Shown here: positions 1 through 64,000 of the stretch, one piece after another | Layout: every line of letters starts with the position of its first letter | How positions within the stretch are numbered: the first letter of the stretch is position 1 | Assembly: GCA_963971405.1 (NCBI GenBank) | Contig: OZ020485.1 | Span: forward strand, 7,068,001-7,132,000 | DNA from: Psococerastis gibbosa | Taxonomy: Eukaryota > Arthropoda > Insecta > Psocodea > Psocidae | Reading direction: 5' to 3' | Length of the DNA stretch: 64,000 nt | Position numbers and translations under genes: made by a program | Notes under the pieces: model-generated | Database searches by the model: none | The model's input: only the letters and a program-made list of their open reading frames with translations | What the model was told of the DNA's origin: nothing

Positions 1-414
1 CTGAACATAACTATACTAATTTCTATGCTAAACGCAACGGACGTAGAGTCCTTGCTCTACCCACGCCATCTCAATTGGCAAGTAGGTATTATTATTATAG
101 TTTTAGGTCGTTGAACAGCTCGAACAAAATATACTCTCGAGTACTGTACATTATGTGATTTCACACAAAGCATTTATAAATTAATTGGAACTTTCCTGCC
201 AGGTCCAAGGAACTGATCTCGGGAAGCGAGCCACTCTGAGCAGTGGCACTTCCTTAAATGGGTCAGGATTAAAGAAGACGAAGTATACCTCAGCTTTGTG
301 AGTGAGGGACATTCGCAAAGTGGCAAGTAGGGAATAATGTCGGAAGGAGTTTCATCGAACGGCCTCTCAGCGGTGTTACTTAATGGTACTGTTTACAATT
401 AACGCTTTACTTAC
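1..414. other. Intronic sequence beyond the last visible RME-8 exon
   Basis: This lies after the donor site of the exon ending at 415, so it should be RME-8 intron. The next expected RME-8 exon is not present here. A stretch around 190-350 is open on the minus strand for about 50 codons, but I do not recognise the translation and it does not match the next part of RME-8. Nothing else can be supported. Confidence 0.5.
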
Positions 415-3400
415 GATCTTTCTATGGGAGATTCGTTGTTCTCGTCTTTCTCTAGAAGCATTCGCAAGTAATATTCACCAATTTTAACCTCACCAGCTAG
501 GCACTGGTATGGTACCTCAAACTCAACATGATTCCACGAAATAAGAGCATTCCCAGAAAGATCTCGATCTCTAGCGAACACACGGATTTGATTCTCAAGT
601 GCCTCACGAAGTTCATCACGCGTCTGTAAATAAATAATGCAAGAAGTATGAGGAGAGTTTCCATTTTTTCCATTTCCATTAAAAGGGCATAAGTCTGAAG
701 GCTAGGTTCATTTTTCTTGGGTTTGTGATGATGTGGTTAACAATAATCCAAGCAGCTTCGCTTTTCGAGGCTGATTTAGGAAATGAATAGGAATCCAGTC
801 TGCTACAAATTCTTCAATGTAATGAAGACACGGCGGCTCAATAAAGGCTGCTAAAAACTTCCTGGCAAGTAGCTGCTGCTGGTAAAAGATGGGAAATGAC
901 CATCGGGTCAAACGCAACCCCTAGTAGACTGCCAAAGGACGTCGCTGTCTCCCCCTTCAGGATGGCGACCAGTCATGAATGCCCCCAGAGCCACCTGCAC
1001 AGAATGGGCCTCGCTGAGTTCCTCATCTGCCCCCTTTATGAACAGGGTGAGGACACGGCCGTCTACCTGTCCGAATGCAGGGCTCTATACAATGATGACG
1101 ACGATGAAGTCTCATTGCAGGAACGGTCAAAATTCCACGCCAGACGGCGTCTAATGACAGAAATGTCACGGTCGGGAGTTGGGTGAGTAATATAAGTAAT
1201 AGTAAGTATACAGGCGGCATAATTTAATTATAAATACTGAGTTATCGGCTTAATATATCCTGCAGAATGGAGATGGAAAGGAAAATGCCCATATTATTCT
1301 TAGACTCATACTCACTTTGTGATTCCATATGAGATGAGCTAAAGAATGGTCTAATCTGAATTGGTAATAAAAATAGGACCAATTAGCAGCAGACTTGACT
1401 CTCTCTCGACGTTTTCTCAGCACAACAGGGCGATTACTCTTCTCTTTCTCACGATTCCTCGGTTCAAGACCGACCCGGACCCCCCAGTGGACTAGCGCAT
1501 CTTCAACCCTTTTCTCAATAGCCTAAAACAGAGGCACACACAAGTTATACAAAACCGTCAACAACTCCAACAAATCGTTGAAGTAAAATTATTATTATTT
1601 TGCATTGAAGGGTTGCATGAATGCCATACTGAAAATCTCACGTGTTTTACATGATCAATCAGTGAGCGGGTTGTACCACTTAGCTGTTAAACTTATATGC
1701 GGCAACTTGTTAGCAACCTATTAACAATCCGAGTCTTTGGAACATTGCCTATAGTACACGTAATAGGGACTATACAAGTAAAATTGGGTTGCTCCACACT
1801 TGGACAATTTTTTACATACTTTAATTTGTCGCTCTACTGCCTGCCATTGGGGCCCTCGCTTTCCGCTCTCGCTTTGAGACACTGCCAGTTTCAGATTATC
1901 GCGAGTTACCAAACGTTCTTGAGCCAGCACAGACTCCGGCACTTTTTCTTTAGAGTCTAGGAAAGTTATGAGACCAGCGGGCTGAAAATACATATAAATA
2001 CATCAATAAGTATTAAAATTGCTAGTGTCAGAAACCTATACACCCCTCAAATACTAAGTTATTTTGAGTTTAAGAGAAAGAAAATTAAACTATGTGCAAA
2101 AATCTTACCTCCAAAGCTGTGATTTTTTTTTTTTAATTTTATGGATAAACTTGATAAGTGTTGTTACCAACGATAAAATGTAATAGATGGAGCCTAACCA
2201 TGAGTTAAGTGTCGGCGTTAGCAGTGAAACGTAACGGGAAATTGCAAAGGAAGGGTTTCCTGGTTGTTGGGTTTCAACAAAAAAATGAAAATACCGCTAA
2301 ATGAATAACAAATTAACAATCCAACAGACAGGGCTGACAACAGAACGCAGGCGCAATTAGTTCTGCGCACTTGGTCTTGGATCCCTGGAAATCTAAATAG
2401 CATGATTTCAATTTTATTGGACTTACCGCAGGAACCACCCACTTAGACTATGAAACGACTACATGACTACCTGGTTGTTACTTACACTTGTTAGTGAGAG
2501 TCAGAATCAGGGTGACACCATGAAAAGATTATAACTTCACAAACTGACATGTTATTAACTAAATTTTTGGTGAGTTTCTACACGAAAATACTTAAATAAT
2601 CCATGAGTTAATCCCATATCTCTACTGGCAGGTTTTTGAGGGATAGAAAAAATTAGCGTTCATTATATAATCCACTGTTATTTGGACACTGCAACCAGCT
2701 AACACAAAATAGGTTAAAAATGACTCACGAAAATTCGCTGAAGCAGTTCCATACTAGGAGAACTTTCAGTCACCCACAGACCAATCAGGTGTCTGCTCAG
2801 TTCTCTATGAGCCAATAGGCGACTGTCTGTTGGAGGAGTAAATAGAGCATTGAGAAGGTGTCGGGGGAAGGCGCCCTCCGACAGGGCAAGAGCTTGCATC
2901 TTACTGGAAACCGCCTGATCCCCTTCTTCAATAAGTGCCCGCATCACAAGTCCAGCGCCTTTAACAACCGCCAAAGATGTATGCTGAAATAAATAAATAA
3001 ATAAAATAAATAAATAGTGACTTTTTTTGTTCTATTACTAAGCGCAAACAAGCGGAGTTAGGGCTATAAAGCCTTCTCTTACTCACAACTACTAAGGTAT
3101 GGCCAGAAAATGTAGCAAGTGTAGGACTCGAACGGACAACCATTTTGGTTGAAAGTCGGAGTCCGTACCAGTACTCTACATGTCCATAGCCATAAACATT
3201 TAAACGTTAATCTTTTCCGCTCTGACCCATTGATATACCACATTTCTAAACTGAAAAGCAGTGATTATACACAGAAAAACTTAAGGTAAGGATAGTAATT
3301 ACCTGAAATAATCTGAATAAAGAGCGACCCCGCGAGGCAACCATGTCTAGTAGAGAATCGAAGTCTTTCCCATCTGTAGTTTCGCAAAAGGGCACACAAA

Positions 3401-6400
3401 GGGCAAAGGTGAGAAAGTCGAGCATGGCGGCAACCACGAGAGCCCCAGTGCCACGATTCTGAAAATTGAAAAGGAAGTAAACCATTTAGATAGAGTATAC
3501 TCCACTTCCATTACACACCAAACTAGAGTTCTCTATAGGAGAGATGCGAAATTAGAGCACGCCAAAAATATTTTTTGAGTCCTGGGGATACCTGATGCCA
3601 CACGTCTCCTATGAAAAACGACCAGTATCTCCCCCATTCAAGACTTACAATATGACACATCCACATATCGAGCAGTTTCTCGATGAAAGGTTTGCTAGAG
3701 AGCAGTGAAGTCTTATTGAACTGTTCCTGTCGGATGTCGTAGTCCTGGTGCATGGGGTGGAGCAGGCAGCACATCATATCGATGGCGGCGTGCGTCACCG
3801 CCTCATTGTTTCTCTTGAGCGCCGTCACTACCTGCTTACCAACGCTCTCCCTCAGCCTGTAAACAACGAACACATATTGCTATAGTCTGGAACCGAAAAG
3901 TATTGGTTGGTAAAATTAAATTACGATTTCTGTATGAAGTATGACTCCGAAAGTCAATTCTAACATTGAGCCAAAGCCTCAAAAGTAAATACACAAACGT
4001 TTTACCATTTTTCACAGGATTGCCATCGTGGTTATTATGGAACTATCTGCGTGGAAACTGTAAAAGGCCAGATGCGTTAGGCTCGACCACCGCCTCATTG
4101 ACCTCAAAGATGTCAGCAACATGAGCCACAGTAGGCCTTTCACCAATTATTTAACATAGCTTTAATGCACAAACATATTGAACAAAAAGTTAATACATAT
4201 TTGTTCAAACTTGTAAAAGTGGGCTTGACATAGAGGACCGAAAATAATACCCCTTTCGTGACAACATTTACCAATCATTAGGTTCGCAGCATAAACATAA
4301 AATATATAAAGGTAGTTATTAAAAATGGTAGGCAATTGGTTTTTAATAAATCTGTTTCACAGAAAAATGTTACTCGTCGAGAAAAAGAAATTTTTACTGA
4401 CCCAGATGCTGTTGTAAAGGCAGTGAATCCTATTTTAGATGCAAACAGTCTTCGTAACGCATGAAAATGTGCTTCTAATTCTGTAAGTCCATAAGAGTTT
4501 TGTTCACAGTCTTCTGCAGCCAGAGCAATTAGAGCGTTTGTTATCATTTTCTCCTTATTTTCCGTGAAGAGCCCCTGGACATAATAAAAATATTTTGTAT
4601 AGAAAGTAATATCTAGCCTACACTCTTGTAATGGGAGTTTTCGAAATTGTTTAAAACTATCCAACAGTTCATAAATATGGATCAAAATTCGAAGGGACAG
4701 TATAAGGGAACTATTAATAAATCAGAAGAGCATTGAAATAACCTATGATAAAGAGATAGGATGGAAAGGTGAAAGAAAATTCAGAATGTGGATTTCTATA
4801 AAGGATCACTAAAATTTGTTGGTAAATAGTACTTACGTCCTGGGTGACTGAGTGGATGAGCCCGCTGTACGGAACGTTACAATTAAATCTAGCTACCGCC
4901 TCTTGAAGCGAAACCGCCGGGGGACGCAGGTGCAATAATTTTAGGTGAAGCGACTCAACGTCCTGGTCGACAAACGAGTTCAAAGGACCCCAACGTCTGC
5001 CTCTACAAGTTTTGCTCATTTGGACGTGAACATCTTGATTGCCAGAGCCACGGACGCTGTCAAGCAGTGTTGCAAGTAGGGAATCCCTAAAAACCACAAA
5101 GCATCCTAAATCAATTTTTGCTATCCTTTGGCACAAGCAATTTACAGACACCACCTCGTACTCCTCGGCCCTATCGCACATTTATAACACTACAGTATAA
5201 TAATACGTTTATAATAATTATTAATGTATATGTATTGGCATAAAGCGTACGCCGATGACAGTGCTGGGCCTCTGCGTGGTATGGCCTACTTGGGGCCTCG
5301 TGAGCCGATCCTGCTAACGATCGCCTTGGGAATCAATCACTTACAGTGACTATCAAAGTTGACAACCCGAGGACGGCGATTCGGTAGAGAAGGACAAGAG
5401 ATGAAACATGCAAGAGGTGTCCTGTGGACCAAGTTTTTGTGTAAATATAATAGATATCATCCACCGTTCCATAATTAATTTAGAGTAAGTTCTTATTGCA
5501 ATCCCTTTAGTTCAGGCTTCCATAATTATTGGATGTTTTACGATCTCACGGCTCACTCTGACCAGAAGTATTTTTATCTCATGTCGTTTGTATTCCTACT
5601 AAAATCCTTATTCGAAACTAATATAAGCTACAAGTAATTTAGTTGATATCTTAGGCACTCCTTCAATTCATTGAGTCGGCCAGGGCATGAGTCGGCCAGG
5701 GCATAAGATGCTTTCTCAGTGGCTCTGAATTTGGATAAAACCTACCTAAGACCAGCTGCGACAAGCAGATGATTACCTGTCAGAAGCAGAATATGTTCTG
5801 GTAGCGCCGGTTACATATTCAATAGAGAAAACCTGAGGGTCCTGTGAATCGCGGACGAGACAGCAGATGTCACTGAGGGGCCGGAGGGTGCATACGTTGT
5901 AAGTCTGTGGGTCCCGCTCCAAAATGCACGTTTCTGTCAGACAGAGTAGACGACGCATGGGCTCCTGATGACGGGAACTTCTTTTGTCCACGTTAAACTC
6001 GCACACTGATGTTACATGCTCATCTCCACTAAAACCCAAAATCACCTGAATTAAAGCCAATTCGTGATGAACCAGTAGAATCCGGGATGATAGACCTTCA
6101 TTCATTTTAGTTTATCATGAGTGAAAATGACTTTTACCGGAACGATTGTGAGTGCCAACGGCCATCCCATGTTGTTTTCATGAGAGCAGAGCATGTTTCA
6201 AACTGCGGCAAACTTGGTAGTGTGCACAGCGTTGGCAGGGGAACATGGTGCGACACGATAACGCGCTAAGACTATACCAGTCAGTCTATGTGCGTGTCGA
6301 GTCCTGATCCCCTCCGATTTAATCGTGTGACTTTACCATGTTCCCCAAGTGGTTCGGAATCCACTATAATCAGGAGGCCCACCCTGTCAGTCAACTCCCT

Positions 6401-7882
6401 TTCCCCCGAGGTGACGGAGTCTGCCCTTAGGGTGCCTCAAGTTAACAAACAGACTCACTCCCCCCGCCCGCTGACATGGTTGCTTAAAGCAGAAATGCTG
6501 AGAGCAGGCGTTGGAAACAACAAAACGATCTTGTTTAATAAAACATATTGCGAATTTGTCTCAGAGCTGCACTAATTTCAGTTATCTGTCATGAAATAAG
6601 ATATAAAATAACACTAGTAACTACTGACCTGAATTTTCCAAGACGCTGGGAGGTAAATTCTTGAAAGGTGACTGGTTCCTTGAGAACTGTAATGGCGACC
6701 CCCATTCCGCATGCTAATTCCAACATGCGGTTCTTAATCTCAGATACTTTGTTACAGGAAAACATATGCTAGAGGAAAAATTAAAATAAATCAGAAATAA
6801 TGCAGATATACTGTATATGTAACATTGAGATGCTATTGAAATCTTCCTCAACTTTGCAGGCCATCACAGTTGTATTAGGATTAGACCTGCACGGGCTTTC
6901 AGGTTTTTATTTACCCCTGCTATTAATTTTCGACAGCACCAAGAAAGAATGTATTGCTCAAAATTTCCCAACAATTATTCGCATTATGATCATACAAATT
7001 TGAATGTCACACTAACCATTCTGCTGAATTCGGAGCAAACAATGACAAATCCATCAGGACAATCTTTGACCTCAGAGAAGGCTTGTATATCCGGATAAGC
7101 GTATGAAGCAAGGACAACATTGGTGGCCAAATCTAGCTGATTTAATGCACATGCAGTAAGTTCTAGCAGAACTGGCAACTTTGTGTCCGACCAATGGTGT
7201 TTGTATGATGGATATCGCTAAAATAAATCATAACCGACAATGTTTAATACTTTTTCCAATACGAAAATGTTTATTTATTAGAATTTCATTTAATTTAAGT
7301 CTATTCACGAAAAACCTGGATGGTGGTAATTAAATATAAATTAAGGGATAGTCTGTCAGATAACCAGCCTTTAGCTTACACGGCTGAGGCAGTCCTGCCG
7401 TGCTATGACCACAATACTAACAACTTCCCAGCTGCCATTAGTGTAACTTACTGTAACTAAACCTGCCTATTATAACATAGGCACAGGAAATAACAAATAA
7501 TGATCATATTTATTTATAAATAGCCAACCAGCGTTTCAACTGCATAAATACTTACAAGGACATCTCTTGGTCTGTCTGAGAATAGATGCTTAAAGGCCAA
7601 AACGTTGGAAAGCAGTGTTGCACGAAATTCACACGAAAATTTTAGAGCATCACTTTTCTTATCTTTCCGTAACAATAATGTAAACTCGGTTTTGTTGTTG
7701 GATGCTGGCTGAACATCAACCACTTCGCCATACTCCCAGCGGTTGGTCTGCTCCAGGGTAGTGGGATTGAATGTTGTGATGGCTGTTGCTCCGACAGATA
7801 GCACCCGACGATACTTGCCTTTCCATGTTGAATGCTTTATCACATAAAAGCAGGCTGCGTCAGCCTCTGGGTTTGGGATCAT
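415..7882 (-). CDS. Rme-8: RME-8 / DNAJC13, endosomal DnaJ protein, N-terminal part (12 exons, 3' end off the window)
   Basis: Exons, in reading order: 7882-7556, 7217-7017, 6768-6629, 6028-5777, 5086-4837, 4574-4402, 3856-3649, 3458-3303, 2983-2729, 1981-1820, 1522-1316, 623-415. All junctions have GT donors and AG acceptors and the phase is kept throughout, giving 846 codons. The protein begins [18 protein letters not shown] and continues with [11 protein letters not shown], the conserved start of RME-8. Other family blocks seen are [71 protein letters not shown] and [12 protein letters not shown]-8 works on endosomes, where it recruits Hsc70 through a central J domain and acts with SNX1 and WASH in retromer recycling. 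The N-terminal PH-like repeats are in this window; the J domain and armadillo-like C-terminus are not. The ATG at 7882 was chosen because it aligns with family starts; the exon itself begins after an acceptor at 7907, so a 5' leader exon lies upstream. Confidence 0.93.
896..1186 (+). mobile_element. LINE fragment: C-terminal tail of a reverse transcriptase/RNase H polyprotein
   Basis: An open frame of 96 codons reads [20 protein letters not shown], then [15 protein letters not shown] and a [12 protein letters not shown] block. This is the usual end of jockey/I/CR1-class LINE proteins (a TGH..L..HLHR.GL..CPLC...E...H.L..CPAL pattern), with some cysteines and histidines lost. It lies antisense in an RME-8 intron and is a dead remnant. 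Confidence 0.65.
2987..3186 (-). mobile_element. tRNA-derived SINE, tail abutting an RME-8 exon
   Basis: Read on the minus strand it starts GGACATGTAGAGTACTGG (box A-like) and has CGTTCGAGTCC (box B). It then carries a tRNA-unrelated body (ACATTTTCTGGCCAT, GAGAAGGCTTTATAGCCC, TTACTAAGC relatives) and a (TTTA)n tail. It matches the copies at 22211-22441 and 62950-63172. The tail ends directly at the CAG acceptor of the RME-8 exon starting at 2983. Confidence 0.8.
3857..4401. other. RME-8 intron, no recognised content
   Basis: AT-rich intron between the exons ending at 4402 and starting at 3856. I see no coding exon, inverted repeat or known repeat copy in it. Confidence 0.6.
5087..5776. other. 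RME-8 intron, no recognised content apart from a 17-bp direct repeat
   Basis: No exon with homology to RME-8 is needed here, since the flanking exons join in phase. A short direct repeat (GAGTCGGCCAGGGCAT, twice near 5670-5705) is the only structure noticed. Confidence 0.5.
6195..6531 (+). repeat. Dispersed repeat family (copy 1 of 3)
   Basis: Begins near GCGGCAAACTTGGTAGTGTG and contains GCGTTGGCAGGGGAACATGG, CGTGTGACTTTACCATGTTC and CTTAGGGTGCCTCAAGTTAA. A second copy in the same orientation is at 18716-19010. An inverted partial copy is at about 61765-61925. Family and mechanism are not recognised; no long open frame and no clear terminal repeats. Confidence 0.75.
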
Positions 7883-7906
7883 GTTCCACCGCTCTATCTC
7901 CTCCTT

Positions 7907-9684
7907 CTGTTTGCAAAAATAACAAAACTACGAACTATATTTCCATTTTTCTAATGTCTTATAACTCCTTCTAGGCCTTATTGAAACTTTGATCAATATA
8001 ACACACTTTAAGGGTAAAATAAGTTCAAATACACTAGTAATTAGGATCAAAGTTAAAATGTTTACAATAGATTGTTGACGGCCATCATTGACATTTTAAA
8101 AGAAGACCAACTTAACAAAACAAAAATAAAATTCCCCTACCAAATATTTAAATTTTATAGCGGGAATGTATGAACTTTTTTTATGGAATAAGCTCATATT
8201 TTTATTAGAATTCATTCTTTGGCTTTATTGACCTGAGTAAGTAGTAGTAATATAGTGTAATGGCTTTTAACTTCGATAGGATACATTTAAAAAAATGCAA
8301 CTTGGTCACATACCTTATTTTAGTATACCAACCATTAATTATTTGATTAATATGTTAATAAATAAAAATAAACAAAAAATAACAAAAACTTAGAGTTTTA
8401 GAAAAACTTGTTATAACAACCCGAATTAGTAAAACCCAAATAATCGTTAAGAAATTAACTTTGTCTAAGAAACCCACTTGTGTTAGTATAAAACCCTGAG
8501 CGCTTTCGGCAAGAATTGCCATCTACAGAGGGAAACCCACTAGCACAGTTACACCTTATCTGCGATTTGAGACTTGCTCAACTCGAGGAGAAGATTGCAT
8601 CCTCGAGGAGAAGATTGCATCCTCGAGTTGAGCAAGTCTCAAATCGCAGATAAGGTGTAACTGTGCTAGTGGGTTTCCCTCTGTAGATGGCAATTCTTGC
8701 CGAAAGCGCTCAGGGTTTTATACTAACACAAGTGGGTTTCTTAGACAAAGTTAATTTCTTAACGATTATTTGGGTTTTACTAATTCGGGTTGTTATAACA
8801 AGTTTTTCTAAAACTTTAAGTTTTTGTTATTTTTTGTTTATTAAAATGAAATACCACGAAGTCACGAGTAATCTAATTATTTATAATAAATAAAAGTCTA
8901 ATGCCCTATATGGTATGACATTCTATGACCCTATTTACTCAACATTATAATGCAACATCTGACATTGTGAAGAGAATGGATCTGACTCATCCCCGAATTC
9001 CATAGAAAAAGGTCCAACGATGGTTTTATTATTCACGGTTGGGCATTGCCAGGCGATCCTCGAATTCCTTCTAGACATATTGTTCGGCCAAAATTCCCCT
9101 GAGGGGTCACCCAATAAAAGTACGTATGCAGACTATACCATCCGAAATCCTAGTAATATATTGTAATTTTTTTATGTTCACATCAACTTAGCGGTAGTCT
9201 CAATACCGTAACACAGACTATAGTTACAGTAATATTGTATCAATTCGGTGTCATTAACGGCTACCTACCCCTAACTGTAGCACAGAGGCTTCATTAAGCA
9301 GTAAAAACGAGACAAAATTATATAACTGTAACAAATTTTAATAGCCCGATCGTTCGCGTTTTAGTAAGTAGTAAGAAATTATAACTATTTTGTTCCCTTG
9401 CGCGAGACGGTTACTTAATTTTGTTAGTCATCGTTTTGATATAAGTAGTTAGATTAGATTTCTTTAGACAGTCATCCAACCTATTGCGACAATACGAGTT
9501 GTTTTGTGACACTCAGTTTTGTGTATCATATCCCCTGCAATTCACACACAGGGGGTTGACAGGTGATTTGAAAATTCCGGTATATTATATCTTTGAAACG
9601 ATCCATGTGATATATTATTGAAAGTCCGACTTGCAGAGTCCAATTCCAAACTTAAAATCCCCTTCGTTCTCCAGAAGGCAGTAT
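7907..9684. other. Intergenic region between RME-8 and the xanthine dehydrogenase gene
   Basis: This contains the RME-8 promoter and 5' leader and the 3' region of the xanthine dehydrogenase gene. The only clear structure is the long hairpin at 8367-8842. A short leader exon for RME-8 must lie at or upstream of this gap but cannot be placed by eye. Confidence 0.6.
8367..8842. repeat. Near-perfect 476-bp inverted repeat (foldback element)
   Basis: The left arm (8367 to about 8590) reads AATAAACAAAAAATAACAAA onward and is repeated almost base for base in reverse from 8842 back to about 8620. The centre holds two copies of CTCGAGGAGAAGATTGCATC in direct repeat before the arm reverses. Arms are about 220 bp with very few mismatches, so the element is young or under homogenisation. 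No coding frame survives inside. I could not identify a certain target duplication. Confidence 0.85.
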
Positions 9685-12600
9685 TTATGGCACAATATTC
9701 CATGGTTTGTAGGACTCCGCCTCAGGCTCGGGAAACTGAAAGTAAAATATAGCCTGGTTTTTAAAAAATGTTCATAGATGACAGACAAAGAAGTCTTACA
9801 ACCCCTGTAACTCTTAATTAGAGCACTTTACAATTGAAAAACCGCCATTACGGTAGTGATTTACTTACGAAGGCCAAACTGTATAGGGCCTATTACATAG
9901 TTTCGACATTTAGGCTACATTAAGGGCGTGTTCTAAATAGCTCTATATTCTCTGACATGCGCTAGGTCGGCGACACCACGGCTGCAAGTTTGCATGTACC
10001 TACTTGAATGTTTATCGAGCTTTATTACTCTCTTTGATGAGATAAGATAAGATAAGATACTGTTTATTTCAAAGGTATTCGAAGAATACATAGAAATCGT
10101 TGCGTACAATATAAATAATACAAAATAATCACTATACAAAATAATGATGGCCTAAAGCTAGTGTAAATCTAATCATCAATACAAAAGGGGTCAAACTTTT
10201 CTGTGATCCAACATAGGTGTACTAAAAGTAGGTAGGTATCACTTTTTAGTGGGACATAGCCGGTATCTCGGAATTTTCAAATGTAAGCAAGGCATCAAAT
10301 GAAAGCTGAAAATTTAAGGCTGCAACATTTCAAATACAAACTCGAGTGTCTTTGTTTGAACGCTAGTCCCAAAATGTATTTAAATGTATTTTAACTGCTA
10401 TGAAGTTATATTCACCCTTTTGGCAATGGCATCTTGACATGCCATTCGGATTCGTGACGCAGTAGCTGGAGCATCCAATCGGAAGAACCCCTTTAATCCA
10501 ACTTCTTCACGAGCTGCTTTGACCGCTTCCCATATTGCAAAAAAAGCTGAGCACGCAAGGAATAGGGGAGGTTCACCAACAGCCTGGATAAAAAATAAGA
10601 CGGTAATTAATTTTAAGTTCTGGGTAAAGGGGTCAACTTAACATAAGGCACCACACAAAACATTTCTACTAAACTTATTACGCAAGAGTAAGAGAAAGAG
10701 TAGAATGGCCCTTCGGGGCTAAAGCTCGCCTAATATAAAGACGTTGTTCATTTAATTTTATTTAAAAAAAGAGTGAAATTGCGCGCTTGCCTTCTGATTA
10801 GGCTACAGTATGTACCATAGAAGTATTCAACGGTGAATAATGCCCATAACAAACCTTGGAAGAATACACAGCTCTGGGGTTGGGAGCACCACGGAGTAAC
10901 GACACGTTGAACTCGGCGGGGATATCGGTAAAGCCAGGTATTTTGTACATTCCCGGTCCACGAGTGTACAAAGCACCTGTCGGCGAGTACATGAGTTCTT
11001 CAAGAGTAAACAACCCATAGCCCTGTACAAAAGCACCTTCTATCTGACCAATATCAATGGCGGGGTTCAGACTTTCCCCAAGATCCATGACGATGTCAGT
11101 CCGAAGAACCTACAAAAAACACGTAATTAGTAAATTACCCATCAAAGGTGGCAATTCCACCGACCTTGTTTTTGACCGTGAGCGTGATATTGACGTGGTA
11201 GCAGACATTAAAAACTGTCTAAAAATGTGTGCTACCACGTCAATGTCACGCTCACGGTACAAAACGAGGTCGGTGGAGTCCGCGCAATAGTGAAGAGCGA
11301 TCAGTCTTTTGCCTTTACAATGAGTCAATGACAGTAAAATATAAGCGACTGCGATGAGGTTCATCGTAGAACAGCCCGTCTGAGGACAAGAAGGTAAGAT
11401 TGGAAATGAAGGGATGAGAAGAGAGTTCGGGGAGGAAGAACCATTGGTGAGGAAGATAGCGAGAAGGAGATTGCAATGGTTCGGACATGTAAAGCGAATG
11501 GATAGCAGTAGGTGTGCGAGGAAATAGAGGAAGAAATAGAGGGAAAGCGAAGAAGGGGAAGACCAAGGAAGAGATACAGAAACTAGATTGACGACGTTCT
11601 GAGAAGAGTGGGACTGGCACCGGAGGAAGCGTTGAGTGGCCACAGGTGGAGGGAAAGGCGGGAGTGGAGAAGGCGCAAGCCAAATAAAATAAAATCATGT
11701 ATATTTGTGTCATTTTGCCTGCACACATGCAGTCCATGGATGTTAGGAAGTAGCCTACTCTGCAAAATAATTATCCAAGTTAATTAATTATTCACAAAAT
11801 AAAAGACAAGATTGAACAACCCTTTAGACTATCCAAAAGGTCAGTCCCCCTGAATTCTTTGAAGGAATAGGGACAGGCTATTTATTTTTAAATGCCTTTT
11901 GACGCCTCACCATTTCTAGAGGAACATGATCAGCCTTTGCTGTGGCCGCTAATGTTTTTTTTTTCAACAACCAGTCTGTCCTTGTTTTTCGTATTATATT
12001 CATGGACGTCACAATTCACAACACCCATGCAAATGGAGCTGATCAACACAAATTCATGGATTTTCTTTATGAGCACTCAGGTAGATAGGGAAGTGCAAGC
12101 CAGGTTTCTCGTTACGTCGTGCAAAATATTCATCATCATCATCATCATCAATAATCAGCCCTGGTGTGATATATGAGCCTCCACCCGTGCCTCCTGTCTC
12201 TCTAAGTCTCTACTTTTATGGTAAATTGTTAATCGGCACAAACCTGGTGGTCGCCAGTTAGACAGTCAATTTCTACTTCTGAGGCTGCTACTCCATAAGT
12301 GAAATAGTTAAAAGCTACGCCAGTATTAGTTTTAGCGTCATAGCCTATGTCAGGTGTCCTGTAAAAGAAATTGGTAAGTACTTCATTATAATTTAGGAAT
12401 TATTTGTAAATTTCAGAATAATTAAGGCAAGAGCAGAAATATAAATGCTTTCCGGAATTATTATTAGATATGGAGCCATTTGAAGGAATGATACGTAGTC
12501 AACTTCATGGTTCGAATTTGATTGATAACAAATATAATCTCACTCTATTTTGACAATAAACAAACGAGTCGGTCAGCGTAACACCTGTGTTTGCACCATT

Positions 12601-15600
12601 CGTTTGCACTGCGCATGCTCATGGACTCAGAACATCGTATAATTATGTATTAGGGCTGCCACATTCCGTGGTTTAACTCAGAATTCCGTGAGAAATAATT
12701 ATATTCCGAGAAATTTCCGGGATCAACAATTTTTGAGGTTTTTCTGTGGATTTTTGGGGAAATACCTATGCATACCAGTATTTGTATGCCAATTTATGGA
12801 ATCATGTCAATTTGTGATGGTTGAATCTGAAGCTAATGGGTATTTTTTATCGGCTGCAATTTAAAGTTACAATTAAAATTTAAAATAACCAGATAAGGTT
12901 AGGAACCAGGGCCATGGACAGATGAGAGGTAAAAAAATCATATCATATAAAGGGGACCAACATTTTAAAAAATTCCGGAGTAGGCTATTCCGTATTCCGT
13001 GAATTATTTAAAAATTGTTAGGAATACGGCTGAAGTCGTTTGGCTGCCCAGTCTGGTACTATCATCGTAGCCTACCATCATTAGTATTTAGTGCATTAAG
13101 TTTTTTTTCTACTACTGCACCTAATAAGCTAAATGGTGAAGCAGTGACACACCTAAATTTCAAATTATGTAAATAAGTTTAAAGAAGCTTGTGGTTTGAT
13201 ATTACTAAATAGGCCTAATTAACGGAAAAATTAAAATTCCACAATTAAAAATTAATTAGACTTATATTGTGTTTGCAATTGAAAACTTCACTGCACTTTA
13301 CAGAATAGTCAGCAGCACAGAACACCAAAATAGCATGCAGTACCGTAGGCCAAAAGTAAATTACAGTATTACAACCCTTCACATTGAACTGTAGCCTATA
13401 CGCACCTACAGTACCCACTGTTCTTAGGTACTCAAAAATTGTTGATCCCGGAATAGAATTATTTCCCACGGAATTCTGAGGTAAATCACGGAATGTGGCA
13501 GCCCTAATATATATTTATACGATGTTCTGTGGTTTGAGTCCATGAGCATGCGTAGTGCAAACGAATGGTGCAAACACAGGTGTTACGCTGACCGACTCGT
13601 ATAAACAATAGAAAAATTCTATTATTTCATTTTACAACCACTAAGTACAATTGGGTTTAAGAACTTTTAAGAATTAAAAATTTAATTAACAATAACCTAT
13701 AAACAATAATAACAAATAAAAAATTAACAATAATAACAATTACCTATAAAAGCCTGTAGCGGAAAGGCTGACGCGGTCAAAATGAGCAGCTTTCACCCAA
13801 TCAGACCACTTTCCGGTAGGGTTTTTGGCTTTATATGGTTTGAGCCTCTCTGCCAAAGACTGACAAGCCAGCTGAAAATTAACACAATAACAATTAATTG
13901 TTAACATGTAGCAAAGATAGTATTTTAGCACTTTGGCAGAAAACAATTCAAGAAAATTTACATCGTTTTATTCATATAAAAAAATGCACCAGCATTGGGT
14001 TTAATGATCACTCTAAAAAGCATTCTGTTGTATTTCTGCCATGATAGTGAGAAACATACCATCACAGCCATTCCATTAAGATCAGAGCCTGAACTTGCAG
14101 CTGTAGGCGTCGAGTTTGGTATTTTGTCGGTGCAACTCTCCGATATGTGTATCTGCTCAGGAGGAATTCCCAAAACACGGCTTGCCACCTAGAAAATAGT
14201 AAAAACACTGGATGATGATATCAAAGATTAATAATACAATTCCCCACTGTATAACCAAACCGGGTTTGCCACGAAATACGCTGCAACACTTGATTGGGAT
14301 AACCATGGCCCGAAAACAACGCAATCATATTAGAAACACAACCGGCCAGCAGCCGGCGGATATACTTGAAAGAGTCCTGCACCTAAATATCCAAATAAAT
14401 TATGCAATTTAATTAATAGATAATAATACTGTAACACTCGTGCTGCAATTGTGTGAGATAGCCTATGTATATGCTCAAACAGCAACCAGCAAAAGTAAAT
14501 CAGCACTGTCATGAATTTCTTATTTTTTATTAAATGATATATTGTATAATAGTCTAGGTTTGATTAGGCAACCTTCTCAGGACAATGTATCGGAAATTAG
14601 AGAATCAAGAAAAAACTGGACATAGCGGGACTGAAATCCACTCTCTGATATGCCTTACCGGGGCTTGTAGATATTATCAGATGGTTAATAAGCACAGCAA
14701 GTACTTAGTAAGTACAGTACTAAGGCCTACCTGCGTCATTTTGGTGTGCAGTCCCTGGCCCATTTCTGCGCCCCCATGGGAAAGTAAAACTGAGCCATCA
14801 ACGTAAACATGGACGAGGGCCGCTGATTGGTTGAGAAACAGCTCGGTAAAAGCAATGCCGAACATCGTGGGCAGTATGCTGATGCCCCTCTTTTTGTACT
14901 GATTCTCCCTATACCAAACAATAAACAGTAGTCAGGGTATAAAATCTTTTACAAGAATACCGTAAGCTAGGAACGTCATGACTAATTTTAAGCAAAACCT
15001 CATCATGACATATAACAAGCTATAAGCTTGAATAAACTTTTATTTGGGTGCCCTAAAACTTCTCTCAAGCCCTACCTATAGTAGGGTGTCCGCGTCTACA
15101 GATTTTCCGAGGTCAAAAGTAAAAAATTCCGTTTTTTGCGAATTTATTGCAAAGATCTCGTTTCCTATGGGTTTTATGCTATTTGTAGCAATTATAAAAA
15201 TTGTAGACAATTAAATTTGCTACCCATTTTTTTAATCAACCATTTTTTAATATCTTGAACCATTTTCAAGATAGAGGTCAGAGAAAGGCTTGGATGGCAG
15301 CTGCAATAAAAAATGATGATATAATAATTTTATTGTACATAAGTGTCCAAAACGCCAACGATCAATGCAGGAGTTCATCAAAACAAAAATCTCATCCAAG
15401 CCATTAACACACCATTAACACAGCACACTTCTGGCTTTAATCAAGCTTTCATCAAGTCAGTGATTACTAACGATAAAAGTCAGTAGTGTTCCACCAACGA
15501 AGTGAAAAAAAAAGTTGTACAATGACATGAAATACAAAAATACAAACATCATTCTGGCTCAAATTAGGCTACAAGCAAACAAGCAACGTTACATTTTGAC

Positions 15601-18600
15601 TCATCAATAAATATAGAGCAGCGTATGCTTACTGATTGAATTTTTCAACTTCCTTCTTTCGTTCCTGGTACTTTGATTTGCTCAAGCACTCGTCCCAACA
15701 TCTTCTAAGAGTACAGTATTCCAGCTTTTGGTTGTAGTGGGTGACATCTCCTTCGTTAAATAAGTTGGCGGAAATAATCTGGAAATAATTATGTTGTAAT
15801 TTATGCGTGACTTACGAGATCTATCGAATAAATACGGTATATACCAATTAGGCCACATTATTGCCAACATCCCGTATGTCTTATGGCGATAAAATAACAT
15901 CAACTCAACTTTGGAAGTGAGGCAATGGAACCAGTAACTGAATTATTAAAATTTAATATAATCAGCCAACATACTTCGTGCTCCTGTTTTCCCAGCTGAT
16001 CAGCGACTTCGCGGATGACATGTTCCATGAAAAACATGCCCTGTGGGCCACCGAAACCTCGGAATGCAGTATTGGATGGCAAATTGGTCTTGCAGACGGT
16101 TCCAGTAATTCGTGAGTTTTCAATGTTGTAGGAATTCATAAAGTGAAAGATAGCGCGGTCCATAACCTAAAAGAGAAATATAGTTTAGTGCGAGGCATTC
16201 TCTTTTTTAAGTTCTGCGCAGTAGGTAGAAAATCTTAATCCCAATAATTCCTAATTTGAAAATCTTAAATCTGAATAAGCTTGCTTGCCACTCAACAGTT
16301 AGGCAATTAACTTCAACCTCTTTTATTTAACTGCGACAAATACTATATATATTTATTCCACCTATACTATATACACTTATAGCCCTAACTCCGCTAGGTT
16401 GGCTTAGTAACAAAAAAAGTCGATATTTATTTATATAGTCTATTTATATTGCTCACTATGGAACACAAGATTCTGATTTTGAAGTGCGAACTTACCGCTA
16501 CTGAGAGGTCAGTGCTGCAGCCAGCATTACAAAACAAGTCCATTTCAACAGCAACAATTTTGCCAGACGATGAGAAGCCAACTTTGTATTTACCAAGGAA
16601 TGGATGTCTACCTCCAGTAATAAGCATGTCCTCATCACGGTCGAGCATGCAACGAACTGGTCGACCTAATCTGTAACAGTTTTCAAAATAATATGATCTC
16701 AGTGATTGCCCCAAAACTGTATCGTCATGTACGTTTCACCCAACTTCGCTCAAGATATCCATCAGTGAAGAATTGGATTGGAGAAAAATTACCCAGCCAA
16801 TATCATGGAGATGCTTTCAGAGAGGACTTTCATGAATATACAAATCCAAAATGTCCAAATGCCCTCCTCAGCGATCCCAAACCTGACTTATGGCCATTAT
16901 CATTTACGCCCCAGCAATCAGAGCGTTGGACCATATACAAAAGTAAAAAGGGATTCCAAGCCCTCTCTCTATATAAGAGAAGTATGAAGATGCGTGGCGG
17001 AGGCCCACCACATTGGATTATCTTATAGGAAAGTTCCGAATTGAAATTACGGAAATGACAAATGAATGCAGGTAATGGAATAAAGTCTGCAGTAGGTATC
17101 TAACTGACTGCAGAAGTATAGGTAGATACCACAAAAACCAGCACTGCGCATCCACGCCATGAGTGTCATGACATAAGGTCCCTCAGCACTTTCCTACTTT
17201 GCAATTTTTTTTTATAAATGTACGACTTTCTCATAGAAATAAAAAAAACAATGTTGCAAAGTCCCCTCTTCTGATTGATTTGTCAATTCTCAAGAATTGG
17301 GCCTATGATTAACTTTAGGAGAGGGACATATCGTATCACTTTCATTTTATTCCATTCATTCACGAAGTAACAGTTGGCTTTATTATGAAATGAAATGAAA
17401 TGAAATGAAAAAACGACTTTATTGCAAACAAAAGGCGAACAATAAGACTATAAAGTCTTGTTTTCATGCTAACCTTAATTATTGATCATTTTCATTATAA
17501 TGAAGTTAACTTTGTAATTAATATTTGTTATTTATATATATATATATATATATATATTTGGGTGTAGATTAACAATTAAGTTGCTGTAATTTCAAAATTA
17601 CATACTATACCTGAGTCAACCTGTCACAATCAGAACCAGGATTCTCCATAATATGTTAAGCACTATTATTGGGAATTGACAATCCACTCACAGCAGGTAA
17701 TTCTATGGGAAAGTTGTCCATTGCATGAATAACACGGAGAAGGGCCTACCTTTGTGCAGCGAAAGCAACAGGAACACCCAGGACCGTAGCTCTCGATTCC
17801 TTCCCTCCAAAACCGCCGCCCATACGTTTGACATGGACAGTGACGCGATTGAACGGGATTCCAAGAGTCAAGGCAACGAGATGCTGGATTAAACAAAAAA
17901 GAGTTAGCTACTGTAAGGCCCGGTACCCACGGACGATTTTGTTTTCATTGTAACTAATGGATAGTTGAAAAACCACAACTTCAGAAGATTTCTGAGTCAG
18001 GCACGATGTCAACCATACACTGGTGCACGGGTTTCCCCTCGACACACTCGAAACTCGCGTCAACGTCAAAAATCTTCGGAAGTGCGCTTAGAAATTGACT
18101 GTTTTTACACCAACCTATGACCATAGTCTGCTCACACGAGAAAAATCGTTCGTGATTCGCGCTTGCCGAATTGTCCGTGCATATCGGGCTGAAACATTTT
18201 CTCCAATAGAGTTTCCTAATTCATAATAAGTTGATTTTCTTCAACTCTCCACGTCTGTTTCACTTATGCATTACATCGCCTTTGTAGTGGGGATTTCTTA
18301 ACAATTTTTGATTGGCACAAATATAGGTCTGGAGGAGAGCAACATAAATCGAAGGAACTGAACGCAGCTCTAAAATTGCAGGGGGATAGTGAAAGTATCG
18401 GGAAGTTATATGTAGCAGAGTTCAAAATCCAAAGGCTGGATAATGAGCTGAAAAGGAGTTTCATGAGAGAAAGAGAAATAATTAAGAGACAATTGGAGGG
18501 GGAAAAGCCTTATAAGTGTAAGAATCAATTATCTCATTAAACATCAAGTGTAGAAAAAATTACTTGTTTCAATAAAATTTAGGTTTTCACTTGATGATGA

Positions 18601-21600
18601 CACAGCGTCGAAACCGGTCGTGTTTTCTGTTTTTTATGTAATATTGACAAGGTTAATTTTAAATTTTCTGTCAAAAATATCAGGACAAACAGAAGCATTT
18701 TTTCTGAGCATGTTTCTGCAGCAAACTTGGTAGTGTGCGCAGCGTTGGCAGGGGAACATGGTAGAACATGATAACGCGCTGAGACTACCAGTAAAATTTT
18801 TTCATAAGTGCGTATCGATTCCAGGCCACCTCCGAATTAATCGTGTGACTTTACTATGTTCCCCAAGTGGTTTGTCTCCCTGAGGTGAGTAGTCTGTCCC
18901 TAGGGTGCCTCAAGTAAATAAACAGACTCGCTACCCCTGCCAGGCTGATAGGGTTGCTTAAAAGCAGGAATGCTGAAAGCAGGCGTACGAAAAACAAAAC
19001 AAAAACAGTTCTACAATTGTGGCCGATCGAGGCGGAGTAAGAAGCTAAGGCTTAGTTTCTACAAGTATATGTCAAAATTTAGTGGAACAATTCTTTTCTC
19101 TACTTATTCCCTAATGATTGATTACCTATCAACATATTCACAATGAAATTTGATTTTTTTACACCTGTAAGGTTTTTCTTCACCAGTTCTCCCCTAAGTG
19201 AGAGAAATTATGAGGACCATCTATCTAGGGCAAATTATTTTTATAAATGAAACCAACCTGAGTTTCTGCGACATGCTGTGTCGACTGATATATGTCAATC
19301 TCGTTGTCCTCGAGTTTGGGTACTGCCAGAGTGCAATGTGTCTCTAGGTAAAAGTGCTCCTGCCCTCCCATCCGAACTTGGCCAGTACGCACAAACTCAG
19401 CGCTTTCCATCGCAGTCTTCGGATCACCCTTTAGGATTGTCTTCGGAGGTACTATGAACGACTTGGCGTCAATGGCTTCCTTAACAATAAAAAAAACTGT
19501 CAAAATTATTCTATCACTTGTTAATAGCCTTAATTAGTACAACAAAGAGCATAACATTGGAATCCAAAGATAATTAAGGGGAAATGTACCCATTGTGATG
19601 TTGCTAACGTGACTATTCAAAAAAATGTGAAGAAGTAATGGGGTACCAAGCCTTAGCCCAGGTCAATTCCAGATCTTACCTCAATAGTTAAAATGACCGG
19701 TGATAAATCTTCATAGTCCACTTTGACGAGTTTCGCAGCTCTTTGAGCAATCATTTGGTTTTCAGCTACCACAGCACCAATTACATTGCCCTGGCAATAC
19801 ACCTGAAAATCAAATAAATTGACAAGTATAATATTTCACATAATACCGTATCACATAATGACGCTTAAGGGGTATCTTCCTAAATTTTTGGAATACAACG
19901 GGGCGTTAGAGCTAATTAATTAATTTCACATTCCACGGTAGAATCGGTCTTTGAAGATCTTTTGAAATTTATACAACACAATACAATTATTGCTTAGCAA
20001 TTATGAACGATTGTTAATCTAGAAAACATGATTATTTGAAAGGAAGAAACAGACGAAGCAATCCTGCACTAGGACTAACTATATCTGATTTTATGGACTA
20101 TAACAATTTGTTCTTTTGACAAAATCTATTGTAGGTATTACATCACAGTTTATTTATTGTAGGAGGTCTTCAAATAAACCTATACCGGTACCCAAAATTG
20201 GAACGAGAATTTAATTAATATGCTCTCACACCATGTTTTTTTATTCAACATTTGCAAAGATTCCCCTTAAAAAGCCACTTCAATTCGTTTATTACGTAAA
20301 TCACCACGCTATTAGCTGTTACATACCTTCTTGGAGTAAAACAACTCTTCGTCATGTACAATGGCGCCAAGGTGATTTTTGTCCGGGTCGATATCTTTAT
20401 GGCAGAAGAAAGCCACCACACCAGGTACAGCCAGGGCCGCTGAGGCGTCGATGTTGAGGATGTTGGCGTGGGCGCGCGTGCTCGTAACCAGACAAAGGTA
20501 CAGCTCCCCTTCAAAATGCGGCATATCGTCGCAATACACGGCCTCCCCTGCGAAATTAAAATTGAATTAGGATCCCACTCAAAGTTCTGGCCATATGTAG
20601 TGTTATTAAACAAAGGGTTGGTAGGAATTACATTGTTTACTGTGTTAATGGTCATTAGAGGCAGGGGCCTCAGAGGCGGTGCCCATTGTCAGGGGACGGG
20701 GGCGACGTTTCGGGAGTGGGTGCTATCCCCATCTCAGGCTCAGGCTCCCGAAACGTCGCCCCCTACCCCTGACAATGGGCTCCACGTTAATTGTTCGATG
20801 ACTGTAAGTGTAAGTCCAACTAACCTTTTGTTAAATATTATTACGCAATTGCCATTAACCTTTACCAACAGATCATATACTAGGTATGTAGTGGTTAAAA
20901 GTGCAAGTGTGAAAATCAAACATTCAGCAATTGGGAAATTAACAGTGCAATTACCTGAAGCTTGTTTGTATGCAGCTAAATGTGGAATAGGACGGCCGAC
21001 GGGGTCAAGATTAGGCTGCTCCTTAGGAACCTGCAAATGAACTAAAAGATTGATAACATCGCAGTATTTAACGAATAAATAATTAAATTGATCAGGGATG
21101 TATAGTATGGGCGACAAGAATAACGCAAATTTGTTGCCTTTTAAAAAAGAAAGCTATGTTGACTCTTTTTTTTTTACTTTGCCGGATCTTCATACATTGG
21201 GTACCATTCCATATTCCATTCCATTCCATACCATTCCAGAGTAAGGAATTATTATTTATTTTTAAAAAGATTATTCGCATACAAATAATTCAATGAATGT
21301 ACCCGAATAACCTCTTCAGTCGCCTCTGTTGGTAACACCTGTGTTGAGTTGCGACAGGTAAGACCAACACCAGGATACCTATCTCACAAGAGAAGAGAGG
21401 CGTCTACAGCTAACCTTAAGTCTAAATCACCTCGTTTCTATAGTTAAAAGAAAATATAGCAATGAGAAAGGCCACACTTACTACTTGAAAATATTGCGAA
21501 CTTTTAAGTTCTCTTGCGTGAAACCCAGACGCGGCAGACTTCAGTCGCTCAGGAACAGGTTTGACGTTAATGCCAGATTTGAGCAAAGCATCAGATACGA

Positions 21601-24600
21601 CTAGGTACACTTTGAAGACAAATGACAAGGTCAGGGCTCGGCGGTACTGGATCATTCCGCCCGGGGCTCCAGGATGAAGGGGAAGATCTTCCTCCAGGCT
21701 CGTATACATACATTCCAGCATTTCATTGCTCCATTGCCTGGAAGAAAAGCCATTTTGAGTTCTCCTTTATTAATTCAGTTATTTTTAGTTAGGTTTATAA
21801 TATGACAGAATTTGCAAGAATTTTGAATATTATAAAACCAATACTTTAGACCGTAGCAGCCGTTGGTCAGAGGCTAAATCCTTCAATGTTCAACCGTTCT
21901 GGTCATAAATTAACTACCCTAGGACCGAATGTGAAGTCTTTTTTTAAAAGGATCACATGCATTTTAGTTCTTTAGAGCTTATTCCTTGATACCACATAAT
22001 TGTCTTCATGCAAAGTTTTCTTCATCTTATTTGTGCAAAACACTATAGGTGTGGTAGTCCCGAGAAAGGAGTTCAAGACCTGTGTTCAATTGGTGTAAGT
22101 GAAGACCACATGTCATTTATCGAAATGTAGAGGAGCCTATTTTCTGCTAATTTAATGGATATTATTGACGGCTCTATATTTCCTGTGAAAATTGACTTTG
22201 TACTTTGTCAGGACATGTAGCGTAGTGGTACGGACTCTGACTTTCACACGAAAGGTTGTTGGTTCGAGTCCCACACTAGCTACATTTTCTGGCCATGCTT
22301 CTGAGGGCATGTAAAGCAGGCGGTCCCGGGCCTTCCTAGTTGAGTGTAAGAGAGGGCTTTATAGCCCTAACTCCGCTAGGTTGGCTTAGTAATAGAAACA
22401 ACAAAAAGTCCTTATTTACTTATTTTATAAAAAAACGCCTAGTGCGGGTACTGTGATTTGAATTATATTACTTCACGTACCTTCCTATGAGTTTCTCCTT
22501 AGTTTTCAAGGCGATTACAGTAGTAGGTGCCATCCCTCCATATGCAATGTTTATGTTCTTTATGGTCGAAGAATTAGGATCAAATTCAACGTTTGCAGCG
22601 CAGTTGACAATAGCAATGTCGTCATCTCGTCTTTTCGCTTGTTTATAGGCTTGGAAATATTGATTCTACAGATAAAGAATACCCATAACGTGCTTTGTAA
22701 ATTACAAATTTGGATGGACGAATTCCAGCGGATCACTAATTTAAAAGTGAGCTCAATTCTTATATTTCTAATCCAATTAAATGCATCTGAACAAGTTTGC
22801 TCGTCAACTCTGAGCCATGGAAATCCGTGGAAACGTATTTGTACTATATAAAAATCTGTATACAATATACACCGTAAGGATAACGGCTGTGGCTCGACAA
22901 ACCTCAAGGCGTTGAGACCTAAGAACTTGTATTTGGAGAATGTAGGGGAGCGAACGCAACCGCGATGGGTTTGGCAGCCCTTATACTGCAGCATTTGGAT
23001 TATTGTAACTTAGGTTAGCCTCCCCTTTGTAACATGACATCACATTGTGTCTCTATCGTTACACCTTCCCTTTCCTGTCGCTGCTGAAGTAGGCCCTGGA
23101 CTGAGTCCTGATTTTTCTTAGCAAAAGTCCGGATATCATTCGTCCCCGTAGCACATCTATTCACCAACCGTCTCACACATTTACCGACACTGAAACACCT
23201 AACAGATCTGCTAGTGTTTGCATATTCTGACCGGTTTTATGGGCTCTCTCTATCATGAACGCGGTCATTGAGACCGTCGAACATAGAATAGCAGCAGCAG
23301 AATGCAAAATGTTCAGATTGTTCTTATTGACTTTTATTGACTCACAGATTCTAACAAGAAGCACTGAGTTTCTGCAAGCTATGTCAGTATTGTTGATTCA
23401 GAGTTCAGTTCTCCAGCTACTGAACAATTAAGGAAGTTACCTTACCTTGTTAGTGTAAGGAATCGTGATCGCGATCAATACTTCGTTGGGTTCAATGACG
23501 TTCTTGCGGTAACCAGTGAAGAACTTTTCATTGAAGATGACGACCCTTTCGCGCTCAGGATTCACCACGAGTAATTCAACATTGGAAGCCATAAGTATGG
23601 GATTCATGTCCGAAATCGGGCTGCCAGTCATTATATTTCCTCCGATGGCCTGAAAAATGTTACCGATGCTTAAGGTAATACGCTCGAACTATGGCCATTT
23701 CAAAAATAAATACAAATAGTGACTTTAATCACGTTCTTGCCGCCAGTGTAGTTGATTTTTATTAGATGCCCCTCCCCACATGCTGTGCGAGGACAATAGG
23801 AGGGAAGTAAGACATCGCCTCGAATTCGACACAGAACTACATATATTATTTAAATATCATCGGCGCCCCCAAAGATGCCCTGGCGTCGGAACCTCTAACC
23901 GAGGAAATCCGGCTCTGATTGAGGACTAATTAAATTAGTTTAATGAGGCAACAGCAGAGCTGCGGGTCTCTGATTGACCTCAGAAGTGAATTCCTAAGTG
24001 CCCAAGACCAGAAAACGAATGATCGGGGAGAAATTTTCAATCTATGCCGGCAATAACAAACATTTCCAAGTTACGGCAGCCGATCATAACCAACATTAGT
24101 TGCTGACATCTGGCCGAATTCGACACATCGTTATTTTCGTTTATTACTTACGGCAACGTTTCTAATTTGTTTTCCGGCAAACCAGTTCAACATGTCAATG
24201 ATTTCCTTGAAGATACGTGTCTGCCACTCTGAAATAAATTGACTAATTACAATACCGCTCTCAACCGTGATTCTAGTGAAAATAAGTACGCTATGTAAGT
24301 AACATACAATGCAAGCTAAGGAACGTCAACATAACATGTTTATTTGCTATTTGTGCCTTCAAATAATCTCCAATTTTCATTCAGTGTAACAGCTGTTCTA
24401 ACTTTAATTCCTTTGGTATGTATCTATACCCACCAAATACGATGCAACCAAAGGAACTTCAACATACCAGGTTTGTTTGCTATTTGTGACTTCAAATAAT
24501 CGCCCATTTCATTCAGTGTAACAGCAGCTCCAACTTGAACCCCTTTGGTTACTTCTTGAATGCTGGTTAACTCAGGAACCGAAGATGGCTGTATAAGCAC

Positions 24601-27600
24601 GGGATATACGAAGTTTTTAAACTTGACTTCAACGCCTGAAGAAAATTTAAAGTTCATAGGCTACAGTTTCTAGTATAGGTAATGCAATAGACAAGCTAGT
24701 TTTTTCATAATTAATTTGAATATAAATCTTACCTACTTCGGTGTTTCCCACGACGATCTTGGCAGTAGGAAATTTACTCTTTAATAACAACAGTTGCTGA
24801 AGGGTTAGTGGTCGATACCACGATACTTCTTTGCCTCGAATGATTAGATAATCTTCATCAAGTTTCGAAGAAATCTGCATGGAAACAAAACGAACCTTTA
24901 GTCCAAGTAAAACCAGAAATTAAATTTTCAGGGGTCCCTTAACAATTGAATTGACCAAATGAATTATTAACACGCTTAATTTTGCCAGGTCCAATACGAT
25001 GGCTACATACTTTTAATTCAGGAGGAAAAATAGGCTCCTGTGTGGGGTCGTATGGAGTAAATTCATTTCTGTCGAATAATATTTCGTCGTCAGCTCTAAC
25101 ACCGTTGCCGTTGTCCAGCTTCTTCCTTTTGCAGCAGTTCTCCCCCATTCCACAACCTCCGTTCCCTCCATTCGACGCCCCATTGGCTCGGGCTACTTCC
25201 CATTCCTCTGTGAAACCGCGGAATCCCTCTATTATAGCTCGGTATCCGGTACAACGGCATAGATTGCCTAAAAACAGTGAAGTTTGCTTAATATTAGAGA
25301 TTAAGGGCTTAAAGACCTGTCACTACTGTCTCGATATATACCCAAAATGGTTCAGTTCTGTGTTAAATAGGGAATTAGGCAATAAATAAGGAAGGATAGT
25401 ATTTCCACAGAGTCCAGTTAGCCCACCCCCACAGCTCTATTGGCGCTGCGGTCTAAGAAAACTCCAACTCCAGCAGGACAGCCTATATCTGTATTAGTAT
25501 TGTACTCGTATGATATCATAACAAATAGCTCAAAATGAAAAACTTTCTACACGTCTATATCGAACTCAAGATCAATATAATAGGCAATTTAATTGCCTAA
25601 GCCAAAATCTACGGCTACGCCTACCCCTTAATGTACTATTATTATATTTATACCAACAACATAGGCATAGTTCTACGATATAACAGGACTGCTGGGAGAT
25701 TGCCATAGGAGCAAATGGGTTGGTGCAAAACTGCGGAGTCCATACTTCAGCCGAATTTTCAGCTACTGCTAGTGCAGTGATGCTATGTCTTCCCCTTGAC
25801 ACGCCAGCTTACTGCGACAACCGATATAAAATGCCGCGTTAACGCCTTCTATTATTTCAAAGGCGATGGAGTCGGCAGTAAAAAGTCAGACGCCTCACGG
25901 CAGTACTGTCACAGTAGAACTCCTTTGTGTAAATGCAAAAACTGAACAATCTCTACCTTGAAAGGCCACTTCTAGATCAGTCATCGTCGGCTTAGGTAAT
26001 GAGCGAAGCAGAGTGTACATGGACATGACAATGCCGGGGGTACAAAAGCCACACTGTGAGCCGTGGGCTTTGGCGATCCTTTCCTGTACAGGGTGCAACT
26101 TCGTCTTTGTGCTTCCGATGCCCTCCACAGTCGTCACCGCTGAACCGTGCATCGAACATATCGGAGCTAGGCACGCGTTCACTGCCAGGTGGCTGCATGT
26201 TTAGTTAAGGGAAAAATCGAAATAAGAAAAGCTCATGTCATCCCTCATGGTAATCTCCAGCATGGCCATGGGCATGGCGGACATATTAGACTGCAACGAA
26301 CAGTGAAGAATGTAAACAAATCTGCCATTGCATGCAACCTGAACCGTGACTGCACTTTTAAATTACGAGTAAAATAGGACTTTGTGTTGCGTGTATGGGT
26401 GCAGCACTTCCACAACGGATGGTTCGTTTCGCTATACCTTCATCCCTCCCGTATACTACTTCGCTAAGCCTAAGGCCACAGGGCCTGAGATTTGATGTGA
26501 TTGTGTTTTCTGCTTATCAACGCACTGTCAGGTCAGATAACTTTTCTTTATATTGACTATTTGTTACAGTCTTAAACTTAGTACAAGGGGGGGGGGGTAG
26601 TATGCGGTTTTCGTTATTGTTAGATCATAGACTTGTTTGAAGGGGGACATTAAAGCTGCTCCTAATGTTCAGTGAAGGCGGCGTTACAATGTTACATTAC
26701 AATAATGCATTTCAAAGGCGTTACGCCTAACTGCGTTAGACCGTCGGGGTGCGAGCACCTCGACCCATGGTGACCTGTGTGGCCCACTCGTTAATATTAT
26801 TGTCCGCAATGTAATACTGCATTGGAGCAGGCGTTTACAGTAGAGGTAAGTGGGTTCAGTAAAAGGCGCACAAAAAATATTGATTGATAGCATCAGTTGA
26901 CTGGTTTGATACCCGTGGGAGAGGTTGGTACGTACCTACAAGACACAAGTATATGTTATAATTATGCCAACAACTTGTTTCCTTGCCATAGTTACGATAT
27001 TTGCATAATTAATTTCCTATCGATTTCGTTGAATGTGCCTATCATAAGGCAGATGCCTTAAGTATAGATAGCCTAACCCGTACCTCAACTCGGTCTAGCT
27101 ATGACTATACAGACTACCCAACTATTCATATTTATTGCATGTTTCATTGCCACGGCCACTATTCAAAGGCTTAGCAAAGTGGTGGACTCGTACCCGAAGT
27201 TGGTTAAGTCAAGCTTACACCTGTTACATTGTGCCAATGGTAAGCATGTCTCAGCTTGTCCATTGTCGCTTGGAGTCCGTGTAACATCGAGAATGCGTTT
27301 TACTAGTTTGTCAATGGTAAAAATTTTTACGGAAACAATATCAATAATGCCTGAAAAAATCAATGCGGTCGTTGGCAGGATAAGGCTATAAATGGGCAAA
27401 AAAATAGACCTGCGTCCAAAATAGTCCTTAAAAAATTAATACTAATAGCCCAATTTTAATGCTCATAAAGGCAAGGCAACGGCAGTTAGTTGGGGCTTCC
27501 TGCCGGAGGGACAAGAATTGAATACCTGCTATGTATTTAAGTGTAATTAAGTGGGTAAGGTTCGTTTGATTTATCAAATCTCCCGGATATGAAGCTAGCT

Positions 27601-30600
27601 TTACGCTGCCCATTGCATAAATCTCGAGCATATACATACATATGGACCTACGGAGTGGATAGCTGGTCATTGTGGAGGGACGAAGAGCAACTGCTGCATG
27701 TGGCTGAGATGCGAATGTTGCGTCTGGGTTACAAATTGACAGACAGGAGGAGAAACGAGGACGTCAGGGCGAAGATGCAAGTAGCAACTATTACCGACAC
27801 ACGATAAGAAGAGAAGATGTCCACCTGCTACAACGTGTGAGAGATTACACAGTGGAGGGCACAAGACTTATAGGACGACCGAGGATGTCCCTTGAAACGA
27901 AAATGAGGGAAGACCTCAGGACCCTCGCCGGAAAATACCCAAGACCGGAACACCTGGAAGATGGAAGTGGGAGGGATAAGGCGCCGTTAAGGCGCGGTTT
28001 CCACCGACCGGCTAGGGCTAAATACAAATACGGTAACGTGGTAACAGACATTCAAGACTTAGGCGGGGTTTCCACCGACCTCGCATTGCAGAATGCAAAT
28101 GTCATTGACGGAAATGTTTGTTTTTATTTTTATAGAAATCTATTAAAATGTTTGTAATTAACATATCCCATGACGACATTTTTTAATTTTAGTTAGTTTG
28201 TTTGTGATTTTACTGTATTATCATTGATCAATTTTAACTATGACATAGAGTAAAACAAACATTTCCGTCAATGCCACTTACATTCTGCAATGCGAGGTCG
28301 GTGGAAACCCCACCTAAGTCTTTAATGTCTGCTACCACGTCACCGTATTTGTATTTAGCCCTAGCCGGTGGAAACCCCGCCTAAGTCTTTAATGTCTGCT
28401 ACCACGTCACCGTATTTGTATTTAGCCCTAGCCGGTCGGTGGAAACCCCGCCTAATATTTAAACTCAATTTCATAATAATAATAAAAGGATACATAATTT
28501 TTGAAGTGGCGCGGTTAAATCGCGATACCATAACAGTGCAAGCTCCACAACCACCTTCTGCGCATCCCAATTTTGTTCCACATAGCCGCACTGAAACAAG
28601 TTCCAAAGCTGTCATGAACAAAATTTGCTCCAAAAATTCACAATGTTCAATAACATTGTTGCGAGACCAAATCTCTAGCAAAAACACTACTACTTAAAGT
28701 GCTCTAAAGATATGAATTTAATTTTTCAATGTTTTTTGTTAGGATAGACATAGGCTACAGATACTTTAGTTCCTGGGACCTCAAGACGTGTCAATCCATC
28801 GGAAACTCGGAATCGATGATTTCGACCATCACAAAGCTTTCCTTATACTGACTAAATAGGAAAGCAATGCGTATACTGTATGCTACCAGAGTTTATTAGG
28901 TCTAGCCTATCCGTCTATCGAATTCTTAATGAAAATTTAACCCACATTTGTTACGAAGGTAGTACAGCAATGTCCAGGCTGGGTCCACTTCTTTGTCAAT
29001 AATCTGAAGAAAAAAATCACGTTAAAACTTGCGAATTGCGATAGAGAAGAACTTAGTATAAAAAGTGATAATCTAATCAGTAAGCTAAATTCTTTATAAA
29101 GCAATCAATAAATAATTTAGAGTACCGGTACTGCATAAGGGGGGTATTCCATATACGTACAACGTCAATGAAAATTATGAAATTGATGGTGGCAGCAGAC
29201 ATTTTTACATACTAAAAATTCTGCTGCCACCATCAATTTCATAATTTTCATTGACGTTGTACGTATGTGGAATGGGGGCCTTAGAGTAAAGTGCAAATAT
29301 TTGTTTATTTTGTTTTCATATTGCACAGAATTGAAAAATCAAGTCCCAGTGAAGCTGTCCAAGTAGGCACAGGACCCATAGGTATCCGCATATGGGAGTT
29401 ATACTATAACCGACTATATAGGTACGGTACTAATACGAGTAAGTTACCGTCCAATAGTCAATAGACTAGAGAGTAATAAGCAACAACAATTCAACAAATA
29501 ACACCTACAGTAGGATAATACGCAACGGTCATCAGTTTTCCAAATTTTCCAAGACGTACCTACATCAGTACCTAGCCTACTTGAGGGTTTATCGGACTTC
29601 ATTTCAACGGAGCCTAAGGGTCAATTCGTAATTTCGTATAGTAATGAATGAAATTCATCGCGTAGGGTTTGACTCATTGGCCAAGGCTATAGGGCTGTAA
29701 TGAAAATGAGTGAAGTCTTGGTCTTCTGCTGTATGGGGAACCACCGCAGTATAAAAAGGCAGCTACTATAATGCCAGCATAACATGAAATGCTATCATTT
29801 AGGCGAATCTGAAGGTCATATTATAATGTCATTAAGACTTGGATGTAAACAAACATACGACCGATAAAAATGTAGGACTGCTAGCCTTTCGTAGCTAAAG
29901 CTTTTGACCGCCACAAGGATTATAATGATAACATATTAAACTGTACCTAATTAATCAGTGCCGTGCCGTGGATTTTTCAAGCATGAAGCAAGGTTCGAAA
30001 ATGGCGCCCTCTTGTATGCATATATTATATATACGTATATAGTGTATAGGCCCTATATATAATATATGTATAGCACCATAGGTACATAATATATTTCCCA
30101 AATAAAAACAAAACCATCTTCATCGAGAAAAATTTATTATTTATTACGCATTGAAGTTATAAAAAAGAATTTTCCTAGTTCTTCATGAAACTCCTCATAA
30201 AATGGAAAGTAATTACTGGCATAATGGTACATTTTAACAATATTAGGCTACTTCAATTTTACTTTCCTTACTTTCAATTTGGCAAATTCGTCAATCAAAT
30301 CAGTATAGTCGAGAGTGGCGGCCAAGCCAGACTCAATCGATATTACAGCTAAGTTGGACAGTTTCAGTTGACTAATAGAATTTCTTAAATAATTTTTAAT
30401 TATTTTCAGTTTTGAAAAGCTCCTCTCCCCACTCGCAACAGATACGGGCAGGGTGAGGAGTATTCGTAAGGCCACAATTAGGTTGGCGTACAACGGTTCC
30501 AACTCGTTTTCCACTAAATAATTGAGAGTGTCTAAAGGCTTCATGGATTTAGGCAATAAACGGGCCACATCACGCAACTCATCTTGTAAATCAATTCCAT

Positions 30601-33600
30601 TTATATCAGATTCATTGTCAGCTGTTAAAATATTTCCAAGTTCTTTACAAAAAGTTTCAAGAGTTTCGTCATCAATATCTCTAATTTTATAGATATCATA
30701 TAAAAATTGGAAATTCTTACTATGATTTTGTAGAAGTTGGAATCGCTCACACAATGAAGTAATGGTTTTGTCTAAAATATAATAAAAAAAATTTACAGCA
30801 AATTTTTTTTCTTCATTTAAAGGTTCATCTTCTGCTTTTTCATCAAATTGTCGCTTTTTTTTTCTGGCCCTTACCTCCATTTCTTTAGGGAATTCCTTAT
30901 TGCATTCCATTTCGTCTGCGATTTCGTTGGCTGTAATTTTTATATGCTCCAGCCCTGCTTCTCTAAATGCTTGAATCCTGTTAATTGTCTCTGATAAAAG
31001 TGTTACGCAGTCCGAAAGATTTATTGTAATTGATTGAAGTAACTTGGAAACCACATTCACTTCAAATAAAATATTATACCACAGAACTAACCCACAGATA
31101 AATTTGTAATTATTAATGCTTCTAGCCAACCCTCTAGCTCTTACTTTAGCCTCTTCGTCAGTCCTTTCATCTTCCATGATATCTATCAATGTGTCATACA
31201 CATCGCCTAGTTGATACCTCAGTGGTTTCAATGCATCGATTCTACTAGACCATCTAGTAGCACTCAAGGGTTTGATAGTCAACTGAGTGACATGTTTTTT
31301 TAAGGCCTCCCAACGCTTTGTAGAAGCGGATAAAAAGTTATATAGTTCTTGTACGGTAGAAAAGAATGATGTGGTTTCCAAGGTACATGAAGCCGCATCA
31401 TTTACAACAAGGTTTAAAGTATGATTTGCACATGGCACATAAAAAGCTCGAGGATAATTTTTAAGGATGCGACTTTGTACACCTTTTCTCACTCCTTTCA
31501 TGTTGGCGCCATTGTCGTATCCCTGACCTCTTAACCACTTCAACGTGAATCCCAATTTCTTTAAATGCGCCAGAATAAGCTCAGCCAAAGCTTCACCAGT
31601 CGAATTGGTAGCCTCAAAAAACCCAACGAAAAATTCATGAATTTCATACTTTTTAATTTTTTTGTTGAGGGTAACAATTCTTACTGTTAAGGACAGTTGC
31701 TCAGTATGGCTTACATCAGGCGTACAATCTGCTATCACTGAAAAATACTTAGCTGTATTTGTTAATTCCAAAATTTTTTCTAAAACAGTTTGCCCCATTA
31801 ATTGAATCAATTCATCTTGTATACGGTTGCTTAAATAAGTAACAGACGGTTTGTCTGATGCCCTTTGAACTCTTCTAATGTGTTCCTCCATAACAGGATC
31901 AAACTCTGCAAGAAATTCTATAAATTTAAGAAAGTTTCCGTTATTTTCGGCAAACAAATGTTCATTTGATCCTCGCAGAGCTAAACATTGCGTTGCCAAC
32001 GCCCTAATTAAAGAAATTATTCTTTTAATGACTCCTCTCCAGTGCTGAATCTCCATTTCAGTAAGTCGTTGGTACTCATCGTCTATGGTTCTTTTCATCC
32101 GCAATCTTGAGTTAAATTCTTTCCATTTTCGAAAGGCATCCCTGTGGTATTTCGATTTTTCATGAGACTTGAGGGTTCTGCCAATATTCTGCCAATCGGA
32201 AAAGCCTGCTTTTGGCCATTGAGAGACGTCTGACTGATCAAAAAGTTTGCAACAGAAACAAAACACGGAGTCGTTTGAAACAGAATAAATGAGCCAATTT
32301 CTTTGTACAACTTCGCCATTTTGCAAAACCATCTCATAATTTGATGCTACAAATCTACGTTTTGAGCTGTTGGCTGGAAATTGGAATTGTCGTACTTGTT
32401 GCGGGCCCCTTTCTACCAATATTTGACGAATTGCCGAAGTAATTGAAAATCCCCATAAGGCTGGGTCAGAACTTAATTCAGAGACTTCGTTAGAACTGGA
32501 TGGTCCCGATGGTGTATCATCATTTATCGGCTCGGATGCGTGACAATTCAATATCACAGGCGATTCTTCGGTTGAATTATTGTTGCTGGTGAAGGCCTTC
32601 ATAGCTTTACTCAACTTTATATTTTCTTCTTCTCTCTTCTGTCGTTTTAGCTTGTTCTGATATCCGGACAATTTTCCACGTTTTTCTGACATGCTTGCAC
32701 TGAAATAAATTATTTTCTGAATTACACAAATTTTCTGGAGGAAGTGACTTTGGTATTTTTATTGATTTTTATGACTAACATCTCTTAAAATTTAATCAAA
32801 ATCGTTAGAGCCGTTTTTTAGGAAAAAAAATTGAAAACCTGATTTTTGGGGGCAGTGAAATTTGCAATCCTTCTGTTTTGTGCTCGTGTCCCTTAATATA
32901 TGTGTGAAGTTTGATCAAAATCCATCCATTAGTTTAGGCTTTAGCTCTACGTGCATAGTGCATGCACACCCACACATACAGTACAGATACTAGCCAATGG
33001 AAACCGGCAACCATGGCAATGAATGCCTAAATACTTACAGTAAATAAATTAGCTATTGTAGTGTACAAGGCAAACGCGCTACCCTTCCTTCACTGAAATA
33101 TGCAATAGCATAGCTACATACATAAATAAATACATATACTATATGTAGCCTACTGCTCAAATTTACTTACCATAAGTTATACTTTATACAGTATGTAGCT
33201 AGGTAAGGTAATTGTTCACAAAAGCTACCCACGGCGTCTGTATAGAGGATTTGTACTTTGTATTTAAGTCAGCCCAACGGGGTCGGAAAGCACTCACCAG
33301 TCACTGGGGCATTGGGAAGGGCAGAGTATTAGGGGAGGAAGCTAAATTTAAATTTAACACAAAGATATTTTTCGCAAGAAAATAAAAAAACACCAATTTG
33401 GGCCTTTAAAAATTAACCAAGCGCCATTTGTAAACAAACATGATACCACGCGACACGCGTAAACAAGAAACACTTACCTATCGAGTATCGACTGAAAAGC
33501 CGCCAAAAAGTTTGAAATAGTTTGTTTAGTTCTGAGTTTTACAATTATTTTAAATTTTATTCTTTTTTATATTGCATTCATGTCAATATTTAAAATTTTT

Positions 33601-34011
33601 GTTTTCAATAAAAAGAAAATCTAGAAGGTATATTTAGGATACATTTTTGTCCAATTTGGCGCCCCCCGCAGCGTGGCGCCTGAAGCGGCTGCCTCATTGC
33701 CTCAATGGACGGCACGGCCCTGTAATTAATCATGGGCAAATAATAATGCACGCTGTTCGCATCAAGGTTATCAGAGTCGTCAACCTCGAGTAACTATAAA
33801 TCATTGTCAATTGCTGCACAATTTTTCCTTTACAAAGTAGGCTATTATAAGTTAGGTGGTGTTTAATTTAAAGTACCGTAGCTCTACCTTACCGTTACCA
33901 TATATATATGCTAAATAATCAATAGGCCTATATTGAATATCTCTGAATTACCTTTTTGCCATTGACAAAAAATACAAGAGTAGAGGTGGGTTCCGAACTA
34001 AAATCACCCAT
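9685..34011 (-). CDS. Xdh: Xanthine dehydrogenase, complete gene, 26 coding exons, 1,350 residues
   Basis: Oxidises hypoxanthine and xanthine to uric acid in the cytosol; the insect rosy enzyme, also needed for pteridine pigments. Exons: 34011-33952, 29003-28946, 28590-28494, 26192-25957, 25267-25011, 24874-24733, 24635-24468, 24228-24152, 23649-23446, 22665-22481, 21737-21482, 21030-20955, 20547-20327, 19802-19680, 19479-19258, 17883-17750, 16670-16496, 16166-15975, 15778-15633, 14908-14731, 14188-14060, 13871-13744, 12358-12244, 11109-10855, 10583-10416, 9735-9685. Every junction is GT..AG and phases match, totalling 4,053 nt with stop. The start exon reads [18 protein letters not shown], the family N-terminus; the last 17 codons end KPWNIVP-stop, as in fly. 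Compared with the bovine enzyme, numbering is shifted by +6 in the iron-sulfur part and +21 in the molybdenum part, and all active-site residues are kept. Aldehyde oxidase is excluded by the Glu in GGFGGKE and the Arg in DRAIFHF. Introns hold many repeats, including an intact hAT element in intron 1. Confidence 0.96.
10706..10765. repeat. Short repeat, probable LINE 3' tail (copy 1 of 2)
   Basis: Contains ATGGCCCTTCGGGGCTAAAG followed by CTCGCCTAATATAAAGAC. A close match is at about 46388-46440 (CCATTCGGGGCTGAAGCTCG and the same CCTAATATAAAGAC). The hairpin-like GGCCCTTCGGGGC core followed by an A/T-rich end resembles LINE 3' tails. Confidence 0.45.
11147..11287. repeat. Foldback MITE, GGCGG family (copy A)
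   Basis: About 140 bp, almost entirely palindromic. Starts GGTGGCAATTCCACCGACC and ends in the reverse complement GGTCGGTGGAGTCCGCGC. The inner arms include GATATTGACGTGGTAGCAGA. It lies in xanthine dehydrogenase intron 23, 38 bp upstream of the exon at 11109-10855. The same family is at 27991, 29139, 49007, 53089, 55552 and 63767. Confidence 0.85.
11360..11690 (+). mobile_element. LINE fragment, 3' end of a reverse transcriptase ORF
   Basis: Broken plus-strand frames contain [20 protein letters not shown], then a basic GRPRKR-like stretch and a tail resembling [15 protein letters not shown]. That is the usual C-terminus of a LINE family common in insects. It has several stops. A related copy is at 56260-56470. 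Confidence 0.65.
12564..13600. mobile_element. Non-autonomous DNA transposon with long inverted arms and 8-bp target duplication
   Basis: Ends are ACGAGTCGGTCAGCGTAAC and its reverse complement, flanked by a perfect 8-bp repeat ATAAACAA at 12556-12563 and 13601-13608. The arms are about 170 bp and include a second conspicuous pair, TAGGGCTGCCACATTCCG at 12651 and its complement ending at 13506. The 8-bp target suggests a hAT-type or P-type transposase acting in trans. The interior has no long open frame. It sits in xanthine dehydrogenase intron 22. Confidence 0.82.
16378..16437 (+). repeat. SINE fragment (3' part)
   Basis: Matches the body and tail of the tRNA-derived SINE: ATAGCCCTAACTCCGCTAGG, TTGGCTTAGTAAC, then AAAAAGTCGATATTTATTTA. 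The tRNA head is missing, so it is a truncated copy. Confidence 0.7.
16720..17028 (+). other. Unassigned open frame in a xanthine dehydrogenase intron
   Basis: The plus strand is open for 103-111 codons up to the stop at 17026-17028 and starts [20 protein letters not shown]. The composition looks protein-like (low in Leu/Ile/Phe/Lys runs, with Pro, Trp and His), unlike nearby AT-rich shadow frames. I do not recognise it. It may be a transposon remnant or chance. Confidence 0.25.
17381..17480. repeat. (ATGAA)n microsatellite plus LINE-like tail
   Basis: Four to five ATGAA units lead into AACGACTTTATTGCAAACAA and AGTCTTGTTTTCATGCTAACC. The last part recurs inverted at about 58483-58510 (GGTTAGCATGAAAACAAGAC). 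A short tandem repeat next to a conserved tail is typical of LINE 3' ends. Confidence 0.5.
17532..17558. repeat. (TA)n microsatellite
   Basis: About 13 uninterrupted TA units in a xanthine dehydrogenase intron. Confidence 0.9.
17917..18190. repeat. MITE with GGCCCGGT...ACCGGGC-type termini
   Basis: Left end AAGGCCCGGTACCCACGGAC; right end AATTGTCCGTGCATATCGGG, which is its imperfect reverse complement. A left-end relative (AAGGCCCGGTGCACACGGAC) is at about 50437 upstream of CFAP44. No coding capacity. Confidence 0.6.
18331..18680 (+). mobile_element. Penelope-like terminal sequence next to a coding-like remnant
   Basis: At 18610-18650 the bases GTCGAAACCGGTCGTGTTTT and the following TTTATGTAATATTGAC match the terminal repeat of the Penelope-like element at 39463-40873. 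Just upstream, 18331-18540 is open for about 70 codons and reads [15 protein letters not shown], then [15 protein letters not shown] do not recognise that helical-looking stretch, but its position suggests it belongs to the same element. Confidence 0.5.
18716..19010 (+). repeat. Dispersed repeat family (copy 2 of 3)
   Basis: Same family as 6195-6531: shares CAAACTTGGTAGTGTGCGCA, GCGTTGGCAGGGGAACATGG and CTAGGGTGCCTCAAGTAAAT. It has internal deletions relative to copy 1. Confidence 0.75.
20675..20785. repeat. Short inverted repeat (hairpin)
   Basis: GGCGGTGCCCATTGTCAGGG with GGGCGACGTTTCGGGAG is mirrored by CTCCCGAAACGTCGCCCCC and CCCTGACAATGGGCTCC. Arms are about 45 bp around a short loop. 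It sits in xanthine dehydrogenase intron 12 and may be a divergent GGCGG-type foldback. Confidence 0.75.
21203..21240. repeat. (CATTC)n pentanucleotide repeat
   Basis: Imperfect CCATT units (CCATTCCATATTCCATTCC...) in intron 11 of the xanthine dehydrogenase gene. Confidence 0.8.
21255..21385 (+). repeat. Dispersed repeat family with ATCGCATACAA head (copy 1 of 3)
   Basis: Contains CGCATACAAATAATTCAATG, then TAACCTCTTCAGTCGCCTC and GTTGAGTTGCGACAGGTAAG. Longer copies are at 42905-43095 and 49855-50045. The shared order of blocks shows one family; I cannot assign it to a class, though length and conservation would fit a SINE. Confidence 0.65.
22211..22441 (+). mobile_element. tRNA-derived SINE, full-length copy
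   Basis: Head GGACATGTAGCGTAGTGG carries box A; GGTTCGAGTCCC is a perfect box B. The CTTTCAC loop between them looks most like tRNA-Glu. The body reads CATTTTCTGGCCATGCTTCT, GGCTTTATAGCCCTAACTCC and AGGTTGGCTTAGTAATAG and ends in a TTTA-rich tail. Best preserved of the copies in this window. It lies in xanthine dehydrogenase intron 10, antisense to the gene. Confidence 0.88.
24305..24420 (-). pseudogene. Xdh: Decayed tandem duplicate of the 3' half of xanthine dehydrogenase exon 7
   Basis: The block repeats 24438-24552 (the end of exon 7 plus its donor and the first bases of the intron) about 134 bp further on. It shares TTTGCTATTTGTG.CTTCAA, CATTCAGTGTAACAGC and the flanking GGAACTTCAACATA. 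It carries a one-base insertion that breaks the frame in the TLNEMGDY part, and the donor CCTGGTATGT has become CATGTTATGT, so it cannot splice as an exon. Confidence 0.8.
26587..26597. repeat. Poly(G) tract
   Basis: Eleven consecutive G in xanthine dehydrogenase intron 3. Longer G or C runs occur in the channel gene region to the right. Confidence 0.9.
27226..27441. repeat. Dispersed repeat (copy 1 of 2)
   Basis: Shares GTAACATCGAGAATGCG, TTTTACGGAAACAATA, GGTCGTTGGCA and AGTCCTTAAAAAATTA with 50937-51160 at roughly 70-75 percent by eye. Class not recognised. Confidence 0.5.
27600..27985 (+). mobile_element. LINE fragment, C-terminal reverse transcriptase region
   Basis: Plus-strand frames read [20 protein letters not shown] then [20 protein letters not shown]. 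After a frameshift near 27800 they continue with [16 protein letters not shown]. This is the conserved YG.E.W.L...E..L..AEMR.LR pattern and GRPR...W..D tail of RTE/BovB-like and related insect LINEs. Directly followed by the foldback at 27991. Confidence 0.72.
27991..28452. repeat. Foldback MITE, GGCGG family (copy B, long form with an internal duplication)
   Basis: Starts GGCGCGGTTTCCACCGACC and ends GGTCGGTGGAAACCCCGCC, flanked by TAA on both sides (27988-27990 and 28453-28455). Each arm contains a second, inner GGCGGGGTTTCCACCGACC end and the block AATGCAAATGTCATTGACGG. The right arm has a 60-70 bp direct duplication (CTAAGTCTTTAATGTCTGC...). This looks like one copy nested in, or grown from, another. 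The same arm recurs at 63767-64000. Confidence 0.85.
28765..28868. repeat. Dispersed repeat (copy 1 of 3)
   Basis: TTCCTGGGACCTCAAGACGTG followed later by GAATCGATGATTTCGACC and AGCTTTCCTTATACTGACTA. Relatives are at 44597-44700 and 51541-51665. Class not recognised. Confidence 0.55.
29139..29280. repeat. Foldback MITE, GGCGG-like family (copy C)
   Basis: A 142-bp hairpin: GTATTCCATATACGTACAAC to GACGTTGTACGTATGTGG, with the inner GGTGGCAGCAGACATTTTTA mirrored by TTCTGCTGCCACC. Flanked by TAA and TTA. It lies in xanthine dehydrogenase intron 1, about 130 bp upstream of exon 2 in reading order. Confidence 0.82.
29956..33722 (-). mobile_element. Intact hAT-superfamily DNA transposon (3,767 bp)
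   Basis: Left end CAGTGCCGTGCCGTGGATT and right end (reverse complement) CAGGGCCGTGCCGTCCATT are matching hAT-type CAG.G termini. The element is flanked by a perfect 8-bp target duplication TAATTAAT at 29948-29955 and 33723-33730, the diagnostic hAT length. It carries one uninterrupted transposase gene on the minus strand and two AATAAA signals after its stop (minus strand, at 30140-30145 and 30133-30138). The perfect duplication and open frame indicate a recent insertion. It is in intron 1 of the xanthine dehydrogenase gene, same orientation as the host gene. Confidence 0.95.
30248..32692 (-). CDS. hAT transposase, ZMYM1/DUF4371 type, 814 residues, apparently intact
   Basis: Cut-and-paste transposase of the enclosing element, expected to act in the nucleus on its CAG-ended termini. 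Order of parts: basic N-terminus ([10 protein letters not shown], residues 14-23); TTF-type zinc finger around 130-185 (C145, C147, C148, then H176 and H183); DUF4371 region about 175-400; RNase H-like core with first Asp at 322 ([10 protein letters not shown]), second Asp at 393 ([12 protein letters not shown]), the [10 protein letters not shown] block at 421-430 and the LSATRWSSR motif at 476-484; insertion domain; and the C-terminal hAT dimerisation region with the catalytic Glu at 756 ([12 protein letters not shown]). A single exon with no stops or frameshifts. Similar proteins are often annotated as zinc finger MYM-type protein 1-like in insects. A domesticated role is possible but less likely, given the intact termini and target duplication. 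Confidence 0.93.
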   Translation of the reverse strand: MSEKRGKLSGYQNKLKRQKREEENIKLSKAMKAFTSNNNSTEESPVILNCHASEPINDDTPSGPSSSNEVSELSSDPALWGFSITSAIRQILVERGPQQVRQFQFPANSSKRRFVASNYEMVLQNGEVVQRNWLIYSVSNDSVFCFCCKLFDQSDVSQWPKAGFSDWQNIGRTLKSHEKSKYHRDAFRKWKEFNSRLRMKRTIDDEYQRLTEMEIQHWRGVIKRIISLIRALATQCLALRGSNEHLFAENNGNFLKFIEFLAEFDPVMEEHIRRVQRASDKPSVTYLSNRIQDELIQLMGQTVLEKILELTNTAKYFSVIADCTPDVSHTEQLSLTVRIVTLNKKIKKYEIHEFFVGFFEATNSTGEALAELILAHLKKLGFTLKWLRGQGYDNGANMKGVRKGVQSRILKNYPRAFYVPCANHTLNLVVNDAASCTLETTSFFSTVQELYNFLSASTKRWEALKKHVTQLTIKPLSATRWSSRIDALKPLRYQLGDVYDTLIDIMEDERTDEEAKVRARGLARSINNYKFICGLVLWYNILFEVNVVSKLLQSITINLSDCVTLLSETINRIQAFREAGLEHIKITANEIADEMECNKEFPKEMEVRARKKKRQFDEKAEDEPLNEEKKFAVNFFYYILDKTITSLCERFQLLQNHSKNFQFLYDIYKIRDIDDETLETFCKELGNILTADNESDINGIDLQDELRDVARLLPKSMKPLDTLNYLVENELEPLYANLIVALRILLTLPVSVASGERSFSKLKIIKNYLRNSISQLKLSNLAVISIESGLAATLDYTDLIDEFAKLKVRKVKLK

Positions 34012-35084
34012 TGCAGCAACACTGCCCCCAAGAAATTTATCAAATTACGGTGAAATGATAATGAACGCAACAGTTGTCTTGATTGAAGCACGCCAACACG
34101 AGAAATGTGTACAACTGACGAGCTCAGAAGAGATAGCCGATAGGAGGTAGTTACGTAATCACGCCGGTGCTCCAGTATATAGCCCCCCCTCAGATTGTTA
34201 CGTAAGTGAAATGCCCAATGGTGTCGGCATGAAAGAACTTTGGGGATAATGATGAGGGCTGTTTTCCGGGGAAGTAGGCCTATCGATAGGGAGGTTATCT
34301 TGATTTTTTTTTTTTTAACTTGGAAAATTGGCTTACATAGGCTACCAGCGGCCCGATCATGGCGATTTTATACAGAGGCTAATATAATACCGTGGTAATA
34401 AAAATGTAAACAAGATAATTTTACAATGGAAAGTGCTATTCAAAATTTGTTGGTTTACAGTTTTCATCCCAGGCGTAAGTTAATACCAATCGCCATAGTC
34501 GGTTCACTGTTCTATTACTAATATTACTCAGTTCAAGCTAGAGAAAACACAGTGGCAAGACAATACAATATATTATAGGTTACAAAATTTTGTATGTAAA
34601 CAACTGCAAACACAACACAGAGCAAGCCGTCATATTGAAAATAACCCCGATAAAAAGAGACTACGACACTCGACGCAGGTCTGGTACAGTACTTTCTTCA
34701 GCTGCAAGAGCTAGACCTACACCTACTGTAACTGTATGCCATCAACTCAGAATCGGACCTATACCAATGGTCCGTTAGGCTATTGTGCCTGTATCATCAA
34801 CCACCCTTATCTTCAAATCTAATCAAGTCAGTTCACCGTTACACGACATGTGCTACAATTGGCGCCCATAGCATTACTCATGCTATCCGTTTATGAGATC
34901 CACCTACACATGATTGATCCGCCATGCCGAAGTATTTTTTTTTAATTCTGCTATTTCAGTTCCTTAGCTTTATATAGGCCTAAGGACTCATGCATTAATT
35001 AGTCAGACTTCGCCAAAAATATAGAATATAATGTACCCTACAACCAAGGGATAAACAGAATAAGTGCTGAGAACTGCGTAAAAT
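34012..35084. other. Intergenic region between CFAP44 stop and xanthine dehydrogenase start
   Basis: 1.07 kb holding the 3' end of CFAP44 and the 5' flank of the xanthine dehydrogenase gene, which are on the same strand. A small inverted repeat sits at 34359-34498. No promoter motif could be assigned with confidence. Confidence 0.6.
34359..34498. repeat. Small inverted-repeat element related to 60279-60438
   Basis: Ends ATGGCGATTTTATA and its complement near AATACCAATCGCCAT. The interior GTAAACAAGATAATTTTACA and ATGGAAAGTGCTATTCAAAA is nearly identical to the interior of the element at 60279-60438. Lies in the 5' flank of the xanthine dehydrogenase gene. Confidence 0.65.
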
Positions 35085-38000
35085 TTAGAGCTCATCATTA
35101 CAGCCTGACAATCTCCCAGTTACTTCTCCCTCTTCTTTTAAAATGTCGCCGATTGGGAGTTCGTCTGCTTCAAAATCAGGGGCCATTTCCAATATCAATT
35201 TGGCTTTAGAAAGAAGATTGTCAAGATTGGGGGCAGCAGCAGCAGCACATTCCATGTCTTTCTCAGAATTGTTTTCATCGTCCAATTCTTCAAACATAGC
35301 CTTAAATGCTTTCATTGGCATTTTTTCAACATATTCGTCAATCAAGCTCTTCAACCTAAAAATACGTTACAACATTATCACATTAATAACTTATGATACA
35401 ATTAGGCTAAGGAAACGCAGAGGCAAACATTTCAACAACTTTAGCGACCATAGCGAATAAATGAGGATATCGTACACACAAAGAATTTAGATCTGAGTAG
35501 TCTGAGTGCTTTATTGACGGTTCTTCATTGAGTCCTACAATCAATCCAATATCTCCGGCGTAAACATCAGTGCTCGATAGAGTATAGAGTATAAAGTATG
35601 TAAATCGTGATAATCTATAAAGCTTATACTGTTTATACGATTCCCAGCAGAACTGCAAGTGGGCTGTTTTAGATGTCACCACCTTTTATTTCCTTATCTA
35701 TAAGAATCCATTACCGAAAAGCAATTGGTAATATAAAGTACAATATTTTAAATAGCCTAGGTAACTTTTAGTCCACTCTATTCCCTACCAGCATTACGGT
35801 CCTTGTCCGCTTCCAACAACCTCATCCAGTAGTACCTGTGGCGAGCCGGTTTATTTATGCTGAACTTACCTAGAGGCACCCTCTTGAGTCACAAAGCCAC
35901 CTTCAATATCACACGAGAGTTCATCAATATCCTCAAGCAAAGTTTTCAACTCAAGTTTTAGCATTTCCGAAACTTCAAAAATCATCCCATCAACTGTTCT
36001 TATTGACGTCATGATAAGTCTCGTCTCAGAAGATATTTCTTCAACTGCCATTTTCTCAGCTTCTCTACGAATTGTATGTTTAAATTTAATTGCATGTATC
36101 TCTTCATATAACCAAGCCAGCTTACGTTTTTGCTTGCATACGACCTTTTCCAGTTTTTCTATATCTTTCAAATTCTCTTCTTTTGGTGGTAACTCTATTT
36201 TGATATTCTGTGCTTCCAAAACCCTGTCAATTCGGGACTTCTCTTCATTTAAAAGAGCAATAATATTAAACCGTTCAGTGTTTTGTTTTAGTCGGTTTGC
36301 GTAAGTTTCCTTCCTTCTGTTTAATCTATCCTGGAGCGGACCTAGACCTTTTATCAGTTCCTTTTCAAATTCAAATGAAATAAAACCCATTTCAGCGACC
36401 AATTTCTTCAATAAACTTTCCTCTAATTCATTTAAATCTACTATGGAACCAAATTTTCGCATCATCGTCTCTTTAGTATCTTTTTCTTTGTCTTTAATAA
36501 CCTGAGCCATGTATCGGATATCAATAGCCATTCTTTGAATGTGTTGTCGATTTTGAGCATGTCTGTCTTTCTGCTGCATAGTCTCTTTTTCCAGAGCGCT
36601 GCCCCTGTTGTGCAATTTAGCCAACAGATCGGCACTTAGTACGACGGAGTCTACGATCCCTTCCAAAGTCTCATCATCACGAAGATTTTGAAACTGATCT
36701 AATACCAAAACTACTAATGTCTCAATTTCATTTAGTTTCACCTGCTTCTCCCTTTGAAACTCTTCTAAGTCCTTTTGCGCAATTATGTTTGACTTATCTA
36801 AAACAAGCATTTGCTTGCTGGACACATCAACATACTTTTTTAAAGTCTCAACCTCTTTCTTCTTTTCGACAACGTTGCTTTCTAGTACATGCCTTTGAGC
36901 TCGGCTTGTAAAGGTAAGCTCATAGAGAGCTCTATCGCAACCAGCCGGGCAAACATTCTCATCCATGTCAAAAATGTTGACATCTTTAGAATCCAGACTT
37001 TTGTCATCACCTTCATCTGACTCTGTGTCGTCGTCACTCGAGCTACTATCATCACTATCTGCATCTTCAGGCTTTGGCGCTTTGAACCTTTTCTTAAAAA
37101 TTTTCTTTAGGAAATCAAAATATTTATTATCGGCAATGCTGCTAAAATATTTCGACACTAAAATTCTTATTTCATCTTCACTATTTTGTATTTCTTTCAG
37201 TCGTAAATCAATCCTCAGCAATGTCTCATTAATTGATTTCTGTAAATCGTCTTTTTCCTTCAGCGACGACAAAACACTTTTGGATTTCTTTCCTTCTTCG
37301 CCTTCAAAGTCTTTTAAAATGTGTACCTCTCTACTTATCGTTAGTATATATATTTCCAAAAATTTTGCGTCAGCATCAACTCTGATTTTCTCATCCCTTA
37401 GCAAATAAACATCTCGGTCAAAATCCGTTATATCTTGTGTCATTTCAGTAACAATTTCCCCTTGTTTCATTAAATTGATTTGATGAGACTCATAGTTTTC
37501 TAATTCTAATTCCCAAGCTGAATCATAATTCCCACTTTTGCTTAATTCTTGCAACTGTGAAATTTCCATTTTGTATGGATCTCCTTGAAATTTCTTTTTG
37601 ATGTCAACCATGGGCAATGTTGCCAACGTTTTTCTCCTTCTTCTGTCAGAAGATTTTCGTTGTGGTTTTGCGTTTAAATACAATTCATTAAGCACATCTT
37701 CCTCTATGAATGTTAATTTCCTTTCAGGAAACTCTATATCGACATCGATTTGAGGTAAATCGGGAGGTGCCACAGTAAGATGTTCAGGAATGCCCTTATA
37801 AATAACATTTAAATCTTCTCGCAACATCGTGTGTTTTTTCAATATTTCCTGTTTTCGGCGTCGCAAGTCTAGTACTTTACAGTTGAATGAATGCTTTAAA
37901 TTGTACATTCTTTGTTTTGCCTCCAGTAGAGATAATGTTTTACTTAAAGTTGAAACTTTCAAGTGCTTAGGAACTTTATATTCTGAAACAATGTTTATTG

Positions 38001-41000
38001 TTACATAGTTAAACATTGGATGAAAACGTGACAATATATTGGGCCTCCAACTTGCAAAACAATTAAATTCCTTTAATACGCACCTGGCGACGTTTTCAAA
38101 ATAAGATCCCCAAGATTTTCTCTAGCCATTTCAAGTGCCAGTACGTCAGACGGATCCATCTGATCAAGATTTGGTTTTCTGGTCATGAAGTCCTTCCAAA
38201 CTTGAGAGCGAGATTTTTCCTCAGCCCGCCGTTTACAATATTTGTCATAGAGTCGACATAACTGAAAATTCCGCCCAATGTCACCCAACGTGGATACATG
38301 CTTTAGTAACGCGTCGATGAGATTTAAATCTTCCACGACTTTTTCTGTGGTTGGTCCAATCGAAATCGCCACACTTTGTTCTCTGCAATTTAACCAAAGC
38401 GCGGCCTTTAAACGTGTGAAATATACGGTATTACATCTGCGATAGTAAAAAAGAAGAAAATTCCTTTATTTTCCACTTGGGCGAATTTTGGGCCTTTTGG
38501 CTCACTCTTACAATCAACCCATACTAAATAAATAAATATTGTACAATACGCTGTTACAAATTTAGCTGAAATAAAAATTAAGGCCATTTATGCACCTTTC
38601 ACTCACCATACGTACGCATAAAGTAGGCTAGTCGTGACACGCACCCTTAATAAATTTCTATTAACTTTTTGGGTTTTATCTGATTGGGTCCTCCACGACT
38701 ACGATTTACACAATTAAAACTTAAAACGAAAGCAATCCATTCCGACTGTTTAGCTGCGGCAGTACTAATTATTAGGTCTCACACCCACAGGTATTTGCGA
38801 TGCAGTTGCGTCAGTGACTTTGTTTTCTCTTCCCGACCAGTAAGCCCATTGCCTCGTAGTACTAGCCTACTGACATTTGCTAAGTATTGCTCAAGAAATT
38901 GGCAAATGTGTAGGATTATGCAGCTCCACATTGCAAGCCGTTCGGTCACCTTCGACTGAGACTTCTATCACCTGAGTCAGCTGAGTGGGCCAATAAAAGC
39001 CAGCCTTTTGTGGGCGCAGCTTTACGAACCGCGTGCTCAAATTATAGGGGCGTAGATTTCCGCATGCATATGCTGTAAATGGACATCTTTCGTAGAGAAA
39101 TCCAAAATGCCGCTGGCTATGTATATAGTCATAGATAGATCACAATCCTATTTTTTGATAGGTTGGACGTGATTTCTTATACGAAAGAAGCCCATTCGTT
39201 TTTCTCAGTTCATAACTGTGCAATCGCATGCAACAAATAATTTGACAAACCTCAGTGAGAGACGAATCTGCTCCTCAAGCTTCACTGTTGCATGTAACAA
39301 GATATTAATTAAGTCATAGCCCATTGGAGAAATGTTCCTGTACATTTTGATGCATGATGATATGTGGCCATTACTAACTCAGAACGGTCACAGTTTTGGA
39401 TCCCCTTAGACCAGACTCCTGCACTGTCCGTTTCTATTTCACATAACTAATGTGACCATTATATAAAATCGTCTCCTTTGTAACTTTGTAATATTTTGAA
39501 CACATTGTAATGAGAGTTAACTTTGTAAAATATCACATAAAAACATATAAAGCATAAAAATATCGTCACGACCGGTTTCGACAGATTGTCATTCTCAAGT
39601 GAGCAGATAAAACTTATTGCAAGTTACGAGTATAAACATTAAGTCACGTTATAAATATAAATACATTACATATACGATCCTGCTGCCATGTCCAACAAAG
39701 GAGAATTGCTGATAAACGTTATATCATTTAATAGGGGTTTATTCCTATTAACAGCTTGTTTCATTTCAATGGTTTCCAGATTATCCAGCAATTTTCCTTT
39801 GTTGGCTATGTGTAATATTTTAAAATTCTTAAGGGTACACGAATGTCCTGTGTTGTTCATGTGTTGGGCTAGCATTGATTGCGTATCTATTTTACCTATT
39901 CCTTTAAAATGCTCATACAGTCTCTTCTTAAAATGTGTTATTCCTGTTTGCCCAACATAAGAACAATCACAATCGTCACATAATAGTTGGTATACTCCTG
40001 ATTTCCTATCTCTCTCCATTTTTGACTTGCAATTGATCAATTTTCTCCCCATTGACCCTATAGTATAGTAAGCTACAGATTTTTTCACCTTCTCATTTAC
40101 AAACACTCCCAAATAGTTACTAATTTTTCCTATGTACGGAATTTTTACAAATTTTTAATCCTGTATTGGGTCAGGTGTGCACACTAGAGATAGATCTATT
40201 CTTATTTTATGTTTGTTTAAAATATTGTTCACAATATCCGCTGGGTACCCATTATTAGTAGCTATTTGAAGGATCGTATTATACTTCGTTTTAAACGCCG
40301 TGCCATCCATAGGGATATTTAAAAGTCTGTGAATCATCGCATGAATGGCCGCGTATTTATGATGTAAGGGGTGAAGGGAATCAGCAGGAATTATACAATC
40401 TGTTGGGGTAGGTTTCTGTAAACATTGAATGCTAGTCCATTTTTTGCTCTAGTTATTTTAAGTTCCAAGAAATTTAATGAATTATTGTTTTCTATTTCCC
40501 TTGTAAATTTAATCTTTGGATGTAAATTGTTGAAAACATGGAGTACATTGTCCAATTGCCGATCACTACCTTTAAAAATTAAAAATATATCGTTCACGTA
40601 TCTAAAATATGTTATAATGTAATCAATTAAATTATTTTTGGATTTAAAAAATATTTGCTCCAGATTATCCATAAATATTTCCGCGAGTATTGGGGAGAGA
40701 GAGGAGCCCATGGCCAAACCTTCTTTTTGAATGAAAAAATCATTAGAGAATTGGAAGTAGTTTTGAGTCAAAATTAAATTTAAAAGAGAATGACAATCTG
40801 TCGAAACCGGTCGTGACAATATTTTTATGTTTTTATGTGATATTTTACAATGTTAACTTTCATTACAATAATATAATGTGACCATTATTAATTTACCTCA
40901 AACCGGGTCACTACGAACGTTCATCCCATCATTTTACTTTTTCATATGCAGACCGCACTAACCTTGGTTTAACAAATTTTGTATTTATGTTTTAAGAATT

Positions 41001-44000
41001 TGTCCCAATAAATCCGTTTTAATTTAAAAATCTTTTGTTACAATTTAGCCTGCCGGCCCTCTCTTTGGGGAAAGCGGGACATACAGTTTGAAAACAGCCA
41101 TAACTGAAGTTAGTGAAGGCCACAATCGATATCTACAAATCCGAATGTAGAGGGACACTTCTAAAGGACGTGACATAATTTAGTTGAAAGCTCTATGAAT
41201 CCGTTCAATATTTCCTGCAAAATTTGATTTTGTACGCGTATAAGGTATTTCCTCCGAATGTCTCGTAATCACTTGCGATTGATTTGGTTTGAATAAAGGC
41301 AGAAATTATTAGTTATATCAGGTTAGGTCAGGTTCAATTATCAGATGAAACCGACGTTAGCCCTAGTCGCCTGGGTATAGAAGCCTTCAGTTGTGTTATT
41401 TTTCCTACCGCCAATTTAATATTCCTAAAGAAACTATTGTGTCGCATTGAAACAACTCTGAGGATCGCATTCCAAGCGGCCTATAAGGTTTTATCTCACC
41501 TGCCTTTTGTGTCCATGTCAAACAATCGCTGCTTGACAGACTTCATTAAGTCTTCAAAGTCTTCCCCAAGTTTCGCAAGACGAAACGATTCCACAAAATC
41601 TTCGTATTCAATGCACTCGATTCGAACTGTCAACGTCTCCATATCGTCGATAAGATAGTTTCGCAGCTTTTTCAACAATAACTCACTTCTTTCTGTTTCT
41701 CTTACAAGTTTCATTCTAGTTTCTTCGCCTTCTTTGTCAAGCATTCGGGTCATATCATCAACAATTCTGCTATCTGGGACAAGCTCTTCATCTGAAAGTC
41801 TTAGAGATTCCGGTAGTACTGCATTGGCCTCCAAAACTTGCTTGTATTGTTGCTGCAACTCGGCCACTTCAGCCTTCACTTTCATTTTATGTTCCTCACC
41901 CATACGAACTTTTTCTTCATAGTTTTTTCTTAATTGCAATTCTTCAACGCTGATAGCCGATTTACCATCAATGTCAGGAGATATTTGAACCTAAAATTGA
42001 CTTATAATGATGAATAAAGTAGATTGGGATTGGAAGTTGTCGGCGTTGGTGGACGCCTGGGATAATTGGCGAAACAGTGCTTGAATTGGCTAAACTAATC
42101 TGTCAATTAATTCATATTCAGGAATATCAGGAATCAATCATCGTCTTCAGGGGATTGTGTAAATGAGTCGCATTTGAACAATAGGCCCACATTGGGCAAG
42201 CACTTTACAGCTAGAAACGTGTACCGACACTCCCACCATATGTCTGATTCTACATTTTACTGACACATAGCGGAATCGACTATATCGAAGATACAATATA
42301 ATACATATCTTATAAATAATATATAATAATACTACAATAGGCCTTTATAAATAAGTAGCATATAATACAAATATTATATTACTCACAAAATAAAATGGAC
42401 ATAGTTCTGGTCGTGGCTTCTCCGTCCCGAATGAGGGAGGAAGCTGGAAGCAAAACACCGATCCAGCACCTCCGCAAGTAAACAGGTATCTTTCATCGAA
42501 GTTAAAGCACATATTATTTATGGTATCACCAACGCTATTGTGCACTTGGTAATGCAAAAAATCTTCATTAGCTTGCTGAGGATGCACAGCTGCTATCCGG
42601 CCATTGGAGTATCCAAGAAAAAGGCAGTCATTTTTAGCACTGTAAGAAAATTCGAGTCTAATATCATCGACATAAATGTAAGGAAGAGGCTGCTAGTTTG
42701 GTGAATACTGCTTTATGGCTGCGAGACTGCTGCATCTACGAAAAAGACAAGAAGTTGGAAACCTTCAAAATGCGGTAGAAGGATGCCTAAAATATCATTA
42801 ACAGACGAAATATTAGTTCTTTTATGTCTGCGAATTACTTAAGGACTTTTCATCATTATTTTGAAAGTTTTGTTAAAACAGACTGAGCAGACTCTATTAT
42901 TATTATTATTATTTTTCTTTAAAAAAAAAGGTGACATCGCATACAAACAATTTAATGAATGTATCCGATTAACCTCTTCAATCGCCTCACTAAGTCACCT
43001 AGTAGGTACATGTGTCGAGTTACGACAAGTCTCCGACCGCAAGGTGTGTAGATACTCGCACAACTACAAGCAAGCTACCACATTGCCACCGAAGTGAAGT
43101 CGCAATTAAGTTAAGTCCGCAGAGTTGGCGTTATCCATTTAACTATGAATTTGTAGGTAAAATTTCCAAAACTTGTAATGCTACTTGCAATGTATCGTGA
43201 TGTCTGCCAATAACTACAATCAGAACGTAGAAACAAGATGGCTGAGCTAAAGCTGTGCTAAATTGCACACATTAATTTTTGGTAATTTTTCTTCTTTAAA
43301 TGCATCTTGATTATGTCAATAGACATACCTATAAAGACAACAATGGACTTCACCAGGGTATGTGGGCATAATGTTCAAACCCCGAATAAGCTTTAGTTTG
43401 TAAAAGTCATATTCGAAGATAGTGCCAGGTCTTACTCCTTCGAAACTGACCCAGATTGTGTCATAAGGAGAATTCCATAAGAAAAGCACAGGCCCGGAAA
43501 CCAAGCATGGGTCCTCCTCTAATTCTTGCACATCAGTTGCGCCGAAATATTCCATAGTCCCGTCTTCATCCTGTTGTTTGTCATTCGTTGGCAGTGTCTC
43601 CAGCTCAATCAAACCACGAAGGACCATTTCCACAGTAATTGTTTGTGGCGTAAGAATGATAAGATTGGTGTCTTTAGAGGATGGCGCCAGTGTCTCTGAC
43701 ACTGAATAATGTAATACCCTTCCATCCATGCATCCGACCTTTAAACACAACCAAAATGTTTGTTAACCATATATGGATAGACACAGGATTGTATGCTACT
43801 TAAGGCAATATAGAAACTTTATATAAACCTAAATAATTTTCAGTGAAAGGAAAGCTTAGTCTTACCCAAAGGTGTCGCAGAGAGACCGGGCTCCATAGCA
43901 AACAAGTAACGGGCGAATTTACAGGGCAGACCCCAATGGATTCCAATTTGAGCGAGGTTTTCACAGTTTTAGGAATTACATGGTAAAAGAAAATGGTGCC

Positions 44001-47000
44001 ATCTTCGCTGCCACTGACTAAAAGGTTATCCTCTTCAGTCTCGGTGAAAGCCAACGCGGTCACAGCTTTTGTGTGAGGTTTGAGAGCCTGGGCAACCTGA
44101 ATACCTGAAGGCGTGTTCATAATCAAGCGTACCACTCCATCGTCGAAACCGCCTACAGTTCCTTTTCCTGCTGGAGCCATCTGCAAAAGAATGAATATTA
44201 ATTGGTGCCTAGTTTTTTTTCACTAATATATCACAGCATATTATCGTATATTACAGTCTCACATTAAAATTAGGATATCTCTTAGTCATGACTGGCTTTG
44301 ACTATTTCGGCAAAAGACGCCGCCCACGAGTAGTAGGTACATTATGGGCCCAGTTACAAATTGTAAATAAGAACGGGAACGAGTGAACCGGTACATGCTT
44401 TCTTATATTTACCAATAAGAATAGGTAAGTACCTACCGAGATGGATAATATAAGCAGTTCCATGGCAAATAACTGAACTAGGGTTAAATTTGAGTTTCCT
44501 CGACCGTTCCTATTGACGATTGAATAATCAAGACCGGACCGACAAATATATTACTAGTTACAGATCACCCGACAGGCATTTCGTAAAAAAAAAACTTTTT
44601 TTGGGTTCCTCAAAACGTGTAAATACGTTGGGATCTCGAAATCGATAATGCGACCATTTCCTTACAGGCTACTAACGTACCAATAGGAAGGCAATAAATT
44701 AATGATAATATGTAGGTTAACTTACCGAAAGAGGAAGCCATATTAAACACCTGCCACTATAGGCAAATTCTTTATTTTTATCAATTTTTTTTTCTTTGAA
44801 ATTATAAATATAGATTTGGCCATCAGTACCCAACGAGGCAAAGAAGTCTTCGGCTGGAGAGGTCTGAACGGCCAAAACAGGACCAGAATGGCAGATGAAT
44901 TCTGTTTTTGGCAGCTTAGCATCAGCATGTGTGGTTATATCCAAGTTCCAAATGGCACCAGCCTGATCCTAAACAAAAATTGAAGGAAAGTTTCAATTCT
45001 TCTTCTTCTTTGGCGTTGCAGCCCATGGTGAGCTGGGCTTTTCGTCGCACTATCTCGCTCCAGACATCCCGGTCCTTGGCCTTCATTTTCCAAGCCGCCA
45101 CTGACAACATCCTGACACATCGAGTATACCAAGGTCACTTTTCACCTGGGTCCTGCATCGACCGGTTCCGTCGCCTTCTGCTCTCCAGAAAGGTTTTAGT
45201 TTACAAACGATCTGGGTGCAGAATGTTGCTGATTGTTTTTAAGTAGATGAAAACCCTTACTCAGCCAATTTCAGAAGCGATAGTTGTAATGTTTTCCCAA
45301 ATAATTACAGAAGTTAGAACTAAGTTCAGTTTATAATAGTTCGCGGTTTTTTGGTGCTGGGGCCAGTGGCAAAGTTGTGAAATAACTTTTCTTCGTCTTG
45401 GTCTTTCTCGGTATTTGGAATAAAATGTAAATGTAACAATAAGGAAATAAAAGATGAAATAAATGAAAATCAGATTAGCAAAACTATTATTTTACTTAAA
45501 AACATGAAGAACATGACAATAGTACGATATAGGTAACTTTAGAAAACTTAACGTACCTGCGCGAACCAGGTGGTATCCTCTGGGGCAGCCGAAGCTTTTA
45601 CAAGATTGACCAACTGCGCAGGCGCGTCCGTTGCCATTACAATTAATTCGAAATGAGGCTCCATTTCCATAAAGGGTGCGTCCTCAGGAGGATCAGCCAT
45701 TTCTATGGTCTCATAATTCCAAAGTCTGACGGCGCCATCAAGGCCTAAAATTAAAACCAAGCTAAAAGGAAAACATCTTTCTTTGACATGTGAAACTCAA
45801 TAAGAACATAAAAATATTGTCCTCGTTCGACGTAAAGTTCGGTTCGGTGAGGCTAAAGCAACTTAGTTGTTGCACAATGTCTCCAACTTCAGGGCATTCA
45901 GTAAGCTGACCCAATTGATAGCTAATATCCATAGTCAGCCAGCCTAATAGCCTATAGGAGCAAAAAGGGTAAAACCAACTGTCTGAAATACGGAGCACCG
46001 TACCGGCAGTCAAAAGCGATGAGTTTGAGAAAACCAGTTGAGTTATTTCGGCAGTATGGCACCGCAAGCCTCCGGTTCTGAATACTTCCAATCGGATAAC
46101 TCCCTCATCCCAAATGAGAATGTTTCCCCAGGAGCTTCCCGAAGCGAATGTCCCATCCGGGAGAGGCAGGGCGCTCACGAGGTCGCATGCCTCAGTTTTT
46201 CCAAATCTGCCGAGCTCCCCCTGCAATTTCTGCCCCGTAAAAGTGTCGTTCATGTTCCAAAACTTAATATGACTTGCACCTGGAAGAAACATACATAATA
46301 TCCGATAGTATACATTATCAGTAGCATATTATCATATATATATATATATATATTATTATCATATACAGTAGCATATTATTATCATATACAGTAGCCATTC
46401 GGGGCTGAAGCTCGCCTAATATAAAGACACTTATCATTTCATTTCATAATTAGTAAAGACGTATAGAAACCGGTCCAGTGAAATTAAATACGGTACAGTA
46501 TATATAGAGAAAAGAAACAATTTGCTCACCTGTAGAAACCAGTTGGTGATTGAAGAAGCCCGAAAAATGAACGCAATACACATCACGTTCGTAAGCTTTG
46601 CATCTAAAAAGCACTTCAGCCTTCTCCCACACCCAAACAGTGACCAGGAAATCCGGGGTAGAGCTTTGCGACAGCAACAGGTCCCCTTTGGGATTGTATT
46701 CCAAGTAGCAGTATCCTTGCTGGGCTCCATTCTCAAGGGCGTGCAAAACTTGAAATGACGGCCAGTGGCAGATCAGGATGAGCGGATCTTCGCCCCGCTC
46801 TGCGATCGCTAGGTGAGGCTTCAGTGGGTTTTTCTAAAATTGAGATGGGACAACCCTGATAAAGAGCTGAAGCAGAATCAAAATCGGATTTACTTCTTCC
46901 ATATCAGGCAAAATGGGGCCAGTATAAATATTTGGTTACCGTACCGATTGTACCGAATCTACCCTAACCGGGTGAGCATGATTCCTTCTGACATGGGCAT

Positions 47001-50000
47001 GTATTGACGCTAAGAGCAACTCACAGCATCCTATAAATTATTGAGATCCGGAGGACAATTTGTCTGCTGCTACGATTACCATATCCCGAAGCATGGGTCA
47101 AGTTAAATTGTGGCCTGGGTTTCAATTGGCAAACGAATGCAAATGGTATAGGAGACATGCTGGTGTGCCGACTGCTGCCTTCACCTTGCACAGCTGCTGA
47201 CCTAGCAGAAGCTAACGACAAGGCCATCCAAGCCGCTACCTACTGGACAACCCATTAAACGTGTTTCCGCCTGGACACGTTAAGTAAGTAAGTATCCTAC
47301 TACCGTACCATAAAACTATTTTTTCATTTCCACACAAGAAACTAGGTTATGCCCACAGTAGGATGTCGACTAGGAAGTGAAAATTGTCTATGTGAGGAAC
47401 ATACGTACAGTAATAAATCAAATCTAATCAATTTGAAATGTCTTTTTGCTGTGGGCTACAATATCAACACGATTGCACAATCATGAACTTGCAAGAATTG
47501 AGAACAGAAAATAATTTTGTAAAGATGGAAATAAACCATTCATTCAATATAGGGATGATTCCTCCCTCTCCACTCCTGCAGCCATAGCACAACAGAAAAA
47601 GTTATAATAAACCGGGGTTAAAACTAATGGTATCATTCGAATAAGGTCAAATATATATGTATTTCCTCCCGAACAGGAACAGCGAAAACGGAGGAGAACT
47701 TATAGGAACGTGTAAAGGCAGGGAACTAACTCGTGGAAACAATGTTCGTGGTCAGCGCCCTTACGTAGACAAGCCACGTTGATGCTGTTCGGGACTGTTT
47801 GGGTTGAGGAGCATGATGAGAATATCAGACGCCACCACTGCACTATCGGTATATACTACTCCCTAATGCAGAGCCACATAACATAAGTTATGGGATTGTC
47901 TTCTGGGGTGCGTGGAATCTATGTTCGTGGACAGCGACGTTACGTAGACTAGCCACGTTGATGCTGAGACCAGTAATGTATGTTCGGGACTGTTTGGGTT
48001 GAGGAGCATGATGAGAATATCAGACGCCACCACTGCACTATCGGTATATACTACTCCCTAATGCAGAGCCACATAACATAAGTTATGGAATTGTCCTCTG
48101 GGGTGCGTGGAATCAATGTTCGTGGACAGCTTAGACTAGCCACGTTGATGCTGGGGCCAGTAAAGTATGTTCGGGACTGTTTGGGTTGAGGAGCATGATG
48201 AGAATATCAGACGCCACCACTGCACTATCGGTATACTACTCGCTAGTACAGAGCCACATAACATATGGGATTGTCCTCTGGGGTGCCAACTCCGAATGCA
48301 ATATTGGGAGACTTTTTAATCTTCAGAAGAGGGCGGTGCGATATCTCTGTGTTGGCCTGCCTAGAGACGCAACGTGTCCAAATTTCAAAAAGCTGGGTAT
48401 TCTGACTCTACTATATTATGCTGTCTACGTTCTAGAGGCGTGCACTCCAGTGAAGAAGGTGTCTGGTACTATGCCTAAGCTGGGAGACCTATATGGTGAC
48501 TATAACCCCAGCGTTAATTCGGGATTATCTTTTCGTGTTTATTCTATGTCTCCTATTACGAATTTTAGACGGAGTCCCGCTGTTATTGGCGCAAAATATT
48601 TTGTGCGCAATCGTTGTTCTTCAATCCTTTATTATTGGAATTTATAATCTTAAAGTTGATTTTTGTATAATTACCGTAACTCTGGAGATACTAGTGGCCC
48701 TGCAACTCCTGTGGCATGTAAGTTCTCCTGTTTTAGTGCGGTAAATATGAAGGTAACTGCCAGTGACGAAGATAAGCACGTTTCGATCAGCAACTGTCAA
48801 GTTGTGCAGTGATTTACAATCGTACCCAAACGAATGGTGGAAACTCAGTAAATCAGCAGGTAGAGTACATGCTTCGCTTACCACGGGCCCAGTCGAACTA
48901 TCCGCAATGTAGTTTGAGGGCAATGCCCTGCCTTAAAACAAAAACATTTCATTATTACAAAATGAACGTAAACAAGCCGCCAATGGCCGAGGTGATGAAT
49001 CCTATAGGCGGCAAATCCACCGGCGAATTTACTTCATTTGTGATTTGAGATTTTTTGTTTGTTTTGTTTTAAGGAGACTATCACGTAGACACTAAGATAC
49101 TTCACTTATCTATTATAAATTAAGTTATAATATAGTAGAGACTTATTAATGATGTCTGCTACCATATTGTAACTTAATTTATAATAGATAAGTATCTACA
49201 TAATAGTCTCCTTAAAACAAAACAAACAAAAAATCACTAATGAAGTAAATTCGCCGGTGGAATTGCCGCCATAGAGCAATGGCCCTGATTACATACTCAA
49301 ATATTTATTCGACCCAGGATCAAATAAATATTTTGAATGTTTATGTTGAAGTAGGCTATACGATTTGATTATGAGATAAGGTATTACACTTTCGAACTTT
49401 TCTAGGACCCATATTATAAATATATATATAAATAAGTGTGTAATAGGGGGATTGGCGTGGTTAGACAAGATGTTCGTTGATTACTGTTTAGGATTTTGTA
49501 CTGAATTTATCTAGTTACGGTTAAGGTCAAGTTAAAGCTACGAGGGACAAAAAATCGGATGAAAATGCATAAAGTGAAAGAAAGGCAAACGTCATACTGG
49601 CAAAATTTAGATTTTAAGCAATGGTTGTTTAATTTGCGTGACTTTATATTTTCCTTCCGTAAATTTTCTCATATTCAATAAGTACATATAGGGCTACATG
49701 CCAATGCAAACATTCGACTGGCTGTAGGTAAATAACTATGTTTCGCCGATATTAAATTCATTCGGAAATGTTTTTTTGTTTTCAGCTAATTAAACGATGC
49801 ATATAATTATATGTAACCAAACTTTGTTATTTTATTAGGGGTAGGCCTAGCTTTTTTTTATACAAAAAGATTAATCGCATACAAGCAATTTAATGAATGT
49901 ATGCGATTGACCTTTTCAGTCGCCTCTGTAGGTTATTACCCGTGATGAGTACGACACGTCTCCGATTGCATGGCGTGTAGACTCGCACAAGCGCAAGCAC

Positions 50001-50338
50001 GTTACCACTTGGCCGTCGAAGTCGAAGACGTCCTTTACCCTAGATACATGTACAATAAGATAAAACTAAATGGGAAACAATCTGCAGTAGCTGGAGAACA
50101 GTCTAAGAACAGCAGTACCAAACTGGAAATTTTGGTTGCAGGTGAGCATCAGACAGCAGGATGCTACAAAACAATAGATAGTTGCAGCCTATCCCAAGAA
50201 ACTAGCGTTATTAACTTGAAGGACCATGTTGTAAAAGGCACCAATTTCAGACAAATAACCTGGAAGTATAAAGTAAATCTTACCCGATTCTAAGTTTATT
50301 TCAGGCTTATCGTCGTTAGGACTAGTTTTGTCAGCCAT
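35085..50338 (-). CDS. CFAP44: CFAP44 (WDR52), cilia- and flagella-associated protein 44, complete, 13 exons, 1,824 residues
   Basis: Exons: 50338-50284, 48931-48675, 46833-46530, 46279-46004, 45744-45557, 44968-44726, 44180-43866, 43738-43329, 42639-42387, 41990-41500, 38382-38084, 37982-35870, 35355-35085. All are GT..AG and in phase; total 5,475 nt with stop. CFAP44 works with CFAP43 in the tether/tether-head complex of the inner dynein arm f in axonemes, and its loss causes sperm-tail defects in mammals and trypanosomes. Family marks: LLSFHHSFGYDCKSL near the N-terminus, then WD repeats to about residue 767, then a long coiled-coil tail; length is close to the human protein (about 1,850). 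CFAP43 has the same architecture but is shorter and lacks the HHSFGYDC block. In insects the expected place of action is the sperm flagellum and chordotonal cilia. The start ATG at 50336-50338 gives MADKTSPNDDKPEINLESG; an upstream in-frame ATG would add MEVYLFTLGTA. Confidence 0.88.
35870..37982 (-). other. CFAP44: CFAP44 exon 12: single 2.1-kb exon encoding most of the coiled-coil tail
   Basis: Residues about 1031-1735, heptad-rich and charged, with an acidic linker at about 1335-1364 (EDADSDDSSSSDDDTESDE). It starts at the acceptor TTGTTTCAG at 37983-37991, giving EYKVPKHLKVSTL; the open frame extends upstream to 38034, but that part is intron. The intron before it is only 101 bp (37983-38083), far shorter than the others. 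Confidence 0.85.
38455..38545 (-). repeat. Possible LINE 3' tail
   Basis: GGGCCTTTTGGCTCACTCTTACAATC resembles, on the same strand, the GGGCCAAAGGCCCTCTCTTACAATT tail of the LINE at 59225-59760. Short and uncertain. Confidence 0.35.
39463..40873 (-). mobile_element. Penelope-like element, truncated, with inverted terminal sequences and 15-bp target duplication
   Basis: Flanked by TAATGTGACCATTAT at 39448-39462 and again at 40874-40888. Terminal sequences at about 39504-39581 and 40800-40868 are inverted copies of each other (CACGACCGGTTTCGA and TCGAAACCGGTCGTG with the adjoining AAATATCACATAAAAACAT). The body carries the C-terminal half of a Penelope reverse transcriptase and its GIY-YIG endonuclease on the minus strand. 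It sits in CFAP44 intron 10. Related solo termini are at 18610-18680 and 60625-60780. Confidence 0.88.
39666..40819 (-). pseudogene. Penelope-type reverse transcriptase plus GIY-YIG endonuclease, broken
   Basis: The first segment (40819-40391) has FFIQKEGLAMGSSLSPILAE and the palm motif RYVNDIFLIF, where the usual second Asp of the YVDD-like box is Asn. A frameshift near 40410 moves the frame to RKPTPTDC...HHKYAAIHAMIHRLLNIP. A stop near 40155 separates that from the endonuclease segment (40112-39666), which has GVYQLLCDDCDCSYVGQTG, the GIY-YIG core with its CxxC..C insert, then FKKRLYEHF, a HMNNTGH box and LETIEMKQ. The N-terminal half of the protein is missing. Clearly non-functional. Confidence 0.9.
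42905..43095 (+). repeat. Dispersed repeat family with ATCGCATACAA head (copy 2 of 3)
   Basis: ACATCGCATACAAACAATTT, CGATTAACCTCTTCAATCGC, ACGACAAGTCTCCGACCGCA and ACTACAAGCAAGCTACCACA appear in the same order as at 49855-50045. Intron of CFAP44. Confidence 0.65.
44366..44466. repeat. Dispersed repeat shared with 52985-53088
   Basis: ACGAGTGAACCGGTACATGC, TTACCAATAAGAATAGG and GATAATATAAGCAGTTCCAT match the second copy in the same order. Class not recognised. Confidence 0.55.
44597..44700. repeat. Dispersed repeat (copy 2 of 3; see 28765 and 51541)
   Basis: GGGTTCCTCAAAACGTGTAA, ATCTCGAAATCGATAATG and CATTTCCTTACAGGCTACTAA align with the other two copies. Confidence 0.55.
44990..45195 (-). 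mobile_element. LINE fragment, extreme C-terminus
   Basis: The minus strand reads AWKMKAKDRDVWSEIVRRKA then MGCNAKEEEE. The pattern (A..R..W...V..A...GL..K) is the usual end of a LINE reverse transcriptase ORF in insects. It lies in CFAP44 intron 5, just 5' of exon 6. Confidence 0.55.
46339..46440. repeat. (AT)n tract and short LINE-tail repeat
   Basis: About ten AT units, then two copies of ATCATATACAGTAGC, then CCATTCGGGGCTGAAGCTCG with CCTAATATAAAGAC, the same tail as at 10706-10765. Confidence 0.6.
47738..48290 (+). repeat. Tandem repeat of a LINE reverse transcriptase segment (about 190-bp unit, nearly three copies)
   Basis: TGTTCGGGACTGTTTGGGTT begins units at 47786, 47981 and 48168. 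Each unit includes AGAATATCAGACGCCACCAC, CTATCGGTATA and CTCTGGGGTGCG. The spacer ATGTTCGTGGACAGCGACGT...AGCCACGTTGATGCTG is repeated too. Unit sequence encodes the same reverse transcriptase stretch that continues in frame after the last copy. Confidence 0.85.
48186..48647 (+). mobile_element. LINE reverse transcriptase C-terminal fragment
   Basis: Open for 153 codons: TTALSVYYSLVQSHITYGIV, LWG, LFNLQKRAVRYLCVGLPRD, then a CPNFKKLGILTLLYYAVYVL stretch and a Y..N tail. This is the post-palm region of jockey/R1-like LINEs (Y..L.QSHL.YGI..WG....L...QKRAIR). The catalytic palm is missing. Antisense to CFAP44 in intron 2. Confidence 0.82.
49007..49270. repeat. Foldback MITE, GGCGG family (copy D)
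   Basis: Starts GGCGGCAAATCCACCGGCG and ends CGCCGGTGGAATTGCCGCC, flanked by ATA on both sides (49004-49006 and 49271-49273). Arms include TTTGTTTTGTTTTAAGGAGA and TATTATAAATTAAGTTATAA, shared with copy F at 55552. It lies in CFAP44 intron 1. Confidence 0.87.
49855..50045 (+). repeat. Dispersed repeat family with ATCGCATACAA head (copy 3 of 3)
   Basis: TTAATCGCATACAAGCAATT, ACCTTTTCAGTCGCCTCTGT, ACGACACGTCTCCGATTGCA and GACTCGCACAAGCGCAAGCA follow the order of copy 2. About 240 bp inside the CFAP44 gene from its start. Confidence 0.65.
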
Positions 50339-50936
50339 AGCCGTGCCCAAAGTAAATAAATATACTTCCATGGCAACTGGTTTCCAGGTGAAAAAAGAGG
50401 GTAATAACAATGACGTGTATTTGATAGATCGATCTAAGGCCCGGTGCACACGGACGATAGGCCTACTCCCTGTCGCGATTTTCAGACGACTTTTCCATTG
50501 AAGCCATAGGGCTAGCAAAAGATTTCTTGTCGATTTCTATTGGCAAACCTTTCTGTTACGTCAGAGAAGTTTATTTTGCCTCTAAATGCCTCATCTGTTC
50601 TCGTGAAGGATAGCCAGAGAATTTAAGCGTTTTTGACTGCACCGACGAGGATTCCTGATATAAAATCTTCCCATAGGCTTGCATTTCCTTTTACGCAACT
50701 CCAACGTTTAATTTTCCCGCCAATTTTGTTTTAATTTCTTTACTACTTGAAACTAAATTCTGTTTTACTTATTGCAAACAATTCAAAATCTTTTTTTTTT
50801 ATAAATAGGTGTGTTGATGTTTGTGGCACACAATGTCCATAGGTAAATCCGGCAATGTCATAATTTTTAAAAACAAATCTTAAATAACAATCAGAGCGAG
50901 GAGTCGACTCGTATCTGTACTTGGTTAAGTCATGCT

Positions 50937-51160
50937 TTCGTCTGTGTCATTGCGTCAATGTTATGCTTGCCTCAGTTTTTCCATCATCGCTTGTAGCCGG
51001 TGACATCGAGAACGTATACCATTTTGCCAATGGCCAAAAATTCATACGGAAACAATAAAAATAGTGTCCGAAATCCATGGAGTCGTTGGCATTGGACAAG
51101 GGACCTATGGGCCTGGGTCAAGTAGGCCTGGGTCAATAAAGAGTCCTTCAAAAAATTACA
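50937..51160. repeat. Dispersed repeat (copy 2 of 2; see 27226)
   Basis: GTGACATCGAGAACGTATAC, TCATACGGAAACAATAAAAA and GAGTCGTTGGCATTGG align with 27226-27441. A local duplication, GTCAAGTAGGCCTGGGTCAA, is present inside. Confidence 0.5.
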
Positions 51161-51540
51161 AATCATTTATAGATGTTCATGTTCTACTTTCTAAAACAAA
51201 AATCAGCAACAGCGAGTGGTTGTTCTGGCTCACGCGATACATAAAAAACAAAAGCTAATACAATGGCTAACTCATGACACTGATTATACCATTTTCGTTA
51301 ATGACGGGTTGCAACACAATAGGTATACACTCTATAGTGTATGCATAAATAGACCCTCCCACAACATGCCACCTCTGAAGAAGCAATATGGCATATACTG
51401 TATAACTATATAAGCAATATATGGGTATCTCATACAGATCGATGTTCACTAGTTGAAATGGAGTAATACTACTGGGACGCCCTTTCATCACCGATCCACA
51501 AATCGACGAACAAACAGACATTCCGGAAAAATTACTTCTT

Positions 51541-51665
51541 TGGGTGCCTGGGACCTCAAAACGTGTAATTTTTACTGAAATCTCGAAATCGAAAATTTCG
51601 GCCAACTCCAAGCTTTCCTTATACCGTACTAACACTACTAACGTATTTAAATAGGAAAACAATAA
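51541..51665. repeat. Dispersed repeat (copy 3 of 3; see 28765 and 44597)
   Basis: GGTGCCTGGGACCTCAAAAC, ATCTCGAAATCGAAAATTTC and AAGCTTTCCTTATACCGTAC match the other copies. Confidence 0.55.
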
Positions 51666-52442
51666 TTAATTCAGTTACTGACACTATCTCACAGCAATAT
51701 ACTTACTTACTTACTGACCAACAATTGCAACGAACGAAGCACTTCGTTTATAACAGTGACTCCATAAGCGCATAACAGCATCAAACAAACTTGGTGCTTA
51801 GTTCGATTGAATTGCTGGTTCAACAGTTCCATTGCTCCTTAAAATGTAGTAGCGTAAGTTAGTATGAAAAAGTGACCAACCTAAACTTATGCTAAAGCTT
51901 ATGCTTAAATTATAGTACGTACTGTATGCTTTATCCTATTATATTGTAATTAAAAGAAATTAATGTTTCTAGATGAACCTATTCTATTCAAATTATCGTA
52001 CATTCTTATTCTTGTCTGCACGTAGTCGATGATAAAGCAGGCATAAGAATGTGTTTTAGTCAGTTTCTTCTAGGCCTATATATATAGTATCACGCAACTT
52101 ATTTTGAGCCCCCTGCAGAATTACATAATTACAGTTCATACAATGGAAGCCATTATCTGTTTCAAAACTTTTCAAATTAATCACCTTAGTGCTGTATCAT
52201 TTTTATTAACTTTACACAGTAGATTATCATACAATATTAACGAGCAATACACATTTTGTAGACACTGAATGTAGTCGCTATACAATGAAGAGGCTTGAGA
52301 AACAGCCACTGCAGAGCTATCCCGGTGACTCTATTGGCATAAATTGGGTAGGTGGAATAAAATTGTTATTTCAGGCATGTATGTCCAGCGCCTTGTTGCC
52401 GGACACGCCATCTCTTTTTATTCAATAAATTACCGAGACTTT

Positions 52443-52835
52443 TTAAGGGCAAACCGGAGTCGCCGATATTCCATTTCTGTGCAAACTTTAATTTCTCATG
52501 AAATATGGAACGCAAAACAATGAAAAAATGCTGAATGGAAAGAAGAATTTGTCCTCTTAATTTTGATATATAGTATGTTGCAATCATCAATACCGATTGG
52601 CTATAGTTAGTGAACTTGATATGCAAAAAATAACGGTCACGCAGGAGTTCAAGCTGAAGGAGTTCATCAACTGTGGCGAATTGGGGTTAAGCAAGTAAAG
52701 CTACTATGCATCAAAATTAGGAGAAAAAATTCTTCTTGCCATTCAGCATTTTTTCATTGTTCTGCGTTCCATATTTCATGAGAAATTGAAGTTTGAACAG
52801 AAAATGGAATATCGGTGACTCCGGTTTGCCCTTAA
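52443..52835. repeat. Inverted-repeat element with TTAA ends
   Basis: TTAAGGGCAAACCGGAGTC at 52443 is mirrored by GACTCCGGTTTGCCCTTAA ending at 52835. Arms are about 125 bp (including TTCTCATGAAATATGGAACG), around an unrelated spacer. TTAA at both ends fits a piggyBac-type target duplication. Confidence 0.8.
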
Positions 52836-52924
52836 GCGATCGTGGGCTTCACCGGCCGGAAATCTTACGATTAACATTTCCGATGAATTCTCCTAGAGTT
52901 CTATGGGAGATGGCCCAGATGGGA

Positions 52925-53088
52925 CATTCAATCGCGCCAAAAATATATTTTGAATCCTGAGGCCGCCAGATGCCACGTCTCCTATGAACAGTCTTTGAAA
53001 GAACCGGTACGAGTGAATCCGTACATGCTTTCCTATTCATCCATTAGCATAGATACTGAAATAGATAATATGAGCAGTTCCATGGTAA
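52925..53088. repeat. Dispersed repeat shared with 3550-3612 and 44366-44466
   Basis: The left part, CGCGCCAAAAATATATTTTG with GATGCCACGTCTCCTATGAA, resembles RME-8 intron 7 at about 3556-3612. The right part, ACGAGTGAATCCGTACATGC to GCAGTTCCATGG, matches 44366-44466. The three together suggest one longer family with partial copies. Confidence 0.5.
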
Positions 53089-53230
53089 GGTGGCGTTTCC
53101 ACCGACCTCGTTTGTGAAAGCTACCGTGATATTGACGCGATACAGCAGACATTTTTAGACTGTCTTTAATGCCTGCTACCACGTCAATATCACGGTAGCT
53201 TTCACAAACGAGGTCGGTGGAAACGCCGCC
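53089..53230. repeat. Foldback MITE, GGCGG family (copy E)
   Basis: A 142-bp hairpin, GGTGGCGTTTCCACCGACC to GGTCGGTGGAAACGCCGCC, flanked by TAA and TTA. Arms GTGAAAGCTACCGTGATATT are near perfect. Same length as copies A and C. Confidence 0.88.
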
Positions 53231-53553
53231 TTAATAATGGTCCTAGGGTGAAATAGCGGATGCATTGACTTTCCCTAACCCAAAGCACTGAATTGATATA
53301 TATTATGGGACAATTGTCTGTCCCATTGTCTCAATGTTATGTCCCAAAGCTTATTGAGTGCACATCAGCTTTATATGTTCCCAAATGTAAAAAATAATTA
53401 AGAAAATACACGAATTATTATTAAATTACATAATAATGTAAACGTACAATGTTTTCTTTGCATATTGTACTGAGGTGACATTTTGTAACCAACTCGACCA
53501 GACAAACCCCTAAGGCGGTTTTTGGTACCCTACCACTTTACTTTTACTTTATC

Positions 53554-53830
53554 CAACGCCCGAACGTGGTAGTTCAACCATTCGTCGCCGAGCTTCCCAG
53601 TAGCGGTTCACCAAGTCATCGTTCGGGTTCAAGCCACCCGCGTTCCAAAAAAGGACGCGGAGCTCATTGTCAAAGCCCATAGAAGGGCCATTTTGATAAC
53701 TTATGACGATCGCTGGTGTCATGGAAGCTCGGTACTCTCAGTGAGAAGTAGGCGATCGCTTTAGCAGATTTGGCGTTACCCAGGGTGCACCACGAGGAGG
53801 CCTGCTACTTTGCACCCCGGTACCCTACCA
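53554..53830. other. Unassigned GC-richer block
   Basis: Sequence such as AACGCCCGAACGTGGTAGTT, GGGTTCAAGCCACCCGCG and AGGGTGCACCACGAGGAGGC stands out from the AT-rich surroundings. GGTTCAAGCC is close to a box B, so a SINE is possible. A flanking pair CTCCTTGTCCAGGGARTACTGG (about 53870 and 54022) is a direct repeat. No family recognised. Confidence 0.3.
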
Positions 53831-54387
53831 AAAATTGTATGCCTGTAAGTTATTGTGTTGTAGTATATGCTCCTTGTCCAGGGAGTACTGGACAAGGAAA
53901 AAAATCCCTTATTTTAGCAGCACTGTATATCATGTCCTTTGTCTTAATCAAACGCAAGCTTGGGGATGTCGACAGTATTATTGTAGCCTGCAGTAGCTAT
54001 GTAATGTATTGATAAATATATACTCCTTGTCCAGGGAATACTGGGCGTGGAAAAAAGAGAAAAATTATCTGGAAGGAATATTGGATGGCACCACCAATTG
54101 CCAATGCATGGCGGTACTGGGCAGTTATACCTTACCGAGATTTTTCAAGCGAGAAGCGACAATGGGAACCGCCTTAAGTCAGAATACAAATAGGGGAAAA
54201 AGTGTGAAAAGTAGTTAAAATAGAAATGGAAGTAAAATATGTAAAGCAAAATAAAATACAAGAAACTATATTTAATTATTTATTTACTTGTTTATATGTA
54301 GTGTCATACTCAAACTTCTCTGAAATTTTCCACTTTACTATACTGGTGAGTCAGTGTACCTCTAATGACCGTACTTATTCATTTTAG

Positions 54388-57300
54388 GGAAAAGAGTATT
54401 CTAATAAATTTTTCGAGCACCATAAAAAAGCCGCAAAAGCTTCAAAAAACTCGCATTCAAGAGCCAAAAATAGTAAGCGATGGATATTAGTCAAACGAAT
54501 GTACCAATACCTTTACCAATTCGCAGAGGTAACTACTTTCCACGGATGCAAGCACTTTGCTGCCAGAGGCCGGCACTGCGCAGAATAGTAAGTTTTTATT
54601 ATTTATTTATTTTATTATTATTATAAATTTATGTTTTCGGTTTGGAGTTCCCTCCCCCGGGACAACACCGCCACTCGTTTTTCATGTCGGGGGGGGGGGG
54701 GGGGGTGCATCCCAATAACGCCCTCCCCCTTGCTTACGGCCTTGCCCTCTTCCCTTCTTCACTGCTGTCATCCTACGTTCTGGTATGCGGGACCGTCGAG
54801 AGCAGCGCAGCAATTCAGCGGGGGTTAGTGTATACGAAGCCTTAGAGGCATCCACAGGTACGACCTATCCGATACGCCTCTATCAATGCTTGATAGGAAA
54901 ACAATAGTAGGTATACACATGCTCGCAGAGAGCGCACACAAATGAATTCAAACATAGAAACCTACGGTTTAATACTTTTGCCAAAATTGAGTCTAATCCT
55001 CAAACTTGTGTTACAACCATTATTGACAAAAGTGGCAAGGCTCGGTGGCGTCTCATTTTCAGCATCTATCATCTTCGCATTACTTCCAGACGGGCCCGCA
55101 ATGCTAGGAGCCTACGGATTATGCTGACCAGGCGCAGTAGTAAGTCCGACACTCCAATAAAACTGGGACTAACCTACACACCCTCTATCTCTAAATTAAT
55201 ACTGCCCACACAGCTCTCCCTGTCTTATTCCATTTACAGCTTACTCTGGACAATAACACTTCTAGCTGCAATAGGAATGACAATCTACATTGATGGAAAA
55301 GCCTGGCATCGGTTTCAAAACAGCCCGACCGTCATAGTAATGGAGAGAAATTACAGAAGGTGGAATATAACATTCCCAACAGCAACGTTCTGCCCTAGAG
55401 AGCAAGTGGACCGTGAAGAATTAGAAAAGCAAGCCAATGCGTAAGTAAATATTAGTTAACATACATGCTGCTGAACTAATAAAACAGAAATTTAAACGGA
55501 CGAAAAAACACTTACTGTAGTTCAGTTCAATGATTGCATAAGCATGCATTAGGCGGCTATTCCATCTGTCAAAAATCCGTCATTTGTGCATCAAAAATTT
55601 ATGAGATGTTTGTTTTAAGGAGACTATTATGTATATAATTAACTTCTCTATCTAATCTATTATAAATTAAGTTGTACTATGGTAGAGACTTATTATTGAT
55701 GCACAAATGACGGATTATTGACAGATGGAATAGCCGCCTTAATAAAATTAAACAAGCTCAGTGTTTCGTTCGGTTCGATTGCTGGTCCAACAGTACAGCA
55801 CTGTAAAGCCTGGCAATGGGCATTTGACGTGCATTTAGGTTTCAAATTTATTCTAATTTTTGCGTTTAGCGCTTTTTTCCCTTTAAAGTAGTTATGTTAT
55901 GCTCGTCAGAGGATTATAAATGAATGGATAGAAGAAAGTTCCGGGTGGAAGAACAGTTGCCGGCAGTGGCGTCCGGACCCCCCCCCCCCCCCAAATTTAG
56001 CAAAATAGCAATTTGTTAGATATTTATCTTTAAAAAAATCGCCGGGGAGACCCCGGTCCCCCTTTTTCCAGTTTTCTTAATAGAGTTAACGTCTGCAAAA
56101 TCCGACAAATTATTTCAAGCCTAACTTTTAAAAAACAATCCCCTGGGGGGGGGGGCAGCGCCAAATGAAACACCACCCCATTCGAAAACCTATCGTAAGC
56201 GGGCAAACCTTATGAAAACTGAACCCCCCCGCAAAAAAAAAATTTCTGGCTTCGCCACTGGTTGCCGGAGAGGATAGCGAGAAGCAGACTGCAATAGTTC
56301 GGAGACGTAAAGCGAATGGATAACGAAAATGGCTGGAGAAGAAATAGAGAGAACACGAAGAAGAGGTAGACCAAAGAAGAGACACAGAGACCAGATTGAC
56401 GACGATAGAAGAGGAATTGTGGAGTGTGGAGGAAGAAGGAGTGGTACAGGAGGAAGTTTCAAATAACCAGAAGTCACATATCACAATCGGGCACATGGAG
56501 CTGATTATTGATGTTTTATTTTTTTATTACGGCCTCTTGGCTCCTCTAGATTAGATGAAAGCAGCAAAATTAAATGTGAGCCTTCAGTCTTCGTACCCAA
56601 GGAAGAACGACCCGATGACAGAGGTGTATCTGATAGTGTAAGCAAGATTGACAGTAGACACGCCATTACTTATAATAATTCATTGCTCATCCTGACTGTG
56701 AAGCTCTTTCCATGTGGTAATAATGACAAGTAAGCAGATTATCAGACAGCAAACCCAAGTGTTGAAGTTTATAGAAAAGTTTGTAAAATTTGCCCTGTGA
56801 GGATATGAAATAGTGGATGAATATTTATTCCAGAGCTTTGTGGGATTTTTTTTTTTATAATTTACTAACACAAATTGAAATATAATTAACTAAAAATAGG
56901 CAGAATTCCTCTAGATTAGATGAAAGCAACCAAATTAAATGTGAGCCTTCAGCCTTCGTACACAAGGGTGAACCACCCGATGAAAGAGGCGTGAGGTGTG
57001 TAGCTGATCTAGTGGCTTTCAAACTTTTTTGGTTGTGGAGTTTCTATTTGGGATGACCAGCCTAATTAAAGGAATAAAAATAAGAAAGCTTAGGTACTGC
57101 ATTACATTTTATATAGGCTGCACTTTAATATAATCTTCAAACGGAAGTATATTTTGCTGCTAGTGCGGGAGGCTTTCTGCTGACGGCAAATCAATTTTCG
57201 ACCCATGAGGTTTTCCACAAACAAGTCAATTTCTTCAGCTCTCCAAAAGCTCCTTAACGTCAGATAGCACTGCTTCTGGTAGGCACCCAGTTTCTTCCGC

Positions 57301-60300
57301 GCGCTCACCCAGGGTCTCAAAAACATCGGTAAGATCGCTGCTTCCCCAGAATGCGAGTTTCTTCATAGCAGTCACATGCTTTCCTGTGTCAAATTGAGTA
57401 AATCAATTGTAAGTTAATTTATTAAGTTTATATGTTTTTTCTATTTTGACCCCCAAATACCCCCCCCCCCCCCAAATGGGATGGATTCGTCCCTGCTAAC
57501 AGTAGACTATGTACGATTAAATACACCATCTATAACCAAACAGAAAAATTGAAATAATTAATAAAAGTATTTGGGGAAAGCGTGGGCAACTGCCAACATT
57601 ACATCCATCACTGAAGCATAAGCAATGCTTGCTAAAATCATCCCTTTCGCTGCACGTGAAATCTTCCATATCGGGGTTTGTATTGCACACTCTGCTAACT
57701 CTGCTTTCGGTTACGTATTTTGCACATCCCAAATCGTCAGCACACGTAATTAAGTACTTTTCTTTAATCTTCTGGATGTCTGTCACATTTGAAGACCACG
57801 GATCACTACATTCTATCACAGGTGGTGCTGAGCATTCGTAGCAAACGTAGGAAATAGCGGTTTGAATGAATAAAGGAGCGAATAGAAAAATAATTTGCAT
57901 TTTTTTGTGTAACATAAATAAGTTGGTGGTTTCTCAAATAAATAAGTAATATTTGAAAATTTACAGTGGTATTCTCTTTCTAGGTAGGTAGTCTTAGCGA
58001 AGAGTGTAAGAAATACAGAAACAGTTTATACGTACTGATTGAGGCAGAGATTTCAAAATATTTTATAAACCGTGAATACTCAAGGCATTTTTGACTTAAT
58101 TAATTAATTGCTCGATCAACAGCCTCAAAGATATGAAAATAGTCTTATGACTAGGTAGTTAATAAATAAGAAGCAAAACATTTCTCAAAAACCGCCTACC
58201 ATTGGAGGTTAGGGCAGCTAGTTCACTCAGTAACTCTAAGAAAATGATTAAACAATATATCTTAGACGCTTGAGACTCTCCCCTTGTAATGGTGATGACA
58301 ATGGATCCCCTCCTCCCCGTATATATTTTATCCTTCTTTTTTTCCACTCTTCCTCTCTTGTTTCTTCTGTATTTAGTTTTAAGCACTTATTAACAATACA
58401 ATTGTTTTAGGGTTAGCATTAGCAGAGTTTCAACCCCACCTACCCACCATGGCTGTATGTGAACCCACAATGCCAAAAAAGGGTTAGCATGAAAACAAGA
58501 CTTTATTCATAGAAATACATTAACTGGAGCGGCGGGAGCCATAGTATGCCTTACGAGGCACCCGTTAACCATAAGCCAACTATCAGAGATAAGTGCCAAC
58601 GCAAAAAATATCGACGACTTACACACTGCAGCATAGCAGAACGGATATCTGGACCCGGTCAAAAACTCTGTACTTAGCTTGTGTAGGCTACACTAGCAGC
58701 CATATTGATAACGGTCTCCAGCCACGGGATGACTTTATTGTCTTATTACTCGCCTTTTGTTTCTTTTTCAATATAGTCGTTTTCAATTCAATTCAATTCA
58801 AAAATCAGTCAATTAACACGACTGATGTAGTACATAAAATCCAAATAATGCAATTTTACACGTTTTTTACAGTAATAATATTTCAGGAGAGAAAATGTAA
58901 ATTCATTAAGAAAGCTTATATTTTTCAAATTTGAAGAATTTTTCCGTTTGACCAAATTTGAAATTTTTTGGGTGTGGAATTAGGAGTTAATAAGTTTCCT
59001 CAAAATGACCCGGCGATGATTTGCAAAAAAATATAAGGAAATCTCAGCCGGACACTCGACTCAGCTTTTTAACAAAATCAAGTTTCCCAGGATAATCTAT
59101 ATCAATTACCTGTATGGCACATGTACAGTGATGGTATACGGACGGTATACGGAAAAAGTCATTATTTATTTACTTGACCGAGGAACATTTCTTCTCAGCG
59201 ATTCAAATTGATAATGATAATAATAATAATCGTCTTTAATGAAAAAACAAAACACAACAATGTTCACAGCGAATATTAGGGCCAAAGGCCCTCTCTTACA
59301 ATTAACTGCTTTAACTAGAATGATGATAGAGTAAAAAAAAACATCTCATTCACACACATTCACACATACATTCCAGTTCACTCACTCGCTCATCATCACA
59401 GTTTCACGACTGTCTCTCACTCACTCACCAGGTATTGTTCGATGCCTGAAGGTCAAAGGGGTATTTTGAGTAGTTTTTCTTGAAAAGGTATATAGAAGCG
59501 GAATGACGTATTTCAGTGGGTATTGAGTTCCATAATGAGGCGGATGAAATAAGAAAAGAGGAATGAAAAATATGAGAACGGGAGAGATGAATTAAGAGAA
59601 GGCGATCACCACGGGTCAGGTATGAATGGGAAGATAAGGCAGTGAAAACGGAGAATAGTAAGGGGGGGGATGGGTAAGAAGTATTTTGTAGGTTAAAGAA
59701 GCTTTGTGGAGTCTACGCCTTCCCTCAAGCTTAAGCAAAGATTAAGAGTGGAAATGAGGAGTAATGTGCTCCCGGTACGAATTTATGTTGAGCACAAATG
59801 TGACGTAATTATTTTGTAGACGCTGAAGGTGATTTGATTGGTCTACGGTCATTTCAGAGGAGACTATATCACAGTAATTGATAGCTCTACAATGTACAAT
59901 ATTATTTTATACACTATCCCTTCCAATTGCCTCTTAATTTTTTTCGTAGATATCAAGTGAGCAATAAGACGGCGTTCGTTGATTTCTTCACTGCTTTGGC
60001 TAGCAGCGAGTATGAGACGTATGCATTTTTACCGGATTACGATGAAGTACCTCCTACTGAATGGTTAAAAATTATCGTTAATGTAAGTGCAGTCTATGAG
60101 ATTTGAGGCAACCAAAATAAGTAGTAAAATAGAAGCCAACATTTAAATGTCTTGGATGTATGTTACTTCCATTTGCTAAGTTACCTTGCCCATAACAGCT
60201 CTTAGGATTTTTTTGTGTAGTGCGGCATTACACGCCTTACATGCACGCTCCGCCACTGGGTCTGTCGTATGTGTATCAGCAGCCTGTTCGAGGCGATTAT

Positions 60301-61704
60301 AATACCTGTATTTATTTAATCCCCTGGTAAACAAGATAATTTTATAATGGAAAGTGCTATTCAAAAGTCGTTTGTTTACAGTTATAATCCTAGGGTATTT
60401 ATTTAACCCCGGTATTATAATCGCCTCGATCAGGCTGCAGGGGCCCACCAAGCAGGAGCACTCTTTTCATGAACTTAGTAGTAAGTCTAATAATGAAAGC
60501 AGCGGAAGTAGCCTACCAGTAAAATTATTTTTATCAATATAAATTAGGCTTTTTTTTCATTTCCAAAAATAATTTTTGACAGGAGTCCTTGGAATTGTTA
60601 AAATTGTGAAAGTACAAAGTATAAAAATAATAGTCTCCTTAGTAACTTTGTAAAACTTGCTGTCACTCATTGTTCAAAATTACTTAGTACAGTTTTACGT
60701 AATAAATTTAAAAAAACACAACCGGTTTTGTCATCGCCATCGTCAAGTGCAATTGAAAAACAGACAAAACAAAAGTGGTTCGTGGCTGCACAACTTTTAA
60801 GAACCCCTCACATAGACGATTTGGGTGAAAGGTTCACTAATTAAATGTCTAGGACTAGTTAGGGGTTGCCTCAGAGAACATCGCATTCGATCCTTTCTGA
60901 TTTGCGATGAAATTTAGAAGGTGATATGAAAGTATGGATATTTTCCAATATCACATTGATTCGTTTGTTCTAGGCTGCCGTTAACATGAGTTATACCATC
61001 AGTAGTACTTTAGTTCATGAACATGAAAATCTTGAGACAGTTTTAACTGATGTTGGCATTTGTTATTCATATAATTCTAAAATCGCGCCATTTTTCAACC
61101 CCAGGTAAGTGCGCTTTTGATGCCCTTTTCATATAAGTAGCATAAGTGATGAAGTACGTAAAACATACTCCACCAGTCCAGAAAACGCCATTTTCTTTCT
61201 TAATTAGTTAATTAAGTACAGTGATACAGTAAGATCTCAATCGACCTTCACCGAACTGTTTAATGGATGAAAATTGTTTTATAAGCAATTTAGTAAGTTA
61301 AGAATCATAAAAATAATGGATTGCCTGAAAAAGTCCTGGCCAGGCTATCATTAGTTCAAAATTAAAAAACCACTTTTTTGTTAATTTTCACCGATGTGTT
61401 TAACGAATAATTACGAATAATTTTTGCACTAGCCATTAGTACTATGCCTATAAAGTATGAAAACGTAGGGTTGCCTATATTTTTCACAGGTAGGTTTGCC
61501 AGGGTTTAAACAGGTATCTACTAAAAGTATAGGTATCTTCACCTTCTTGTTTAATGGATAAATTAAACATAGAAATAAGCGCTGTTTTTTTTTTTTTTTT
61601 TTTTTTTTTTGCGAACACGATGATGTATCGATGCCTGCAAAAATCCTGTCCAGAATGAGGGTTGCCGAATTTAAAAAAATGACATTTTAATGCGATTGTG
61701 AACT

Positions 61705-61743
<39 letters not shown>

Positions 61744-62930
61744 CAGTAGTAGTGTTCGTCGGGTTAATAACGACTTAGGCCTCATATTTGGGCCCATAGA
61801 GCGACCCCGACTTCACTGTCCTATGCCAGCCCATAGGACAGTGGACCTCCTGTATATAGTGGATTCCGAACCACATGGGAAACAACACAGTGAAGTCACA
61901 CGATTAGTTCGGAGGTGACCAGGACAAAATAAATGATAAAATAATGATAAATTGGAAAACATGTTCGAGTAAACTCGGACCGGTTCTTTACTATGAAATT
62001 ACTCAAGCTGCCCTTTATTTTGGGCTAACTCAATTTGGGGGGTTTTATTTTCAAAAAACTAAAAAAAAGTCTAAAAACATTATTTCTCGAAAACGGCCCC
62101 AACGATTTCTTTTAAATTCACATATATTGTAGTCGTTATTAATGTTGACAAAATGCGGGGGGTGGCTTGCCCCTTGATAGTTTGCTTCTGGGGGTAAAAA
62201 ATTAAAAATAACTTATTTTAATGAAAAATGATTAAAAAATAAATTTTCTTTGAAACCTTTCAATCGATGATTTCTACCTTCAGGCATGTTTTAGGTGTTA
62301 AATTGAGTAACGAAACTGGATAGGTTGCTTTCCCAAAAAACTATTTGGTTTTGCACAAAAAATTATTTTTTGAAAAAATGATAGAAAATTCGCGCTTAAA
62401 TGCATTGCGCGCCCTGCCATTATTGCTGTGTGGTAATTTGTTCGTCTGACCTATCGAAAATTTACCTCATCTCCAGTGACGTCAGGTGGACAACCCCCCC
62501 CCCCCCCCCGAGATGCCCGAAATTTATCTATAGGAAAATGATTTACCATGAAATTACTCATTTTCTCTAGCTACTACTTGATAAATTGGAAAGCATGTTC
62601 GAGTAAACTCGGACCGGTTCTTTACCATGAAATCACCCATTATCCCTATCTACTAATTTATAAATTGGAAAGCATGTTCGAGTAAACTCGGACCGGTTTT
62701 TGTGTAAAGTATAAGAACACAAGCTGCCTGTTTTACGTTATAAGAATATAATGTAAGATAAAAATATATATTGGTACTGCTGTATTGTAGCATATATGAA
62801 TTTTTGGCAATTTTTTAGGGCCCTCATTGGACTTATACCGAGAGCGGAACGCAGTCAATCACTTCTGTTCTGCAATGTTCTGGACGGAGAAGCCTTTGCT
62901 AGAGCCAGCGATATAAGCTCCGTTTTCAAT
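54388..62930 (+). CDS. ppk: Pickpocket-type DEG/ENaC sodium channel, five internal exons (both ends missing)
   Basis: Amiloride-sensitive-type cation channel subunit of the plasma membrane; insect members serve touch, taste, liquid-clearance and osmosensory roles. Exons in phase: 54388-54587, 55240-55440, 59950-60082, 60974-61104, 62819-62930, giving 259 codons. The intracellular part FAEVTTFHGCKHFAARGRHC leads across the exon junction into the first membrane helix (EYLLWTITLLAAIGMTIYI). Then WHRFQNSPTVIVM and NITFPTATFCP match the post-TM1 WF.SPTV and FP.VTIC signature. The fourth exon has VLTDVGICYSYNSKIAPF, the conserved T..G.CY.FN extracellular motif. The fifth (RAERSQSLLFCNVLDGEAFA) is less conserved and rests on phase and splice sites. 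The start codon, cysteine-rich region, second helix and selectivity filter are not visible; the gene continues past the right edge. The exact ppk subfamily cannot be told. Confidence 0.88.
54689..54705. repeat. Poly(G) tract of 17
   Basis: Longest of several G/C homopolymers in the channel locus. Others are poly(C) at 55978-55992, poly(G) at 56145-56155, poly(C) at 57460-57473 and poly(C) at 62494-62509. Confidence 0.9.
55552..55738. repeat. Foldback MITE, GGCGG family (copy F)
   Basis: Starts GGCGGCTATTCCATCTGTC and ends GACAGATGGAATAGCCGCC with a perfect TTA target on each side (55549-55551 and 55739-55741). The interior shares TTTGTTTTAAGGAGACTATT and CTATTATAAATTAAGTT with copy D. It lies in the channel gene intron after the TM1 exon. 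Confidence 0.9.
56260..56470 (+). mobile_element. LINE fragment, 3' end of a reverse transcriptase ORF
   Basis: Diverged relative of 11360-11690: GAGGATAGCGAGAAGCAGAC, GTAAAGCGAATGGATAACG and GACCAGATTGACGACG align with AAGATAGCGAGAAGGAGATT, GTAAAGCGAATGGATAGC and AACTAGATTGACGACG in that copy. No intact frame. Confidence 0.65.
57517..57915 (-). CDS. Ly6/Quiver-like GPI-anchored protein, single exon, nested antisense in the channel gene
   Basis: 132 residues with a secretion signal (about residues 1-22, KMQIIFLFAPLFIQTAIS). A Ly6/uPAR three-finger module follows, starting YVCYECSAPPVIECSDP, then ITCADDLGCAKYV, VSRVCNT, FTCSERDD and HCLCFSDGCN, and the protein ends in a hydrophobic tail (ILLLIISIFLFGYR) suited to GPI attachment. 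Cysteine spacing and the C.C..DGCN ending fit the insect Quiver/Sleepless group, whose members act outside the membrane on channels and receptors; which member this is cannot be told. No intron interrupts it. A TTTATT on the plus strand at 57418-57423 would be its AATAAA. The start could be Met1 or Met6. An expressed nested gene is more likely than a chance frame, given signal, cysteines and anchor all in order. Confidence 0.85.
   Translation of the reverse strand: MLHKKMQIIFLFAPLFIQTAISYVCYECSAPPVIECSDPWSSNVTDIQKIKEKYLITCADDLGCAKYVTESRVSRVCNTNPDMEDFTCSERDDFSKHCLCFSDGCNVGSCPRFPQILLLIISIFLFGYRWCI
59225..59760 (-). mobile_element. LINE fragment: reverse transcriptase C-terminus plus 3' tail
   Basis: The minus strand at about 59630-59430 is open and reads YLTRGDRLLLIHLSRSHIFH, then SSASLWNSIPTEIRHSASIY, LFKKNYSKYPF and a stop. 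That is the LWN.LP.EIR.S.S...FK..L signature of CR1/L2/jockey-type LINEs. Upstream the frame shifts at a C-run near 59665. Downstream is the tail GAGAGGGCCTTTGGCCCTAA and a terminal ATTATTATTATTATC microsatellite at about 59213-59234. Confidence 0.78.
60279..60438. repeat. Inverted-repeat element related to 34359-34498
   Basis: GCAGCCTGTTCGAGGCGATT with ATAATACCTGTATTTATTTAA is mirrored by TTAAATAAATACCCTAGG's partner and AATCGCCTCGATCAGGCTGC. The centre GTAAACAAGATAATTTTATA and TGGAAAGTGCTATTCAAAA is shared with the copy near the xanthine dehydrogenase start. It lies in a channel gene intron, 197 bp after exon 59950-60082. Confidence 0.75.
60625..60780. mobile_element. Solo Penelope-like terminus
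   Basis: AGTCTCCTTAGTAACTTTGT, then CACAACCGGTTTTGTCATCG and CATCGTCAAGTGCAATTG, parallel the left end of the element at 39463 (CGTCTCCTTTGTAACTTTGT, CACGACCGGTTTCGACAG, CATTCTCAAGTG). No coding part. Confidence 0.6.
61586..61753. repeat. Poly(T) tract and (TAG)n microsatellite
   Basis: About 25 T at 61586-61610, and about 16 TAG/AGT units at 61705-61753 with one TAGCAG interruption. Confidence 0.9.
61765..61925 (-). repeat. Dispersed repeat family (copy 3 of 3, inverted and partial)
   Basis: TATAGTGGATTCCGAACCAC, AGTGAAGTCACACGATTAGT and TCGGAGGTGACCAGGAC are the reverse complement of 6290-6375 in copy 1. Confidence 0.65.
61944..62705. repeat. 79-bp tandem units with a CGAGTAAACTCG palindrome
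   Basis: TAAATTGGAAAGCATGTTCG followed by AGTAAACTCGGACCGGTT occurs at 62582 and 62661. The connecting TTTACCATGAAATYACYCAT also repeats at 62543 and 62622, so the step is 79 bp. A separate, diverged unit is at 61948. It lies in the channel gene intron before exon 62819. Confidence 0.75.
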
Positions 62931-62949
62931 GTAAGATAATTACAGAAAA

Positions 62950-63172
62950 TCCCACATAAAATAAATAAATAAATGAATAAGGACTTTTTGTTCTATTACT
63001 AAGCCAACCTAGCGGAGTTAGGGCTGTAAAGCCCTCACTTACACTCTACTAGAAAGGCCCGGAACCGCCTGCTTTACATGCCCTCCGAAGCATGGCCAGA
63101 AAATGCAGGAAGTGTAGTACTCGAACCGACAACCTTTCGGGTGAAAGTCAGAGTTCGTACCACTATACCTAT
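62950..63172 (-). mobile_element. tRNA-derived SINE (diverged copy)
   Basis: On the minus strand: box A region TATAGTGGTACGAACTC, box B CGGTTCGAGTACT (one change from consensus), body GCATTTTCTGGCCATGCTTC, GGGCTTTACAGCCCTAACTC, TTGGCTTAGTAATAGAAC and a (TTTA)n tail. It lies just after the channel exon ending at 62930. Confidence 0.82.
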
Positions 63173-63174
63173 TA

Positions 63175-63766
63175 TTCGGCTAAGGCTGCTTTATAATACA
63201 TCGATATAATATATGGGTGGTTTCATACCGAAAATAAGACTCTGCGTACACCAAACTACAGATATATGGGGTGTCTACAGGCTACACTTTTCTTTGAACC
63301 CCAGGAATACGTAAAACCCACTCATGTCACGTTTTTCCAACTGCCAAACAAAACATTGCGAATATTCGCAAGGGGCCACTAGCACAAAATTAATAAATTC
63401 TACTAGGTACGACAGATGTCTTGCAAAAATTTCAACAAGACAAAAGTGTTTCATATTGAAAACTAGCATTCAGTTGGCTCTAATATACACCACTTTGGAT
63501 TTGAAGCTGCTGCCCGATACTGACATTTTGTTGATGTAGTTTGATTATTCTTATAAGTAACAATTTATTGATGAGAAAATTATTTATTTGATATAAAAAG
63601 TATATTTGACTTCCAATCAAAAAGTCTAGTTCTAGAATAAATAAAGAATATAGTTAAGTAGGCTATAGCATTTGACCTGCAGTCAAAAAGTATTGTTCAG
63701 CAATAACAGCACCAATTGCAGCGCAGGGTGCTATAAAATATTCAATAAAGTATAAAAATTGTGCTG
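63175..63766. other. Channel gene intron, no recognised content
   Basis: AT-rich, with short open frames on both strands that do not resemble DEG/ENaC extracellular sequence. No repeat copy recognised. Confidence 0.5.
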
Positions 63767-64000
63767 AGGCGCCCATTCCACCGACCGGCTAGGGCTATTT
63801 ACAAAAACGGTGACGTGGTAGCAGACATTCAAGACTTAGGTGGCGTTTCCACAGACCTCGCATTGCAGAATGCAAATGACATTGACGGAAATTAGAATTT
63901 TTCTTTTTATAGAAATCTATTAAAATGTTTGTACTTAACATATCCCATGACGCCATTTTTTAATTTTAGTTTGTTTGTTTGTGATTTTACTGTATGATCA
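63767..64000. repeat. Foldback MITE, GGCGG family (copy G, cut by the window edge)
   Basis: GGCGCCCATTCCACCGACCG, GACGTGGTAGCAGACATTCA, GGTGGCGTTTCCACAGACC and AATGCAAATGACATTGACGG follow the left arm of copy B base by base. The following AACATATCCCATGACGCCAT also matches, so this is the same long form; its right arm should lie beyond 64000. Confidence 0.85.

Follow-up and report, generated by a model that had tools for sequence, protein, structure and literature searches.

Intron 1 of a xanthine dehydrogenase (XDH) gene of Psococerastis gibbosa holds what looks like an intact hAT transposon, which raises the question of whether this is a gene domesticated by its host or an element that has moved recently and, in the latter case, where it came from. 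We analyzed the 64,000-nucleotide stretch around it (hereafter the window) and searched for further copies in the 409-Mb genome assembly (68 contigs), which includes the window. We are highly confident that the element is a complete, autonomous-looking hAT transposon of the Tip kind, and that the assembly captures it in the course of a burst or shortly afterwards. By kind it is otherwise an ordinary hAT transposon; what is unusual is its state, an early stage with dozens of copies hardly touched by mutation.

The element and its host intron

29956..33722, minus strand (strand of the transposase): complete hAT element, 3,767 bp, one of 63 two-ended copies in the genome
29948..29955: left 8-bp target site duplication (TSD), TAATTAAT, a perfect match to the right copy
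33723..33730: right 8-bp TSD, TAATTAAT, a perfect match to the left copy
29956..29969, plus strand: left terminal inverted repeat, CAGTGCCGTGCCGT (19-bp arm, 84%)
33709..33722, minus strand: right terminal inverted repeat, CAGGGCCGTGCCGT
30248..32692, minus strand: transposase frame, 814 aa, with DUF4371, Dimer_Tnp_hAT and candidate residues D322, D393 and E756
32700..33477, minus strand: possible 5'-UTR intron, donor GTAAGT at 33477, acceptor TTTCAG ending at 32700
30133..30145, minus (transcribed) strand: two adjacent AATAAA signals past the transposase stop, at 30133 and 30140
33952..34011, minus strand: XDH exon 1 (coding part), from splice-site reading and peptide match
28946..29003, minus strand: XDH exon 2, from splice-site reading and peptide match
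from 28590, minus strand: XDH exon 3, from splice-site reading

The original prediction had placed an element with inverted termini and a perfect TAATTAAT duplication at 29956..33722, and these coordinates prove correct to the base. The two termini, CAGTGCCGTGCCGT and CAGGGCCGTGCCGT, match at 13 of 14 bases and at 84% over 19 bp. Within the window they have two exact matches only, which are the two ends of the element; three further matches carry three mismatches each, about the level of chance. The stop-free 814-residue frame with D322, D393 and E756 was likewise found as described, at 30248-32692 on the minus strand. On the transcribed strand the element contains five AATAAA signals, and two of them, at 30133 and 30140, lie beyond the transposase stop; such signals could, as had been proposed, truncate the host transcript. 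At the other end of the frame a candidate acceptor (TTTCAG, 32700) directly precedes the transposase ATG, and splice-like motifs suggest a possible 5'-UTR intron at 32700-33477, which is one choice among the four donor-like and seven acceptor-like motifs listed.

The host gene was recognized from a 66-aa peptide joined from exons 1-3, whose matches, 36 distinct PDB sequences, are xanthine dehydrogenases (the best, at E 1.5e-23) and enzymes related to them. Of the 4,948 bp of intron 1 the element occupies 76%, and it is oriented like the gene, as had been claimed.

Copies, insertions and age

The original prediction proposed a search for further copies with the same ends. The left-end 27-mer of the element has 63 exact matches in the genome, compared with 0 for a reversed control, and the right-end 30-mer occurs exactly at 82 places, 63 of which pair by position with the 63 left ends. 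This count of 63 copies rests on exact ends, and copies without them fall outside it. Every copy (63/63) is flanked by a perfect 8-bp TSD, and all 63 TSDs are mutually distinct. A single genomic copy under purifying selection had been named as the sign of a domesticated host gene, a reading that the long intact frame could support. The genome holds 63 two-ended copies with TSDs at their mobile ends, and 55 identical intact genes were scored (the best 55 of 786 candidates); domestication is therefore rejected on copy number and is vanishingly improbable.

Forty-seven copies were read whole, of which 42 are full length with 0 differences and five are different deletion copies. The first set of 43 (the window and L009-L050) comprised the 42 identical copies of 3,767 bp and one deletion copy, L049. 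The other 20 copies were read at their ends, and the right end lay within the fetched stretch for 16: 14 are exactly 3,767 bp long, L051 is 41 bp shorter and L065 is 1 bp longer. The remaining four (L052, L054, L055 and L063) were read whole as L113, L110, L111 and L112, respectively, with lengths of 3,687, 2,137, 2,111 and 3,237 bp. Over all 63 copies the spacing of the ends is thus full in 56 and of a different length in seven, with 14 of the full-spacing copies known from their end sequences only.

The choice of copies is biased in favour of identical ones. All 63 were located through an exact end, and 37 of the 42 without differences come from the best 38 of 96 candidates in a DNA search with the element, all 38 scored at 100% identity and the window heading the list, whereas four come from contigs C19 and C65 and one is the window itself. 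Among the five copies chosen by place only (C19 and C65), four are identical and one is a deletion copy. On the protein level, all of the best 55 of 786 candidates are identical over 814 aa and stop-free; their coordinates place L051 and L065 among them, as well as 13 of the 14 end-read full-spacing copies (L053 is missing). These 55 leave out the C20 and C65 copies, both of which were read whole; adding the two brings the total of identical intact transposase genes in the genome to at least 57.

The copies go back to separate insertion events. When the flanks of 43 copies were compared (megablast, E 1e-10), 21 similar flank pairs were found, and L017/L035 is the only pair of loci with more than one flank match, in an arrangement that is not collinear 5'-5' plus 3'-3'. 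Segmental duplication as the source of the copies was rejected, given that the flanks are unrelated except for shared repeats and no collinear duplication is seen among them. Among the sequences compared, five insertions (L017, L029, L032, L040 and L046) have empty sites with a single TSD, at 1, 2, 3, 5 and 6 mismatches in 48 bases, respectively. These counterparts are element-free copies of the interrupted repeat, paralogous and not allelic. Matches with 11-12 mismatches, found for L014, L017, L018, L024, L030 and L046, were excluded from the count, and those of L014 and L024 are the insertion edges themselves.

The insertion step follows directly from the 63 perfect TSDs and the five paralogous empty sites. 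From what is known of the family, the transposase would excise the element at the inverted ends and insert it elsewhere through a cut staggered by 8 bp, and copy number would probably rise through transposition combined with repair from the sister copy. Interrupted repair may also account for the five deletion copies, which have intact ends, their own TSDs and five different sets of breakpoints. L049 is a 2,566-bp deletion copy with one substitution close to the deletion junction and a frame of 297 codons. Counted from the ATG, the transposase frame has 145 codons in L110 (2 bp of microhomology at the breakpoint), 262 in L111 (a 3-base filler) and 620 in L112 (1 bp of microhomology). L113 has a 79-bp and a 1-bp deletion and one substitution inside the coding frame, in which this single base differs from the other copies. 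The suggestion that the element is a source of non-autonomous relatives thus holds for four of the five deletion copies, whose frames are shortened, but not for L113, which keeps all 814 codons.

Most copies read are identical letter for letter, which indicates a very recent spread. The 42 full-length copies give 158,214 bases (42 x 3,767) without a substitution and hence a mean copy age below about 1.9e-5 substitutions per site (95% upper bound), if a star phylogeny of the copies is assumed and the assembly is taken as correct. If the mutation rate is taken as 2.8e-9 to 1e-8 per generation, values that are not measurements for the host species, this corresponds to approximately 6,800 to 1,900 generations. 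Adding the five deletion copies gives two substitutions in about 172 kb, an upper bound of about 3.7e-5 per site and roughly twice the times.

Polishing with multi-mapping short reads could erase small differences, so that older, differing copies would have been made identical by the consensus. We consider such an assembly artefact very unlikely, because the assembly does retain differences, namely the 41 bp missing from L051, the extra base of L065, the five deletion copies and the single substitutions in L049 and L113, and because each copy has its own TSD and the flanks of 43 copies have nothing but repeats in common. The description "intact, probably recently mobile" can therefore be put more strongly than it originally was: there are 63 insertions with perfect TSDs, and all 42 full-length copies read whole are identical. 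The element may still be moving.

Copies so barely marked by mutation offer a chance to watch the invasion of a genome, from its onset through fixation and host silencing to the appearance of deletion copies. With its intact ends and transposase, the element is also a candidate laboratory transposon. Recent spread in an animal has a known parallel in hobo, which is an Ac-type hAT. The hobo element is likewise a hAT that spread recently in Drosophila melanogaster (PMC8042734, PMC4807377), whereas the element studied here is known from one assembly.

Family placement and origin

Pfam identifies DUF4371 (PF14291) at residues 162-401 of the transposase (E 6e-18) and Dimer_Tnp_hAT (PF05699) at residues 716-788 (E 1.3e-10, 41.3 bits against a cut-off of 21.4). 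Below threshold are DUF659 (0.014) and zf-C17orf113 (PF25431; residues 132-191, E 1.8e-5, 24.9 bits against a cut-off of 29.5); an N-terminal zinc finger is usual in Tip-group hAT transposases. Residues D322, D393 and E756, together with C421xxH and RW480, lie in hAT-like positions by motif, and were placed by a pattern of DDE triad, CxxH and RW that we take to be that of hAT transposases. With regard to the RNase H-like fold of hAT transposases, an AlphaFold2 model from the single sequence reached a mean pLDDT of 38.8, and a sequence comparison of the transposase with PDB chains gave no match at E up to 1.

Two features of the hAT superfamily, an 8-bp TSD and a C-terminal dimerisation domain, are present in 63/63 copies and in the transposase (PF05699), respectively. 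The 19-bp arms at 84% and the length of 3,767 bp also lie within the ranges given for hAT elements, terminal inverted repeats of 10-25 bp and lengths of 2.5-5 kb (PMC3942097). The combination of DUF4371 with hATC is that of BuT2, a member of the Tip group (PMC3942097), and by domain content we classify the element as a Tip-like (DUF4371-type) hAT transposon. BuT2 and its group (Tip100, AeTip100-2 and hAT-12_HM) share with it the 8-bp TSD, short inverted ends (12 bp in BuT2), DUF4371 with the hAT dimerisation domain, and non-autonomous copies that arise by deletion (PMC3942097). In contrast, the BuT2 transposase has 643 aa encoded in five exons, compared with 814 aa in a single coding frame here (PMC3942097). 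Also unlike BuT2, the element has 63 copies, almost all of them full length; the likeness is drawn from description and domains. A literature search recognized no published description of this element, a result that carries little weight.

As for the origin of the burst, we give roughly even chances to horizontal transfer, in which the element would have come from another species no more than a few thousand generations ago and would be invading a naive genome. The 42 full-length copies without divergence and the identity of all 55 scored proteins favour it and resemble known fresh invasions. Horizontal transfer has been proposed for BuT2 (PMC3942097), and hAT-6_XT was transferred horizontally into turtles, fishes and a frog (PMC11008031). 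In these new hosts hAT-6_XT, likewise a hAT, shows little divergence and has kept its residues intact (PMC11008031); that work compared species, whereas the element here is known from one genome. A search of viral_contigs for a near-identical element returned 67 stretches that fit a pattern, none of them confirmed.

However, older sequences related to the element are already present in the genome: their ends are almost the same, and a fragment of transposase shows about 72% identity. The 19 right ends without a partner (L091-L109) match the element exactly over the last 33-35 bp only and were therefore rejected as further copies of the family. In fifteen of them the flank that follows is identical, AAGTTCCA. 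These fifteen belong to a different repeat, inside which lies a degenerate relative of the transposase C-terminus, with about 72% identity over 180 bp. L095 is an old non-autonomous element of 620 bp with ends CAGGGCCGTGCCGTGG and a TSD that matches, by eye, at 7 of 8 positions; the last 35 bp of its right end are identical to those of the element, and identity is 95% over 44 bp. These orphan right ends and L095 indicate that a related lineage lived in the genome earlier, which weakens the case for horizontal transfer.

They also lend some weight to a resident origin, in which one copy of an old hAT lineage was reactivated or escaped without horizontal transfer, and which we hold to be a serious possibility just short of an even chance. 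In its favour are the closely similar ends and decayed TSD of the non-autonomous L095, and the 15 other right-end places that bear a degenerate relative of the transposase C-terminus. Against it, the DNA of the related transposase piece has diverged by about 27%, and no intermediate occurs among the best 38 of 96 DNA or the best 55 of 786 protein matches. This last point counts for little, given that such lists hold best matches only and the absence of intermediates from them is no evidence of absence.

As a separate observation, eight of the 15 copies of the AAGTTCCA-flanked repeat are identical over the 670 bp read, and this second repeat is apparently young.

Target sites and genomic distribution

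With so little decay in the copies, the 63 sites show without blurring how a Tip-like element chooses its targets. The target preference that they reveal is weak. Folded about their midpoints, the sites are enriched in A at the third base outside the TSD (58/126, family-wise P 0.010) and in T at position 3 of the TSD (56/126, P 0.034); C at position 1 is borderline (39/126, P 0.054). The motif nnTnnAnn, chosen after looking at the sites, occurs in 15 of the 63 TSDs compared with 35 of 378 overlapping flank windows (P 0.002) or 14 of 126 non-overlapping ones (P 0.03). The motif of the Ac group is nTnnnnAn and that of the Buster group nnnTAnnn. Neither is in excess at the 63 sites relative to the 378 flank windows (5 compared with 30, P 1.0, and 3 compared with 35, P 0.33, respectively).

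For hobo, nTnnnnAn is given from earlier work, and palindromic target motifs extend up to 3 bp beyond the TSD, with that of hobo among the longest (PMC3276498). The authors of the Tip-group study state that they did not investigate the target preference of Tip elements (PMC3942097). Tentatively, a fuller reading can be put forward, in which a Tip-type hAT is invading now after horizontal transfer, with mostly polymorphic insertions and a palindromic target preference of its own; this reading we consider possible, though rather less than probable. The preference would consist of T at TSD position 3, A at position 6, A three bases before the TSD and T three bases after it, unlike that of Ac or Buster.

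The evidence for local hopping is weak as well. Five distances were tried, with 62 of the 63 copies (the C65 copy was left out) and contig C13 taken as 46.4 Mb (actually 47.05 Mb). Compared with a uniform expectation, neighbouring pairs number 2 within 100 kb (1.0 expected, P 0.25), 4 within 150 kb (1.4, P 0.053), 9 within 600 kb (5.5, P 0.09) and 11 within 1 Mb (8.9, P 0.25). Within 300 kb there are 8 pairs with 2.8 expected (P 0.005, or 0.010 with per-contig counts kept). Contig C14 holds 16 copies compared with 7.4 expected (chi-square over nine contigs, P 0.033).

Some repeats of the window have relatives that took up the element elsewhere. XDH intron 1 contains a palindrome at 29146-29273 (60-nt arms, 95% complementary, 8 nt between), another copy of which is the target of the L032 insertion; hence the palindrome is a dispersed fold-back or MITE-like repeat. 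Adjoining XDH exon 3, two tandem 67-nt units (28299-28432) are 99% alike, and a related repeat copy bears the insertion L029. The window further contains a 722-codon open frame upstream of XDH (35866-38034, minus strand) and a perfect inverted repeat at 8367-8842, with 223-nt arms that are 100% complementary and 30 nt between them.
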